Source: Armatimonadota bacterium (GTDB taxonomy: Bacteria; Armatimonadota; Hebobacteria; CAIYQO01). From it: a stretch of DNA of 32,228 nucleotides. The stretch covers positions 1 to 32,228 of the forward strand of contig JAKPKV010000139.1 of the NCBI GenBank assembly GCA_029553475.1. Direction: 5' to 3'. Below the pieces are notes generated by a model that ran no database searches, had not been told where the DNA came from, and worked only from the letters and a program-made list of their open reading frames with translations. Position numbers and translations under genes: made by a program. Shown in pieces: positions 1-32,228 of the stretch. Numbering within the stretch: position 1 is the stretch's first letter; every line of letters starts with the position of its first letter.

Positions 1-2
1 AG

Positions 3-728
3 GGGTGCAGCTCGCCGTTGAATATTAACGAGGCCACCGAGATAGATATCGGGCGGCAGGCGGCGGCGGATCTGGAACGGCAATACGGCGTGGTGAATGA
101 CCCAACCGCGACCGCGCGCGTCGCGAATATCGGGCGCGCCATCGCCGCGGTCTCGGCGCGGCCCGCGCTGCCCTGGAGCTTCAAAATCCTCAACATCAGC
201 GAGGTGAACGCGCTGGCGCTGCCCGGCGGGTATATCTATGTCACCCGCGGCCTGCTGGAGCAAGGCGTCAGCAACGCGGAGCTAGCCGGAGTGATGGGGC
301 ATGAAATTGCCCACGTCAATCAGCGCCATTCGGTGGACGCCATCGAACGCGCCATGACGTATGATCTGCTCTCCGACCTGGTGCTCGGGCGCAGCAGCCG
401 GGGCGTGCAGGTGGCGGCCGATCTGGCGATTCAGTACGCCGTGCAGCTGCCGCACTCGCGGCAGGATGAGTACGAGGCCGATGACATCGGGATGCGCCTG
501 GCGTATAACGCCGGCTACCCGCCGAACGGCATGGTGCAGTTCCTCACCCGGCTCCAGCAGCTCTCCGGACCGACCCGCACGCCGGAGTGGATGCGGACGC
601 ACCCGCTGACGGAGGACCGCATCACCCGCGCCCAGCAGATTGCCACCAGCCTGCAGGGTCAGCGGCGGCCGGTGCCGGTGTCATACCATACCGGAGATGG
701 CGAGGGAGGCGCGGGGGAGGCGACATAA
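3..728 (+). CDS. M48 family metalloprotease, lipoprotein (5' end truncated by window edge)
   Basis: Zinc metallopeptidase of the M48 (BepA/YcaL/HtpX-like) family, probably periplasmic and membrane-anchored, acting in envelope protein quality control. The frame is open to the left edge and begins Gly-Cys-Ser-Ser; the Cys codon at 6-8 looks like the lipidation site of a lipobox whose signal peptide lies outside the window, so the TTG at 18 is unlikely to be the true start. Counting from that TTG, the HExxH zinc motif (HEIAH) is at residues 95-99, the third ligand region ExxAD (EYEAD) at 151-155, and the conserved THPLTEDRI segment near 194-202. No TPR region follows, so it matches the short, peptidase-only members. 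The lptC promoter lies just downstream, so it is probably a separate transcription unit. Family assignment is firm; the substrate is unknown. Confidence 0.9.
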   Translation, partial: GCSSPLNINEATEIDIGRQAAADLERQYGVVNDPTATARVANIGRAIAAVSARPALPWSFKILNISEVNALALPGGYIYVTRGLLEQGVSNAELAGVMGHEIAHVNQRHSVDAIERAMTYDLLSDLVLGRSSRGVQVAADLAIQYAVQLPHSRQDEYEADDIGMRLAYNAGYPPNGMVQFLTRLQQLSGPTRTPEWMRTHPLTEDRITRAQQIATSLQGQRRPVPVSYHTGDGEGGAGEAT

Positions 729-774
729 ATGCATCCTGGTTTGCCCGGCGACCGTCCGCCCCTCCCCGCGCCGT

Positions 775-803
775 TTGTCCGCGCGCGGGGAGGGTAGTAT
801 AAT
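775..803 (+). promoter_or_regulatory. sigma70-type promoter for lptC-lptA-lptB
   Basis: TTGTCC (775-780), 17-bp spacer, then a perfect TATAAT (798-803). The predicted transcription start is near 810, only a few bases before the ATG at 813, so lptC is translated either from a nearly leaderless mRNA (813) or from the internal ATG at 837. Confidence 0.75.
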
Positions 804-812
804 ACGGGGCGG

Positions 813-1418
813 ATGGACGTGAATGGGCGGACAGCGATGAGGCGCCGGTGGGCATATCTCCCCTGGATCGTGGCGCTGGCGAGCATGGGGTTCCTGCTTG
901 CCGGCTGCGCGCGCCGGCAAATACATGCTGATCCGCCGCCTCCGTCCCCGCCGCCCGAGGAGAAAGCACCCGATTCATCGCGCTTCGACTTTGAAGGCTA
1001 CAGCTTCGTCTTCCCGCCGGAGCAGGAGCCGCGCGTGTGGGAAGTGAAGACCCGCCGGGGATCGGGCGGCACCGACGATGGAAAATTGACCCTCGAAGGC
1101 GTGGAATGCACCCTGTATCGCGATGGGAAACCGGCGCTGCGGGTGACGGCGCGGACCGGCGTGGCGGCGGTCGAGGGGAAGGCGGCGCGCCTCGCGCTCG
1201 CGGGCGGGGTGAAAGCGGTGGAGCTGACGCGCCATCTGGTGCTGCGCGCGGAGCAGTTCACCTGGCTCTCGTCGGAGAACCGCCTCCGCGTCGCGAAGGT
1301 ACGCTTCATCGGTGACGGCCTTGAGCATGCCGCCGACAGCGCGGACTTTTCCATGGACCTGACCGAAGGCGCCTTCCAGGGGCACGTGATGACCAGATCC
1401 GCCCCCGCCGAACCGTAA
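813..1418 (+). CDS. lptC: LptC-like LPS export periplasmic lipoprotein
   Basis: Predicted bitopic or lipid-anchored component of the Lpt bridge that passes LPS from the inner-membrane ABC transporter to LptA. The N-terminus has a basic stretch (RRRW), a hydrophobic core and a lipobox LLAGC, followed by a Pro-rich linker. The remaining ~140 residues fit the LptC/OstA beta-jellyroll pattern (short alternating strands such as LTLEGVECTLYRDGKPALRVTA). It is the first gene of a lptC-lptA-lptB run, which strengthens the call. The start is ambiguous: ATG 813 lies 9 nt after the -10 box (near-leaderless, as in panD of this window), while ATG 837 gives a more classical lipoprotein signal peptide but has no clear Shine-Dalgarno sequence. 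A lipobox is unusual for LptC of Proteobacteria, which is anchored by a membrane helix. Confidence 0.75.
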   Translation: MDVNGRTAMRRRWAYLPWIVALASMGFLLAGCARRQIHADPPPPSPPPEEKAPDSSRFDFEGYSFVFPPEQEPRVWEVKTRRGSGGTDDGKLTLEGVECTLYRDGKPALRVTARTGVAAVEGKAARLALAGGVKAVELTRHLVLRAEQFTWLSSENRLRVAKVRFIGDGLEHAADSADFSMDLTEGAFQGHVMTRSAPAEP

Positions 1419-1429
1419 AGGAGTCTCTC

Positions 1430-1975
1430 ATGCGACGGTTGCTCTACAGTGTGCTCGCGATGTGCGCCTTGCTAACGGCGGGCGCCGGCCTGTTCGCCGA
1501 CGGCCCGACCGCGCTGCCGAAATTCGAGATCACCGCCGACATCATGCGGCTGGATCTGAAAAAGACGCCGCGCTCCCTCGTCTACGAGCGCAACGTGGTC
1601 TACACCTCACCGCTCTATCAGACGCGCATCACCTGCAACCGCCTGGAGACGAACGCCACCTCGACGAACGCCATCAGCGCCGTGACCGCCACCGGCAACG
1701 TCGTGTTCGCCATGACGGGCGAAGATGAGAAGGGGAAGCCGACGTATCGCGTCAACGGCGCGGCCCCACTCCTCACCTATTCCATGCAAAACGGGGAGCC
1801 GGTCATCAGGCTGGTGAAGCAAAACGACATTCAGCCGTCGCTCATCATCACCGATCTCGCCTCAAAAGCGCAGACGGATCTGACCGGCAGCGGCGACGTG
1901 ATGGAGTATAATCTGCAGACGCAGACGCTGGAAGTGAAGAAGGTGAAGATGGCGAGTGAAGGGAGCGGCAAGTGA
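1430..1975 (+). CDS. lptA: LptA/OstA-like periplasmic LPS-binding protein
   Basis: Predicted periplasmic jellyroll protein that forms the LPS bridge between LptC and the outer membrane. An N-terminal signal peptide (residues 1 to about 23, ending near LFADG) is followed by about 155 residues of beta-rich sequence with typical OstA wording, including [31 protein letters not shown] and ATGNVVF. A good ribosome-binding site (AGGAG, 1419-1423) sits 6 nt before the ATG. It starts 11 nt after lptC and its stop overlaps the GTG start of lptB by 4 nt, indicating a translationally coupled operon. Size (181 aa) is normal for LptA. Confidence 0.82.
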
Positions 1976-2742
1976 GCGAGCGGGAACAGGCGGGGGCCGC
2001 GGTCTCCACGGCGCCGGCACTCGGCATCCTGCGCGCGGAGGCGCTGGTGAAGCGCTACGGGCAGCGCACGGTGGTGGACGAAGTGTCCGTCGCGGTGAAG
2101 CCGGGCGAGATCGTCGGCCTGCTGGGCCCGAACGGCGCCGGGAAAACCACCTCCTTCTATATGCTGGTCGGCCTCATCCGACCCAACGCCGGCCGCGTCT
2201 GGCTCGGTGAGCGCGACATCACCCGCTGCCCGATGTTCCGCCGCGCCCGGCTGGGCCTGGGCTACCTGCCGCAGGAAGCCTCCGTCTTCCGCAAGCTCAC
2301 CGTGGAGGAGAACCTGCTGGCGGTGCTGGAGATGCGCGGCCTGCCGCGACGCGTGCGCAAAGAACGGGCGGAGCGGCTGATGGAGGAGTTCCGCGTGGCG
2401 CACCGCCGGAAGGCGGAAGGCGGGGTGCTCTCCGGCGGCGAGCGCCGCCGCGTGGAAATCGCGCGCACGCTCGCCTGCGATCCGGGGTATATCCTGCTGG
2501 ATGAGCCGTTCACCGGCGTGGACCCCATCGCCGTGGACGAGATTCAGGATATCGTCGTCCACCTGCGCGACCGCGGCATCGGCGTGCTCATCACCGACCA
2601 CAACGTGCGGGAAACCCTCGCCATCACCGAGCGCAGCTACATCATCTTCGAAGGCCGGATTCTCACCCACGGCACGTCGGCGGAGATCGCCAGCGATCCG
2701 GTGGCACAGCGCCACTACCTGGGTGATCGCTTCTCGATGTAA
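1972..2742 (+). CDS. lptB: LPS export ABC transporter ATP-binding protein LptB
   Basis: Cytoplasmic ATPase that powers LPS extraction by LptFG. All ABC motifs are visible: Walker [10 protein letters not shown] (52-60), Q-loop Gln101 in YLPQEAS, signature LSGGE (153-157), Walker B ILLDEP (174-179) and the switch His210 in ITDHNV. The wording [17 protein letters not shown] and [10 protein letters not shown] is characteristic of LptB within ABC ATPases. Translation starts at a GTG overlapping the lptA stop codon (GTGA). About 20 extra N-terminal residues precede the usual LptB start. The LptF/LptG permeases are not in this window. The gene ends 6 bp from the convergent gene at 2749. Confidence 0.95.
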
Positions 2743-2748
2743 TCAGGC

Positions 2749-3750
2749 TCAGGCGGGCGCGGCGTCAACCGGCCGTTCCTCGCGTTCCGCCGGCGTGAAG
2801 CCGCTGGCGCGCCCGTTCATCACGGTGAAGGAGTAGATGTAGGCGTAGGTCTTCTCGCGGTCATCAACGGCGATGACGGAGATGGTCTGGACGCCGTCAT
2901 CCAGCGTGAGGCTGTTCAGCAGATAGGTATGCGGTCCGGCGCCGTCAAAGGTTTTCAGCTCGGCGTTCTTCAGCATCAGGCGCACCTTCGACACCGGCCC
3001 GGTGCCGGTGACATCTATGCGGATGAGGCCGCAGAACGGCGGCAAGCCTTTCCCCAGCACGATGGGGCCGCGGTCGGCAAGCTCGATCCCGTTCAGGCTG
3101 ACCGTCAAGCTCGGCATGATGACCACTTCGACCTTCGGCGGCGGCGGCGCCGCCAGCACAATCGGTTTGCCGGTCTCCAGCCAGCTCTTCGGCGAGCGCA
3201 CCAGCGGAATCACCACCGCGGGCTGAAACTCGTTCTTTTTCGTCGCTTCGTCAATGAGCGCCGCCATCGCCACCAGCAGCTGCGCGGCGGTCAGCCGGTA
3301 CCCGCTCTCGAAATTCCACGCGGAGATGAGCTTGTGGCCGGGCGCTTCCGCCTTCGCCAGCCAGAAGGGCGCGTACAGGCCGATATCGGCGTAATGCACC
3401 GCGAAGGTCAGCCCGTCGCGTTTGGGCTCGTATTGGGGATCGAAGGCCGGCCCGGCCAGGTCGTGAATCTGGACGGCGAGCGCCTGCGGGAGCGCTTTCG
3501 TATCTTTCCAGACGACGATGGCGCGCGAGAGCAGCTCAAAGGCGTTGGCATTGGTGATGACCATGTTGTGGCCGTTTTCCATGGGCATCTGATACGCGGG
3601 GGGAAGCTGGTTCGTGCGGCGCGCTTCCGCCGCGATGGTGCGGGCAAGCTGTATGATGACGCTACCGCGAAAGGACAACTCCTGGGCGGAGGCCGGCGTC
3701 GCGGCGGACAGCAATCCTATGATGAGCAGCAGGAGCACCGCGATTCTCAT
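2749..3750 (-). CDS. Secreted protein with three helical repeats and a C-terminal Ig-like domain
   Basis: Unrecognised exported protein. A signal peptide begins at the ATG at 3750 (hydrophobic run then ATPASAQ cleavage site). Three segments of similar helical pattern follow: IIQLARTIAAEARRTNQLP, ELLSRAIVVWKDTKALP and LVAMAALIDEATKKNEFQP. The 'A..I......LP' pattern is reminiscent of pseudomurein-binding-type repeats, but I call that only a weak resemblance. The last ~110 residues look like a beta-sandwich (VSLNG...IRIDVTGTG...VRLMLKN...VQTISVIAVDD). The promoter at 3801-3829 rules out starts upstream of about 3794; ATG 3762 is the alternative start. A cell-wall-binding or surface role is plausible from the repeats but not shown. 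Confidence 0.65.
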   Translation of the reverse strand: MRIAVLLLLIIGLLSAATPASAQELSFRGSVIIQLARTIAAEARRTNQLPPAYQMPMENGHNMVITNANAFELLSRAIVVWKDTKALPQALAVQIHDLAGPAFDPQYEPKRDGLTFAVHYADIGLYAPFWLAKAEAPGHKLISAWNFESGYRLTAAQLLVAMAALIDEATKKNEFQPAVVIPLVRSPKSWLETGKPIVLAAPPPPKVEVVIMPSLTVSLNGIELADRGPIVLGKGLPPFCGLIRIDVTGTGPVSKVRLMLKNAELKTFDGAGPHTYLLNSLTLDDGVQTISVIAVDDREKTYAYIYSFTVMNGRASGFTPAEREERPVDAAPA

Positions 3751-3800
3751 CACCTGTACCATACCCGATCTGCATGAAGCGCTAACCACACGGCGAACCA

Positions 3801-3829
3801 ATTGTAGGGTTCACCCGGAGGGCTGTCAA
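3801..3829 (-). promoter_or_regulatory. near-consensus promoter for the secreted repeat protein
   Basis: Read on the minus strand: TTGACA (complement of 3824-3829), exactly 17 bp, TACAAT (complement of 3801-3806). The expected transcription start is near 3794, leaving about 44 nt before the ATG at 3750. Confidence 0.8.
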
Positions 3830-3856
3830 GGAACGGAACAAACGGCGCGGATTCGC

Positions 3857-4639
3857 TCACTCGTCGCGCGCGAACTGGCATAACAGATACACCGTGCCGG
3901 CGGCCAGCGCCGCCGCGAGCACAATGCCGGCGATGGCGATGGAGACGCGGGAGAGGATGGCGATGACGATGATGGCGATCAACACGGGGATGGCGCTGCG
4001 GTAGAGCACCTCGCGCAGATGCGCCGGTGTGAAGAGCCAGACGAAAAACGAGGTGTTCAGCGAGGCGCCGCAGCGCGCGCAGGCGCGGCTGCCCCGGGGA
4101 TTCTCCGCGCGGCACTCGTAGCACCGCGCCACCGGCCCGCGCTCCGCGCGCGTTTTCGCCGCCACCAGTTTTTGCAGGCGATATCGCTCCTGCGTCGCGC
4201 GCTCCGGCGCCAGCTCAATCGCGGCCTGCATCTCCGCTATCGCCTCATCGTACTGTCCCAACTCCGCCAGCGACTCGGCGAGAAAGACGTGCGCGGCGGC
4301 GTTTTTGGGGTCGCGCGCGATGACGGCGCGGTATTGCAGCATGCGTTCGGCATGCAGGCGCTGTGCCAGGCGGCGCTCATGCGCGACGTGCAGCAGTTGC
4401 GCGCCCCCGGCGACGCCGAGCATCACCGCCACGTAGGCGATCATCGCCTGCTGCCCCGCCGCGGACCAGACGAGCGCGAAGAACAGGACTATCAGGAGGA
4501 TGAGCCCCAACGCCTGCGGCGCCGTGAGGAGTTTATCGGCCAGCCAGGCATTGAGGATGCGGACCACGACAAACGCGAAGGCGGCGCCGCCCAATATCCA
4601 GATGAACAGCGTGAACAGCGCCTCGGTCACTTCCGTCAA
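3857..4639 (-). CDS. Membrane protein with TPR repeats and a zinc ribbon
   Basis: Integral membrane protein of unknown function. From the chosen start it has two or three N-terminal hydrophobic segments (LFTLFIWILGG; ALGLILLIVLFFALVW; IAYVAVMLGVAGG), then a cytosolic-type helical region with about 1.5 TPR units (YRAVIARDPKNAAAHVFLAESLAELGQ...), a four-cysteine zinc ribbon (CYEC...CARC), and two C-terminal membrane helices. The start is a TTG at 4639, chosen because a strong GGAGGT (complement of 4646-4651) lies 6 nt upstream. The longer TTG start at 4657 lies upstream of that site. It is transcribed from its own promoter at 4684-4712 and is probably a scaffold or sensor; no enzyme signature is visible. 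Confidence 0.72.
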   Translation of the reverse strand: MTEVTEALFTLFIWILGGAAFAFVVVRILNAWLADKLLTAPQALGLILLIVLFFALVWSAAGQQAMIAYVAVMLGVAGGAQLLHVAHERRLAQRLHAERMLQYRAVIARDPKNAAAHVFLAESLAELGQYDEAIAEMQAAIELAPERATQERYRLQKLVAAKTRAERGPVARCYECRAENPRGSRACARCGASLNTSFFVWLFTPAHLREVLYRSAIPVLIAIIVIAILSRVSIAIAGIVLAAALAAGTVYLLCQFARDE

Positions 4640-4683
4640 GTCAACACCTCCGCGCAACGGTTGGGCAGGGGACGTACGTCTTC

Positions 4684-4712
4684 ACTATAAACCGACCGCG
4701 CAGGGGTGTCAA
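4684..4712 (-). promoter_or_regulatory. near-consensus promoter for the TPR/zinc-ribbon membrane protein
   Basis: Minus strand: TTGACA (complement of 4707-4712), 17-bp spacer, TATAGT (complement of 4684-4689). Transcription should start near 4677, about 38 nt before the TTG start at 4639. Confidence 0.8.
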
Positions 4713-4784
4713 TCGAGCATCCCAGTTGGCGCGGACGGAAAGAATTTTCGATCAATGGCGTTTAATCCGCGCACGTGGGTGGAA

Positions 4785-4887
4785 TATAGAGAGTGGCCCA
4801 GTGCAAAGGGGGCAGTCGGGACTTCGGTCCCGGCTGGCACTGGGTACCTCCTGTAAAGGCCGCCGCGCGCACCGCGCGGCGGCCTTT
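4785..4887 (+). ncRNA. candidate structured small RNA: pseudoknot followed by terminator hairpin
   Basis: No gene covers 4713-4900. On the plus strand a possible -10 (TATAGA, 4785-4790) is followed, one promoter-to-start distance later, by a compact fold. The outer stem CCCAGTGC (4797-4804) pairs with GCACTGGG (4837-4844). Inside it is a 9-bp hairpin (4814-4822 with 4827-4835) closed by a UUCG tetraloop. The bulge AGGGGG (4807-4812) can pair with CCTCCT (4847-4852) just outside the stem, forming a pseudoknot. A perfect 15-bp hairpin (4855-4887) follows. Both neighbouring genes lie on the minus strand, so an RNA here would be free-standing. It does not match the 6S, SRP or common riboswitch motifs I know. 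The -35 is weak; transcription is an inference. Confidence 0.35.
4855..4887. terminator. 15-bp perfect hairpin, likely bidirectional terminator
   Basis: Arms 4855-4869 and 4873-4887 are exact reverse complements around a CAC loop. The arms end in AAA/TTT, so either strand gives a GC-rich stem followed by T residues. It lies 14 bp downstream of the L,D-transpeptidase stop codon (minus strand) and also ends the candidate plus-strand RNA. Confidence 0.6.
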
Positions 4888-4900
4888 GGGTTTGGTCGGT

Positions 4901-6049
4901 TCACGGCAGCGACAGGCGAATGCCGCCCGGCGAATATTCGATGCTGCCGCCCAGTGCCTCCATCACGGAACGTACCGACACGAACAGGGTGTTCAACGCG
5001 ATAAATGCCTCGTCCCCCGCGGTCACGGCCACTTCCCGTGATGCATGAGTGAGATAGGCCGTCTCTGTGCCGGCATCCCAGCGAACGGCGGCGCGCAGGT
5101 AGCCTGCAAGCTGCCGGACGGGCAGGTAACTGCGCCCGCCCCGCAGCGTGGGTCCCACTTCCCCGGCGACCGGCGTGCCCTGCACTTTTATCGCCATCCG
5201 CGACCCGAGAATGGGCCGGGCGACACCGTCAGCGCGCCGTATCGCCTGCGCCAATTCTTCCCGGGTGAGCGCCTCCGCCAGACCGTACCCGCGCAGGTGC
5301 CGCTGCACGCGGGCGATGTCGTTCGTCGCGCGCCGATAGACGTCGGGAAACACCGCCAGATAGACGATGCCGTCCTCGTGCCCGACGGCCACCGTCTCAT
5401 AGGTGATGAGCACGGGGTCCCCGACGGCGACGTGCGCGTAGAGGGTACGAATGTGCGCCGGGAAGAGGCGGATACAGCCGTGGCTGACCGTGCGCCCAAT
5501 GGTGCGAGGGTCATTGGTCCCGTGGATGCCGTACCCCGGACGGCTCAGGCCAATCCAACGGTCGCCCAACGGGTTGCTCGGTCCCGGCGGCACCACGCCG
5601 CCGCCCGCCCAGGAGGGCCGGTACCAGGAGGGATTCACCACCTTCGTCTGCACTTGCAGGCGGCCGATCGGCGTGTTCCAGCGCTCGGCGATGCGGCCGA
5701 TGGAGACCGGATAATGCGCGGCGACGCGGTTATCCACCCACCGGTAGAGCATCAGCTCCGGTACATTCAGCACCACGCCATCCGACAGGTGGTTGATCGC
5801 AATGCGCCGGCCTGGCAACAGCGCGTCGCCGGAGAGCCCGCCGGGATTCGCGCGCGTCAGATGCTGATACCCGAGATGCTCCCGGATGCCGAGATCCACC
5901 CAAGTGCGCCCGCGTGGCCAGGGCATCGTCGTATTCTCTCCGAAGCTGATCGGCAGCCGCGCCACGCGCTCGCGCCATGTCGTCTGCGCGTGCGTCGGCA
6001 GCGCTGACAGCATCAGCAGGCAGAGTGCCACAGCGGTCGGGCCTCGCAT
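4901..6049 (-). CDS. L,D-transpeptidase (YkuD) with LysM-like and copper-amine-oxidase-like domains
   Basis: Exported enzyme that forms 3-3 peptidoglycan cross-links or attaches proteins to peptidoglycan. The signal peptide (residues 1-22) is followed by a LysM-like segment (YQHLTRANPG...LLPGRRI, about 61-83). The YkuD catalytic domain (about 93-220) carries HGTNDP (His176) and SHGC (189-192; catalytic Cys192) followed by IRL. The last ~95 residues (PVAGEVGPTLRGGRSYLPVRQLAGYL...) match the copper amine oxidase N-terminal-like cell-surface domain. ATG 6049 is chosen over the in-frame GTG at 6055 because AGGAGG (complement of 6058-6063) is 8 nt from the ATG but only 2 nt from the GTG. It may share a transcript with the upstream KaiC-like gene, although hairpins lie between them. 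Confidence 0.9.
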   Translation of the reverse strand: MRGPTAVALCLLMLSALPTHAQTTWRERVARLPISFGENTTMPWPRGRTWVDLGIREHLGYQHLTRANPGGLSGDALLPGRRIAINHLSDGVVLNVPELMLYRWVDNRVAAHYPVSIGRIAERWNTPIGRLQVQTKVVNPSWYRPSWAGGGVVPPGPSNPLGDRWIGLSRPGYGIHGTNDPRTIGRTVSHGCIRLFPAHIRTLYAHVAVGDPVLITYETVAVGHEDGIVYLAVFPDVYRRATNDIARVQRHLRGYGLAEALTREELAQAIRRADGVARPILGSRMAIKVQGTPVAGEVGPTLRGGRSYLPVRQLAGYLRAAVRWDAGTETAYLTHASREVAVTAGDEAFIALNTLFVSVRSVMEALGGSIEYSPGGIRLSLP

Positions 6050-6074
6050 GATCACGTCCTCCTGCGTACAACCT

Positions 6075-6145
6075 GACGACCCGCTACAGGGTCGTCGCGC
6101 CCGGACTCTTCTGCAGGAATACGCGCCGTCCCGATGGCATCGGGA
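6075..6145 (-). terminator. two hairpins between the KaiC-like and L,D-transpeptidase genes
   Basis: GACGACCC (6075-6082) pairs with GGGTCGTC (6089-6096), and TCCCGATG (6129-6136) pairs with CATCGGGA (6138-6145). They lie downstream of the KaiC-like stop codon on the minus strand and could terminate or process its transcript. There is no T-run, so the terminator call is tentative; the word ACCCGCTACA in the first hairpin recurs at 10111-10120. Confidence 0.3.
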
Positions 6146-6187
6146 TAGACGCCGGGCGCGCCACGACCGGTGGCTGTGCAGGGGCGC

Positions 6188-7612
6188 TCAGTATTCCAGG
6201 ATGCGCAGATACGGCGGGCTGCTCGTCTCCACGAAGCCGTGCACCAGGGTGCGCGCCGCGTTCAGGGTTTTGAGCACCTGGATATATTCGTAATTGCCTT
6301 CCCGCCAGATGCGCACCAGGCCATCGGCCTCCGAGCGGAGTTTCTCCCGCGCGGAGGCGGGCACGGCATTCGGATTCAGGAAGCCCAGACAGACGCCGCC
6401 ATACTGCTGGATCATATCGAGCGCCGGCGCCAGCGTGGCGAACACGTCCTCCTCATCCATCGCGGTAATCAGCCGCGTGAGATCGAGGAACAGGCGACCG
6501 CGCTTCAAGCGCGTCGTCGCCTGAAATGCCTCATCGAGCTGCGCCAGCGCGCGCGGTGCCCCGACGGTCATGTCGTCCCAGATATCGTCCTCCGCGAGGG
6601 GATCCGCTCCGGCGCCGGCTTCGTCGGAGACAGTGAACAGGCGCAACGCGTCGGTCGCGATGCCCTGGTCGAAATCCTCCTGCATGCCGTAATTCATCGC
6701 GAGCTGCCGCAGCCGGTCCTGGCGCGTCCCGGTGGTGGTCACCTCGAAGAGGTGATCCTCCGCGCGCAGGGTTTCGCGCATGAAGTTCACCTCGAAGATC
6801 TCCTGGTGAAGTTCCGAGGACACTTCGAAGAGATAGAACGCGCCATAGGGGATGCCGCCGCCGATCAGCGTGTCCAATTCCGGCACGCCGAGTGAAATCG
6901 CCTCCTGATAGCGGAATTGCGGCTCCTGGAAGGGGGGCACAATCTCCAGCCCCTGCTCGCTGAAGAAGAACAGCGATTTCGCCGGCACATGGCGCGAGCC
7001 GCGGCTCTTCAGCACTTCGATGAACCGCATGCGCTGGTTGTTGATGCGGTCCATCGACAGGTAGATGACCACATCCGCGGTGTATTCTTCGGCGACGGTG
7101 CCGGTCACTTCCCCTTCCATCAGCTCGCGCAGCAGCAGCGGCGTCAAGCCTTCCCGTTTGAGCGCGTTGATCAGGCTGTAGATGATCTTGCGCAGCTCGC
7201 CGGGGTTGTCCGCCAGCCGCTGGAAATGCGTCAGGCTGTCCACCACCACCCGCCGCGCGCCGATCTCGCGGATCATCTCCGGGAAGATGCCCTCGTGGCG
7301 TTTGATGTCCTGGTACATCAGGTCGGGGGAGGTGAAGAGCACCTTCAGTTTGTCCTCTTCCTCCAGCGCCCGAAAATCCCAGCCGAAATTCATCGCGTCG
7401 CGATAAATCTGCTGCGGGAACTCTTCAAAGGTGATGAAAAATCCCGGTTCGTCATACCGCAAGATGCCTTCGTAGAGAAATTGCATGCCAAGCGTGGACT
7501 TGCCGGAGCCCGGGGCGCCGGCCACCAGCACGGCATCGCCCTCAAGCAGGCCGCCATGCAGCAGGTTATCCAGTCCGGGCACACCGGTCGGAATGCGTTG
7601 CTGAACGTGCAT
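6188..7612 (-). CDS. KaiC/RAD55-like RecA-superfamily ATPase with degenerate second domain
   Basis: Cytosolic P-loop ATPase of the KaiC-like (RAD55) group, typically used in signalling rather than recombination. The first domain has the family opening TGVPGLDNLLHGG, Walker A GAPGSGKST (32-40), the catalytic Glu pair in FITFEEF (63-64) and Walker B VVVDS (Asp125). A second copy starts near residue 240 with SLGVPELDTLIGGGIP but has no P-loop where Walker A is expected (FYLFEVSSELHQ), so it is probably non-catalytic. ATG 7612 is preferred over GTG 7618 because GAGGAG sits 5 nt upstream of the ATG and overlaps the GTG region. It follows the MerR-type gene by 50 nt on the same strand, suggesting an operon and a shared regulatory role. 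Confidence 0.85.
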   Translation of the reverse strand: MHVQQRIPTGVPGLDNLLHGGLLEGDAVLVAGAPGSGKSTLGMQFLYEGILRYDEPGFFITFEEFPQQIYRDAMNFGWDFRALEEEDKLKVLFTSPDLMYQDIKRHEGIFPEMIREIGARRVVVDSLTHFQRLADNPGELRKIIYSLINALKREGLTPLLLRELMEGEVTGTVAEEYTADVVIYLSMDRINNQRMRFIEVLKSRGSRHVPAKSLFFFSEQGLEIVPPFQEPQFRYQEAISLGVPELDTLIGGGIPYGAFYLFEVSSELHQEIFEVNFMRETLRAEDHLFEVTTTGTRQDRLRQLAMNYGMQEDFDQGIATDALRLFTVSDEAGAGADPLAEDDIWDDMTVGAPRALAQLDEAFQATTRLKRGRLFLDLTRLITAMDEEDVFATLAPALDMIQQYGGVCLGFLNPNAVPASAREKLRSEADGLVRIWREGNYEYIQVLKTLNAARTLVHGFVETSSPPYLRILEY

Positions 7613-7662
7613 GATCACTCCTCACAATTTGAACTCAAGTATGATGTGGAAGGGGGGAGATG

Positions 7663-8307
7663 CTAACGCCGTTGGGGGATATAGCGGTAGACATCCGACC
7701 CCGGATAACTGATTTTCTGGATGAAATGCTTCTGCTCCAACAGTTGCAGCTCACGTTCCACCTCGCCCATTTCGCGGCCGAGCCGGATGGCGATCTGCCG
7801 TGCGGTATTCACCGTATACGGGTTCGCTTCAAAGAACGAGATCAGCCGGTCCACGCCGCTCAAAGACGCCGCCGCGCCTTGCAGCGTGCCGCTCACGCGG
7901 AAGGTGCGGATTTCCCGGCGTACCTTATCCGCCAGGCCCTGCAACTGGTTGGCCTGCGTGAGCACATATTGCTCGAGCTCCGCGTCCGGCATCAGATCAA
8001 TGCGCTTGCGCTCCTGATCGCGCCGCCGGATGAACCCATCCGCCTCTGCGACCGCGCCCTCCAGGCTGAATCCCTGGTCGAGCGCCTGCTTGATCAGCGC
8101 CACCTTCTCCAGCGCCGCGTAGTCGTAACACCGGTTTTTTTCCTCATCCACGGGGGTGATAATCCCCTTGTCGGTCCAATAGGATAACTGGCGAATCGAA
8201 ACATTGCACAGCGAGGCCGCCTGTCCGATCCCTAACCGCAGGCGGGAGACCAGATCGTGGATGTCAACGGGACGCAATCCGATTCGTTTCTTATCCGCAC
8301 CAGCCAT
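7663..8307 (-). CDS. MerR-family transcriptional regulator with C-terminal winged-helix-like domain
   Basis: DNA-binding regulator. An N-terminal MerR helix-turn-helix (about 24-90) shows GIGQAASLCNVSIRQLSYWTDKG, then the wing and the RCYDYAALEKVALIKQAL segment. A helical linker (about 95-140) follows. The last 65 residues (PYTVNTARQIAIRLGRE...VERELQLLEQKHFI) look like a second winged helix, unusual for MerR proteins, whose C-terminus normally binds an effector or dimerises. No effector cysteines are apparent. A good ribosome-binding site (GGGAGAG) precedes ATG 8307. It is first in a two-gene unit with the KaiC-like ATPase and diverges from ribF; it may control that unit from the 358-bp intergenic region. 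Confidence 0.85.
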   Translation of the reverse strand: MAGADKKRIGLRPVDIHDLVSRLRLGIGQAASLCNVSIRQLSYWTDKGIITPVDEEKNRCYDYAALEKVALIKQALDQGFSLEGAVAEADGFIRRRDQERKRIDLMPDAELEQYVLTQANQLQGLADKVRREIRTFRVSGTLQGAAASLSGVDRLISFFEANPYTVNTARQIAIRLGREMGEVERELQLLEQKHFIQKISYPGSDVYRYIPQRR

Positions 8308-8615
8308 TGATGACTCTCCCTTCCAAAGTGTTGCTGCATGTTGAAAAGATGATACGGCCTGACGAAAACAGCCCCCTCACGTGCGGGGAACGATTCGCGC
8401 TGGCGTCTTCTTCACACATGATAGAGCGAATAGCAGACGAAGTGTGTGCGCACAGTCGTACAATCACCGGGGTTGAACAGATGCTCACCGGCGCCGTTGA
8501 TGGCGCGGGGCGGGATGTCCGGCGCTTTATCCTACCGCATTTTCCGGTATTGCGTCCTGGGGTTATGTCGGAAATACTGTACAAATGCCGGGAAGATCAG
8601 CGAATGCGCGCCGAC
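8308..8615. other. long divergent intergenic region between merR-type gene and ribF
   Basis: About 300 bp without a convincing gene; the overlapping ORFs on both strands have no recognisable sequence and run into ribF or the regulator. A minus-strand -10-like TATCAT lies near 8386, about 80 nt before the regulator start, without a good -35. Short inverted words are present (CACAC near 8416 and GTGTG near 8445), possible regulator operators. No FMN riboswitch motif is visible upstream of ribF. Confidence 0.4.
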
Positions 8616-8644
8616 TTGAAGTCGCGCGGAGGCGGTGCTAGAAT
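8616..8644 (+). promoter_or_regulatory. promoter for ribF
   Basis: TTGAAG (8616-8621), 17-bp spacer, TAGAAT (8639-8644). The start of transcription is expected near 8651, leaving a short leader with the ribosome-binding site AAGGGAG (8655-8661) before ATG 8666. Confidence 0.7.
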
Positions 8645-8665
8645 ACCGACGGCGAAGGGAGCGGC

Positions 8666-9571
8666 ATGGCGGTTATCCAAGGGTTACGCGCGCAGATCCT
8701 GCCGGCGTCCGTGGTGACGATCGGCATGTTTGACGGGGTGCATCGCGGGCACCAGGCGCTGTTGCACGCGTGCCGGCGCCGTGCCGATGCGCTGCACCTC
8801 CCCGCCGTCGCGCTCACCTATGATCCACATCCCGCGCGCGTCCTGCACCCCGATGTCCCGGTGCGCCTGCTCACGCCGCGCGCGGAAAAGCTGCGGCGCC
8901 TGCAGGCGTCCGCCATTGACGCGGTGGTCGTCGCGCACTTCACCCACGCATTTTCGCTGCTCTCCGCGGACGAGTACCTCACGCTGGTGGTGGATGCGCT
9001 GCACCCGCGCGCGATTGTCGTCGGCTATCGCACCACCTTCGGCCGGGGCCGCGCCGGCACCGCAGACGTGCTGCGCGCATTCGGCGCGCGCGCCGGCATT
9101 GCCGTGGAGATCGTGCCGCCCGTGGAGATACGCGGCATGCCCGTCAGCAGCTCGCTCATCCGCCGGACGCTGGACGAGGGGGAGGTGGAGGCGGCGGCCG
9201 AGCTGTTGGGCTACCGCTACACCATGACGAGCGCGGTGCGGCGCGGGGACGGTCGCGGGCGAACGCTGGGGATGCCCACCGCGAACCTCGAGCCCGAGCC
9301 GGAAAAACTCATCCCGGCGGATGGCGTCTACGCGGTGAGCGCGGCCTTCTGCGCGGGAGCGCGCCGCGGGGTGATGAGCATCGGCGCCCGTCCCACCTTT
9401 GACCGCCCGCGCGCCATCGAGGTGCATCTGCTCGATTATGACGGCGATCTCTACGGGCAGACACTGGAGATCACCTTCCTGCGGCGCCTGCGCGATATCT
9501 GCGCCTTCCCGACCGCCGAGCTGTTGCTGACGCGGATTCGCGAAGATATCATGGCCGCGCGGGCGCTGTAG
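8666..9571 (+). CDS. ribF: Bifunctional riboflavin kinase / FAD synthetase
   Basis: Cytosolic enzyme that phosphorylates riboflavin to FMN and adenylylates FMN to FAD. The N-terminal nucleotidyltransferase half has GMFDGVHRGHQ (20-30) and the SSSLIRR motif (about 161-167). The C-terminal flavokinase half has GRGRTLGMPTAN, IGARPTF and EVHLLDYDGDLYG, the latter supplying the catalytic Glu/Asp region. At 301 aa it is of normal size. It is monocistronic behind its own promoter and is followed by a gene-free repeat island. Confidence 0.95.
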   Translation: MAVIQGLRAQILPASVVTIGMFDGVHRGHQALLHACRRRADALHLPAVALTYDPHPARVLHPDVPVRLLTPRAEKLRRLQASAIDAVVVAHFTHAFSLLSADEYLTLVVDALHPRAIVVGYRTTFGRGRAGTADVLRAFGARAGIAVEIVPPVEIRGMPVSSSLIRRTLDEGEVEAAAELLGYRYTMTSAVRRGDGRGRTLGMPTANLEPEPEKLIPADGVYAVSAAFCAGARRGVMSIGARPTFDRPRAIEVHLLDYDGDLYGQTLEITFLRRLRDICAFPTAELLLTRIREDIMAARAL

Positions 9572-10340
9572 GCGCCGGCCATGATGATGGGCCGCGCCGC
9601 CGAAAAAATGGGCCAAACAGCCCGCCGCGGCGGCAGGGGGCAGGGTCGCGGCCGCGAAGATTTTATTGAGGCGCGCATTCTCGCTCCGCGGGGAGAGGGA
9701 GGGCATAGGCGTCGTCAGCGCGTCAGCGCGCGTTTCGTCCTCGTGCTCGTACTCGTGCTCGAAATCAGATACGGGCGGACAGGATGTCCGCGCTCCGGTG
9801 GGCGCTCCGATGGGCACGACTCATACTCGTACTCGTACTCGTAGTCGTAGTCATAATCGAATACGGGCTTCGATGCTTCACAGCGTATCTGATCGCCAGG
9901 CGCCGGACTGCCCGACGCGCGGTAACTCAGCGCCCCGCTTCAGCATAACTGTAGCGGGATGTACGATGTGTAGCAAACCAGCCCAGGGTAGTCCGCGCCC
10001 TCCGCGGCGCGTGGTGACGCATTGCTGCCTCGTGCCCGATGACGGTGGTGTCGGACACGGGTGCGCATGTTGGTCACACGCGCCGCTACAGAGCACGGTG
10101 CAACGTGACAACCCGCTACACACAACCGTTTAGAGTACGACTACGAGTACGAGCCGTGCCCCGTCGGAGCGCCCATCGGAGCGCGGACATCCTGTCCGCC
10201 CGTAGCGGAGTACGACTACGAGTACGACTACGACTACGAGTATGAAGGGTACGCGAGCCCTCTCGTGACGCCTCTGCGGGGTGTTGGGGAGGGATCGTGA
10301 CGCGCGCAATGCGCGCATCCGCCAACGGGGAGCACCTGTC
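9572..10340. repeat. gene-free composite repeat island with large inverted duplication
   Basis: No credible gene in 769 bp. Two arms, 9736-9860 and 10134-10250, are imperfect reverse complements separated by 273 bp. Each arm has a 42-bp core (9773-9814 and 10160-10201, two mismatches) containing the palindrome CGGACA-GGA-TGTCCG, flanked by hexameric tracts built on TCGTAC/TCGTAG. The spacer contains further related words (GTAGCGGGATGT near 9953 and, inverted, ACCCGCTACA at 10111-10120). This looks like nested REP/MITE-like elements. The ORFs crossing it translate into Ser/Arg-rich repeats and are rejected. Confidence 0.8.
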
Positions 10341-11498
10341 ATGGACTTCACCCGCCATAACGAAGAGCAGGCCGCCGTCTGGGCCGCGTTCAATGCCGGC
10401 GCGCCCACGCGCGTGCCGATGACCATCGCGTGCAACCCGCGCATGCTCCTGCTCGATCCGCTGCTGAATCCCGGCGGCATCACCTTCGCGCAGGCGTTCA
10501 GCGATCCCGCGGTGATGTTCGCGGTGGATTTGCAGTTCGCCCACTGGTTCCGCCATGCGGTGCCCGGCGACATCGAACGCGGCCTGCCCGAGCACTGGGC
10601 CATCTGCCCGAATTTTCAGAACGTCGGCGATGCCGCCTGGCTGGGCGCGCCGCTGCACTTCTTCGACGATGGCGTGCCCGACACCCGCCCGCTGCTCACC
10701 GACGATAATAAGCGCCTGCTGTTCGACCGCGGCGTCCCCGATCCCTTCGCCAACCTGATGGGCAGGGCGCGCGATTTTCTGGAATATTACCGGGAGCGGG
10801 CGGAAACGACGGTCTTCCACGACCGCCCCGTGACCGTCGTCAACGGCTCGCCCGGCCTTGGCTTCGACGGCCCGATGACGCTGGCGTGCAACCTGCGCGG
10901 CGCGACGGAGTTCTGCCTCGATCTCTACGAAGACCCCGACTACGCGCAGGAGCTGCTCGCCTTTCTGGTGGAAGCGGTGACGGGGCGGCAGCGCGCCTGG
11001 CGGGACTATTTCGGCTATCCCCGGGAGCGCGGCTTCATCTGGTTCGCCGATGACAGCATCGCGCTGCTCTCCTGCGACGCCTACCGGGAGTTGATCCTGC
11101 CGCATCACCAGCGCTATCTCTTCACCGACCGCGCGCCGGATGCCCCGCTCACCGTCCACCTGTGCGGCGATGCCAGCCGCCACTTCGTCACCATCCGCGA
11201 TGAACTGGGCGCTACGCGTTTTGACACCGGCTTCCCCTTCGATCACGGGGCGATGCGCGCCGCGCTGGGGCCGGACATCGTCATCGAGGGCGGCCCGCAC
11301 GTGGACCTGCTGCTGCACGGCACGCCGGAGGCCGTCGCCGCGGAGACGCGCCGTATTCTGCGCTCCGGGGTGATGGACGGGGGGAAATTCATCCTCAAGG
11401 AAGCGAATAACCTCGCGCCGCGCACGCCGATGGCGAACCTGCAGGCGATGTACGATGTCTGCCGGGCGGACGGCGTTTATGCGTCAGCGATGCAGTGA
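10341..11498 (+). CDS. Uroporphyrinogen decarboxylase (URO-D) family protein, probably methyltransferase-like
   Basis: TIM-barrel protein of the URO-D superfamily, 385 aa. It lacks the RQAGRYLPEY-type N-terminal motif of haem-pathway HemE. It carries HLCGD (about 265-269) in the place where corrinoid/CoM methyltransferases (MtaA/CmuA type) have a zinc-binding HxCG motif, and the downstream pattern GATRFDTGFP and PHVDLLLHGTPEAV is typical of this orphan clade. The role is therefore more likely methyl transfer or demethylation than coproporphyrinogen synthesis, but the substrate cannot be read from the sequence. ATG 10341 is chosen, with GGGGAG 8 nt upstream; the longer frame runs into the repeat island. 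Its last 22 bp overlap the convergent moeB-type gene. Confidence 0.8.
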   Translation: MDFTRHNEEQAAVWAAFNAGAPTRVPMTIACNPRMLLLDPLLNPGGITFAQAFSDPAVMFAVDLQFAHWFRHAVPGDIERGLPEHWAICPNFQNVGDAAWLGAPLHFFDDGVPDTRPLLTDDNKRLLFDRGVPDPFANLMGRARDFLEYYRERAETTVFHDRPVTVVNGSPGLGFDGPMTLACNLRGATEFCLDLYEDPDYAQELLAFLVEAVTGRQRAWRDYFGYPRERGFIWFADDSIALLSCDAYRELILPHHQRYLFTDRAPDAPLTVHLCGDASRHFVTIRDELGATRFDTGFPFDHGAMRAALGPDIVIEGGPHVDLLLHGTPEAVAAETRRILRSGVMDGGKFILKEANNLAPRTPMANLQAMYDVCRADGVYASAMQ

Positions 11499-12595
11499 CG
11501 GAAACCCGCCACCCCCCCGCGCAGACTGGCGACGCGGGTGAATCCCGCCCGCCGCAGCAGCGCCGCCGCGATGCGGCTGCGGGCGCCGGTGGAGCAATAC
11601 AGCACGATGTCCCGCGCCGAATCCAGCTCCGCCATGCGCCGGGTGAAGGCGGGGTAGGGGATGTGCCGCGCGCCCGGCAAGGGCGCCCGTTCGTCGAGCT
11701 CCCACTCCTCGCGTACATCCACCAGGCACAGCGCGGCATCACCCAGGCGGGCGGCGAGCGCGCCCGGCGTGATTTCCGCGCCTACCGCCGGTTCGGGCAG
11801 CACCCCGCAGAATGCCTGGTAATCCGCGAGCGCGGTGATGGTCGGCGCCGCGCCGCACAGCGGGCAATCGGGATTTTTCTCGATGGCCAGCTCGCGGAAC
11901 CGCATCGTCCGCGCATCTACTAGCAGCAGTCGCCCGCGCAGCGATTCCCCGATGCCGAGCAGCAGCTTCAGCGCCTCCGTCGCCTGGATGGTGCCGATCA
12001 GTCCCGGCAGCACGCCGAGCACGCCGCCTTCCGTGCAGCTCGGCGCCTGCTCCGGCGCGGGCGGGTGGGGGAAGAGACAGCGATAACACGGCCCGCGGCG
12101 GGCGTCAAACACCGTCGCCTGCCCCTGAAAACGGTAGACGCTGCCGAAGACGAGCGGTGTCCCCAGCAGCGCGCAGGCGTCGTTCAGCAGGTAGCGGGCC
12201 GGGAAATTGTCGGTGCCGTCAATGACGACGTCATATCCCCGCAGCAGGTCCAGCGCATTGGCGGCGGTGATGCGCGCGCGGATCGGCCGCACCGCCACCA
12301 GCGGATTCAACGCGGTGATCGCCTCCGCCGCGGACGCGGTTTTCTCGCGCCCGATATCCGCCGTGCGATGCAGCACCTGCCGCTGCAGATTCGTCACGTC
12401 CACCGCGTCGCCGTCGGCGATGCCCAGCGTGCCGACGCCGGCCGCCGCCAGGTACAACGCCGCCGGCGAGCCCAGGCCCCCGGCCCCCACCAGCAGCACG
12501 CGCCCGCGCTTCAACCGCTCCTGCCCGGCGACGCCGACTTCCGGCAGGATGAGATGGCGGCTATACCGATGCTCTTCATCGAAGGTTAACGGCAT
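11477..12595 (-). CDS. moeB: Molybdopterin-synthase/sulfur-carrier adenylyltransferase fused to rhodanese (MoeB-R/MoeZ type)
   Basis: E1-like enzyme that adenylates the C-terminus of a ubiquitin-like sulfur carrier (MoaD/ThiS/CysO) and, through its rhodanese domain, can deliver sulfur. The N-terminal ThiF/MoeB domain has the nucleotide-binding GAGGLGSP, DNFPARYLLND, zinc cysteine pairs CYRC and CPLC, and SCTEGGVLGVLPG. The C-terminal rhodanese domain (about 285-372) has active-site CSTGARS. The start at ATG 12595 agrees with the beginning of family homology (FDEEHRYSRH); a -10 box only 8 nt upstream implies a leaderless mRNA. The 3' end overlaps the convergent URO-D gene by 22 bp. Confidence 0.92.
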   Translation of the reverse strand: MPLTFDEEHRYSRHLILPEVGVAGQERLKRGRVLLVGAGGLGSPAALYLAAAGVGTLGIADGDAVDVTNLQRQVLHRTADIGREKTASAAEAITALNPLVAVRPIRARITAANALDLLRGYDVVIDGTDNFPARYLLNDACALLGTPLVFGSVYRFQGQATVFDARRGPCYRCLFPHPPAPEQAPSCTEGGVLGVLPGLIGTIQATEALKLLLGIGESLRGRLLLVDARTMRFRELAIEKNPDCPLCGAAPTITALADYQAFCGVLPEPAVGAEITPGALAARLGDAALCLVDVREEWELDERAPLPGARHIPYPAFTRRMAELDSARDIVLYCSTGARSRIAAALLRRAGFTRVASLRGGVAGFRHCIADA

Positions 12596-12603
12596 GACAG
12601 TGC

Positions 12604-12609
12604 AGTATA
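12604..12609 (-). promoter_or_regulatory. -10 box of a leaderless promoter for moeB
   Basis: Minus-strand TATACT (complement of 12604-12609) ends 8 nt before ATG 12595, which places the transcription start at or next to the start codon. The -35 is poor (GTGCTG at 17-bp spacing), and no ribosome-binding site fits in the gap. Confidence 0.5.
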
Positions 12610-12691
12610 ACATCCGCGGAAGCACTCAGCACCCCCCGCCGCGGGTATTGGCTGCGGGGGGGGCGGCAACAGGCGGATCATGCGGACCGAC

Positions 12692-14188
12692 TCAGCGCAG
12701 CACGAACTCCACGAGCGTCCGCACCGGCACGCCCGTGCTGCCTTTCGGCTCGTAGGCGCGCGGTTTGTCCAGATACGAGGTGCCGGCGATGTCGAGATGC
12801 ACCCAGGGATTCCCGCCGGCGAATTCCTGCAGGAACATGCCGCCCTGAATGGCCGAGCCTTCGCGGCTCGCGGAGTTTTTCAGATCGGCCACGTCGCTGT
12901 CCAGCAGCGCGCGCACTTCCGGATCGAAGGGGAGCTGCCACATCTTCTCGCCCACGGCGGCGCCGGCGGCGATGACGGCGTCAATCAGTGCCTGGTTGTT
13001 GCCCATCACCCCGGTCCAGACGCGCGCCAGCGCGATGATGCAGCCGCCGGTGAGGGTGGCGACGTCAAGCACCGCGTCAAAGGATTCCTCGGCGGCCAGC
13101 GAGAGCGCGTCGGCGAGGATGAGGCGGCCTTCCGCGTCGGTATTGTCAATTTCGATGGTGGTGCCGTTCCGCGCGCGCAAGATATCATCCACCTTGTAGG
13201 ACAGGCCGCTCACCATGTTCTCGCAGGTGGGCACCAGCACGGTGACCGCCACGTCCGGCTTCAACCGCGCGATGGCGCGCAGGGTGCAGAGCACCGCCGC
13301 CGCGCCGGCCATGTCCGTCTTCATGTGCTTCATGAATTCCGACGGCTTCAACGAGAGCCCGCCGCTGTCGTAGCAAATCCCCTTGCCGATGAGGCAGACG
13401 CGCTTGCGCGGCGTGCCCTCCGGCACGTAGTCCAGGCGGATGAAGCGCGGCGGGTGCGCGCTGGCCCGCCCCACCATCAGCAGGCAGCGCATGCGCTCCT
13501 CCGCGAGTCGCTGCTCGTCCCAGATCTCGCACCGCAGGCCGTGCGTCTCGGCCATCTCCCGCGCGATGCGCGCCAGCTCGCCCGGCGTGATCAGGTCCGG
13601 CGGCTCATTGGCCAGGTCGCGCGCCAGGTTCGCCGCCTCCGCGATGATCCGCCCGCTGGTCACGCCCGCTTCGATGGCCGGCAGCTTCTCCGCGTCTCGC
13701 TCGACGATGACCACGCGCTCGATTTCGGTCGTCGGGTCGTCCGCCGGCGCACGTTTATACTTCGCGAACGCATAGCCGCCGAGCAGCGTGCCCTCCGTCA
13801 CCGCCCGCGCGCACGCCTCGGCGGGCAGACCGGCGAGGCCCGCGCCGTGCAGCAGGGTCGCCACCGTGCGCGCCTTCACCTCTTTCGCGCGCTTGATGGC
13901 GGCCGCGGCCGCCTGACGAATCTGCTCCGCGCCGAACGCGTCCCGCTCGCCCAGTCCGACCACCAGCACGCGCTTCGCCGGAATTTTCCCGAAAGTCGGC
14001 ACCTCCAGGATGCTGTTGAGCTTGCCGGTGAACCGCTGGTCGGCGATTTGGTCAGCGAGCCATCCATCCAGCGCCCGATTCACCGCGCCGGTCGCGCCAC
14101 CGGGCTCCGTCACGCCCGCAAAGAGGTTGACGATCACGACGTCACACGCAATTCGGGTGAGATCACCCTGTTGAATCTGTATGTCCAT
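12692..14188 (-). CDS. pepA: Leucyl aminopeptidase (M17 family)
   Basis: Cytosolic hexameric, two-metal aminopeptidase that releases N-terminal residues, chiefly leucine, from peptides. Of 498 residues, the C-terminal catalytic domain shows the metal and active-site motifs GKGICYDSGG (268-277; Lys269, Asp274), MKTDMAGAA (289-297; Asp292) and NTDAEGRL (349-356; Asp351, Glu353, Arg355). The N-terminal macro-like domain (1 to about 165) is present. The start ATG 14188 has a weak GAGGA 12 nt upstream. It is divergent from the TsaC gene and ends about 97 bp before the moeB start on the same strand. Confidence 0.95.
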   Translation of the reverse strand: MDIQIQQGDLTRIACDVVIVNLFAGVTEPGGATGAVNRALDGWLADQIADQRFTGKLNSILEVPTFGKIPAKRVLVVGLGERDAFGAEQIRQAAAAAIKRAKEVKARTVATLLHGAGLAGLPAEACARAVTEGTLLGGYAFAKYKRAPADDPTTEIERVVIVERDAEKLPAIEAGVTSGRIIAEAANLARDLANEPPDLITPGELARIAREMAETHGLRCEIWDEQRLAEERMRCLLMVGRASAHPPRFIRLDYVPEGTPRKRVCLIGKGICYDSGGLSLKPSEFMKHMKTDMAGAAAVLCTLRAIARLKPDVAVTVLVPTCENMVSGLSYKVDDILRARNGTTIEIDNTDAEGRLILADALSLAAEESFDAVLDVATLTGGCIIALARVWTGVMGNNQALIDAVIAAGAAVGEKMWQLPFDPEVRALLDSDVADLKNSASREGSAIQGGMFLQEFAGGNPWVHLDIAGTSYLDKPRAYEPKGSTGVPVRTLVEFVLR

Positions 14189-14309
14189 GTGTGCTTACAT
14201 TCCTCACGCCAGGGGAGAGTCCTTCCTTCGCATGGCGGATATTACGCTCAAACGGGATGGCAGGAGGTTCTGTCGTCGTTGCGGAATATGGTGATGGGAG
14301 AATGAACGC

Positions 14310-14930
14310 ATGGAACATGAACGCTGTGTGCCCGCAACCCCGGAAGCGATTGCCCGCGCCGCGCAAATCATCGCCGACGGCGGGGTGATCGCCTTTCCCA
14401 CCGATACCGTCTACGGCCTCGCCTGCGATCTCTTCAATCCCGCTGCCGTCCGGCGCATTTACACGATCAAAGGTCGCTCCCACGCCATGCCGCTCATTGC
14501 CATGATCGCCGATACCTCGCGGTGGGACGCGGTGGCGGCCACCGTGCCGTCCGGCGCGCGCATCCTCTCGGAGCGCTGGTGGCCGGGCCCGCTCACCATC
14601 ATCGTGCCCGCGCATAGGCAGGTGCCGGCCGAAGCGCTGGGCGGCGGCGCCACCCTGGGCGTCCGCATTCCCGACCACCCCATCGCGCTCGCGCTGCTGC
14701 GGGAGGCGAACAGGCCGCTGGCCACGACCAGCGCCAACCGCAGTGGGCATCCGGCCGCCTGCTCCGCGCAGGAAGTGGCCGATACCCTCGGCGACATGGT
14801 GGACCTGATCCTCGACGCCGGCCCCGGCGCCCAGGGCGTCCCCTCCACCGTCGTGGACTGCACCGTGACCCCGCCCCGCATCCTCCGCGAAGGCAAACTC
14901 ACCGCCGCCATGCTCGGCCTGCTGCGATAA
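14310..14930 (+). CDS. tsaC: L-threonylcarbamoyladenylate synthase (TsaC/Sua5/YrdC)
   Basis: Makes threonylcarbamoyl-AMP from threonine, bicarbonate and ATP, the first step of t6A modification at position 37 of ANN-decoding tRNAs. The YrdC domain spans the whole 206 aa, with FPTDTVYGLACD (29-40), the KGR...MPL substrate motif, the ERWWPGPLT segment, GVRIPDHP and TTSANRSG. There is no C-terminal Sua5 extension, so it is the short TsaC form. GGGAGA lies 7 nt before ATG 14310. It diverges from pepA and converges with the MBL gene. Confidence 0.94.
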   Translation: MEHERCVPATPEAIARAAQIIADGGVIAFPTDTVYGLACDLFNPAAVRRIYTIKGRSHAMPLIAMIADTSRWDAVAATVPSGARILSERWWPGPLTIIVPAHRQVPAEALGGGATLGVRIPDHPIALALLREANRPLATTSANRSGHPAACSAQEVADTLGDMVDLILDAGPGAQGVPSTVVDCTVTPPRILREGKLTAAMLGLLR

Positions 14931-14948
14931 CGCGTAAAACGGAAGGGA

Positions 14949-14969
14949 GCCGGAAACGTCGTTCCCGGC
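14949..14969. terminator. hairpin between convergent tsaC and MBL genes
   Basis: GCCGG-AA (14949-14955) pairs with TT-C-CCGGC (14962-14969) with one bulge. It sits in the 71-bp gap between two convergent stop codons. No T-run follows, so it is a weak candidate. Confidence 0.3.
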
Positions 14970-15001
14970 CCCATCGTGCGCAAACCACACCGGCATCAGC
15001 G

Positions 15002-16612
15002 TCAGACCGCCACGACCGTCTCCGGCCGCAGCGCGTCGAACCCCGGCGGCGTCATCGCGGTGAGCAGGTCGCCGTCGGGCACCATCCGGCGCGCGAGGGC
15101 TTCCGCTTCCGCCGTTACGGCCAGCATGTCGCGGAGAATCATCCCCGCGGGATCGAAGAAGTAGCTGCTGTGTCCGCCCAGGATGAGCTCCGCCTTCGCG
15201 GCGAGGACGCGCTGATACGTCACGGCGTAACCGCGCGCCGGCCAGGCGGTGTCGTTGTAGCTGAACGGCAGCCACTGCGACACCGGGCCGCCGCCATATT
15301 GCAGCGTATCGCCGGTGCAGGCGGTGCGCATGCCCTGCCAGGGAATGAGGAAGCCGGCGTGCGCGAAGCAATGCCCCGGCGTGTGGATGGGCGTCACCGG
15401 CACGTCATTCCACATGACCGTCTCTTCATAGGCCCATCGCCGGTCCACTCGCACGCTGGCAAAGGGGAAGTTGTACCAGTCCACCGTGCAGGGATAGCGG
15501 AAGCGCTTCGGCTCTTCCAGCAGGATCGCCACGTCCGGCGTCGCGCAGACTGCCGCGCCGTAGCGCTCGCGCACCAGGTCGCTGAACTGGCAGTGGTCGC
15601 CGTGGTAGTGGGTGATGAGCACCAGCTCGATGCGCCGCAGCCCCGTCTCCGCTTCCAGCAGGTTCAGGTCGGCGTGCACCGCCGTCACGCTCTCCTCCCA
15701 CGGCAGCCAGACGCACGGGTCGGGGTCCACCAGCAGCCCGCGCCCCCGCGCATCCACGAAGAGGATCATGTTGCCGAAATTGTTGTTCTGGTAGATGCCC
15801 GGCACGATTTCCTTATACCGGCCGAACTCGCGGAGCGGCGCGCGCTTCCATGTCGTGCGCTCCGGCCGGCGCGGCGACTGCTTGAACCACGCCATGCGCT
15901 CGAGCAGCGCGGCGAGGTCCGCGGCGGGGTCGCTGATGACCGGACCCGTGGTGGGCAGCATGCGGGCGGGGGAGAGCGCCGCCGCCCGCTGCAGCGACTC
16001 CCGCAACTGCCGGTAGCCGTCCGGCGTCCCGTAGCCGCGCTCCAGATCGAAGAAGTTCACCAGGTAGCCGCCCGCGTGCAGCAGGTCGCCGGAGAAGAGG
16101 ATGCCCGCCTCGCGCCAGAAAAAGCCGATGGCGCGCTTCCCGGACCCCGGCAGCGCCACCACCTCCAGCGTGACATCCTCCCAGGTGAAACTCTCACCGG
16201 CGTTCAGCGTGCCGGCGACGTTCAGCGCCCGTTGCGGCGGCCGCTCGGTGGTGCAGCCGGCGATGCCGTACAGCTCTTCGCCGCGGTATTCCCACTCGCG
16301 CGATGCCGGCCACACGGTCTCACAGGCGGCGAAAAACGCCGCGGACCGCTTCGCCACCTCGGCACTCGCGTCCGCCACATAGACTTTCGCGTCCGGAAAC
16401 GACTGCCACTCGCCGCAGTGCTCCGCCTGCACCTGGGTGTGCAGCACGACGGACGGCGCGGGCAGGCCGGCCTCCGCCAGCAGCGCGGAGCAATCCTCCT
16501 CCGGACAGTCAACGAGCAGGCTGGCGCCGTTGCGCACCAATACGTAACCGTTCGTCCCAGAAACGACGGCCCAGAGGCCGGGAATAGCATCAATGCGAGC
16601 GAGGTGTGCCAT
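15002..16612 (-). CDS. Tandem metallo-beta-lactamase-fold hydrolase, first domain degenerate
   Basis: 536-aa protein made of two MBL-fold halves. The second half has a complete dinuclear metal site: HYHGDH (335-340), His414 in TPGH, Asp435 in CTGDT and a distal GGHSS. The first half keeps the fold wording (LVDCPEEDC..., LFSGDLLHAGG), but the HxHxDH motif is replaced by HTQVQAEH (58-65), so it probably cannot bind two metals. Start ATG 16612 fits a promoter 60 nt upstream; the longer frame to 16750 would begin upstream of that promoter. Substrate is unknown; glyoxalase-II-like, lactonase-like or flavodiiron-like roles cannot be separated from sequence alone. It is a single-gene unit. Confidence 0.82.
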   Translation of the reverse strand: MAHLARIDAIPGLWAVVSGTNGYVLVRNGASLLVDCPEEDCSALLAEAGLPAPSVVLHTQVQAEHCGEWQSFPDAKVYVADASAEVAKRSAAFFAACETVWPASREWEYRGEELYGIAGCTTERPPQRALNVAGTLNAGESFTWEDVTLEVVALPGSGKRAIGFFWREAGILFSGDLLHAGGYLVNFFDLERGYGTPDGYRQLRESLQRAAALSPARMLPTTGPVISDPAADLAALLERMAWFKQSPRRPERTTWKRAPLREFGRYKEIVPGIYQNNNFGNMILFVDARGRGLLVDPDPCVWLPWEESVTAVHADLNLLEAETGLRRIELVLITHYHGDHCQFSDLVRERYGAAVCATPDVAILLEEPKRFRYPCTVDWYNFPFASVRVDRRWAYEETVMWNDVPVTPIHTPGHCFAHAGFLIPWQGMRTACTGDTLQYGGGPVSQWLPFSYNDTAWPARGYAVTYQRVLAAKAELILGGHSSYFFDPAGMILRDMLAVTAEAEALARRMVPDGDLLTAMTPPGFDALRPETVVAV

Positions 16613-16672
16613 GAAGTGAAACCGCTTTACCGAAAAGATTTGCGCGGTGGATTGCCCAGCGCTGTCATCCGT

Positions 16673-16701
16673 ACTATACCAGACTGGCGGTTTCGGGGCA
16701 A
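16673..16701 (-). promoter_or_regulatory. promoter for the tandem MBL gene
   Basis: Minus strand TTGCCC (complement of 16696-16701), 17 bp, TATAGT (complement of 16673-16678). Transcription should begin near 16666, giving a leader of about 54 nt. Confidence 0.65.
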
Positions 16702-16735
16702 GGCAAGGGTAATGCGGTGACAGACACCGCTTACT

Positions 16736-16765
16736 AATCGTCATCGTCATCGTCGTCGTATTCGG
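16736..16765. repeat. TCATCG/TCGTCG low-complexity tract, copy 1
   Basis: Imperfect trinucleotide/hexamer tract of repeated TCGTCA and TCGTCG, lying between genes. A very similar tract occurs at 28461-28496 and a related TCGTAC/TCGTAG type flanks the repeat cores in 9736-10250. Confidence 0.7.
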
Positions 16766-16784
16766 AGGGTAATAGTCACCACAT

Positions 16785-16958
16785 TACTGAGAAACTGTTT
16801 CGAAAGTATTCGCCGCCGCCTCGCGGGTCTCGCTCGCGCCTGGCCGCGGCGGATGGCCTGGCATGTACGCCCCAGTACACTCTCGGCCATCCGCCTTGCC
16901 AGCCACGAGCGATCCTCCGCGATCCGACGACGCCTACTTCCGAAACAGTTTCTGAGTA
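16785..16958. repeat. 174-bp imperfect palindrome (MITE-like element)
   Basis: The outer arms 16785-16817 and 16925-16958 share GAAACTGTTTCG and flanks in inverted orientation with few mismatches. The inner part continues the symmetry (GGCGGATGGCC near 16848 against GGCCATCCGCC at 16885; CGCCTGGC against GCCAGCC). The whole element can fold into one long hairpin with its tip near 16868-16873. No protein is encoded. Confidence 0.75.
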
Positions 16959-16962
16959 GATA

Positions 16963-17095
16963 GGGCGGGCGAGCGTCCCCGCGAGCCGACTCCGGGGGGA
17001 AGTCTAATCCGTCGTGTGCGCCAGATAGCCTATCTCGCGAACACGACATACCATCATTTCCCCCGGAGTCGGCTCGCGAGGACGCTCGCCCGCCC
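16963..17095. repeat. inverted repeat pair (39-bp arms) of dispersed GGGCGGGCGAGCG element
   Basis: Arms 16963-17001 and 17057-17095 are reverse complements at 37 of 39 positions, separated by 55 bp. The first 26 bases of the left arm recur exactly at 25909-25934, showing that this is a dispersed family. It lies downstream of the anti-sigma gene (minus strand) and could also act as a transcript end. Confidence 0.75.
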
Positions 17096-17123
17096 ATAGA
17101 GCGCGAGGGCGCCCGCCCGGGAA

Positions 17124-18443
17124 TTATTCCGCCGCTTCAGATGGCGCTTCTTGCGATGCGGCGCGCCGCCGCAGCAGCACCACCGGCGCGACGATCAGCG
17201 CCACCAGCGCGAACAGCGTCGCCACCGCCGCCAGCGCCACCAGCAGGGTGACGAGCACCGCGCGCATGAGGGCGAAGAACTGCGCCAGGCCGAAACTTTC
17301 CTTCGGACGGCCCTCGGCGAAGGTTGCGGTGATCTCCACCAGGCTGCTTTTGGTCACCACGTCGAGCATGGCGCGCTTGTTCTGCGCCGCCTGCTGCTCG
17401 GCCCAGTGGCGGGCCTGCTCGGCGCTCAGCGTCTCCCAGTAGCGGTTGCGGTCGCTGATCTTGCCCAGATTCTCCGCCGTTTTGATCTTCTTCTCCATCT
17501 CCTCCATGTACTGCCGGAACTGCGGGGTCAGGTCTTCGCCGTTCAGCGTGATGCCGGTGACGCGCCCCATCTTCTCCAGCGCGTCCAGCGCCGCCTTCGC
17601 CTCATTCGCCGGCACTTTTCCGCGCACGGTGGCGGCGGGAATCTGCCCCTCGTCGCCGGCGTAGGTGAAGTCAATCACGAAGCCGCCGTGTTTGCGGATC
17701 AGCGCGCTGCCTTCCCGCGCCGCCTGCAGCGCGTTGCGCACCTGCAGCGCGTAGCCCACGTCATACACCATCTTCAATCCGCCGGCGATGCCGTAGTTGC
17801 GCCCGGTGGTCGGGTTGTAGAGCATGTCGCCGGCGCCTGACAGATCGCTTAGCGGTGGTCGTGGCGCCGGTCGTGATGCCACTGCGTCCGGCGAAGCTAT
17901 TGCGAAAGCACCAAACGTTGCTGGCCTTTTTTTCGCAACCAGGTCATTGGCGCTATACAGGTCATTGTCGCTATACAGTTTATGACCAACAGCACGAGCA
18001 TCACCTGAGCGCCGCCCATGCACGCTGCTCCCCTGCGCGTCTGCCCCGTATTCATACACCGCGCTGCCGTCCGGCGCATACACCACCATCGGCGTCTCGC
18101 GCGGGGCGGTGGAGACGGCGATGATGAGGGCGAGGCAGACGAGCACGGCGGCGGCGCTGAAGCCGACCAGCCAGCGCAGCAGCGGGGTGGGGACGTTGGT
18201 CTGTTGCTGTCGGGACATGGCGCGAACCTCCGGTAATACGTTCTCGGACACATCGGGATAGGGGCCGGCATACGCTTCAGTGAAGCGGTCGCGATCGGCG
18301 TCGAGCCGCGCCAGCGCCGCGCGGCAGGCGGCGCAGCCGGCCAGATGCGCCGCCACCGCCGTGCGCTCGCGCGGGGTCGCTTCGCCATCCTGGTACGCGG
18401 AGAGCCGCGCCTCCCATTCCGGGCAGGGGATATCGCGTGTCAC
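17124..18443 (-). CDS. Anti-sigma factor: zinc-finger N-terminus plus DUF4349
   Basis: Membrane protein predicted to hold the adjacent ECF sigma factor inactive. The N-terminal anti-sigma zinc-binding motif is present (His33, Cys37, Cys40 in HLAGCAAC, plus Cys7). A membrane helix (about 91-110) follows, then an extracytoplasmic region. The C-terminal ~220 residues match DUF4349 (a beta-alpha sensor domain with a coiled coil around MEEMEKKIKTAENLGK), ending in a further hydrophobic hairpin. GTG 18443 overlaps the sigma stop codon by 4 nt with GGAGGTGGAG upstream, so the pair is translationally coupled. The linker (about residues 145-200) is lower in GC and holds an 18-bp tandem duplication. 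Confidence 0.85.
   Translation of the reverse strand: MTRDIPCPEWEARLSAYQDGEATPRERTAVAAHLAGCAACRAALARLDADRDRFTEAYAGPYPDVSENVLPEVRAMSRQQQTNVPTPLLRWLVGFSAAAVLVCLALIIAVSTAPRETPMVVYAPDGSAVYEYGADAQGSSVHGRRSGDARAVGHKLYSDNDLYSANDLVAKKRPATFGAFAIASPDAVASRPAPRPPLSDLSGAGDMLYNPTTGRNYGIAGGLKMVYDVGYALQVRNALQAAREGSALIRKHGGFVIDFTYAGDEGQIPAATVRGKVPANEAKAALDALEKMGRVTGITLNGEDLTPQFRQYMEEMEKKIKTAENLGKISDRNRYWETLSAEQARHWAEQQAAQNKRAMLDVVTKSSLVEITATFAEGRPKESFGLAQFFALMRAVLVTLLVALAAVATLFALVALIVAPVVLLRRRAASQEAPSEAAE
17940..17978. repeat. 18-bp tandem repeat inside anti-sigma linker
   Basis: Two 18-bp units (17940-17957 and 17958-17975) differ by one base and are followed by the start of a third. In the minus-strand frame they encode Leu-Tyr-Ser-Asp/Ala-Asn-Asp twice, within a locally lower-GC insert of the linker. 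Confidence 0.75.
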
Positions 18444-18973
18444 GGCTCCACCTCCTTCTCCGCCCCGGCCAGCAGCGCGCGCAGGCGGCCCTTCGCCCGG
18501 CAGACCCGCACGCGCGCCGCCTGATTGCTGATCTTCAGCAGCGCGGCGATCTCGTCGTAGGACAGCTCGAGCAGGTAGCGGGCGGCCAGCACGTCGCGGT
18601 CGTCATCGGGGAGCCGGGCGAGGAGGGCGGTCGGGTCCATCCGTTCCTCGGGCCCATCGGCGCGGTACCATTCCTCGGCGCCCTCCTCGTCCCAGCTCAC
18701 CGTCGGCCGCCGGCTGGCGAGCCAGGCGAACGCGCGATGCCGCAGAATGCCGTACAGCCAGCTACCGAGCCGGGAGGGGTCGCGCAATTGGTCGAGGTGG
18801 CGGTAGGCTTCGATGAAGGTCTCCTGCACCGCGTCCCGCGCCGCCTCCTCCTCGCCGAGCAGGTGGCGGGCAGCCGCGTGCAGCCGGCCCTGATGCCGCG
18901 CGATGATCGCGCCATACGCATTCAGGTCGCCCCGGCGCACCCGCCCAACCAGTACCATATCCGTCTCCGGCAC
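18440..18973 (-). CDS. ECF RNA polymerase sigma factor
   Basis: Sigma-70 family group IV factor of 177 aa with region 2 (about 25-95: VQETFIEAYRHLDQLRDPSRLGSWLYGILRHRAF) and region 4 (about 117-168: LPDDDRDVLAARYLLELSYDEIAALLKISNQAARVRVCRAKGRL). There is no region 1 or 3. The start is a GTG at 18973, supported by AAGGAG 5 nt upstream; ATG 18958 is the next option. It forms an operon with the anti-sigma factor. The stress signal and regulon are unknown; such pairs usually autoregulate, but I could not find a convincing ECF-type promoter upstream. Confidence 0.93.
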   Translation of the reverse strand: MPETDMVLVGRVRRGDLNAYGAIIARHQGRLHAAARHLLGEEEAARDAVQETFIEAYRHLDQLRDPSRLGSWLYGILRHRAFAWLASRRPTVSWDEEGAEEWYRADGPEERMDPTALLARLPDDDRDVLAARYLLELSYDEIAALLKISNQAARVRVCRAKGRLRALLAGAEKEVEP

Positions 18974-19058
18974 AATGGCTCCTTGCTGTCACTCCTTAGT
19001 GGGGTGGGGCGGGCGATGTGTTACAGGGAAATGGAAAAAGTTTACTGTTATATGGTGA

Positions 19059-19164
19059 TTTGTTCGTAGTAGCGCCGCAGCCGCAGCAAGGCGCGTGCGG
19101 ATAGGCAAACCGGTGTAGATAACCGCACGCGCCTTGCTGCGGCTGCGGCGCTACTACGAACAAA
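19059..19164. repeat. perfect 42-bp inverted repeat
   Basis: Arms 19059-19100 and 19123-19164 are exact reverse complements with a 22-bp loop. The arm begins TTTGTTCGTAGTAG and ends GGCGCGTGCGG. It fills the gap between the DUF815 stop codon and the sigma gene. No T-run makes it a classical terminator, and the perfect arms suggest recent duplication or strong selection for the stem. Confidence 0.85.
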
Positions 19165-19179
19165 GAGAGCATGTACCGG

Positions 19180-20055
19180 TTATTCCCCCAGCGCCAGCCG
19201 CCCTTCCAGATCATCCACGAACTGCCGCGCCGCGCGCCCCGACCGCCCGGTATAGGCGCGCGCCCAGCGCAGGGCGTCACGTTCGAGGAGGTCGGGATCC
19301 ACCGCCAGCCCGCGCTGCGCGACGAGATGCCCGACGATGGCGAGGTAGTCAGCCTGGTCGAGCGCGTAAAACCCCAGGCGGATGCCGAAACGGTCGGCGA
19401 GGGAGAGCTGTTCGCTGATGGCGTCCCCCGGATGCGCTTCCTCGGCGGCCGGCTGCCGGCTGGCGAAGCGTTCAGGGATGAGGTGGCGGCGGTTGGAGGT
19501 GGCGTAGATGAGCATGTTGGCCGGGCGCGCGTACAGGCCGCCTTCCAGCATCGCTTTCAATTCCTTGTACTCGGCGTCATCGTCCTCGAACGAGAGGTCG
19601 TCACAGAAGAGGATGAATTTCTCCGCCCGCTCCCACAGCCGATCCATGATCTCCGGCAGGTCGAGCAGGTCGCCGCGCCGCACCTGCACCAGTCGCAGGC
19701 CGTCACGAGAAAACTCGTGCAGCAGCGCCTTCACCGCCGAGGATTTCCCGGTGCCGCGCTCGCCCCACAGCAGCACGTGGTTCGCGGGCGTCCCGCGCAG
19801 GAACTGCCGCGTATTGCGGACCAGCACCCGCAGTTGGCGATCAATCCCCCGCAAATCGGCCAGCCGAATCGTATCAAGATGGCGTACCGGCCGAAAACGG
19901 GCGATGCCGTCGCGCCGCTGCCAAATGAAGGCAAGGGCATCGTTGAGGGGGGTATCGTCGTGCGAGGGCGGGGTGAGCATTCCTTCGATACGGTCCAGGA
20001 TGCGTTCAATACGCGCCAGCATATGCGATATGGTGATTGGCTCATCAATTTGCAT
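19180..20055 (-). CDS. DUF815 family AAA+ ATPase
   Basis: Predicted AAA+ ATPase of 291 aa belonging to the DUF815 family, conserved in many bacteria without a settled function. Visible motifs are Walker A GERGTGKSS (98-106), Walker B FILFCDDLSF (148-156; Asp152 and Asp153), sensor-1 YATSNRRHL (184-192, Asn188) and the family segment ADRFGIRLGF after it. The helical lid ends with the ARQFVDDL segment. It is probably monocistronic, divergent from the exported protein at 20160, and followed by the 42-bp inverted repeat. Confidence 0.9.
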   Translation of the reverse strand: MQIDEPITISHMLARIERILDRIEGMLTPPSHDDTPLNDALAFIWQRRDGIARFRPVRHLDTIRLADLRGIDRQLRVLVRNTRQFLRGTPANHVLLWGERGTGKSSAVKALLHEFSRDGLRLVQVRRGDLLDLPEIMDRLWERAEKFILFCDDLSFEDDDAEYKELKAMLEGGLYARPANMLIYATSNRRHLIPERFASRQPAAEEAHPGDAISEQLSLADRFGIRLGFYALDQADYLAIVGHLVAQRGLAVDPDLLERDALRWARAYTGRSGRAARQFVDDLEGRLALGE

Positions 20056-20159
20056 GTCATAACAATTCGTGAAGACGCGTGAGTTCCCTTCACGGGAACA
20101 AAGCCGCCACCTTCAGCGTCAAAGATACCAATGGATAGTTGAGGGGAGGATATCCACTG

Positions 20160-21059
20160 ATGGTTTCTGCATCCCGTTTTCTGTTCATGCTCGTCGTGAT
20201 GGCGCTGCTGCTTCCGGCATGGAGTGGCGACAATATTACGACCGCAGAGCAGGCCATCAAACGCGCGCAGCTCTTCGTATCGAAGGTCGGCTGGACGACC
20301 ACCGCGAAGCCGGTTGCGGCATTTCCCGCGCCGCACGGTTTTACACATGCCTGGAGTGTCGAATACCCGAAGCGCGGCGAATGCAACGAAACGGTTATGC
20401 TGCGGATTGACCGAAAGAGCGGCCAGATTGAAAGCGCGGTCAATTTCGGGGCATTAAATCGCCTGCCCGCCGGCGACAAGGTAACCATCACCACAGCACA
20501 GGCCAATGCGGCAGCGGAAAAGGTGCTGGCGCTGGCCGGCATTTCGATGCAATCGCTCAAGCTCTCCCAGAGCCAGCCGGAATGTCACACGGCACCGCCG
20601 CAGGATCAGCAATGGTCCGTGCGTTATCAGCGCATTCATGCCGGGTATGCGTTCGCGCATGATTCGGTGGTGGTTAACCTCCATCCACTCAATGCATCAC
20701 TTCTTAGTTATAAAGCCTCTCTTCGATCACCTGTACCGAAATCGCTAAAGGTTGTGATCACGGAAATGGATGCGAAAAAGATCGCTGAAAATTATCTCGC
20801 GGGGAAGGGGCATGCCATCCGGCGCATCGCTTCGGCGAAGTTGTTGATCGTACAGCCGAATCACTACTACGAGAAAACGAAACCGGCAGCCAGGGAGACC
20901 GTCACGCGGCTGGCGTGGGTCATACACTGTATCCGGCAACATGAGCCGATACGACTGCCTGATGGCACGACAAAAGCGGTTGAAGGCGATGACCACTTTG
21001 CCGATGTTTGGATTGACGCCGAAACCGGTAAGGTGCTGGGCGGCATGGCCTGCCGGTAG
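20160..21059 (+). CDS. Exported YcdB/PepSY-like protein
   Basis: Predicted exported protein of 299 aa, not confidently named. A signal peptide (hydrophobic FLFMLVVMALLLP, cleavage near AWSGD) precedes two related halves with PepSY/YcdB-type wording: ITTAEQAIKRAQLFV..., then VTITTAQANAAAEKVLALAGI with WSVRYQRIHAGYAFAHDSVVVNLHPL, and finally ITEMDAKKIAENYLAGKGH with VWIDAETGKVLGG. Such domains are usually inhibitory or binding modules outside the cytoplasm. ATG 20160 is chosen because GGGGAGGA (20143-20150) lies 9 nt upstream. Its GC content looks lower than that of its neighbours, which could indicate later acquisition. Confidence 0.72.
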   Translation: MVSASRFLFMLVVMALLLPAWSGDNITTAEQAIKRAQLFVSKVGWTTTAKPVAAFPAPHGFTHAWSVEYPKRGECNETVMLRIDRKSGQIESAVNFGALNRLPAGDKVTITTAQANAAAEKVLALAGISMQSLKLSQSQPECHTAPPQDQQWSVRYQRIHAGYAFAHDSVVVNLHPLNASLLSYKASLRSPVPKSLKVVITEMDAKKIAENYLAGKGHAIRRIASAKLLIVQPNHYYEKTKPAARETVTRLAWVIHCIRQHEPIRLPDGTTKAVEGDDHFADVWIDAETGKVLGGMACR

Positions 21060-21079
21060 TAGTGGCATAAACGCGCCAT

Positions 21080-21108
21080 TTGCGGCTCCACGAGACACGC
21101 GCTAGAAT
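21080..21108 (+). promoter_or_regulatory. promoter for panC
   Basis: TTGCGG (21080-21085), 17 bp, TAGAAT (21103-21108). The ATG at 21138 has GGAG (21129-21132) upstream, so panC has a conventional short leader of about 22 nt. Confidence 0.6.
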
Positions 21109-21137
21109 AAGCGCACCGATTCATTCGTGGAGTCAAC

Positions 21138-22004
21138 ATGGATATCCTTACCACCGTCAACGACCTGCGCGAAGCGATCCGCGCGCGCCGCACCTATCTC
21201 AAACGCATCGGTTTCGTGCCGACGATGGGCTACCTGCACGCCGGCCACGAGGCGCTGATGCGCCAGGCGAAGGAGGAGTGCGATCTGGTGGTCGCCTCCA
21301 TCTTCGTCAATCCCACGCAGTTCGGCCCGGCGGAAGACCTGGAAAAATATCCACGCGACCTCGCGCGCGACAGCGAGCTCTGCGCGCGCGCCGGCGTGGA
21401 TTTCCTCTTCCATCCGGACGCGCGCGACATGTATCCCCTCGGCAGCAGCACCTGGGTGGACGTGGACGGCCTCACCGCCATCGCCTGCGGCGCCGCCCGC
21501 CCCGGCCATTTTCGCGGCGTCTGCACCGTCTGCGCCAAGCTCTTCAACATCGTCCGCCCCGACCGCGCCTATTTCGGGGAGAAGGATTTCCAGCAGCTCA
21601 TGGTCATCAAGCGCATGGTGCGCGACCTTTTCATGCCGCTCACCATCGTCGGCGTGCCCACCGTCCGCGAGCCGGACGGCCTCGCCATGAGCTCGCGCAA
21701 CAGCTACCTGTCGCTCAGCGAGCGCCAGGCCGCGCGCGTTGTGCCGAAAACGCTGCAGCGCGCGCGGGAGATGATTGACGCCGGCGAGCACGAGGGCGCC
21801 GCCATCACCGCCGCCATCGAGGAGCTGGTCGCCGCGCAGCCGCTGGCGAAGCTGCAATACGCCGTCATCGTGGACCCGGACACCCTGACCCCCATGCGGG
21901 CCCTCACCCACGAGGCGCGCCTGCTCGTCGCCATCTTCGTGGGCGCTACGCGCCTCATTGATAACTGCGCGCTGGTGCCGAAAGCGGTCGCGCCCCCCGC
22001 CTGA
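21138..22004 (+). CDS. panC: Pantoate--beta-alanine ligase
   Basis: Cytosolic ATP-dependent enzyme joining pantoate and beta-alanine to form pantothenate. At 288 aa it has normal length. Visible signatures: PTMGYLHAGH (28-37, including the HxGH nucleotide-binding motif), FVNPTQFGPAEDLEKYPRD, GHFRGVCTVCAKLFNIV, EKDFQQ (148-153) and MSSRNSYLS (about 184-192, the KMSKS-equivalent). It lies just upstream of panD, which makes its beta-alanine substrate; panD nevertheless has its own promoter. Confidence 0.97.
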   Translation: MDILTTVNDLREAIRARRTYLKRIGFVPTMGYLHAGHEALMRQAKEECDLVVASIFVNPTQFGPAEDLEKYPRDLARDSELCARAGVDFLFHPDARDMYPLGSSTWVDVDGLTAIACGAARPGHFRGVCTVCAKLFNIVRPDRAYFGEKDFQQLMVIKRMVRDLFMPLTIVGVPTVREPDGLAMSSRNSYLSLSERQAARVVPKTLQRAREMIDAGEHEGAAITAAIEELVAAQPLAKLQYAVIVDPDTLTPMRALTHEARLLVAIFVGATRLIDNCALVPKAVAPPA

Positions 22005-22010
22005 ACCGTC

Positions 22011-22039
22011 TTGTCCCGCCGGCCGGGTTCGGGTAGAAT
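22011..22039 (+). promoter_or_regulatory. promoter for panD giving a near-leaderless mRNA
   Basis: TTGTCC (22011-22016), 17 bp, TAGAAT (22034-22039). The -10 ends 9 nt before ATG 22049, so the transcript should carry at most 2-3 untranslated bases. Confidence 0.7.
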
Positions 22040-22048
22040 ACGTGCGGT

Positions 22049-22432
22049 ATGTATCTCACGCTCTGCAAATCGAAGATCCACCGCGCGACGGTGACCGAAG
22101 CGGACCTGCATTACGTCGGCAGCATCACCATTGACGCCGCGTTGATGACGGCGGCGAATATCCTGCCGTATGAGCGCGTGCAGGTGCTGAACCTGGACAG
22201 CGGCGCGCGCATCGAAACCTACGTCATCGCCGGCGAGGCGGGCAGCGGCGTCATCTGCCTCAACGGCCCCGCCGCTCACCACTTTCACCCCGGTCAGCTG
22301 GCCATCGTCATCGCCTACGCGCAGATGACCCCCGAAGAAGCGCGGGACTGGCATCCCACCGTCGTCTTCGTGGATGACGCCAACGCGATCACCCGCATCT
22401 CCAATCAGGAACTCCCGTTCAGCACGGAATAA
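22049..22432 (+). CDS. panD: Aspartate 1-decarboxylase proenzyme
   Basis: Pyruvoyl enzyme that decarboxylates aspartate to beta-alanine for pantothenate synthesis. The self-cleavage site Gly24-Ser25 is present in YVGSITID, and the downstream pattern [41 protein letters not shown]-like region (here [13 protein letters not shown]) is characteristic. The length (127 aa) is normal. It begins 44 nt after panC, but with a promoter in that gap and no ribosome-binding site, pointing to leaderless translation. Confidence 0.97.
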
Positions 22433-22504
22433 CACGCCACCGTTGCAGGGAATTACCCGGGGCTCCACGAAGTAACCTTTCGGACACCACCGGGAGGTCT
22501 TCTC

Positions 22505-23434
22505 ATGGCTCAGGATATCGTCTTCGACATCGGCGGGATGCACTTTCGCAGCGGGCTGGTGGATGAAAACGGCCGCGTCTCGGCACAGGTCGCCTTCGAG
22601 TCGCCGGGCGATCCGGACGAATTAGTGGAGCATATCCGGCGCGTGGTGGATAGCTTTTCGGTCAGCACCGTGAATCCCGCCGTCGGCATCGCCATCGGCG
22701 GGCTGGTGACCAAAGACGGCCTGGTCACCGCCGGCGCCATCAACATGGTGGATTACCCGCTGATCCAGCGCTTAGCCTTGCGGCACCCCGCGGTCGTGCT
22801 GAACGACGCCCGCGCCGCCGCCCTCGCCGAAGCGCATTTCAATCCCCGCCTTTCCGGGCGCTCCAGCTTCCTGCTCCTCACCGTCTCCGCCGGCATCGGC
22901 GGGGGCGTTGTCATCGGCGGCGAGCTGTACGAGGGCCATCACAATATCGCCGGCGAGGTCGGCCACCTCATCATTGACCGCGGGCAGGATTGCTACTGCC
23001 GCCTGGGCCACCGCGGCTGCCTGGATGCGCTCGCCAGCGGGCGCGCGCTCAATCACCGCATGCGCAAGCTCTGGCGCGAGGGCCACTGGACCCACCTGGA
23101 AGAGGTCGCCACCCTCAAGGACCTGCCGCAGCTCCTCGCCGATGGCGACGGCATGGCGCTGCGCCTGGTCGCGGAAGCCGGCAAGTGGATCGGCGAGGGG
23201 ATGATGCAGACCGTCCGCGTCTTCGACCCCTGCGAGGTCGTCTTCAAAGGCTACCTCATCACCGCGCTGTGGGAGTATCTCCACCCGCACATCTCCGCGG
23301 TGATTCGCGCCTACGGCTATGATCTCCCGCTCTCCCGCTCCGCCCTCGGCGAGCATGTCGGCCTCATCGGCGCGGGCCTGGCGGCGCAAAGGCTGCGCGC
23401 GCAGCTCGCGCCGGCCGCGGGGAGCGCGCCATGA
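22505..23434 (+). CDS. ROK family sugar kinase or regulator-like protein
   Basis: ROK-fold protein of 309 aa. The phosphate-binding DIGG (8-11), the catalytic Asp in LNDARAAALAEA (Asp101), TVSAGIGGGVVIGGELYEG and EVGH (151-154, His154 a zinc ligand) are present. No N-terminal helix-turn-helix is fused, which favours a kinase over a repressor. The zinc cluster is altered: Cys163, Cys165 and Cys172 occur as CYCRLGHRGC, two residues longer than the usual CxCGxxGC, with Asp instead of Glu after it. GGGAGGT precedes the ATG. It overlaps the Gfo/Idh/MocA gene by 4 nt (ATGA) and is likely part of a sugar-use operon with the cupin gene. Confidence 0.85.
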   Translation: MAQDIVFDIGGMHFRSGLVDENGRVSAQVAFESPGDPDELVEHIRRVVDSFSVSTVNPAVGIAIGGLVTKDGLVTAGAINMVDYPLIQRLALRHPAVVLNDARAAALAEAHFNPRLSGRSSFLLLTVSAGIGGGVVIGGELYEGHHNIAGEVGHLIIDRGQDCYCRLGHRGCLDALASGRALNHRMRKLWREGHWTHLEEVATLKDLPQLLADGDGMALRLVAEAGKWIGEGMMQTVRVFDPCEVVFKGYLITALWEYLHPHISAVIRAYGYDLPLSRSALGEHVGLIGAGLAAQRLRAQLAPAAGSAP

Positions 23435-24498
23435 CCCGGCCGCTGCGCTTCATCCAGATCGGCACCGGCGGTTTTGGCGGCTACTGGTGCGCGTCGGTGA
23501 TGCCGCGCCTGCTCGCGCTGGGGAAGGCGGAAGTCGCCGCCGTGGCGGACGTCAACCCGGAGAATTTCGCCGCCGCCATGGCCCACTACGGCATCGGTCC
23601 GAACCAGTGCTACACGACGGCGGAAGCAGCCTGTGCGCGCACCCGCGCCGATTTCGTCATCATTGTCGTGCCGCCCGCGCACCATGAAGCGATGGTAGAC
23701 CTGGCGCTGGCGCACGGGATGCATATCCTTTCAGAAAAACCCATCGCCGATACCATGGCGGCCTGCGTGCGCATTTACCGTAACGTGCGCGCCGCCGGGG
23801 TGAAAATGGGCGTCACGATGAGCCATCGCTTCGATCAGGATAAACAGACGCTGCAGCGGCTGATCCATTCCGGTGAGCTGGGACGCCTGAACTACCTCAT
23901 CTGCCGCTTCACGCACAATTGCCGGGCCTTCGGCTCCTGGGGCGACTTCCGCCATCGCATCGCCGATCCGCTGCTCATCGAAGGCGCGGTGCATCATTTC
24001 GACATCGTCCGCGCGCTGGCCGGCGGCAATGCGCACACCGTCTATGCCCGCAGTTGGAATCCCCCCTGGGGCGAATATGCCGGCGATTCCACCGCCCTCG
24101 CCACCATGGAGATGGAACACGGCGTGCACGCGTGTTATGAGGGCGCGAAGGCGAACGCCTCGACCATGAATGGTTGGACCAATGAGTATTTCCGCGCGGA
24201 ATGCGAGCACGGCACGGCGGTCCTTGACCGCCGCCGGGTTTCCGTGCTGCGCGGCGGCGCCTGGGAGACGCCGGCGGTCGAGGACATCCCGCTGCTCGAT
24301 GAGCCCGCGTGGATGAATCCGCGGCTGGCGGAAGAGTTTATTGACTGGTTGAACGGCGGACCGCCCATGGCAACGCGCCTGGAGGACAACATCCAGTGCG
24401 CCGCGCTCCTCTTCGCCGCCATTGAGAGCGCGCATACCGGCCAGCCCGTGGATGTGCCGGCGTTCCTGCGGCGCCATCTGGATGCGATCCCCGCGTGA
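23431..24498 (+). CDS. Gfo/Idh/MocA family NAD(P)-dependent oxidoreductase
   Basis: Predicted sugar or inositol-type dehydrogenase, 355 aa, cytosolic. The Rossmann N-terminus has GTGGFG (11-16), a VADVNPE acidic end of strand 2, and the catalytic SEKPIAD motif (Lys103). The C-terminal alpha/beta domain has the family GAVHHFDIVRAL segment (about 188-199). Substrate cannot be assigned. It is translationally coupled to the ROK gene and followed after 12 nt by a cupin gene, an arrangement typical of carbohydrate catabolic operons. Confidence 0.9.
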   Translation: MTRPLRFIQIGTGGFGGYWCASVMPRLLALGKAEVAAVADVNPENFAAAMAHYGIGPNQCYTTAEAACARTRADFVIIVVPPAHHEAMVDLALAHGMHILSEKPIADTMAACVRIYRNVRAAGVKMGVTMSHRFDQDKQTLQRLIHSGELGRLNYLICRFTHNCRAFGSWGDFRHRIADPLLIEGAVHHFDIVRALAGGNAHTVYARSWNPPWGEYAGDSTALATMEMEHGVHACYEGAKANASTMNGWTNEYFRAECEHGTAVLDRRRVSVLRGGAWETPAVEDIPLLDEPAWMNPRLAEEFIDWLNGGPPMATRLEDNIQCAALLFAAIESAHTGQPVDVPAFLRRHLDAIPA

Positions 24499-24510
24499 AA
24501 GGGTGCTGAC

Positions 24511-24897
24511 ATGCCCGTCCTGAAACGCATCAACGCGCAGACCCGCCCGGACTGGTGCCGGGTTACCAGCGCCGGCGTGTTCACACTGCCGGTGGACGGT
24601 ACCTTCGATAACCACTATCACGACTGCCACGAGTACTGGCTGATCTACAAAGGCCGCGCATTGGTGCGCAGCGAAGGCGTGGAGTATCTGGTCGGACCCG
24701 GCGATATCGTGCTGACGCGGGCGGGGGAAGAGCACGACGTGGTTGAAGTCTACGAAGAGCTGGAGGCGTTCTGGTTTGAGGATGCCACTCCCGACGGCGG
24801 CCGCATCGGTCATCTTCACCGGACCGACGCCGACGCGCACGGCCATGCCGTCACCCCGCGGTCTGGCGGATGCGCCGCGCCCCCCGGTAGAGTATAA
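24511..24897 (+). CDS. Cupin-domain protein
   Basis: Small beta-barrel protein of 128 aa. A metal-binding cupin motif is visible: HYHDCHE (35-41, with His35, His37 and Glu41), a GPGDIVLTRAGEEH second motif with His75, and alternating strands between. It could be a sugar isomerase-type enzyme or sugar sensor; its place as third gene after a ROK and a Gfo/Idh/MocA gene favours a role in the same sugar pathway. The last ~25 residues look unstructured, and the TAA stop codon lies inside the -10 box of queG. Confidence 0.82.
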   Translation: MPVLKRINAQTRPDWCRVTSAGVFTLPVDGTFDNHYHDCHEYWLIYKGRALVRSEGVEYLVGPGDIVLTRAGEEHDVVEVYEELEAFWFEDATPDGGRIGHLHRTDADAHGHAVTPRSGGCAAPPGRV

Positions 24898-24898
24898 T
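24893..24898 (+). promoter_or_regulatory. -10 box of a leaderless promoter for queG
   Basis: A perfect TATAAT overlaps the stop codon of the cupin gene (TAA 24895-24897) and ends 6 nt before the GTG start at 24905. No ribosome-binding site fits between; the -35 at 17 bp spacing (ATGCGC) is poor. Confidence 0.5.
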
Positions 24899-24904
24899 GG
24901 GCCG

Positions 24905-25906
24905 GTGAATATCGCCGCCGAAACCGCCTGGATGCTGCGGCGCGCGGGGGAGTTGGGCTTCGCCGCGGCCGGCATCGCCGCCGTTGAACCGATGGACCCG
25001 GCGCCGCTGCGCGCCTGGCTCGCGGCGGGCTATCACGCGGAGATGGCCTTTCTCGCGCGCCACCTGCCGCTCCGCGCCGACCTGCGCCGGCTGCTGCCCG
25101 CCGCCCGCTCGGTCATCGTCACCGCGCTCGCGTATCCCGCGCCGAATGTCCACGAGCCGGTGGCTGATTGCCTCGCGCGTTACGCCCGCGGCCGCGATTA
25201 CCATGACGTCGTCGCGGAGATGCTCACCCGGCTCTGGGCGGAGATCCGCGCGCGGCATCCGGACGCCGCGGGCCGCGTCTTCGTGGACGGCGGGCCATTG
25301 CCGGAGCGCGAGCTGGCCCGTCGCGCGGGCATCGGCTGGCCGGGGCGGCATGGCTGCCTGATTCACCCCACCCTCGGCACCCGCTTCGTCCTCGGCGAAA
25401 TCCTCACCACGCTGCCGCTGGCGCCCTCCGAGCCGGCCGCCGGCGCATGCGGCAGTTGCCGTCGCTGCGCGGACGCCTGTCCCACCGGCGCCATCGTCGC
25501 CCCCGGCGTGCTGGATGCCCGCCGCTGCATCTCTTATCTCACTATCGAGCATAAAGGGGGGATTCCCGCCGCATTGCGCCCGCTCATCGGCGGCCGCCTC
25601 TTCGGCTGCGACGCCTGCCAGGATGCCTGCCCGCATAACCGTGGGATGGGGGAGCCTGCGCCCGCCCCCCGCGATGCGCTGCTCGCCCTGCTCGCCCTCA
25701 CGCCGGAGGAGTTTCATCGGCGCTTCCAGGGCACCCCGCTCCGCCGCGCCAAACGCCGCGGCCTGTTGCGCAACGTCTGCGTCGTCCTCGGCAACCTTGG
25801 CGGCCCCGACGCTTTGCCGGCGCTTCGCCGCGCGCTGGACGATGCAGAGCCGCTGGTGCGCGAACATGCGGCGTGGGCCATCGCCCACATCCGGGAACGC
25901 GGGTGA
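24905..25906 (+). CDS. queG: Epoxyqueuosine reductase
   Basis: Cobalamin- and iron-sulfur-dependent enzyme that reduces epoxyqueuosine to queuosine in tRNA, the last step of queuosine synthesis. Visible features: AWLAAGYHAEMAFLARH, VDGGPLPERELARRAGIGW (Asp128 in the active-site region), two [4Fe-4S] sites from CGSCRRCADAC (Cys182, 185, 188, 192) with CDACQDAC (Cys235, 238, 242), and RCISYLTIEHKG (Cys208). A HEAT-like C-terminus (about 270-333) reads LVREHAAWAIAHI. GTG 24905 matches the usual N-terminus; the longer frame contains unrelated cupin-gene sequence. At 333 aa it is slightly short but complete. Confidence 0.93.
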   Translation: MNIAAETAWMLRRAGELGFAAAGIAAVEPMDPAPLRAWLAAGYHAEMAFLARHLPLRADLRRLLPAARSVIVTALAYPAPNVHEPVADCLARYARGRDYHDVVAEMLTRLWAEIRARHPDAAGRVFVDGGPLPERELARRAGIGWPGRHGCLIHPTLGTRFVLGEILTTLPLAPSEPAAGACGSCRRCADACPTGAIVAPGVLDARRCISYLTIEHKGGIPAALRPLIGGRLFGCDACQDACPHNRGMGEPAPAPRDALLALLALTPEEFHRRFQGTPLRRAKRRGLLRNVCVVLGNLGGPDALPALRRALDDAEPLVREHAAWAIAHIRERG

Positions 25907-25908
25907 AT

Positions 25909-25967
25909 GGGCGGGCGAGCGTCCCCGCGAGCCGCGTTGCCCGCAGGAACGCCCGCGCGCGCGGGCG
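25909..25967. repeat. dispersed GGGCGGGCGAGCG element plus GC palindrome between convergent genes
   Basis: 25909-25934 is identical to 16963-16988. It is followed by an 18-bp palindrome (25950-25967) ending 3 bp from the stop of the minus-strand gene. The repeat could terminate transcription from both sides; there is no T-run. Confidence 0.65.
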
Positions 25968-25969
25968 CT

Positions 25970-26623
25970 TCAGGCCGACTTCGCCGCAATCCGCTGCTTC
26001 AGCTCCTTATCCAGGCTGCGCTGCATCGCCTCGATGGCGAGCACGCTCTCGTAAGGATAATCCAGCTCCTTGCAGGCCGCCTGCAAACTCTCAAATCCCG
26101 CGCGCGTGGACTGCGACTCCAGCCATTCGATGGTGTCGGCGGGCTTGCGCATCTCGCCGGCCGCCATCGGCTTGGGCTCGGGGATGAAGAGCGGGGCGCT
26201 CGGACGCTCGCCGCGCGGTTTTCGGCCTTTGCGTTCGCGCGGGGCATCCACCACACGGCCTTCGTCCAGCTCTTGGTCCAGCTCGGTGCCGAAGCCGGCT
26301 GCCGCCAGCGCGCGGCCAATGGCCCCGGTCTCCGCCTTTTCCACGTAGTCGAAGAAGTTGGCGGCCGTCTCCGTCTTTGTGCCCTGGCCGAGGAGCCGGC
26401 CATCGCCGTCCCGCACGGTCGCGCGGAAACGCGCGTAGCCATATACCTTGCCGTTGCCCTTCGGGAAGGGCCGGTCGAGCTCCACCGCCACTTCTTCCGT
26501 CTCGATGCTGCCGTTCGGATGGAGGCTGCGGAACCACTTCACGCGGGCCGCGACGGGGAGGTACTCCTTGCCGTTGAGATCAATGGTGAAATCGCCGGGC
26601 TTGAACTCACGCTTCTCACTCAT
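25970..26623 (-). CDS. Predicted ssDNA-annealing/Rad52-like uncharacterised protein
   Basis: 217-aa soluble protein. Residues 1-120 have wording I associate with a bacterial family sometimes linked to single-strand DNA annealing: LNGKEYLPVAARVKWFRSLHP, ETEEVAVELD, VYGYARFRATVRDGDGRLLGQGTKTE, then FFDYVEKAETGAIGRALAAAGFGT (the ETGAIGRAL core is the most characteristic). The second half has a charged Pro-rich linker and a C-terminal helix. ATG 26623 is chosen because AGAGGA lies 6 nt upstream. I could not confirm the family by search, so function is an inference; no recombination genes are adjacent. Confidence 0.6.
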   Translation of the reverse strand: MSEKREFKPGDFTIDLNGKEYLPVAARVKWFRSLHPNGSIETEEVAVELDRPFPKGNGKVYGYARFRATVRDGDGRLLGQGTKTETAANFFDYVEKAETGAIGRALAAAGFGTELDQELDEGRVVDAPRERKGRKPRGERPSAPLFIPEPKPMAAGEMRKPADTIEWLESQSTRAGFESLQAACKELDYPYESVLAIEAMQRSLDKELKQRIAAKSA

Positions 26624-26701
26624 GCCGAATCCTCTCGCTTTCTTGATGCAAACGCACCCAAATGATCGAATCGTCCCCAATGCGCATGTTGGCAGAGGAT
26701 G

Positions 26702-26767
26702 CCGCGAGCCTCGCCTGCCACCTCACCGGTGAAAACGCCGTATCCGGTACGGCGAGAGGCTCTGCGG
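26702..26767. other. possible three-way-junction RNA element
   Basis: CCGC-GAGCCTC (26702-26712) pairs with GAGGCTC-T-GCGG (26756-26767). Inside it sit the 10-nt palindrome TCACCGGTGA (26723-26732) and a 7-bp hairpin (26736-26742 with 26748-26754). This could be a structured 5' leader for the minus-strand gene at 26623 or a 3' element of the membrane-protein gene. No known riboswitch motif was recognised. Confidence 0.25.
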
Positions 26768-26849
26768 ATGAGGGGAGCATACCCGACGACACGCGATGGC
26801 AAACATTTATTCCTATCTCCGCGTGCCGTGGTGCAATCGCGCGCCCATC

Positions 26850-27095
26850 TTACGGCACCAAGAAGATCACCCAGAGTAATAAGAGCAGCATGAGCAGAAT
26901 CGGCAGGCTGAACGCCCACGACGAGCGCGCGGCAAAGGCCACGATCAGGCTGCCCAGCATGGCCAGCAGTATCACGATGAGCATCAGCATCACGATCCTC
27001 TTGCCCGATGGCGCGGCGCACGGCATCTCCCCGCCGTCACTCATGCCATACCCCGCGGCGGCGCGTGCGGCGAGCGAATTTTTCGACAGGACCAT
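26850..27095 (-). CDS. Small membrane protein with two hydrophobic helices
   Basis: Hypothetical 81-aa protein. A polar N-terminus (~30 residues) is followed by two strongly hydrophobic segments, IVMLMLIVILLAMLGSLIVAF and the C-terminal SLPILLMLLLLLWVIFLVP, separated by an AARSSWAF turn: a hairpin membrane topology. The start is uncertain (ATG 27095, or ATG 27044 giving 64 aa); neither has a clear ribosome-binding site. Its promoter region must overlap the divergent kinase promoter. Codon pattern and uninterrupted hydrophobic pattern support coding, but no family is recognised. Confidence 0.5.
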   Translation of the reverse strand: MVLSKNSLAARAAAGYGMSDGGEMPCAAPSGKRIVMLMLIVILLAMLGSLIVAFAARSSWAFSLPILLMLLLLLWVIFLVP

Positions 27096-27110
27096 ACCGC
27101 CGTCATCGCG

Positions 27111-27139
27111 TTGACGAGGGGGCAAGCCTGCGCTATACT
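27111..27139 (+). promoter_or_regulatory. promoter for the GHMP kinase, leaderless
   Basis: TTGACG (27111-27116), 17 bp, TATACT (27134-27139). Only GCCGCC separates the -10 from ATG 27146, so transcription should start at the start codon. Confidence 0.75.
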
Positions 27140-27145
27140 GCCGCC

Positions 27146-28165
27146 ATGGCACGAGAAATCTTCGCATCGGCGCCCACCCGCATTGACTTCGGCGGTGGCA
27201 CGCTGGACATTCACCCCATTTATCTCTACTTTGACGGCGGCATCACCATCAACGCCGCCATCAATCTGGATTCCCAGGTGTGGCTGACGGGACGCGCGGA
27301 TGACACCATCACCATCCGCTCCATAGATACCGGCCATACGCTGGAGTGCGACGGGGGGGTGGCTGCGCTCCCGCTCACCGGCCCGCTGGCGCTCATCACG
27401 CGCATGCTGCGCTACTATCGGCCCGCCGGCGGCCTCGACGTGGCGACGAAACTGCTCCCGCCGCATGGCTCCGGCCTGGGCGCCTCCTCCGCGCTCATCA
27501 TCACCCTGGCGCATGCGCTGCTGGCGTATCACGGCAAATCCGATGACCCGCAGCGCATCATCCGCATCTGCAATAACCTGGAAGCGCAGTTGATGGGCAT
27601 GCCCGCCGGCCAGCAGGATTATTACCCGCCCACCTATGGGGGCATCAACGCCGTACATTACGACATCGAGGGTGTCCGGGTGGAATCGCTCGATCCCGAC
27701 GGCGCCTTCCTGCCCGTCCTGCAGGAGCACGTGCTGGTCACCTATACCAATATCACGCATCACTCCGGGATGACGAACTGGCAGAAAATTCGCAACTACT
27801 TTGACGGCGTGGAGCGCACGGTGGAGAGTTTTCGACGGATCAAAGCCACCGTCAGCCTGTTCTATGACGCCTTCAAGACCCGCGACATCGCGCGCATCGC
27901 CGAGCTGCTCAACACCGAGTGGGAGAACCGCAAGGGCCTCTCCGACGGCGTGACGAATCCCGACATTGACCGCATGGTCGCCGCCGCGCGCGCGGCCGGC
28001 GCCTGGGCCAGCAAACTGTGCGGTGCCGGCGGCGGCGGCTGCATGATGACCATCGTCCCGCCGGACCGGCGCGCCGCCGTCCTCGCCGCGCTGGAAGCGG
28101 AAGGCGCCAGCGCCCTGGACGTGCGGCTCGTGCGCGACGGCGTGAGCGTCACCGTCAACGCGTAG
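27146..28165 (+). CDS. GHMP kinase, D-glycero-D-manno-heptose 7-phosphate kinase-like
   Basis: Cytosolic sugar kinase of 339 aa. GHMP motifs: ASAPTRIDFGGGTLDIHP (substrate-binding opening), the phosphate-binding PHGSGLGASSA (106-116) and the C-terminal CGAGGGGCMM. The wording resembles HddA-type heptose 7-phosphate kinases and L-fucokinase/galactokinase-like relatives that act in nucleotide-sugar synthesis for LPS or S-layer glycans. Heptose specificity is an inference; no gmhA/gmhB/hddC neighbours are present. It ends 2 bp from the convergent STN-domain gene. Confidence 0.87.
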   Translation: MAREIFASAPTRIDFGGGTLDIHPIYLYFDGGITINAAINLDSQVWLTGRADDTITIRSIDTGHTLECDGGVAALPLTGPLALITRMLRYYRPAGGLDVATKLLPPHGSGLGASSALIITLAHALLAYHGKSDDPQRIIRICNNLEAQLMGMPAGQQDYYPPTYGGINAVHYDIEGVRVESLDPDGAFLPVLQEHVLVTYTNITHHSGMTNWQKIRNYFDGVERTVESFRRIKATVSLFYDAFKTRDIARIAELLNTEWENRKGLSDGVTNPDIDRMVAAARAAGAWASKLCGAGGGGCMMTIVPPDRRAAVLAALEAEGASALDVRLVRDGVSVTVNA

Positions 28166-28167
28166 CC

Positions 28168-28404
28168 TTACGCGGCGCGCTTGATATGATACACCCCGCC
28201 CTCCTCCATCGCCGTGTAATTCGGCGGCAGGAGGAGGGCGAGGGCATCGCGGAAGCCCAGGTCGTCCGCCCGCACCGATATCGTTTCAGGCAGCGGATCC
28301 TCCACCAGAAACGCCCGCCCCGCCTGCGCGAAGAGATCATCCAGCGCCCGCTCCAGCTTCGCGTCCTTCAGGTCGAGGTGAAACAGCATATCGGGATCAG
28401 CCAT
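28168..28404 (-). CDS. Free-standing STN (secretin/TonB N-terminal) domain protein
   Basis: 78-aa protein whose whole length matches an STN domain: FHLDLKDAKLERALDDLFAQ, then an AFLVEDPLPETISV strand pair, and DLGFRDALALLLPPNYTAMEEGGVYHIK. STN domains normally sit at the N-terminus of secretins or TonB-dependent receptors behind a signal peptide; here neither a signal peptide nor a following domain is present. A strong GGAGGGAGGGAG precedes ATG 28404. It converges with the kinase gene. It may be a cytosolic adaptor or a remnant of a larger protein; the clean start and ribosome-binding site favour a working gene. Confidence 0.75.
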   Translation of the reverse strand: MADPDMLFHLDLKDAKLERALDDLFAQAGRAFLVEDPLPETISVRADDLGFRDALALLLPPNYTAMEEGGVYHIKRAA

Positions 28405-28460
28405 ATCTCCCTCCCTCCATCGCCATCATCCCCATCCGCGCCCACCGCGACATCCCAATA

Positions 28461-28496
28461 ATCGTCATCGTCATCGTCATCGTCGTCGTCATCGTA
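28461..28496. repeat. TCATCG/TCGTCG low-complexity tract, copy 2
   Basis: Same type as the tract at 16736-16765, with about ten trinucleotide-like units. It lies in a 293-bp gap between the STN gene and dacB; the rest of that gap shows no gene. A weak plus-strand promoter (TTGATG near 28610 with CACAAT 16 bp later) may serve dacB. Confidence 0.7.
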
Positions 28497-28697
28497 AGCG
28501 ATAGTGCCAATACTCGGTCTTCCCGGCGGAGGAGTTAACGCCGGCACGTTTACCGCATGACGAAGATGAGCAGATTGAAGTAGGCTCCGCGGGTTGGGAC
28601 GGGATTGATGCGTCGCTTCGGGAGGGCACAATCGCTGACGTGAACACGCCGGCGGGACTGCGATGCGCCGTCCGCGCGAAAAGTACTGGAGGGGGAT

Positions 28698-30119
28698 ATG
28701 CGGCAACGTCTCTGCGTGATACTGCTCGCGCTCTGGTCGCTGGCGGCGCTGGCCGCGCCGCCGGAGGGCTTTACTGCCGCCATGGAGCGCCTGCAGGGCG
28801 ACCCCGCGCTCAACGGGGCGAAAATCGGCATCCTGGTCCAGTCGCTGGATGACGGCGCGGTGTGGTACGCCAAAAATGAGGGTCTGCCCCTCATTCCCGC
28901 TTCAACCGCGAAACTCGTCACCGCCGCGCTGGCGTTGGAGTACCTGGCGCCTGACTATCGCTTCACCACCACCCTGGCCGTTGACGGCCCGGTGAACGAC
29001 GGCGTGCTGCACGGCAATCTGTACCTGAAGGGTGGGGGAGACCCCGTCCTCACTCCCGCGACCTTCCGCGCCTGGGCGCAGCAGTTGTACGACGGCGACG
29101 ACAGCGCGAACCGCCCCGCGCTGCGCGAGATTCGCGGCCGCATCGTCATTGACAACGCTTTTTTCCCGAATCCCGACCCGCTGCGCGGTCCCGGCTGGGA
29201 AAAAGCCGACTTGCCCTGGTATTATGCCGCTCCGCCGACCGCGCTCGCCTGCAATCAGAACGCCGTGCGCCTCACCGTGCGCGGCACGGCGCCCGGCGCT
29301 CCCCCCAGCGTCACGTTCGATCCCCCCACCGCGCTGTTCACCGTCGTCAATCAGGCGAAAACGGCGAACGCCGTCCGAAAACCCCTGGAGGTGCTTCCCA
29401 ACGGGACGACCGTGCGCATCATCGGCGGCATCGCCCCGGGGAAAGAGGTGGTGGAGCGCTTGAGCGTTCCCGCGCCCGACCGCTTTGCCGTCGAGCAATT
29501 CACCGCCGCGCTGCGCGACGCCGGCATCACCGTCACCAATGACCCGGCATTGAAAGGGACGGCGGAACCAGCGGTATTGCTCACGCACCACTCGCCCACC
29601 TTGCGCGAGATCATCTACCCGATGCTGAAGGACAGCGACAACCACACGGCCGAGCAGGTGCGCCTGACGCTGCTCGCGCTCTACAGCCTGGAGCCGCCCG
29701 TGGCGGGACGGTATCCGATCATGGTGACGAATTACTGCGAGCTCTCCGACATCGTCACCGGGAACTTTTTCCTGGTGGATGGCTCCGGGCTGTCGCGCCA
29801 GGATCGCATGAGCCCGCGCGGCGCCGTGCGCATCCTCACACATATGGCGCTCTCCGCGCATTTTGCGGTCTGGTACCACAGCCTGCCGGTCGCCGGGCGC
29901 GACGGGACGCTGAAAACGCGCATGGCGGATACGCGCGCCGCCGGCAATGCCCGCGCGAAAACGGGCACCATGACCGGCGTTTCCAGCCTGGCGGGCTATG
30001 TCACCTCGCAGGCGGGTGAGCGGCTGGTCTATGCCGTCATGCTGAATGATTATCGCGGGAGCTCCGCCGCGGCGCGGCGCCTGCAGGACAGCATCGTCGG
30101 GCTGCTCGCGGATCAGTGA
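28698..30119 (+). CDS. dacB: D-alanyl-D-alanine carboxypeptidase/endopeptidase (PBP4, peptidase S13)
   Basis: Exported penicillin-binding protein that trims or cleaves peptidoglycan cross-links. The signal peptide (1 to about 20, LAALAAPPEG) is followed by the three active-site motifs: STAK (Ser69, Lys72), SDN in KDSDNHTAEQV (about 314-316) and KTG in AKTGTMTG (about 417-419). The family insert domain between motifs 1 and 2 is present, with GNLYLKGGGDPVL. GGAGG lies 5 nt before the ATG. At 473 aa it has the usual size. Its last 7 bp overlap the convergent DUF218 gene. Confidence 0.95.
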   Translation: MRQRLCVILLALWSLAALAAPPEGFTAAMERLQGDPALNGAKIGILVQSLDDGAVWYAKNEGLPLIPASTAKLVTAALALEYLAPDYRFTTTLAVDGPVNDGVLHGNLYLKGGGDPVLTPATFRAWAQQLYDGDDSANRPALREIRGRIVIDNAFFPNPDPLRGPGWEKADLPWYYAAPPTALACNQNAVRLTVRGTAPGAPPSVTFDPPTALFTVVNQAKTANAVRKPLEVLPNGTTVRIIGGIAPGKEVVERLSVPAPDRFAVEQFTAALRDAGITVTNDPALKGTAEPAVLLTHHSPTLREIIYPMLKDSDNHTAEQVRLTLLALYSLEPPVAGRYPIMVTNYCELSDIVTGNFFLVDGSGLSRQDRMSPRGAVRILTHMALSAHFAVWYHSLPVAGRDGTLKTRMADTRAAGNARAKTGTMTGVSSLAGYVTSQAGERLVYAVMLNDYRGSSAAARRLQDSIVGLLADQ

Positions 30120-30742
30120 CCGATGGCCAGATCGCGCAGCACGGCCAGCGTTTCGCGCGCCGTCCACTGCACGCGCAACGGCCATTCCCGGTTGCGCCGA
30201 CACGCCCGCGCCGGGCTGGGATACGCGGTGATGCCTGCCTGCCGCAGGTTGCGCTGCCCGCGCCAGAGGTGGTATGGGTCGCTGACGACGATGGCCGTCG
30301 TCCAGCCCTGCTCGCGGCAGATATCCGCCGCGAAGCGCGCGTTCTCCCGCGTGCTGGTCGAGGCGGTTTCCAGGGAGGTGGCGCGCGCCGGCACGCCCAG
30401 GTTGATCGCCAGCTCGCGCGCCGCGACGGATTCGGGCCGCGGCTCATCCGCGCCCTGCCCGCCGGTGAAGAGCAGCGCCGGCGCGAACCCGCGCCGATAG
30501 AGCGTGACGGCGTGCCGCACGCGCGCCTGTAAGCTATCCCCGGGCTGGCCGTCAGGCGACAGGCGCGCCCCCAGGACGATGATGACCTGCGCGGGCCGCG
30601 CGCGCTCCCGCTGCCCGTAGGCATCGAGAAAGCCGCCCAAGCCGAGGACGGCGAGGACGGCGCACGCGGCAAGGAGACCGACGACGCGGAGCAGGCGGCG
30701 CGTGCGTGGGGGGAGAGGGGATGCCATCGGGCTGTCATCCAT
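30113..30742 (-). CDS. DUF218 (YdcF/SanA/ElyC-like) membrane protein
   Basis: Predicted inner-membrane protein with one N-terminal helix (LLRVVGLLAACAVLAVLGLGGF) and a periplasmic DUF218 domain: VIIVLGARL, LFTGGQGADEPRPESVAA, ASTSTRENARF and VVSDPYHLWRG. Relatives (SanA, ElyC, YdcF) act in envelope integrity and undecaprenyl-carrier use. The start at ATG 30742 is chosen because GAGG lies 7 nt upstream; the longer frame would translate through the tRNA-Leu gene. It lies 60 nt downstream of that tRNA on the same strand with a hairpin between, so some read-through transcription is possible. Confidence 0.88.
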   Translation of the reverse strand: MDDSPMASPLPPRTRRLLRVVGLLAACAVLAVLGLGGFLDAYGQRERARPAQVIIVLGARLSPDGQPGDSLQARVRHAVTLYRRGFAPALLFTGGQGADEPRPESVAARELAINLGVPARATSLETASTSTRENARFAADICREQGWTTAIVVSDPYHLWRGQRNLRQAGITAYPSPARACRRNREWPLRVQWTARETLAVLRDLAIGH

Positions 30743-30762
30743 GCCGGGACCTCGAACAAACA

Positions 30763-30796
30763 CGGAGCGCGCCCCGCACACTCGGAACGCGCTCCG
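30763..30796 (-). terminator. hairpin between tRNA-Leu and the DUF218 gene
   Basis: CGGAGCGCG (30763-30771) pairs with CGCGCTCCG (30788-30796), loop 16 nt. On the minus strand it is followed by TGTTTGTT, a weak T-rich tail, so it may end the tRNA transcript or act as a leaky attenuator for the downstream gene. Confidence 0.5.
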
Positions 30797-30802
30797 CGAA
30801 AA

Positions 30803-30888
30803 TGGTGCCGAAGAGAGGAGTCGAACCTCCACACCCGTACGGGTACTTGGTCCTGAACCAAGCGCGTCTGCCATTCCGCCACTTCGGC
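30803..30888 (-). tRNA. tRNA-Leu(CAG)
   Basis: 86-nt tRNA with encoded CCA. Acceptor stem GCCGAAG pairs with CTTCGGC; D-arm GCGGAATGGCAGACGC; anticodon stem CTTGG/CCAAG with loop TTCAGGA (anticodon CAG, plus-strand 30853-30855); long variable arm (TACCCGTACGGGT) typical of class II tRNAs; T-arm with GGTTCGACTCC. The long variable arm and CAG anticodon identify leucine. Confidence 0.97.
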
Positions 30889-30899
30889 CGGCGAGGGTA

Positions 30900-30928
30900 A
30901 TCATACGAAAAACCTCACCCGCTGTCAA
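30900..30928 (-). promoter_or_regulatory. strong promoter for tRNA-Leu
   Basis: Minus strand TTGACA (complement of 30923-30928), 17 bp, TATGAT (complement of 30900-30905), ending 11 nt before the mature tRNA 5' end. Confidence 0.85.
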
Positions 30929-30991
30929 GGGGATTTGGCCGGGAAACGGGAAATTCCGCCTGATTTGCGGCGAGCAGGCGTATATATGGCG

Positions 30992-31054
30992 TATAATAAC
31001 GGTGGGCGCGGCATAGCGGATGCTATTTCCTCGCCGGCGGAAAACCCGTACAAT
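30992..31054 (+). promoter_or_regulatory. candidate -10 boxes upstream of tatA
   Basis: TATAAT (30992-30997) and TACAAT (31049-31054) lie 130 and 73 nt before ATG 31127. The -35 elements are weak (TTTCCT for the second), so the assignment is tentative. Nothing else is visible in the 31055-31126 leader. Confidence 0.4.
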
Positions 31055-31126
31055 GGTGGGAACGCGGCCATGCCGCGGCGCGGTACCTGTTGTCGTGTGT
31101 GAAGCGGCGGTAAGGCGGTCAAGTCT

Positions 31127-31318
31127 ATGCTACCACATGGTTGGGAATGGGTGATCATCATCATCGCGGCCTTCTTGCTCTTCGGGCCGAAGAAGCTGCC
31201 GGAGCTGGCGAAATCGGTTGGCCAGGCCATCCGCGAATTCAAGAAGAATCTCTCACAGACCGGCGACGAGGATGACGCCGGCAAGCCCGCGAGTGACGCG
31301 CCGCGCGAAGCCCAATAA
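31127..31318 (+). CDS. tatA: Sec-independent (Tat) translocase subunit TatA/E
   Basis: 63-aa component of the twin-arginine translocation pore. It has the canonical layout: N-terminal membrane helix (WVIIIIAAFLLF), the FGPKKLPELAKSVG hinge and amphipathic helix (about 19-40), then a short charged tail. An AAGGCGG sequence lies upstream of the ATG. TatC is not in the window. It is followed after 27 nt by the DUF2993 gene, possibly co-transcribed. Confidence 0.94.
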   Translation: MLPHGWEWVIIIIAAFLLFGPKKLPELAKSVGQAIREFKKNLSQTGDEDDAGKPASDAPREAQ

Positions 31319-31345
31319 CACGCGTCGGGAGGAGAGGCGCTCGTC

Positions 31346-32086
31346 ATGAAACGTTTGCTGGTCTTTCTGCTGGTCCTCGGCGTCGCCGTCGCCGGGCTCT
31401 ACGTCTGGTGGCAGCGCAACGCCCGCCAGGTGATTACCCGCACCGTGCGCGAACGCGCCGCGGCCTTCGTGCTCAACCCGGATCATCTGACGGTGGAGAA
31501 CGCGCCGGTGCAGATGATCGGGCTGCGCGAAGCCCGCGTACCGAAGCTGGTCATCGCCGGGAATGAGCTGCAATTACGGGACGGTCCCACCCTCGCCGCC
31601 GCGAAGCTGGTGGTGTACGATCTCGACGTCTCCGGGCCGCCCTTCAATTTCTCCCGGCTCAACGCGGGCAATTTCACCGTGACCGTCACCGATACCGCCG
31701 TCACGGATTTCCTGCGCAAGCGCGGGGTGAACATCGCCTCCGTGGTGCGCATTCCCCTGGATACGCTGTCCGTCACCTTCCCGCCGTCCGGCGATGTCCG
31801 CCTGCGCGGGGTGGTCAGGCTGCCCATCGGCAAAGAGGTCGCCCTGACCGCCACCGGCGCGCTCGTGCCCGCCGCCACGCCCGGCAAGGTGGATTTCATG
31901 GTGAAGCAGGTGAACGTGCCGCTGGTGGGCAAACAGGTGGCCGCGGCACTCGAAAAACTGAATCCGATAGTGGATTTAACGGAGTGGCCCGTGGTCTGCA
32001 CCGTGCGTACCATCACCAGCGGCAAAGGCACGGTCACCTTCACCGGCGCGATCACCGGCATCCGCACCAGGTCATTGATCCCGTAA
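31346..32086 (+). CDS. DUF2993 (LmeA-like) family protein
   Basis: 246-aa protein with an N-terminal membrane helix or signal sequence (LLVFLLVLGVAVAGLYVW) and a lipid-binding-type beta-rich domain of the DUF2993 family: VENAPVQMIGLREARVPKLVIAGNELQLRDGP, then AGNFTVTVTDTAVTDFLRKRG, VTFPPSGDVRLRGVVRL, and a C-terminal KGTVTFTGAITGI. Relatives include mycobacterial LmeA, which acts on cell-envelope lipoglycans. GGGAGGAGAGG precedes the ATG. The specific role is unknown here; the location beside tatA suggests an envelope function. Confidence 0.8.
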   Translation: MKRLLVFLLVLGVAVAGLYVWWQRNARQVITRTVRERAAAFVLNPDHLTVENAPVQMIGLREARVPKLVIAGNELQLRDGPTLAAAKLVVYDLDVSGPPFNFSRLNAGNFTVTVTDTAVTDFLRKRGVNIASVVRIPLDTLSVTFPPSGDVRLRGVVRLPIGKEVALTATGALVPAATPGKVDFMVKQVNVPLVGKQVAAALEKLNPIVDLTEWPVVCTVRTITSGKGTVTFTGAITGIRTRSLIP

Positions 32087-32130
32087 GAGCCTGTTGACGA
32101 AGAGGTGTGTGTCAGATCGCGCCGAGATCG

Positions 32131-32150
32131 TCGTGTCAGGCGCGACACGA
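32131..32150 (+). terminator. hairpin downstream of the DUF2993 gene
   Basis: TCGTGTC (32131-32137) pairs with GACACGA (32144-32150), followed by TTTGT. It is 45 bp after the stop codon. The rest of the window to 32228 shows no gene start that I can support. Confidence 0.35.
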
Positions 32151-32228
32151 TTTGTCGGCAGTATCCCGGCCCGATACGGCGCACAATCGTGCCACAGCCT
32201 GGCGCGATGAGAGCAAGCGAGGTGGCGA

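Follow-up and report, generated by a model that had tools for sequence, protein, structure and literature searches.

From the comparison of three related genomes, we propose that a stretch between two genes of an Armatimonadota genome holds a real and new RNA locus that is extremely conserved, structured and narrowly distributed. The window, by which we mean the whole stretch of DNA analysed (32,228 nt, contig JAKPKV010000139.1), belongs to the genome called G000 here; the other two carriers, both labelled Armatimonadetes MAGs, are G001 of the same genus (contig JAKIYB010000041.1) and G002 of another genus in the same Armatimonadota family (contig JAGUZN010000033.1). The core locus is single copy in G000, where it is flanked by a TPR gene (3857-4657) and a YkuD L,D-transpeptidase gene (4901-6055), both on the minus strand as the original prediction had stated. 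An RNA of about 95 nt, with ends near 4794 and 4890, would be transcribed from the plus strand. Our preferred reading, held tentatively and at a little under an even chance, is that it is a trans-acting small RNA (sRNA) in which a CCUCCU seed pairs with ribosome-binding sites and an internal AGGGGG can reversibly mask that seed.

The conserved core spans 59 nt of the plus strand (TGGCCC...CCTCCT, 4794-4852). Its outer stem P1, predicted earlier and confirmed by direct reading of the sequence, joins CCCAGTGC (4797-4804) to GCACTGGG (4837-4844) in 8 bp, with a possible extra pair G4796-U4845. P2, the UUCG-capped inner hairpin (4813-4836; arms 4813-4822/4827-4836), is also present and has 10 bp, including one U-G, below a cUUCGg loop, rather than the 9 bp first counted. 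AGGGGG (4807-4812) is single-stranded in the nested fold and is a possible masking partner of CCTCCT (4847-4852), the anti-Shine-Dalgarno sequence, which is invariant in the three genomes and which we propose to be a seed and/or a pseudoknot strand; both motifs lie where they had been placed and can form six pairs (A-U, four G-C and one G-U). The terminator hairpin (4855-4887, plus strand) pairs AAAGGCCGCCGCGCG (4855-4869) with CGCGCGGCGGCCTTT (4873-4887) in the 15 perfect base pairs described before, around a CAC loop. Its U-tract is weak in G000. The YkuD gene runs towards the hairpin and ends with its stop codon 13 nt before it, so that the hairpin probably works in both directions.

The case for an RNA rests, in our judgement, on the contrast in conservation between the core and its surroundings. 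In a search of the phylum, only G001 and G002 carry the RNA; they are the only other members of the family among the genomes searched, and their wider locus is 88% and 87% identical, respectively. Core identity to G000 is 57/59 in G001 and 58/59 in G002, whereas the shared coding DNA of neighbouring genes is 71-88% identical overall (about 80-88% with G001 and 73-77% with G002); at 73.3% identity, 58/59 matches would arise with a binomial probability of 2.5e-7. Upstream of the core, G000 and G002 have no clear similarity, the flanks having diverged. Within the core only positions 4820 and 4829 vary, and they pair with each other in P2, as G-C, A-U or G-U. This covariation is suggestive; with three sequences it is not statistically compelling, being reached in 326/500 shuffles. 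The terminator hairpin has been rebuilt with different bases, having 15 pairs in G000 and 14 in each of G001 and G002. Loss of the pairings in relatives had been named as a ground for rejecting the fold, and both G001 and G002 keep them. Judged on these three sequences, the level of conservation is that usual for a housekeeping RNA, inside a narrow family.

These data also bear on the idea that the locus is a bidirectional terminator or a DNA element, such as a protein-binding inverted repeat, serving convergent genes without an independent RNA function. The hairpin is close to the YkuD stop codon in G000, in G002 it follows the KaiC stop codon at a distance of a few tens of bases, and P1 is itself an inverted repeat. 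However, termination alone would not call for an adjoining run of 59 bases that hardly change, and it is the core that stays constant and the terminator hairpin that varies; moreover, there is one copy in the genome of G000, and the wobble pairs favour an RNA made from one strand. We therefore regard this idea as quite improbable.

The plus-strand fold has a predicted energy of -72.6 kcal/mol (z of -8.05 against 200 shuffles) and the minus-strand fold -64.1 kcal/mol (z of -5.9 against shuffles), and in all three genomes the plus fold is better, by 6.5-10.5 kcal/mol. The minus fold is the weaker because the invariant U-G pair of P2 and the G-U pair of G002 become mismatches there. A UUCG loop closed by a C-G pair is the stable form of this tetraloop, and on the plus strand the loop is closed by C-G; together with the G-U wobbles, this indicates that the plus strand is the RNA. 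It is still conceivable that the minus strand is the functional one: AGGAGG (4852-4847) is followed six bases on by a GTG start (4840-4838) and a short open reading frame (VPAGTEVPTAPFALGH...), with ideal ribosome-binding-site spacing in all three genomes, and both variable core sites are synonymous in its frame, as read by eye. Against this, the frames differ in length (about 43, 17 and 55 codons, by eye) and any similarity between them ends at residue 16; bases are conserved at every codon position; pairs are lost from the minus fold in each of the three genomes; and one pair covaries exactly as an RNA would. A functional minus strand thus seems to us very unlikely.

The gene neighbourhood indicates that the RNA is free-standing. 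In both G000 and G001 it lies between a TPR gene that points away from it and a YkuD gene that points towards it. Neither gene adjoins the RNA in G002, where a MerR-KaiC pair converges on it directly and the gene upstream appears, by eye, to be URO-D-like. Since the flanking genes of G002 differ, no fixed plus-strand gene follows the RNA, which argues against cis-regulation of one fixed downstream gene and bears out the earlier view that a plus-strand RNA would serve no adjacent gene. The genes for the MerR-type regulator and the KaiC-like ATPase (6188-8307 in the window, minus strand) are kept as a pair in G000, G001 and G002, and as the nearest conserved neighbours of the RNA they could speak for cis antisense regulation of the adjoining TPR or KaiC genes. 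However, the RNA overlaps none of them; in G000 and G001 the YkuD gene, 1.2 kb long, stands between it and KaiC, and in G002 there is no TPR gene next to it. Of all the readings considered, we find this one the hardest to credit. Elsewhere in the window, a dispersed palindromic repeat, GGGCGGACAGGATGTCCGCGCTCC, occurs at 9773-9796 (plus) and 10178-10201 (minus). It has about 59 copies in G000, 2 in G001, 0 in G002 and 0 in the control; its arms vary together (GGACAGGATGTCC, GGGCAGGATGCCC, GGCCAGGATGGCC), and runs of CGTACT-type hexamers adjoin it.

A candidate promoter lies at 4760-4793 on the plus strand, with AT-rich sequence upstream. The predicted -10 element, TATAGA, occupies 4785-4790 and is separated by 4 nt from the conserved GGCCC; G001 has TATTAT at the same distance, so that TATNNN is kept, and the element is less clear in G002. 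The -35 element is weak or unrecognised: no clear one was found upstream of TATAGA, where the 17-bp spacing offers only TTAATC, and our promoter scan of the window listed no plus-strand site for the RNA. By consensus the promoter is weak, and it is weaker than that of the TPR gene, which is near consensus (TTGACA-17-TATAGT, 4712-4684, minus strand) and is visible in G001 too.

We suggest a plausible mechanism for the trans-acting sRNA. The rigid rod of P1 and P2 would place the internal strand AAAGGGGG beside the 3' tail UACCUCCU. The tail would mimic the 3' end of 16S rRNA and pair with AGGAGG-type ribosome-binding sites, blocking initiation, while AGGGGG would compete for the tail and make pairing less promiscuous, as an off state or a specificity filter; the 3' terminator hairpin would end and stabilise the RNA. 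We favour this reading because CCUCCU is the anti-Shine-Dalgarno sequence. In the window, GGAGG or AGGAG precedes a possible start in many genes, and such sites count in its favour. The predicted pairing of the tail is -13.2 kcal/mol with a standard ribosome-binding site versus -8.5 kcal/mol with the internal AGGGGG. CCUCCU is unpaired in the fold of the 59-nt core alone. In the nested fold the tail stays mostly unpaired in G000, but if the modelled transcript extends beyond the terminator hairpin, about half of the tail is predicted to be paired in G001 and most of it in G002; this weighs against our reading, as does a promoter that is weak by consensus and unclear in G002. Also on that side, a scan for targets with the extended seed complement TTYAYAGGAGGTA, allowing at most one mismatch, gave no conserved target: G000 had no further match, and in G001 and G002 the matches did not exceed those of the control. 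The segment GGCUGG...ACCUCCU resembles the 3' end of 16S rRNA, which we take to be a chance likeness; the comparison is with the general 16S sequence, not this organism's own, and a search for 16S rRNA in the three assemblies found none.

The invariance of both stems exceeds what a simple seed-bearing sRNA would need and hints at a bound protein. This leads to the main rival, a permanent pseudoknot or protein-bound fold: a compact protein- or ligand-binding noncoding RNA in which AGGGGG and CCUCCU would be permanently paired and the folded surface, not a seed, would be functional. P1, P2, the bulge and the tail are almost all invariant, as for a tertiary fold or a protein site; six-pair complementarity between bulge and tail arises in 1.2-2.3% of random 8-mer pairs, which is mildly unexpected on its own; and a 2-nt L1 (AA) suits the crossing of a 6-bp deep groove. 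On the other hand, by standard H-type geometry the 2-nt linker UA (4845-4846) would be sterically tight for bridging the 8-bp P1, where a longer loop would be usual; the helix contains a central G-U pair where a CCCCC strand would have paired better; and CCTCCT can also be accounted for naturally, as an anti-Shine-Dalgarno seed. The six pairs are possible in all three genomes and never vary, so covariation speaks neither for nor against them. We consider this rival somewhat unlikely, if clearly less so than the others. A further, improbable reading is a new kind of self-masked ribosome mimic, in which CCUCCU and its own Shine-Dalgarno-like lock AGGGGG would form a pseudoknot switching between a closed state and an open one that binds mRNA or the ribosome. 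Thus, of the free-standing pseudoknotted RNA originally predicted, the free-standing plus-strand structured RNA with its terminator is well supported, by conservation amid diverged flanks, the covarying P2 pair, the rebuilt terminator, the wobbles and the absence of an Rfam match, while the pseudoknot, whose six pairs are all invariant, is hypothetical.

Searches beyond the family agree with its narrow distribution. At the gathering cut-off of Rfam 15 the RNA matched no family, in line with the first impression that it belonged to no known one; the best sub-threshold scores against their cut-offs, in bits, were HTT-AS1_2 (21.9/100), asX1 (16.8/70) and P6 (15.3/50). The sole Rfam match in the window was a tRNA, a tRNA-Leu (CAG) at 30803-30888 on the minus strand. 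A covariance-model search of 291 genomes of the phylum gave no further convincing homologue. BLAST and covariance matches at about 33 bits or below, among 60 to 291 relatives, lacked AAAGGGGG and CCUCCU and were rejected by eye and by reading frame, many of them being terminator-like or inside long open frames. A pattern scan of GTDB 220 (84,980 species) gave 12 matches, of which only those in G001 and G002 fold as the model does; because exact bulge and tail motifs were required, the scan could have passed over more divergent members elsewhere. No homologue turned up in viral contigs, plasmids or phages, the plasmid and phage matches covering the terminator only, and our search of the literature on noncoding or small RNAs in Armatimonadetes found nothing relevant. 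The region 3' of the KaiC gene, a gene found in 14/14 class genomes searched, had no related RNA in 11 other class members. At loci L095-L098 (family f2, same class), that region has a conserved promoter, TTGACTTTTG-N-TAGAAT, then a leader with invariant GGCGGCCTGTCCG and GGGCCGTT that has no Rfam match, and a gene that by eye is of peptidyl-prolyl isomerase type.

Taken together, the Armatimonadota RNA would represent a new family within a known kind of RNA, tied to no fixed gene and matching no Rfam model. The HDV-like layout is an H-type pseudoknot with an inserted hairpin, in the strand order P1a, pk-a, hairpin, P1b, pk-b. Our RNA shares this order and was considered as an HDV-like ribozyme for that reason, but it has no P4 or P1.1 and matched no Rfam ribozyme or riboswitch, so this assignment was dropped; its 2-nt linker is a further difference. 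The C-rich sRNAs of Bacillota (RsaE/RoxS, FsrA, LhrC) have a structured body, a single-stranded C-rich seed and a Rho-independent terminator, and target ribosome-binding sites. By analogy, the order of hairpin, C-rich tract and terminator seen here would be typical of their layout, although here the seed is CCUCCU beside an internal G-rich complement and there is no Rfam match. The alpha-r14 sRNAs of Rhizobiales (NfeR1; SmelA075) are trans-acting and carry an ultraconserved anti-Shine-Dalgarno CCUCC, unpaired for pairing with ribosome-binding sites, in three hairpins that each bear CCUCCUCCC in the loop on diverged stems (PMC10746234, PMC3927594). The Armatimonadota RNA has a conserved CCUCC-type motif as well, likewise predicted to pair with ribosome-binding sites; unlike alpha-r14, it has a single CCUCCU, placed in a linker, and an AGGGGG partner within the RNA; its stems do not vary, and its host belongs to another phylum. 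With one hairpin body and CCUCCU outside its loops, it lacks the three CCUCCUCCC-looped hairpins of that family, so it is no member and would at best work like alpha-r14. Should CCUCCU prove to be its working part, anti-Shine-Dalgarno sRNAs would extend to a phylum far removed from Rhizobiales, and the internal lock could explain how a promiscuous seed is restrained.

Follow-up and report, generated by a model that had tools for sequence, protein, structure and literature searches.

VirB7 of Xanthomonas (XAC2622) and DotD are small proteins whose folded part is a single N0 domain, and the N0 domain of VirB7 binds other domains or itself, according to PMC3093366. Each of them is a lipoprotein that is exported and belongs to a type IV secretion system. 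The protein described here, STN1, differs from them in having neither a leader nor a lipobox cysteine. It is a 78-aa stand-alone STN/N0 domain protein with a pI of 4.5 and no cysteine at all, encoded on the minus strand at 28168..28404 of the window (the whole stretch of Armatimonadota DNA that was analyzed, 32,228 nucleotides). As judged from its sequence, STN1 is probably a real small gene encoding one secretin-type domain without an export signal.

The STN1 open reading frame runs for 78 codons from ATG to stop. The Shine-Dalgarno region GGAGGGAGGGAGAT lies before this ATG, at 28405..28418 on the minus strand. Its duplex of -13.1 kcal/mol compares with -11.4 kcal/mol for the 1st percentile of 2,000 random window stretches, and it ranks second among 20 start sites, which were chosen by hand and include two alternatives of one gene. 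The codon usage of STN1 is gene-like. In its own frame the coding-potential score was 35.9, as opposed to a 99th percentile of 13.2 for non-coding frames; 78-codon pieces of 16 known genes had a median of 32.5 and a 95th percentile of 46.4. A plus-strand ORF overlapping STN1 (28018-28461) was rejected as a real gene, the plus frames scoring 12.8 or less against the score of STN1. A scan of 28000-28900 returned 0 promoters and 0 terminators.

STN1 is convergent with a GHMP kinase gene (27146..28165, plus strand), for which the nearest NCBIfam model was heptose-7-phosphate kinase, with a score under that model's cut-off. On the other side, a dacB-type D-Ala-D-Ala carboxypeptidase (PBP4) gene is divergent from STN1 (28698..30119, plus strand). 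No phage spike, tail or sigma gene adjoins STN1. Elsewhere in the window, the protein encoded at 25970-26623 on the minus strand matches PHROG 27776 (E 4.1e-16), a phage family of unknown function, and has no Pfam match at E ≤ 1. The window also contains copies of a 26- to 29-bp repeat, at 25906-25934, at 16963-16988 on the plus strand and at 17070-17097 on the minus strand. Counting the window's own copies, this repeat has 66 matches in the genome, frequently in inverted pairs with a spacing of about 108 bp that resemble REP doublets, and ORFs across it read 'MGGRAS..RA'.

In the STN1 frame, only seven codons separate the ATG from an upstream stop, too few for a leader. By eye, the other two frames contain no leader-like segment up to dacB, and a leader hidden in another frame was thus rejected. 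The highest 12-residue Kyte-Doolittle mean is 0.37 for residues 1 to 40 of the open frame and 1.28 for the whole protein. A hexamer array (ATCGTC on the plus strand) occupies 28461..28495, 57 to 91 bp upstream of the STN1 start. Being of low complexity and error-prone, and lying in a draft genome of 194 contigs, this array is where a sequencing error could have removed a real upstream leader. Such an annotation or assembly error is nevertheless highly improbable: none of the three upstream frames has a leader-like segment, the Shine-Dalgarno sequence stands directly before the ATG, and there is no space for a tail because only 2 bp separate the STN1 stop from the end of the convergent kinase gene. 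With those at 9735-9849 and 10160-10239, the hexamer arrays of the window read ATCGTC, ACTCGT and TACGAC. Arrays like the one upstream of STN1 are present at tens of genomic sites, and a query with 27100-28760 gave 50 matches, mostly in the array.

Pfam STN (PF07660) matched STN1 with an E-value of 0.084 and 13.2 bits, under the curated cut-off of 28.4, and the NCBIfam models gave no match. A profile of 16 leadered STN domains, built without STN1, scored STN1 at 54.5 bits, with 5.5 bits for the best of 1,000 shuffles, and over 440 frames of the window the runner-up after STN1 reached 0.9 bits. Because these 16 domains had been found with STN1 as the query, the tests were repeated with other domains. 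A profile from 12 domains of other loci, again without STN1, gave 30.0 bits (best of 1,000 shuffles, 4.4). Seven of the 12 are also among the matches of the phylum search with STN1. The five that are absent there gave a profile scoring STN1 at 18.8 bits (best of 1,000 shuffles, 3.6), a value in which circularity is lowered but still present, since the five were found via profile A2, which has STN1 as one of its three rows. In the STN profile search suggested by the first-pass annotation, STN1 is below the Pfam cut-off and is matched by the family profiles.

The nearest relative of STN1 (in genome G003) passes the Pfam STN cut-off with 38.7 bits. All 18 rows of alignment A1, which comprises STN1 and the 16 leadered domains among others, match Pfam STN at E ≤ 1, the best at 8.4e-16. 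The A1 profile matched the PilQ N0 structure 4ar0 over positions 3-74 (E 9.2e-18), and the STN1 sequence alone matched no solved structure. A single-sequence model of STN1 was of low confidence (pLDDT 65.6) and had the order helix-strand-helix-strand-strand. With this low-confidence model, Foldseek returned 0 matches at E ≤ 0.001; VIA-align had trehalose-6-phosphate phosphatase as its best match (Z 4.7, rmsd 3.1 over 72 residues) and no N0 structure among the matches listed. Phage, plasmid and viral relatives gave no match to STN1, PADLOC reported none, PHROGs matched only at E 0.13 and worse, and no other domain than STN/N0 was found in the protein. By profile homology, STN1 is assigned to the STN/N0 domain superfamily. 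Together with the leader-free upstream frames and the strength of the Shine-Dalgarno duplex, this bears out the first-pass description of a 78-aa protein made of one STN domain, with a strong ribosome-binding site and no export signal.

We evaluated the form in which this domain occurs in the phylum. The search with STN1 as the query found a match at E ≤ 1 in 219 of 291 genomes, and the best one outside its own genome, in the G003 genome of the same class, had 41% identity (E 5.6e-7). By eye, each of the 16 leadered A1 domains is preceded by a leader or a membrane segment. Twelve of the 14 short-frame loci that were fetched contained a clear domain (>70 bits). A hydrophobic leader, with a 12-residue mean of 2.2 to 2.9, was found ahead of the domain in 11 of these 12; in the twelfth, the residues at that place are undetermined. 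The short-frame candidates G051 and G229 were rejected, with no STN domain at E ≤ 0.001, and two short-frame matches of the STN1 query (G067 and G282) contain stops. Thus, STN homologues outside the genus are longer, and they are leadered or membrane-bound where the start is readable. One locus (L030, G111:C203) encodes what by eye is a BlaR1-like membrane peptidase with a C-terminal STN domain.

The nearest relatives of STN1 consist of a leader, the STN domain and a low-complexity tail, and their gene stands directly before a secretin gene. This order, on the same strand, was found in all four mapped loci (G003, G004, G000:C131 and G001:C47), where Pfam Secretin matched with E-values of 1.3e-28 to 4.7e-32. 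The leadered STN genes follow pilM-N-O-like genes (L101, L102, L103 and L051): PilM is upstream on the same strand in three of the four mapped loci (E 2.6e-50 to 5.2e-55), pilN- and pilO-like genes are upstream on the same strand in the same three (by eye; four that were scanned had no Pfam match), and the contig of the fourth, G001:C47, begins 0.6 kb before the STN frame. Since the leadered STN adjoins the secretin and pilM-N-O-like genes, the usual place of this domain in the phylum is predicted to be in an additional, exported protein of a type IV pilus-type operon. The genome of STN1 has such an operon itself (G000:C131), with a leadered STN protein (profile E 1.3e-8; no STN domain by Pfam), a secretin (E 4.7e-30) and PilM (E 7.7e-51). 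STN1 is therefore an addition to the leadered protein, not a replacement for it.

The same genome contains a second leaderless gene, STN2, for a 92-aa stand-alone STN protein (G000:C162:36270-36545). An orthologue of equal length and 78% identity is found in another species of the genus (G002:C33:7081-7356). For this pair, dN, dS and dN/dS were 0.124, 0.614 and 0.20 by NG86, and 0.125, 0.852 and 0.15 by YN00. STN2 is thus under purifying selection, and its leaderless short form has been kept between two species. One member of the pair passes Pfam STN with 30.1 bits and the other is below the cut-off with 23.9. The most hydrophobic 12 residues of STN2 (mean, 1.64) start at residue 23, within the domain. 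An upstream GTG start is possible in both genes, and the 16 extra residues are not hydrophobic, by eye. In the phylum search with profile A2, which had a match at E ≤ 0.01 in 240 of 291 genomes, the only frames of 130 aa or less among the matches listed were three of this genus.

In both species, a zinc-ribbon/FHA gene directly precedes STN2 on the same strand, with 69 or 71 bp between them (the pair of genes spans 9271-10074 of locus L040 in G000:C162, and 6551-7356 of L056 in G002:C33). The product of this neighbor (FHA, E 3.9e-19; zinc ribbon, E 6.4e-8) is a protein of cytosolic type and is 96% identical between the two genomes. It was matched in 12 of 14 genomes of the class, with 13 matches in total, and an STN frame was near the FHA gene in 2 of these 13 loci, some with short flanks, namely those of G000 and G002. 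Among the loci scanned, STN2 stands behind the FHA gene in this genus alone, so the FHA protein can do without STN2. Leaderless STN proteins in this genus are maintained genes, as shown for the STN2 pair, and the conservation of the STN2-type gene in two species suggests an intracellular use of an envelope domain in this lineage.

Conservation of the short form, one of the checks proposed in the first-pass annotation, was found for STN2 and not for STN1 in the genomes searched. G001 and G002 contained no STN1 orthologue by profile or DNA; G002 is 78% complete, with a dacB that is cut off by the end of its contig, and G001 had no dacB or GHMP-kinase match at the limits used. No STN gene was found beside the GHMP kinase at ten other loci of the class, with up to 1.5 kb covered on each side (E 2.7 or worse). 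In a tree of 36 domains, STN1 lies on a long branch near the leadered domains of the class (support, 46-60), and STN2 lies near secretin N0 domains (support, 40). The two are not joined, and the groupings in question have supports between 37 and 60. Thus, the tree fits one origin of leaderless STN or two, and the conservation of STN2 lends STN1 only indirect support.

The long branch and the missing orthologue, together with the greater length of the relatives read outside the genus and the loss in STN1 of the family's VQG motif, agree with the main rival explanation: that the domain part of a leadered STN protein was recently duplicated to give STN1, a copy that landed without leader and tail, is open by chance and has no function. 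We regard this as possible but doubtful, given the gene-like codon usage and strong Shine-Dalgarno sequence of STN1 and the purifying selection on a second leaderless gene. Moreover, STN1 can be aligned with the 17 other rows of A1 along the full domain, with identities of only 26-37%, and its frame is open, so that it has diverged for long without gaining a stop. The first-pass annotation had offered a domain working in the cytosol or a remnant of a secretin-like protein, and took uniformly longer homologues, with a frameshift or truncation visible at the locus, as counting against its observation. Homologues outside the genus are indeed longer, and STN1 displays no frameshift and no remnant of a leader or tail. 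Since no remnant is visible at STN1 and STN2 is kept in two species, a working leaderless protein is favored, with no proof for STN1 itself.

Judged by its missing leader alone, STN1 is most likely in the cytosol. N0-fold spike proteins have no leader and are assembled in the cytosol, and it is conceivable that STN1, and STN2 with it, likewise exit through a leader-independent route or with a partner and act in the envelope. The N0-fold proteins listed in PMC3093366 are of outer-membrane transport or of phage and type VI spikes, in line with such a route. We consider it unlikely, however: STN1 has no leader, cysteine or hydrophobic stretch, no spike or tail gene is beside it, and the neighbor of STN2 encodes a zinc-ribbon/FHA protein. 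The reading we prefer, to which we give about an even chance, is that STN1 is a single real gene whose product is a small N0 domain residing in the cytosol and docking on another protein. The domain would have been copied from a leadered envelope protein, minus leader and tail, and would now fold in the cytosol. Other N0 domains, like that of VirB7, bind other domains or each other, and docking or competing is thus the natural guess for its role. By analogy with them, the cytosolic N0 domain may dock on another protein, presumably serving as adaptor or competitor rather than as an enzyme; in the case of STN2, the zinc-ribbon/FHA protein would be the most natural candidate to bind. More tentatively, and with some doubt on our part, the secretin-type N0 domain may have been relocated to the cytosol in this genus, perhaps on two independent occasions, to give free docking modules, one of them coupled to the zinc-ribbon/FHA protein.

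In the literature searched, where most subscription journals are not represented, no stand-alone STN/N0 protein of the cytosol was found to be described. Compared with the PilQ and GspD secretins, whose N0 (STN) domain it resembles in that the profile of the 18 A1 rows, STN1 included, spans the whole N0 domain of PilQ (4ar0), STN1 has no secretin barrel or leader, and the entire protein is 78 aa long. A weak likeness also exists to the signaling domains of the FecR C terminus and TonB transducers, as 3 of the 18 A1 members match FecR_C (best E, 0.00048); STN1, however, has no receptor, FecR part, plug or barrel, and no sigma gene adjoins it. The leadered STN-tail proteins of the phylum are its nearest sequence relatives, and their leader, tail and secretin neighbor are all three missing at STN1. 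If the leaderless STN beside an FHA protein holds, the domain is usable for another task inside the cell, and if the coupling to the zinc-ribbon/FHA protein is true, a domain of envelope assembly would have joined phospho-dependent signaling.
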